DNA from: Clostridia bacterium
GTDB lineage: Bacteria > Bacillota_A > Clostridia > Christensenellales > Aristaeellaceae
NCBI GenBank assembly: GCA_017481065.1
Contig: JAFUPT010000003.1
Coordinates: forward strand, 1 to 10,352
Reading direction: 5' to 3'
Length of the DNA stretch: 10,352 nucleotides
Shown here: positions 1 to 10,352 of the stretch, piece by piece
Layout: each line of letters starts with the position of its first letter
Numbering within the stretch: position 1 is the stretch's first letter
The notes under the pieces: generated by a model
Database searches by the model: none
Seen by the model: only the letters and a program-made list of their open reading frames with translations
Told to the model about the DNA's origin: nothing
Program-made: the position numbers and the translations under genes

Positions 1-445
1 CGTATATCGTGCTGATGAAGCTGACGCCACCCATTCTCCGGTGTTCCACCAGATGGAGGGCCTGGTCATCGATGAAAACATCACAATGGGCGACCTGAAG
101 GGCACCCTGGATGAGTTTGCCCGCCAGATGTACGGCGAGGGCATCTCCACCCGCTTCCGCCCCAGCTTCTTCCCCTTCACCGAGCCGTCTGCCGAGGTGG
201 ACCTCACCTGTGCGAACTGCCACGGCAAGGGCTGCCGCATGTGCAAGGGCACCGGTTGGATCGAGGTTCTGGGCGCAGGCATGGTGAACCCCCATGTTCT
301 GGAGATGTGCGGCATCGATTCCAAGAAGTATTCCGGTTTCGCATTCGGCATGGGCGTGGAGCGCATCGCGCTGCTCAAGCACAATATTCCGAACCTGCGC
401 TACCTGTATGAAAACGACCTGCGCTTCCTGACGCAGTATCGATAA
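1..445 (+). CDS. pheS: Phenylalanine--tRNA ligase alpha subunit, 3' part (partial at window edge)
   Basis: This is the C-terminal part, about 147 residues, of the catalytic alpha subunit of the cytoplasmic phenylalanyl-tRNA synthetase, which charges tRNA-Phe as an (alpha-beta)2 complex. The first complete codon is at base 2; the 5' part lies outside the window. The fragment opens with the PheS active-site stretch containing [13 protein letters not shown] (class II motif 2 region) and ends with [13 protein letters not shown] (motif 3), followed by the usual short tail. Between them lies a four-cysteine insert, CxxC-x4-CxxC, at nt 209-244, as I recall seeing in Bacillus and other Firmicute PheS proteins. 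The stop is 15 nt before pheT and the pheT ribosome binding site directly follows it, so the two are co-transcribed. Identification is by motif and by gene order. Confidence 0.97.
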
Positions 446-460
446 GGGAGGTATAAGAGT

Positions 461-2851
461 ATGAAAGTACCGATGAAATGGCTGAAGGAATATGTGGAAA
501 TTCCGATGAACGCCGAAGAATATGCCTCCAAAATGATCATGACCGGCACCGCCGTTGAGGGCGTGGACAAGACCGGCGAGCAGTTTGACAAGGTTGTGGT
601 GGGCCATGTGGTATCCTGCGTGGATCATCCCAATTCCGATCATCTGCACATCTGCATGGTGGATGTGGGCGGCGAGGAGCCGATCCAGATCGTATGCGGC
701 GCTCCGAACGTGCATGCGGGCATGAATGTGGCGGCAGCCCTCGACGGCGCGCACCTGCCCGGCGGCGTGAAGATCAAGAAGGGCAAGATGCGCGGCGAGG
801 TTTCCAACGGCATGCTGTGCTCCGGCCCTGAACTGGATGTGCCCGCTGGACTGTATCCCCACATCGGCGACGAGGGCATCATCGAAATCTTTGAGGATGT
901 GAAGCCCGGCACGGATGTGAAGGAAGTATTCGGCCTGGGCGACGACATTGTGGACTTTGAAATCCTGGCAAATCGCCCGGACTGCCTCTCCGTATGGGGC
1001 CTTGCCCGTGAGAGCTCCGCAGTTCTCGGCGAGCACTTCGTGATGCCGGAAATTTCTGTGGAAGCCAAGGGCGAGGGCAAATTCGAGGACTACGCCACCG
1101 TGGAAGTGCTCGATACCGAAACCTGCCCGCGCTACTGCGCACGGGTGATCGCCAACGTAAAGATCGGCCCGAGCCCGAAGTGGATGCGCGAATACCTGTA
1201 CGGCGCAGGCGTGCGCCCCATCAACAATATCGTTGATATCACCAACTATGTGATGCTGGAAACCGGCCATCCCATGCATGCTTTCGATCTCTCCCGCGTG
1301 AAGGACCAGCACATCATCGTGCGCCGCGCCTATGAAGGCGAAAAGCTGACCACCCTGGACGGCAAGGAGCATACCCTCGATGAGAGCATGCTGGTGATCG
1401 CGGACAAGGAAAACGCCACCGGCCTGGCGGGCATCATGGGCGGCGAGGAATCCGAAATAGAGAACGACACCGCCTCCGTGCTCTTCGAGTGCGCGGCCTT
1501 CGAGCGCAGCAACAACCGCGTGACCGCCCGCAAGCTGGGCGTGCGCACCGAGGCTTCCGGCCGCTTTGAGAAGGGCGTCTGCCCGGCGACCGCCCTCGAG
1601 GCCCTCGAGCGCGCCTGCATGCTGGTGGAAATGCTGGAATGCGGCGATGTGGTGCCCGGCGTGTACGACAGTTACCCCAATCCCAAGGAGGGCAAGACCA
1701 TCGAGGCGAGCGTTTCCCGCATCTGCCGCCTGAACGGCGTGGAGGTGCCCGGCGAGACGATGGAGGATATCCTGAACGGCCTCTACATCGATACCGAGCT
1801 CTGCGGTGATACCCTCACCTGCGAGATTCCGGCCTTCCGCCAGGATATGGATACCGAGGCCGACATCGCTGAGGAAGTGCTGCGCATGTACGGCTACGAC
1901 CACATTCCCTCCACCCTGATGAACGCCGTGACCATGGCGGGCCACCGCAACGAAACCATGGCCTTCAACGACCGCGTGAAGGCGGCGCTGGTGGGCCAGG
2001 GCATGTATGAAATTCTGAACTATTCCTTCATCAGCCCCAAGTGGATCGAAAACCTGGGCCTTGAAGAGGGCGACGCCCGCAGGAACGTGGTTGCCCTGCG
2101 CAATCCGCTGGGCGAGGATACTTCCGTTATGCGCACCAGCATGGTTCCCTCCATGCTCTTTACCGTGGCAAACAATGTAAACCGCGGTAACGCATCCGGC
2201 CGCCTGTTTGAGCTCTCCAAAACCTTCACTCCCGCCGCCAACGAGGGCGAGCTGCCCACCGAGCACAACACCCTGTGCATCGGCATGTTCGGCGAGGGCG
2301 CGGATTTCTACGCCGTGAAGAACGCGGCCATGTGGCTGATGCAGGTGTTCGGCGTTACTCCCGAAATCGCCGCCGGCGGAGATGGCTACTACCATCCCGG
2401 CCGCAAGGCGATCCTGTCCGCCGGCGAAGTGAAGCTGGCGACCATCGGCGAGATCCATCCCGATGTTGCCGAGAAGTTTGATATCGAATGCCGCGTATAT
2501 GTGGCCGAGATCGACCTCGGTGCGCTCAAGCCCCTGGAGCCCGCGCTCTACGGTGTGAAGCCCCTGCCCAAGTTCCCGGCAGTTACCCGCGATATCGCCC
2601 TCGTGATGGACGAAGCGGTGGGCGTCGGCACCGTGCTGGAAACCATCAAAAAGTCCGGCGGCAAGAACATCGAGAGCGTGAAGCTGTTTGACATCTATCG
2701 TGGCGAAAAGCTGGGCGAGAACAAGAAGTCCGTGGCCTATGCCCTGAGCTTCCGCGCGCCCGACCGCACCCTCACCGATGAGGAAATCGCCGGCGCGATG
2801 AAGAAGATTCTCAAGGCCGCCAGTGAGGACTTCGGCGCTGAGCTGAGATAA
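461..2851 (+). CDS. pheT: Phenylalanine--tRNA ligase beta subunit
   Basis: Complete 796-residue beta subunit of phenylalanyl-tRNA synthetase, close to the roughly 800 residues usual for bacteria. Domains in order: an N-terminal tRNA-binding OB fold (about residues 42-150, with HPNSDHLHICMVDVG and VCGAPNVHAG), the B3/B4 editing region (about 210-375, with RPINNIVDITNYVMLETGHP and GRFEKGV), a B5 domain (about 405-480, with FRQDMDTEADIAEEVLRMYG), a catalytic-like core (about 490-690), and a C-terminal anticodon-binding FDX-ACB domain (about 703-796, opening PKFPAVTRDIALVMDE). ATG 461 is preceded by GGGAGG at 446-451 with 9-nt spacing. It sits 15 nt behind pheS and belongs to the same operon. No truncation or frameshift is seen. 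No convincing terminator directly follows; a hairpin repeat starts 15 nt after the stop, and a terminator-like hairpin lies at about 2991. Confidence 0.98.
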   Translation: MKVPMKWLKEYVEIPMNAEEYASKMIMTGTAVEGVDKTGEQFDKVVVGHVVSCVDHPNSDHLHICMVDVGGEEPIQIVCGAPNVHAGMNVAAALDGAHLPGGVKIKKGKMRGEVSNGMLCSGPELDVPAGLYPHIGDEGIIEIFEDVKPGTDVKEVFGLGDDIVDFEILANRPDCLSVWGLARESSAVLGEHFVMPEISVEAKGEGKFEDYATVEVLDTETCPRYCARVIANVKIGPSPKWMREYLYGAGVRPINNIVDITNYVMLETGHPMHAFDLSRVKDQHIIVRRAYEGEKLTTLDGKEHTLDESMLVIADKENATGLAGIMGGEESEIENDTASVLFECAAFERSNNRVTARKLGVRTEASGRFEKGVCPATALEALERACMLVEMLECGDVVPGVYDSYPNPKEGKTIEASVSRICRLNGVEVPGETMEDILNGLYIDTELCGDTLTCEIPAFRQDMDTEADIAEEVLRMYGYDHIPSTLMNAVTMAGHRNETMAFNDRVKAALVGQGMYEILNYSFISPKWIENLGLEEGDARRNVVALRNPLGEDTSVMRTSMVPSMLFTVANNVNRGNASGRLFELSKTFTPAANEGELPTEHNTLCIGMFGEGADFYAVKNAAMWLMQVFGVTPEIAAGGDGYYHPGRKAILSAGEVKLATIGEIHPDVAEKFDIECRVYVAEIDLGALKPLEPALYGVKPLPKFPAVTRDIALVMDEAVGVGTVLETIKKSGGKNIESVKLFDIYRGEKLGENKKSVAYALSFRAPDRTLTDEEIAGAMKKILKAASEDFGAELR

Positions 2852-2866
2852 ACGGGAGATACGTTT

Positions 2867-2933
2867 CCGGGGCACTGCCCCGGCCCCCGGCAGGGACGCT
2901 GTCCCTGCACCCTGCCATGGGGAATGATTCCCC
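2867..2933. repeat. Triple-hairpin intergenic repeat, copy A
   Basis: Three consecutive perfect inverted repeats lie just behind pheT, each with a 3-nt loop: CCGGGGC-act-GCCCCGG (2867-2883), CAGGGAC-gct-GTCCCTG (2891-2907) and GGGGAA-tga-TTCCCC (2919-2933). The first two recur with changed loops but the same order and spacing style at 8603-8641, which marks this as a dispersed intergenic repeat family and not a single terminator; no T-tract follows. It may protect or shorten the pheT mRNA 3' end, as REP-type elements do, but that is inference. Confidence 0.7.
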
Positions 2934-2990
2934 TTGGAACCCTCAGTAAAGGGAATTATATAATTTGGGAAGTTTTACTTCCTGATGACG

Positions 2991-3029
2991 AAATCCAGCC
3001 CGTAACGAATGGGCTGGATTTCTGCGTTT
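2991..3029 (+). terminator. Terminator-like hairpin, copy 1 (duplicated at 3660)
   Basis: AAATCCAGCCC (2991-3001) pairs with GGGCTGGATTT (3011-3021) around a 9-nt loop: an 11-bp perfect stem followed by CTGCGTTT. The T-tract is imperfect, so termination may be moderate. The A-rich left arm and T-rich right arm could work in both directions. It is the first plausible stop for pheS-pheT transcripts. A near copy lies behind the next gene at 3660-3697. Confidence 0.6.
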
Positions 3030-3069
3030 GGATGCTGTAAAACGCCGAAAAACCAAAATGTTCGTTTGC

Positions 3070-3103
3070 GTTGCTTGCAGCAACACAGAAATTTCTATAA
3101 AAT
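3070..3103 (+). promoter_or_regulatory. Candidate promoter with overlapping dyad for the XRE gene
   Basis: TTGCAG (3075-3080) and TAAAAT (3098-3103) are separated by 17 bp, a plausible sigma-A promoter 34 nt before the GTG start. The -35 region lies within an inverted repeat, GTTGC-ttgca-GCAAC (3070-3084), where a bound regulator would block polymerase. XRE regulators often repress themselves, so this is a candidate autoregulatory operator. The -35 match is partial. Confidence 0.4.
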
Positions 3104-3137
3104 AGGGCTGCAAAGAGCGAAAAGGATGTGATTCCGG

Positions 3138-3650
3138 GTGCTGAGTGAAAATATCAAATCTATCCGCAAGTCAAAAGGGCTTACGCAGGAGGAACTTGCT
3201 GTCCGGCTGCATGTGGTGCGGCAGACTGTCTCCAAGTGGGAAAAGGGGCGGTCGGTTCCGGATTCTGAAATGCTGATCTCCCTGTCGGAAGTGCTCGAAA
3301 CACCTGTGAGCGCCATGATAGGAGAAGTGGTTCTTCCTCCTGAAAGGGATGAGATGGGAGCGCTTTCTGAAAAACTAGAGAGAATAAACCTGTATCTGGC
3401 GCAAAGAAAGGCATCGCGCAGACGAACGCTGCATTGGGGGTTTATTGCGCTGGGAGTGGTGGTGCTGGTGGTTTTCATGCTGCTGGTTCTGCTGGACAGT
3501 CCATATTTGCTCTGGGATTACAGCGATCCTGAGACCGCCGTCGTCGGGGTTGTGATTCATGCGTTTGAATGGTTGTTTGTCCGGCTAGCGCCGTTTATTC
3601 TTCTAGGAGCGGCTGTCGGAACGATGCTGACGAGACGGAAAACGCTGTAA
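3138..3650 (+). CDS. XRE-family HTH regulator with C-terminal membrane segments
   Basis: A 170-residue protein with an N-terminal Cro/CI-type helix-turn-helix (about residues 4-60, opening SENIKSIRKSKGLTQEELA, recognition part VVRQTVSKWEKG), a short charged linker (about 64-98) and two hydrophobic segments (about 101-119 and 134-163) predicted to span the membrane. This layout is common in clostridial XRE proteins and suggests a membrane-tethered DNA-binding regulator; its signal and targets are unknown. Start GTG 3138 follows AAGGA at 3122-3126 with a longish gap; an in-frame stop at 3129-3131 rules out an earlier start. G+C is lower than in pheT. The gene stands alone between two near-identical terminator hairpins, which suggests that it entered or was duplicated as a unit. 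Confidence 0.88.
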   Translation: MLSENIKSIRKSKGLTQEELAVRLHVVRQTVSKWEKGRSVPDSEMLISLSEVLETPVSAMIGEVVLPPERDEMGALSEKLERINLYLAQRKASRRRTLHWGFIALGVVVLVVFMLLVLLDSPYLLWDYSDPETAVVGVVIHAFEWLFVRLAPFILLGAAVGTMLTRRKTL

Positions 3651-3659
3651 ATTCGCGCC

Positions 3660-3697
3660 AATCCAGCCCGGCAGGAATGGGCTGGATTTCTGCGTTT
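3660..3697 (+). terminator. Terminator-like hairpin, copy 2
   Basis: AATCCAGCCC (3660-3669) pairs with GGGCTGGATT (3679-3688) around a 9-nt loop and is followed by TCTGCGTTTT. It begins 10 nt after the XRE stop codon and fits as that gene's terminator. The right arm and tail are identical over 22 nt (3676-3697) to copy 1 (3008-3029). Confidence 0.65.
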
Positions 3698-3751
3698 TGC
3701 TGTGATAAAATATAAACAGATAAATAGGAATTTGATAAAGAAGGAGCCGCT

Positions 3752-4006
3752 ATGGATAAAAAGACTATGGGTACTGTTATTGCCGCCTCAAAGCAATGGT
3801 GGCTAAAAATCAATACAAAGCCTGTAAGAATGCATGTTTTGGATGGTGCAATATTTCCCTACATAATTAAAGTCAAATACACAGTAGACGGCAAGGAATA
3901 CATCAAGCGAAAGTGGATCAGCGCAGGAAACCCTGTCCCCAATGCAGGAAGTTCTGTAACAGTTGTCTATTCCGAGTATAAGCCTTCAAAAGCAAAGATA
4001 TTGTAA
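3752..4006 (+). CDS. Small hypothetical protein, AT-rich orphan gene
   Basis: An 84-residue protein that I cannot assign to a function. ATG 3752 follows AAGGAG at 3741-3746 with 5-nt spacing, a good ribosome binding site. The product is basic in its N-terminal half (MDKKTMGTVIAASKQWW) and has a middle section, VKYTVDGKEYIKRKWISAG, that looks like beta strands of a small all-beta domain; it ends in VVYSEYKPSKAKIL. There is no signal peptide or clear membrane helix. I have an impression of similar small proteins in clostridia, sometimes with unreliable transporter names; nothing in the sequence supports transport. A weak promoter may lie at about 3688-3716 (TATAAA at 3711). Base composition is clearly more AT-rich than the flanking pheT and sfsA, which suggests transfer or a different history. 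Confidence 0.75.
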   Translation: MDKKTMGTVIAASKQWWLKINTKPVRMHVLDGAIFPYIIKVKYTVDGKEYIKRKWISAGNPVPNAGSSVTVVYSEYKPSKAKIL

Positions 4007-4060
4007 TTATCAAATCTCGATTTGTCTTTCAGACGGTATCTTTATTAGGAAACAAACAAC

Positions 4061-4789
4061 ATGAAATACGACAACTGTTATACGGGTATTTTCCTCTCCC
4101 GTCCCAACCGCTTCATTGCCATCGTGGAAATCGATGGGAAGGAAGAACGGGTGCATGTGAAGAACACCGGCAGGTGCAGGGAGCTGCTGGAGCCGGGAAA
4201 CACCGTTTATCTGGAAAAGAGCGGAAATCCGGAGAGGAAGACCGCATATGATCTGATTGCGGTGGAGAAGAAGGTTCCCGGCGGGACGCGGCTGGTGAAC
4301 ATGGATTCCATGGCCCCGAATCTGGCGGCGAAGGAATGGCTGGAAAGCGGCGGGGCAGGGGAGATCGAAAAGCTGCGCGCCGAGGTGAAAATCGGCGATT
4401 CCCGCTTTGATTTTGCCGGGGAGCAGGATGGGAGAAGGGTGATCATCGAGGTGAAGGGCTGCACGCTGGAGGAAAACGGCGTGGCCAGCTTCCCGGATGC
4501 GCCCACGGAGCGCGGCGTGAAGCATGTGCGCGGTCTTGCAGAACTTGCAAAGCAGGGCTGCCGCTGCATCGTGCTGATCGTGATCCAGATGAAGGGCGTG
4601 CATGAATTCCGGCCCAACTGGCGCACCCAGCCGGAGTTCGGCGCGGCGCTGGTCGAAGCGGAAAATGCCGGGGTGGAGATCATCGCCATGGATTGCGCCG
4701 TGCGGCCCGGAATTGTGGAAATTGATGCGCCCGTGCCCGTGATTTTGCAGCAATTCAAAAATAATATTGACGAAAGTGCACAAATATGA
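4061..4789 (+). CDS. sfsA: SfsA family DNA/RNA nuclease
   Basis: A 242-residue SfsA family protein, the usual length. Members were first linked to sugar fermentation regulation in E. coli and were later described as nucleases with a PD-(D/E)XK-like core. Recognisable conserved blocks: RVHVKNTGRCRELL (about 30-43), SMAPNLAA (83-90), SRFDF (114-118), IIEVKGCTL (128-136), FPDAPTERGVKH (144-155) and the C-terminal block around FRPNWRTQPEFG (183-194). The acidic residue of SRFDF and the E/K of EVKG are the likely metal-site residues. ATG 4061 follows a modest AGGA (4047-4050). The 54 nt before it hold a small CAAAT/ATTTG hairpin and no clear promoter. The last codons overlap a strong promoter for the next transcript. 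Confidence 0.95.
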   Translation: MKYDNCYTGIFLSRPNRFIAIVEIDGKEERVHVKNTGRCRELLEPGNTVYLEKSGNPERKTAYDLIAVEKKVPGGTRLVNMDSMAPNLAAKEWLESGGAGEIEKLRAEVKIGDSRFDFAGEQDGRRVIIEVKGCTLEENGVASFPDAPTERGVKHVRGLAELAKQGCRCIVLIVIQMKGVHEFRPNWRTQPEFGAALVEAENAGVEIIAMDCAVRPGIVEIDAPVPVILQQFKNNIDESAQI

Positions 4790-4795
4790 TATAAT
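4767..4795 (+). promoter_or_regulatory. Near-consensus sigma-A promoter in the sfsA tail
   Basis: TTGACG (4767-4772), a 17-bp spacer, and TATAAT (4790-4795). Transcription should start at about 4801-4803, giving a leader of about 127 nt before the FAD oxidoreductase. It overlaps the last seven sense codons and the stop codon of sfsA. It is the best -35/-10 pair in the window besides that at 9578. Confidence 0.8.
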
Positions 4796-4800
4796 AAGGT

Positions 4801-4900
4801 ATGGGTCTTGACGGGCCCATGCCATATCATATTGTGTGCAAAGGGGTCGTCAGGAGACTGGCGATCTATATTTTTGCGTGCATCGGCGCATCCGGCGCCG
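4801..4900 (+). promoter_or_regulatory. Structured leader with terminator-like hairpin (candidate attenuator)
   Basis: Three hairpins follow the promoter. P1 is ATGGGTC/GGCCCAT (4801-4807/4814-4820) with loop TTGACG. P2 is GGTCGTCAG/CTGGCGATC (4845-4853/4858-4866), nine pairs with two G-T wobbles, capped by GAGA (a GNRA loop) and followed by TATATTTTTG (4867-4876), which looks like an intrinsic terminator. P3 is CGGCGC/GCGCCG (4884-4889/4895-4900). The P1 loop with its next base (4808-4814) can pair with the left arm of P2 (4847-4853), which would prevent P2 forming. A plain sfsA terminator is the simplest alternative for P2. It matches no riboswitch class that I recognise. Confidence 0.45.
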
Positions 4901-4926
4901 TTGCCGCCATGCTTAAAGGAGAATGA
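4819..4926 (+). CDS. Possible 35-residue small membrane protein or leader peptide
   Basis: An open frame of 35 codons runs from ATG 4819 through the leader hairpins to TGA 4924-4926, two bases before the chosen start of the FAD oxidoreductase. The product starts MPYHIVCKGVVRR and continues with a hydrophobic stretch, LAIYIFACIGASGAVAAML, that could span the membrane with the positive charges on the cytoplasmic side. An in-frame ATG at 4801 would give 41 residues but coincides with the predicted transcription start. There is no good ribosome binding site for either start, which is the main argument against it. If it is translated, ribosomes would cross the terminator-like hairpin and the stop would be coupled to the next start. 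Confidence 0.25.
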   Translation: MPYHIVCKGVVRRLAIYIFACIGASGAVAAMLKGE

Positions 4927-4928
4927 AA

Positions 4929-6329
4929 ATGAGAACCAACGTAGTCATCATCGGCGCTGGTCCGGCCGGCATCTTTACCGCACTTGAAATGATCCGCAAG
5001 GGCAGCGATAAGAAGATCATCATCTGCGAAAAGGGCGCGGCCATCGAAAACCGCCGCTGCCCGAAGTCCAAGACCAAGCAGTGCGTGAATTGCAAGCCCT
5101 ATTGCCATATCACCACCGGCTTCTCCGGCGCGGGCGCATTCTCCGACGGTAAGCTGAGCCTGTCCTACGAGGTTGGCGGCGACCTGCCCACCCTCATCGG
5201 CGAGGACAAGGCCCAGGAAACCATCAACTACACCGATTCCATCTACCTCGAGTTCGGCGCGGATACCCACATCGAGGGCATCGGCAACACCGAGGAAGTG
5301 AAGCAGATTCGTTCCCGCGCGATCCAGGCCGGCCTCAAGCTGGTGGATTGCCCCATCCGCCATCTCGGCACCGAGAAGGCACAGGATATCTACTATGCCA
5401 TCGAGCAGTACCTGTTGAACCACGGCGTGGAGATCATCTTCGGCTGCGAATGCCAGGATCTGATCCTCGAGGACGGCGTGTGCAAGGGCGTTCAGGTGAT
5501 CGTGAAGGGCGAGGAGAAGGAAATCTTCGCCGACCGCACTGTTGTGGCCACCGGCCGCCGCGGCGCGGACTGGCTGGAGCGCATCTGCGCCGAGCACAAC
5601 ATCGCCCACCAGCCCGGCACCGTGGATATCGGCGTGCGCGTGGAATGCCGCAACGAAATCATGGAAAAGGTAAACGAGGTGCTCTACGAATCCAAGCTGA
5701 TCGGCTATCCCAAGCCCTTCAAGAACAAGGTGCGCACCTTCTGCCAGAATCCCGGCGGCTTCGTGAGCCAGGAAAACTATGATAATAACCTCGCCGTTGT
5801 AAACGGCCATTCCTACAAGGACCTCAAGTCCAACAATACCAACCTGTCCATCCTCTGCAGCCACAATTTCTCCGTGCCCTTCAACCAGCCCATTGCCTAT
5901 GCACAGAAGGTTGGCGAGCTGACCAACATGCTGGGCGCGGGCCACATCCTGGTGCAGCGTTTCGGCGATATCCTGGATGGCAAGCGCACCTGGGCCAAGG
6001 AGCTGGCGCAGTCCAACGTGCGGCCCACCCTGCCGGACGCCGTCGCGGGCGATATCACCGCCGCCATGCCCTACCGCGCCATGACCAACATCATCAATTT
6101 CATCCAGGCCATGGACCATGTGGTGCCGGGCTTTGCGAGCTACGAAACCCTGCTCTATTCCCCGGAGCTGAAATTCTATTCCAACCGCGTGAAGATGGAT
6201 GAAAACTTCACCACCTCCATCAAGGGCCTGCACTGCCTGGGCGATTCCAGCGGCTGGACCCGCGGCCTTATGATGGCCAGCGTGATGGGCGTGCTGATGG
6301 GCCGCCAGATCGCGGAAGAGGAAGAGTAA
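4929..6329 (+). CDS. FAD-dependent oxidoreductase, COG2509 type
   Basis: A 466-residue NAD(P)/FAD-dependent oxidoreductase of the family often called uncharacterized FAD-dependent dehydrogenase; the substrate is unknown and the protein should be cytosolic. Residues 5-14 are the dinucleotide-binding VVIIGAGPAG. A cysteine group C44-x7-C52-x2-C55-x3-C59 precedes SGAGAFSDGKLSL (about 67-79). Later come VDIGVRVE (about 232-239) and VNGHSY (about 286-291), and the C-terminal FAD block LHCLGDSSGWTRGLMMASVMG (about 435-455). ATG 4929 is chosen because AAAGGAG (4915-4921) lies 7 nt before it; the upstream in-frame ATG 4923 leaves only 1 nt. The gene has no visible promoter downstream of the leader hairpins, so its expression should depend on reading through them. 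A strong terminator follows at 6379. Confidence 0.92.
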   Translation: MRTNVVIIGAGPAGIFTALEMIRKGSDKKIIICEKGAAIENRRCPKSKTKQCVNCKPYCHITTGFSGAGAFSDGKLSLSYEVGGDLPTLIGEDKAQETINYTDSIYLEFGADTHIEGIGNTEEVKQIRSRAIQAGLKLVDCPIRHLGTEKAQDIYYAIEQYLLNHGVEIIFGCECQDLILEDGVCKGVQVIVKGEEKEIFADRTVVATGRRGADWLERICAEHNIAHQPGTVDIGVRVECRNEIMEKVNEVLYESKLIGYPKPFKNKVRTFCQNPGGFVSQENYDNNLAVVNGHSYKDLKSNNTNLSILCSHNFSVPFNQPIAYAQKVGELTNMLGAGHILVQRFGDILDGKRTWAKELAQSNVRPTLPDAVAGDITAAMPYRAMTNIINFIQAMDHVVPGFASYETLLYSPELKFYSNRVKMDENFTTSIKGLHCLGDSSGWTRGLMMASVMGVLMGRQIAEEEE

Positions 6330-6378
6330 GTTCGCGCGAACGGATATAACTTCCCTGCAAACGCAGAGCTTACCATTT

Positions 6379-6412
6379 CCCCCTCCCGGATTCTCCCGGG
6401 AGGGGGGTTTTT
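6379..6412 (+). terminator. Intrinsic terminator of the FAD oxidoreductase gene
   Basis: CCCCCTCCCG (6379-6388) pairs with CGGGAGGGGG (6397-6406) around an 8-nt loop, then G and TTTTT (6408-6412). This is a very stable 10-bp G-C-rich stem with a T-tract, 50 nt after the stop codon. Confidence 0.9.
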
Positions 6413-6476
6413 ATGCCCTTTCCCGGCGAAAATTCCCCTCTTATAAAGAAAAATTATCACTTTCTGCAAAAACCAC

Positions 6477-6505
6477 TGGAAAACTGCACCGACCTGCGCT
6501 ATAAT
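6477..6505 (+). promoter_or_regulatory. Promoter of the SDR gene
   Basis: TGGAAA (6477-6482, four of six consensus positions), a 17-bp spacer and a perfect TATAAT (6500-6505). The expected start at about 6512 gives a leader of about 30 nt before ATG 6542. Its position within the longest open frame argues that the real gene starts downstream. Confidence 0.65.
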
Positions 6506-6541
6506 AAAATCACCAGATTATTGGAAAAGGATGTGTTACCC

Positions 6542-7417
6542 ATGATCGATATGAGCAAGTGGCAGCAGATTGCCAAGGAAAAGATAAACGAGCGCCCCGC
6601 CACCAAGGGCCGCCTGGCAGGCAAGATCGCCATCGTGACCGGCGCAGCCCAGGGCTTTGGCAAGGGCATTGCTGAAGAGCTCTATGCAGAGGGCGCCATC
6701 GTCGGCATCGCCGATATGAACCTGGCGGGCGCGGAAGCCCTGGCAGCCGAGCTGGGCGAGTATGCCTTCGCACTGGCCGTGAACGTGACCGATGAAGAAT
6801 CCGTGGCCAAGATGGTGCAGGAAACCGTCGAAAAGTGGGGCGGCCTGGATCTGTTCGTATCCAACGCGGGCGTTGCCAAGGCGGGCAACCTGATCGAGCT
6901 GGAAAAGAGCACCTTTGATTTCGTGACCAACGTAAACTACACCGGTTACTTCCTCTGCGCCAAGTATGCAGCCGCCATCATGGAGGCCCAGCACGAGGCA
7001 GCCCCGGAGAAGTACTTCGATATCGTGACCATCAATTCCAAGTCCGGCCTGGAAGGCAGCAAGAACAACTACGCCTACGCCGGCTCCAAGTTCGGCGGCA
7101 TCGGCCTGACCCAGTCCTTCGCCCTGGAGCTCTGCCCCTACAACATCAAGGTGAACGCCATCTGCCCCGGCAACTACCTGGACGGCCCCCTGTGGTCTGA
7201 TCCGGAGCGCGGCCTGTTTGTGCAGTACCTGAACGCGGGCAAGGTGCCCGGCGCAAAGACCGTTGAGGATGTGCGCAAGTTCTACATGTCCAAGGTTCCG
7301 ATGAACCGCGGCTGCTTCCCGAAGGATGTTGCCAAGGCCATCATGTACTGCGTGGAGCAGGACTATGAGACCGGCCAGGCCATCCCCGTAACCGGCGGCC
7401 AGGTAATGCTGAAGTAA
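6542..7417 (+). CDS. SDR-family NAD(P)-dependent dehydrogenase (sorbitol-6-phosphate dehydrogenase-like)
   Basis: A 291-residue classical short-chain dehydrogenase/reductase. Visible signatures: TGAAQGFG cofactor loop (33-40), an acidic residue D58 after the second strand that favours NAD(H) over NADP(H), NAG (108-110), catalytic S166 in INSKSGL, the YAGSK active site (Y179, K183), and CPGNYLDGPLW (208-218) after the sixth strand. The extended N-terminus (about 25 residues before the Rossmann fold) and the FVQYLNAGKVPGAKT and PMNRGC blocks resemble proteins annotated as sorbitol-6-phosphate 2-dehydrogenase or other sugar-alcohol dehydrogenases; I recall this from family patterns and the substrate is not proven. 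ATG 6542 follows AAAAGG (6525-6530) and lies behind a good promoter; a frame open back to 6413 crosses that promoter and is not used. No sugar transport genes adjoin it. Confidence 0.9.
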   Translation: MIDMSKWQQIAKEKINERPATKGRLAGKIAIVTGAAQGFGKGIAEELYAEGAIVGIADMNLAGAEALAAELGEYAFALAVNVTDEESVAKMVQETVEKWGGLDLFVSNAGVAKAGNLIELEKSTFDFVTNVNYTGYFLCAKYAAAIMEAQHEAAPEKYFDIVTINSKSGLEGSKNNYAYAGSKFGGIGLTQSFALELCPYNIKVNAICPGNYLDGPLWSDPERGLFVQYLNAGKVPGAKTVEDVRKFYMSKVPMNRGCFPKDVAKAIMYCVEQDYETGQAIPVTGGQVMLK

Positions 7418-7428
7418 TGCTTCGCATT

Positions 7429-7508
7429 GTGGAGGGGGAGTATCTCCCCCTCCACTGCCACCCCCTTCGGATTTTGCTTGAGCGTGAACGCTCCGGCCGC
7501 AAAATCCG
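7429..7508. repeat. Two large hairpins behind the SDR gene
   Basis: GTGGAGGGGGA/TCCCCCTCCAC (7429-7439/7445-7455) is an 11-bp perfect stem with a 5-nt loop and no T-tract. Next, CGGATTTTGC/GCAAAATCCG (7468-7477/7499-7508) encloses a second hairpin, GAGCG-tgaa-CGCTC (7480-7493). The first starts 12 nt after the SDR stop and may mark the mRNA 3' end; the second looks like another dispersed palindrome. No gene is seen here. Confidence 0.6.
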
Positions 7509-7551
7509 CAAGGAGGCGATTTTTTCTTCGGGAAATGGGATTTCCCTTCGT

Positions 7552-7600
7552 AAAAATCAGCTGCGTGACCGACGTACATGCCGTCGGTCACGATTTTTAT
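7552..7600. terminator. Bidirectional terminator between the SDR and DUF1835 genes
   Basis: CGTGACCGACG (7564-7574) pairs perfectly with CGTCGGTCACG (7582-7592) around a 7-nt loop, with AAAAAT on the left (7552-7557) and ATTTTTAT on the right (7593-7600). The flanks let it work on either strand. It should end SDR transcripts that pass the two earlier hairpins. Confidence 0.85.
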
Positions 7601-7661
7601 AGCCGTTCTGCGCGGCTGCGTTGTATGTATTGGGCCTTCATTCAAAGGAGAATTATAGGAA

Positions 7662-8594
7662 ATGCTTGAAATTGTATTCGGCGAGAGCGCGGGCGGGAGC
7701 CTGAAGATCGCGCAGTCCTACGGTCGGGGAGAATACCGCGGCGGATGCATGAGTGTTTTCATGCGGCATGAGGACGGACGGGATGCGACCCCGGAGGAAA
7801 TCGAGGCGAAGCGCCGGGAAATCGAGGAGCAGAACCGCCGGGAGTGGGAGGAAGCCGTGCCGCTTGGCGGAAACGCGGGAGATGTGTTTGAGTTTGGACT
7901 CGGGCTCGGCTTCGGCGATATTTCCCGGGAAAACTTCTGGGAAAACAGAAAGAAAGCTCTGCGGAAACTGCTGTGCTGGCCGGGGGCGCAGGAGCATGTT
8001 TGCTCTTTGATTGATTCTGCCCGGGAGAAGCTGGAAGTCCTGCTGGAACGGGCCAAAAGCGAGCCTGTGCGCATCTGGTACAGCAGCAATCCCGACGAAA
8101 TCTGCGGCATGCATTGGGTGATGGCCCAGCTGGGCGGCGCTTGCACCGATGTGCGGCTCGTGCGCCTGCCGGACTGGGAAACCCGCGGCGAAATCCTGCT
8201 TTCCCACAGCGGCTGGGGCGAAATTGGGCCCGGCGACTGGCACCGCTATCTGAAATACGAGGAAAGCGCCGCGCCGGTGTTCCGCCGTGCCTGCGTTGCC
8301 CGCTGGCGGGAGCTTGAAGAGGAGAATACGCCGCTGCGCGCGGAGCTGAGCGGACGGCTGGCCGGATTTCCGGAGGACATTTATGATCATTTTATCCGGC
8401 AGGAGCTTGCTGCCCAGCCGGAGGAATTCCATCAGGCGCGCTTCATCGGCGATGTGATTGCCAAGCATCATCTCGGCGACGGCTTCATTGCCCTGCGCAT
8501 GGAGAAGATGATCGAAAACGGCGAGCTGGTTCCCGCGACCGAAGCGGGGGAGGGCAACCCGGTCTACCGGAGGATACTGAGAAAGCGGAGCTGA
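7662..8594 (+). CDS. DUF1835 (with DUF3658-like C-terminus) protein of unknown function
   Basis: A 310-residue cytosolic protein. It starts with MLEIVFGESAGGSLKIAQ, the usual opening of DUF1835 proteins, and has FGDISRENFW (about 84-93), the family block VRIWYSSNPDEICGMHWV (about 136-153), GWGEIGP (184-190), RWRELEEENTPLRA (214-227) and the late block FPEDIYDHFI (236-245). The C-terminal 60 residues (RFIGDVIAKHHLGDGFIALRMEKMI and after) resemble DUF3658. The biochemical role is not known to me. ATG 7662 follows AAAGGAG (7644-7650) at 11 nt, a little far; no better start is seen. A long charged helix-like stretch (43-66) is rich in E and R. It stands alone between two bidirectional terminators. 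Codon composition is like the surrounding chromosome. Confidence 0.82.
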   Translation: MLEIVFGESAGGSLKIAQSYGRGEYRGGCMSVFMRHEDGRDATPEEIEAKRREIEEQNRREWEEAVPLGGNAGDVFEFGLGLGFGDISRENFWENRKKALRKLLCWPGAQEHVCSLIDSAREKLEVLLERAKSEPVRIWYSSNPDEICGMHWVMAQLGGACTDVRLVRLPDWETRGEILLSHSGWGEIGPGDWHRYLKYEESAAPVFRRACVARWRELEEENTPLRAELSGRLAGFPEDIYDHFIRQELAAQPEEFHQARFIGDVIAKHHLGDGFIALRMEKMIENGELVPATEAGEGNPVYRRILRKRS

Positions 8595-8602
8595 CGGCCA
8601 AA

Positions 8603-8641
8603 GGGGCGTTGCCCCGGACCCCGCCAAAGGGACAATGTCCC
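8603..8641. repeat. Hairpin intergenic repeat, copy B
   Basis: GGGGC-gtt-GCCCC (8603-8615) and GGGAC-aat-GTCCC (8629-8641) repeat the first two hairpins of copy A at 2867 in the same order, linked by a C-rich spacer, with different loop bases. The third hairpin of copy A is missing here. It begins 9 nt after the DUF1835 stop codon, the same kind of position as copy A behind pheT. Confidence 0.7.
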
Positions 8642-8658
8642 GTAAGAATCCCATGCAT

Positions 8659-8691
8659 AAAAAATCGACCTCGGAGCGAGGCCGATTTTTT
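8659..8691. terminator. Bidirectional terminator between convergent genes
   Basis: Positions 8659-8673 pair with 8677-8691: six A-T pairs, then TCG, one A/C mismatch, then CCTCG, closed by a GAG loop. Runs of A on the left and T on the right make it usable from both sides. It serves the DUF1835 gene from the left and probably the HD gene from the right. Confidence 0.88.
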
Positions 8692-8918
8692 GTTTGTTTT
8701 CAGCGATGCGAAGCATCGCGTTTGCTGAGGGGCGCAGGGGAAATCATTTCCCTACAGCAGTCGCGTTTGCAAAGCCCCCGCGACCAGCCCGCGCGAATTT
8801 TTCAAATTCCAGCGCGGCGCTGCCGAAACCTGCGCGTAGGCGCTACGGTTTCGGTGCGTTTGCCGGATTTTTAAGGCGGAGCTTTAAGCGGGAGTCCGGA
8901 GGGCAGCGTCCTCTGGCG
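8692..8918. repeat. Gene-free palindrome-rich spacer
   Basis: With copy B and the terminator, this completes a spacer of 324 nt without a gene. It holds a chain of palindromes: GCGATGC-gaa-GCATCGC (8703-8719), GGGAAAT-c-ATTTCCC (about 8738-8752), CAGCG-cgg-CGCTG (about 8812-8824), and CCGAAACC/GGTTTCGG (about 8823-8855). The open frames crossing it on the plus strand have no ribosome binding site and run antisense into the HD gene, so I call no gene. It looks like a mosaic of short dispersed repeats collected between convergent genes. Confidence 0.55.
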
Positions 8919-9485
8919 TCAATCCTCCGCTTCTGCGATCTTCCGCTCCGTCTCCGCGCGGATTTCCTTGCGCAGCTCTATCAGATAGGGAGAAAACTGC
9001 ACCCTGTCCTCGCAGTAGCTGCGGTTCAGTTCATATTCATTGGGGAGCCAGGTGGAGATATCGGATTCGTTGTGGGCGATCACGGCCTCGAGGCCATCGA
9101 TGCATTTATAGATTTTTGCCTCGATGGTTTCGCGGGCCTCCATTTCCGCGTAGAGCGCGGCCATTTCACCGGCGAAGGGCGCGGGCAGGGTGGCGACCCA
9201 GTTATTGAGCAGTTCCTCCTCGGTTTTTTCATGGGCCTGCGTTTTTTCGAAGGTGGGGATATCCCCGGTGAAGCATTCGCCGAGATCATGGATCAGCAGC
9301 ATGCGGATCACCTTGTCCATATCCGCCTCCGGGAAGGCGTCCTTCATGAAGTAGGCCATGAGCGCGGCGCGCCAGCTGTGCTCGGCAACGCTCTCATGCC
9401 TGCCGCCGGAAGTGTAGCAGTGGCGGGTGGTGTCCTTCAGGCGTTCGGCAACATGCAGCGCTTCCAGCAGTTTTTTCGGGTCCAT
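8919..9485 (-). CDS. HD-domain phosphohydrolase (YfbR/HDDC2-like, possible 5'-deoxynucleotidase)
   Basis: A 188-residue HD-superfamily protein. Metal ligands are visible in order: H36 in ESVAEHSW, H66-D67 in LLIHDLGE, and D130 in KCIDGLEAVIAH; GDIP (74-77) follows the HD pair as in YfbR and HDDC2/YGK1 proteins. These are 5'-deoxynucleotidases that act on nucleoside monophosphates; the precise substrate here is inferred. The start is set at ATG 9485 because GGGAGG (9498-9493) lies 7 nt before it; the longer TTG start at 9500 would place that ribosome binding site inside the coding sequence. The gene is divergent from the metalloregulator and convergent with the DUF1835 gene. It has its own extended -10 promoter. 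The C-terminus is a charged helix rich in E, R and K. Confidence 0.9.
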   Translation of the reverse strand: MDPKKLLEALHVAERLKDTTRHCYTSGGRHESVAEHSWRAALMAYFMKDAFPEADMDKVIRMLLIHDLGECFTGDIPTFEKTQAHEKTEEELLNNWVATLPAPFAGEMAALYAEMEARETIEAKIYKCIDGLEAVIAHNESDISTWLPNEYELNRSYCEDRVQFSPYLIELRKEIRAETERKIAEAED

Positions 9486-9519
9486 TTGCGAGCCTCCCAA
9501 ATGAATTGATCATGATTTC

Positions 9520-9548
9520 ATTATAGCATACACCGCACTTTCTGACTA
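9520..9548 (-). promoter_or_regulatory. Extended -10 promoter of the HD gene
   Basis: Read on the minus strand: TAGTCA (9548-9543, four of six consensus positions), a 17-bp spacer, and TGCTATAAT with TATAAT at 9525-9520. The TG one base before the hexamer makes it an extended -10 promoter. The start at about 9513 gives a leader of about 28 nt. An imperfect dyad with AATGAA/TTCATT arms spans about 9500-9522 next to the start. Confidence 0.7.
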
Positions 9549-9577
9549 CATTCCCCGGAGAAAAAATGGGGATGCGG

Positions 9578-9606
9578 TTGACAAAAGCGCGCGCCTGCCA
9601 TACAAT
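9578..9606 (+). promoter_or_regulatory. Consensus promoter of the metalloregulator gene
   Basis: A perfect TTGACA (9578-9583), a 17-bp spacer and TACAAT (9601-9606, five of six). Transcription is expected to start at about 9612-9613, inside the operator palindrome. The two divergent -35 boxes are only 29 bp apart. Confidence 0.88.
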
Positions 9607-9610
9607 AATT

Positions 9611-9630
9611 ATATGAACAGCTGTTCATAT
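9611..9630. promoter_or_regulatory. ArsR/SmtB-type operator, perfect 20-bp palindrome
   Basis: ATATGAACAG (9611-9620) is followed directly by its reverse complement CTGTTCATAT (9621-9630). It covers the predicted transcription start and ends just before the ribosome binding site of the regulator. TGAA...TTCA dyads of this kind are the operators of SmtB, CzrA and CadC-type metal sensors, so autorepression relieved by metal is the natural reading. Confidence 0.88.
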
Positions 9631-9645
9631 GAAGGAGGTAGGGCT

Positions 9646-10008
9646 GTGTTTGATTCCAACGGCGTGGAGCGCTGCGATGAATACTGCACCCATGGCGATA
9701 TCATCGGCCAGGTGCGCCCGGAGATGCCGCAGGAGGAGCGGCTTTACGACCTTGCCGAGCTTTTCAAGATCTTCGGCGATTCCACCCGCATACGCATCCT
9801 GTATGTGCTTTTCGAGGCGGAGATGTGCGTGTGCGATATTGCGGAGGTGCTGGGGATGACCCAATCGGCCATTTCCCACCAGCTGCGGCTGCTGAAGCAG
9901 GCAAAGCTGGTGAAGAACCGCAGGGAGGGGAAGACGATCTTTTATTCCCTGGCGGACGACCATGTGCGCACGATCATCTACCAGGGCATGGAGCATATAG
10001 AAGAATAG
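9646..10008 (+). CDS. cadC: CadC/SmtB-type ArsR-family metal-sensing repressor
   Basis: A 120-residue winged-helix repressor that should release its operator when it binds a metal ion. The HTH runs through CDIAEVLGMTQSAISHQLRLLKQ (about 63-85), followed by the wing NRREGKTIFYSL (91-102). It has both metal sites of staphylococcal CadC: the alpha3N thiolate set C10 and C14 with C61 and C63 (in EMCVCD), typical of Cd/Pb/Zn sensing, and the alpha5 set D104, H106, H117, E120, typical of Zn sensing by SmtB and CzrA. GTG 9646 is the start because AAGGAGG (9632-9638) lies 7 nt before it; the earlier in-frame ATG 9613 is inside the operator and at the transcription start. No metal transporter is adjacent: a terminator and mobile-element-like DNA follow. 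The symbol denotes family resemblance; the exact metal is not proven. Confidence 0.88.
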   Translation: MFDSNGVERCDEYCTHGDIIGQVRPEMPQEERLYDLAELFKIFGDSTRIRILYVLFEAEMCVCDIAEVLGMTQSAISHQLRLLKQAKLVKNRREGKTIFYSLADDHVRTIIYQGMEHIEE

Positions 10009-10051
10009 GAAAGAGCGCCCCACAGGATTGACGGGTGTCCGTAAAACAGTT

Positions 10052-10097
10052 AAGCCTCCGTATGGTTGCAATGAAGTGACCATACGGAGGCTTTTTC
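10052..10097 (+). terminator. Strong intrinsic terminator behind the metalloregulator
   Basis: Positions 10052-10066 (AAGCCTCCGTATGGT) pair perfectly with 10079-10093 around a 12-nt loop, and CTTTTTCG follows. At 15 bp it is the longest perfect stem in the window. It begins 44 nt after the regulator stop and may belong to the regulator or to the mobile DNA that follows. Confidence 0.85.
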
Positions 10098-10352
10098 GTT
10101 CGCTTGTTTCAAACTTGCTGGCGGTGAACGGTTTGTCAAAATCGTTTGTGGACGGCAAGTCCACAGGGGATAGCCGCTTTAGCGGCGCAAGGGGGTGTAG
10201 CCACCTTGACGGAACGAAGTGACGCAACATTCAAGGTCTGTCAATTTTCTTCTGCTGACGGAGAATGAAGCTCCGCAGGACGCACGATACTCCCGATAGG
10301 AGAGTATAGAAGTGCGCCCTTTAGTTCCTAAAGGGATTTTCTAAAACCACTA
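10098..10352. other. Gene-free hairpin-rich stretch, probable mobile-element sequence
   Basis: With the terminator this makes 344 nt without a gene after 10008. It holds TGTGGAC/GTCCACA (10147-10153/10159-10165), GCCGC-ttta-GCGGC (10173-10186), CCTTGA/TCAAGG (10204-10209/10231-10236), the nested dyads at 10252-10318, and CCCTTTA/TAAAGGG (10317-10323/10329-10335). Open frames here have no ribosome binding site and no protein-like composition. The texture differs from the high-G+C genes to the left, and I have an impression of similar DNA near mobilisation genes of clostridial conjugative transposons (Tn1549-like), which I cannot verify here. Confidence 0.5.
10271..10319 (-). other. Candidate origin of transfer (oriT)
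   Basis: On the minus strand, ATACTC/GAGTAT arms (10307-10302 and 10292-10287) close a hairpin whose outer arms (10319-10312 and 10285-10278) also pair with one mismatch. The downstream strand then reads GTGCGTCCTG followed by C, so GTCCTG|C would place a nick between 10276 and 10275. This resembles the RP4/IncP-type arrangement of MOBP relaxases, an inverted repeat next to a YATCCTG|Y nick region, with one difference (A to G). No relaxase gene is inside the window. Confidence 0.35.

Follow-up and report, generated by a model that had tools for sequence, protein, structure and literature searches.

A candidate transcription attenuator ahead of a COG2509-type flavoenzyme gene, and terminators recurring ahead of its relatives

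Described leaders and the present locus

In the preQ1-I and fluoride riboswitches, a small H-type pseudoknot competes with a terminator. In the HMP-PP (thiS motif) riboswitch, as described in parts of PMC6478431, the terminator hairpin belongs to the aptamer and carries a loop of unusual conservation. Naville and Gautheret (2010) reported that certain gene families have 5' terminators in excess, with sensing parts that are diverse and fast-evolving; one example in excerpts of that paper (PMC2965389) is the vanR-leader, a conserved bacilli element at a flavin oxidoreductase gene.

The leader considered here lies in a window of 10,352 nt (i.e., the whole stretch of DNA that was analyzed) from a gut Clostridia-type bacterium and precedes the gene for a COG2509-type FAD oxidoreductase. 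Like the preQ1-I and fluoride riboswitches, it is proposed to set a small pseudoknot against a terminator; unlike them, it has no Rfam match in the window. The likeness to the HMP-PP riboswitch of PMC6478431, again from parts of that paper, extends to a short leader, a terminator engaged in a possibly pseudoknotted ON state, a conserved terminator loop, and read-through as the ON outcome. In the window, however, the partner loop sits on a stable hairpin of its own (P1), and the gene is that of an FAD oxidoreductase rather than a thiamin gene; no feature assigns the leader to the HMP-PP class. Two copies of the window element compare with the 400 HMP-PP representatives given in the excerpted PMC6478431. 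As in the attenuators of the PMC2965389 excerpts, which include a flavin oxidoreductase leader, the terminators are premature and the signal side is diverse; unlike the vanR-leader described there as conserved in bacilli, the window leader was found in two genomes. The excerpted text of PMC2965389 does not name COG2509, which may be in its supplementary family table.

The leader and its second copy

By reading, a pheT-like gene precedes a series in the window that encodes HTH, DUF3592, SfsA, COG2509-type FAD oxidoreductase, SDR, DUF1835/DUF3658, HD, and ArsR proteins. The Pfam domains of the oxidoreductase come from our own search; the COG2509 label is that of a preliminary description of this DNA, and we presume it to be correct. 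The features to which the text refers are as follows.

4767..4795, forward strand: sigma-70-type promoter TTGACG-17-TATAAT, 11 of 12 consensus positions (TTGACG at 4767-4772, 17 bp spacer, TATAAT at 4790-4795, TG ahead of the -10), overlapping the 3' end of sfsA
4777..4842, no strand assigned: near-palindrome surrounding P1, its left arm including the -10 box
4798..4823, forward strand: hairpin P1, GGUAUGGGUC UUGACG GGCCCAUGCC, 10 pairs, -18.9 kcal/mol
4801..4926, forward strand: ORF of 41 codons, its ATG at or near the expected +1 and its stop overlapping the COG2509 start (ATGA)
4807..4814, forward strand: P1 loop segment CUUGACGG, candidate partner of the terminator left arm (8 pairs with 4847-4854)
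4844..4876, forward strand: hairpin P2 with GAGA loop and U-tract, an intrinsic terminator by its form, 10 pairs kept in the second copy
4847..4854, forward strand: P2 left arm UCGUCAGG, common to the terminator and the alternative pairing (from the pairing test)
4923..6329, forward strand: COG2509-type FAD-dependent oxidoreductase (Pyr_redox_2 / FAD-depend_C; Pfam PF07992, PF21688), the gene presumed to be controlled

The sfsA frame ends at 4789 and the oxidoreductase starts at 4923; the promoter therefore overlaps the 3' end of sfsA, a small correction to the preliminary description. The same description had reported the near-consensus promoter and had seen no other before the gene, and both observations held. 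The closest relative among the loci examined, L093 (genome G111, enzyme 93% identical), has TTGACA-17-TATAAT at the equivalent position, a match of 12/12 to consensus, and a scan of the interval between terminator and gene found no promoter of 7/12 or better in either the window or L093. Promoter, terminator, and gene thus stand in that order with no later promoter, as in an attenuator. From the position of the -10 box, transcription is predicted to start at about 4801-4803, within the left arm of P1.

The terminator-like hairpin with a GNRA loop was likewise confirmed. The P2 stem (4844-4867) has 10 pairs, closed by G4853-C4858 around the loop GAGA (4854-4857), and is followed by the U-tract ATATTTTTG, which extends to 4876 and is interrupted. 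A script scan gave an energy of -14.4 kcal/mol with the tail ATATTTTT in the window, and 11 pairs and -20.3 kcal/mol with the tail TTTTATGC in L093; in both, a G+C-rich stem directly precedes a U-tract, the form of an intrinsic terminator. The distance from terminator to start codon is 33-55 nt in the two loci. Over 4767-4930, the folding energy lay 7.5 sd below that of 200 dinucleotide shuffles, none of which folded as low, an excess that derives in part from the arms flanking P1, which overlap the -10 box and are probably not transcribed.

L093 retains the whole order of promoter, P1, P2, short U-tract, and gene, together with the complement between loop and arm, even though a further gene, absent at that place from the window, sits between sfsA and the leader. 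By structural alignment, all 20 hairpin pairs of the window are present in L093, 14 unchanged and six with one-sided compatible changes; no pair is lost, and in none have both partners changed. As a control, when the partners were slid by 1-3 columns, only 24-44% of cells were paired. The 10 pairs of P1 are kept (two with one-sided changes), and seven bases of its loop region (4807-4813, CUUGACG) are identical. In P2, the left arm and loop are identical in L093, whereas four bases of the right arm have changed with pairing preserved; an invariant left arm facing a compatibly changing right arm is what would be expected if the left arm had a second partner. A covariance model built from the window leader alone recovered the L093 leader with 55.5 bits (E 3.7e-12). 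The leader is real and more than a product of chance.

A second partner for that arm had been put forward in the preliminary description, which paired 4808-4814 with 4847-4853. That pairing is correct and can be extended to CUUGACGG (4807-4814) with UCGUCAGG (4847-4854), i.e., eight pairs of which two are G-U. When six P1-loop bases were randomized, eight or more pairs arose in 0.17% of 20,000 trials. The terminator, at about -15 kcal/mol, is the more stable fold, against about -8 kcal/mol for the alternative pairing. The alternative is possible in both the window and L093, where it is nearly invariant, so that the comparison amounts to two sequences without a compensatory change.

Terminators, purine riboswitches, and the reach of the element

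Terminators were sought more generally among COG2509 loci, 173 of which had a usable start; 157 remained after removal of duplicates, and 72 of these had a promoter of at least 10/12 within 200 nt. To count as terminator-like, a hairpin had to lie between the promoter and the start codon, with an energy of at most -9 kcal/mol and five or more T in the eight positions after it; starts were assigned by rule, other genes of the same loci served as controls, and leaders were grouped into classes by BLAST similarity. Such hairpins were present in 32 of 72 COG2509 leaders (the window included) versus 5 of 62 controls, a comparison in which the controls, and not the COG2509 genes, were required to have their promoter outside the upstream coding sequence; by class, the counts were 20/50 versus 5/59 (p 1.7e-4). 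Other cut-offs of energy and length, applied to this unequal-rule count, gave class-level p values from 2e-3 to 4e-6. With an equal rule, and with the window and L093 left out, the counts were 30/70 versus 6/67 genes and 19/49 versus 6/63 classes (p 4e-4); two stricter equal rules gave p 1.3e-4 and 4e-5, and leaders of at most 130 nt under the equal rule gave 20/56 versus 2/61 genes and 14/41 versus 2/57 classes (p 6e-5). Because the classes rest on BLAST similarity and not on a tree, some dependence is left in all of these statistics, and single linkage joined the tRNA-bearing leaders and two others (L187 and L189) in one class.

The median distance from terminator to start codon in the 32 leaders is 31 nt, and in no case does a further promoter of at least 9/12 follow the terminator. 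The terminator-bearing leaders mostly share no sequence. A tRNA gene lies ahead of the terminator in 3 of the 32; overall, four relatives have a tRNA gene 50-89 nt before COG2509, with a terminator-like hairpin between the two in three. Forty of the 72 strongly promoted leaders have no terminator-like hairpin, and 85 of the 157 loci lack a promoter of 10/12 within 200 nt. The enrichment marks COG2509 as a recurrent target of attenuation, the window holding one lineage's version, and the sequence comparison suggests that the enzyme has repeatedly been placed under on/off control at the RNA level.

Two further features of the window leader were considered as general themes and rejected. Complementarity between the leader start and the terminator was assessed in 25 of 35 terminator-bearing leaders (three tRNA-bearing leaders and seven with too short a start segment were dropped). 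It was weakly above shuffles with a combined z of 2.5, the rows not being independent; p was 0.045 for the window and 0.085 for L093, and several leaders fell below their own shuffles. As a rule for COG2509 leaders, complementarity of a shared start segment to the terminator loop was therefore rejected. An upstream ORF was similarly rejected, as ORFs ending near the gene start occurred in 10 of 72 leaders versus 8.8 expected from shuffles.

No known class had been recognized in the preliminary description, and a search of the window against Rfam 15 at gathering level agreed, giving no match; the L093 leader also had none at that level. Relaxing the limit to E 10 over 4600-5100 yielded six matches (best E 0.64), all far under their gathering scores and none plausible, and the thiS motif, whose model we take to be included in Rfam 15, was not among the window matches up to E 10. 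The purine riboswitch (RF00167) is similarly without a match in the window and L093; in contrast, it was detected in the leaders of four COG2509 orthologues (L187, 49.5 bits; L189, 45.8; L157, 40.8; L193, 38.6; cut-off, 37), 54-67 nt before the gene. These four were among 100 COG2509 loci scanned, which include at least two second copies (L141 of L007 and L175 of L027), and they came from two separate family searches. They may be of the guanine type, which their core letters resemble. Sub-gathering matches at seven COG2509 loci included none that was plausible. No published link between the purine riboswitch and a COG2509-type enzyme was found in the literature searched; excerpts of PMC6429828 mention neither an oxidoreductase nor FAD. 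Since four relatives carry the riboswitch at this gene, a purine-linked signal is the first candidate for the window leader and the only lead.

The element itself reaches hardly beyond the two loci. A protein search of genome contigs confirmed at least 544 stretches, from which the best 80 loci were kept, and a search within one family detected a relative of the enzyme in 248 of 300 genomes, from which the best 30 loci were read; among these best 80 and best 30 loci, only L093 has a leader of the window type. Eight further loci that rank closest among those read (L094-L101, 89-91% identical) lack it, L095 having a different leader without a terminator, and so do both genus-mates of G111 (G047 and G086); by reading, an sfsA-like frame immediately precedes the gene in the genus-mate loci L104 and L123. 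A first covariance model (R1), run on 308 genomes of the family, gave 14 matches at E 1 or better, with G111 at E 6.7e-10 and the next best at E 0.009; no third copy was convincing. A second model (R2), run on 396 genomes of the order, gave seven matches at E 0.05 or better, led by G111 at E 3.1e-21; no convincing third copy was found there either, and four of the six weaker matches were aligned, P2 being matched but not P1. DNA searches of the genomes of 16 relatives gave short matches only (best E 0.03), and the pattern GTCGTCAGGAGACTGRCG, with up to two mismatches, occurred in G111 alone among 10 genomes. BLAST against phages and plasmids gave a best E of 0.2. An exact GTCGTCAGGAGACTGRCG in viral contigs was considered as a candidate and rejected, the one match lying within a long open frame of another contig. 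As far as these sequence comparisons reach, the element is confined to one lineage and belongs to a known kind, probably the attenuators, rather than forming a widespread class. The attenuator proposed in the preliminary description stands as regards gene order, hairpins, and a possible alternative pairing, all kept in L093, and it gains from the enrichment of terminators before COG2509.

Proposed mechanism and its rivals

The leader (4796-4922) is probably a transcription attenuator of the FAD oxidoreductase gene, a reading that we favor while allowing considerable room for error. Points that weigh against it are the restriction of the element to two genomes, the lack of any pair changed on both sides, the weak complementarity signal across COG2509 leaders, the interrupted U-tract, and the strongly promoted leaders and weakly promoted loci in which no such arrangement was seen. 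Termination, regulated read-through, an interaction of P1 with P2, the direction of the switch, and the existence of a signal are what we infer from it. Transcription would begin at about 4801-4803, and P1 would fold first, exposing the loop CUUGACG. As UCGUCAGG of P2 left the polymerase, it could pair with the P1 loop to form an H-type pseudoknot; P2 could then not close, and read-through would follow (ON). Were the right arm of P2 to win instead, the full terminator would form with its U-tract and a leader RNA of ~75 nt would be released (OFF). A signal would decide whether capture by the P1 loop outlasts the passage of polymerase over the U-tract. Because the terminator pairing is the more stable, OFF would be the default and the pseudoknot would need a stabilizer, which could be a ligand, a protein, or the speed of the polymerase. 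The leader is thus probably an on-switch, with P1-loop pairing predicted to block the terminator. A bolder proposal, which we offer as a speculation and rate as rather doubtful, is that this is an undescribed small RNA sensor with a terminator-embedded pseudoknot, and that COG2509 is part of a regulon, purine or redox perhaps, served by many different RNA sensors that have evolved in gut Oscillospirales-type bacteria.

The strongest rival, albeit one we consider unlikely, is fixed leakage through a weak terminator: P2 would set a constant, lower expression (or P1 would protect the 5' end), nothing would be sensed, and the match between loop and arm would be incidental. Terminators that recur in relatives whose leaders mostly differ in sequence also fit leakage, and so do the tRNA genes of four relatives, three of them followed by a terminator-like hairpin, and a loop-arm complementarity that is not general among COG2509 leaders. 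Against leakage stand the identity of the P1 loop and of the entire P2 left arm and loop in two species whose leaders drift elsewhere, and the presence of a known sensor, the purine riboswitch, at the same gene in four relatives. It is quite improbable that the transcript is an independent small RNA of ~75 nt acting elsewhere, with the flavoenzyme gene merely downstream. Such a role would suit the unit, which is complete and whose conserved loop and arm might bind a target, yet in both species it sits ahead of the same gene, with 33-55 nt to the start codon and no other promoter, and a trans-acting RNA does not predict that the same order recurs before the same gene family with unrelated sequences.

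We give little credence to a leader-peptide attenuator, in which translation of the ORF at 4801-4926 through P2 would open the terminator, with AGG AGA in the P2 loop as the control point. The ORF runs through both hairpins in the window and in L093, where the equivalent frame is open for 34 codons and keeps VVRRL and the ATGA overlap despite indels. Its start codon, however, is buried in P1 without a Shine-Dalgarno sequence, ORFs near the gene start are not in excess among the relatives, and a search of ~5.8 billion small proteins found no relative of the ORF (none shared three 5-residue words); the ORF is possibly due to chance. Control at the DNA level, which we regard as very improbable, would turn the palindrome at the -10 box into an operator, or into two promoters facing each other, with the hairpins as a by-product. 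The arms flanking P1 pair in both species despite their differing sequence, and the reverse strand has a 9/12 promoter match at 4853-4826; transcription from this promoter is not expected to cover the left arm of the palindrome, which may therefore be a DNA site, or else the trace of a second, opposite promoter. P2 with its U-tract and the recurrence of terminators would be left unexplained. As for the plain alternative raised in the preliminary description, that the hairpin terminates sfsA and the promoter match is fortuitous, the P2 stem does begin 55 nt past the sfsA stop codon. In L093, however, the leader stays with the flavoenzyme gene despite the extra gene between sfsA and the hairpin, and the promoter there is a perfect match; the hairpin is therefore not the terminator of sfsA, and we attach almost no weight to this explanation.

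If COG2509 is indeed served by many RNA sensors, as the speculative extension of the attenuator reading would have it, this one gene would open the way to a series of riboswitches, or of protein-dependent attenuators, that are as yet undescribed. The interest lies mainly in the frequent attenuation of a gene of uncharacterized function: a flavoenzyme family that repeatedly has a promoter-proximal terminator ahead of it, with a purine riboswitch in at least four relatives, provides a first lead on the physiology of the enzyme. The COG2509 leaders also form a panel of natural leaders to compare against one signal, and the gene exemplifies an attenuator whose sensing part has been exchanged repeatedly at one site.

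The palindrome at the -10 box and the leader ORF are features that have no explanation in the attenuator reading. One relative of the COG2509 enzyme is present among solved structures (3nlc).

Purine riboswitches and tRNA genes upstream of COG2509

In four loci, drawn from two family searches, Rfam placed a purine riboswitch directly 5' of the FAD-dependent oxidoreductase (COG2509) orthologue; no publication making this association was found in the literature searched.

Purine riboswitches, with coordinates within each locus
L187, 2947-3042 (-)
L189, 2954-3050 (-)
L193, 1328-1422 (+)
L157, 2946-3040 (-)

Four further relatives (L075, L147, L156, and L168) carry an Rfam-identified tRNA gene 50-89 nt upstream of COG2509, with a terminator-like hairpin separating the two in three of the four, and COG2509 may thus be transcribed from the tRNA promoter in these loci. 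Rfam also identified S10-Clostridia leaders, a glmS ribozyme, and a 6S RNA near COG2509 loci (L061 371-441 (-), L154 1271-1349 (-), L040 6409-6565 (-), and L184 871-1059 (+)).

Other leaders

Loci L109-L112, L119, L121, and L122 form a single leader class in which a promoter matching consensus at all 12 hexamer positions precedes COG2509; a short hairpin is present, of the GGCAGAAATGCC type in most, and no terminator was found before COG2509. Several unrelated leaders (L153, L158, L179, L183, L194, L195, L019, and L051) have a terminator loop or upper arm complementary to the bases right after +1, a complementarity of weak overall significance.

Near-palindrome and terminator-like hairpins in the window

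In the region 4767-4853 the leader hairpin P1 is flanked by a near-palindrome, accompanied by a possible reverse promoter, CTGACG-16-TATGAT, in a face-to-face arrangement; by eye, this layout recurs in L093, the locus with the closest enzyme among those read. Strong terminator-like hairpins also lie 3' of two genes.

Further terminator-like hairpins in the window
6378-6407, 3' of the oxidoreductase gene
10052-10093, 3' of the ArsR-type gene
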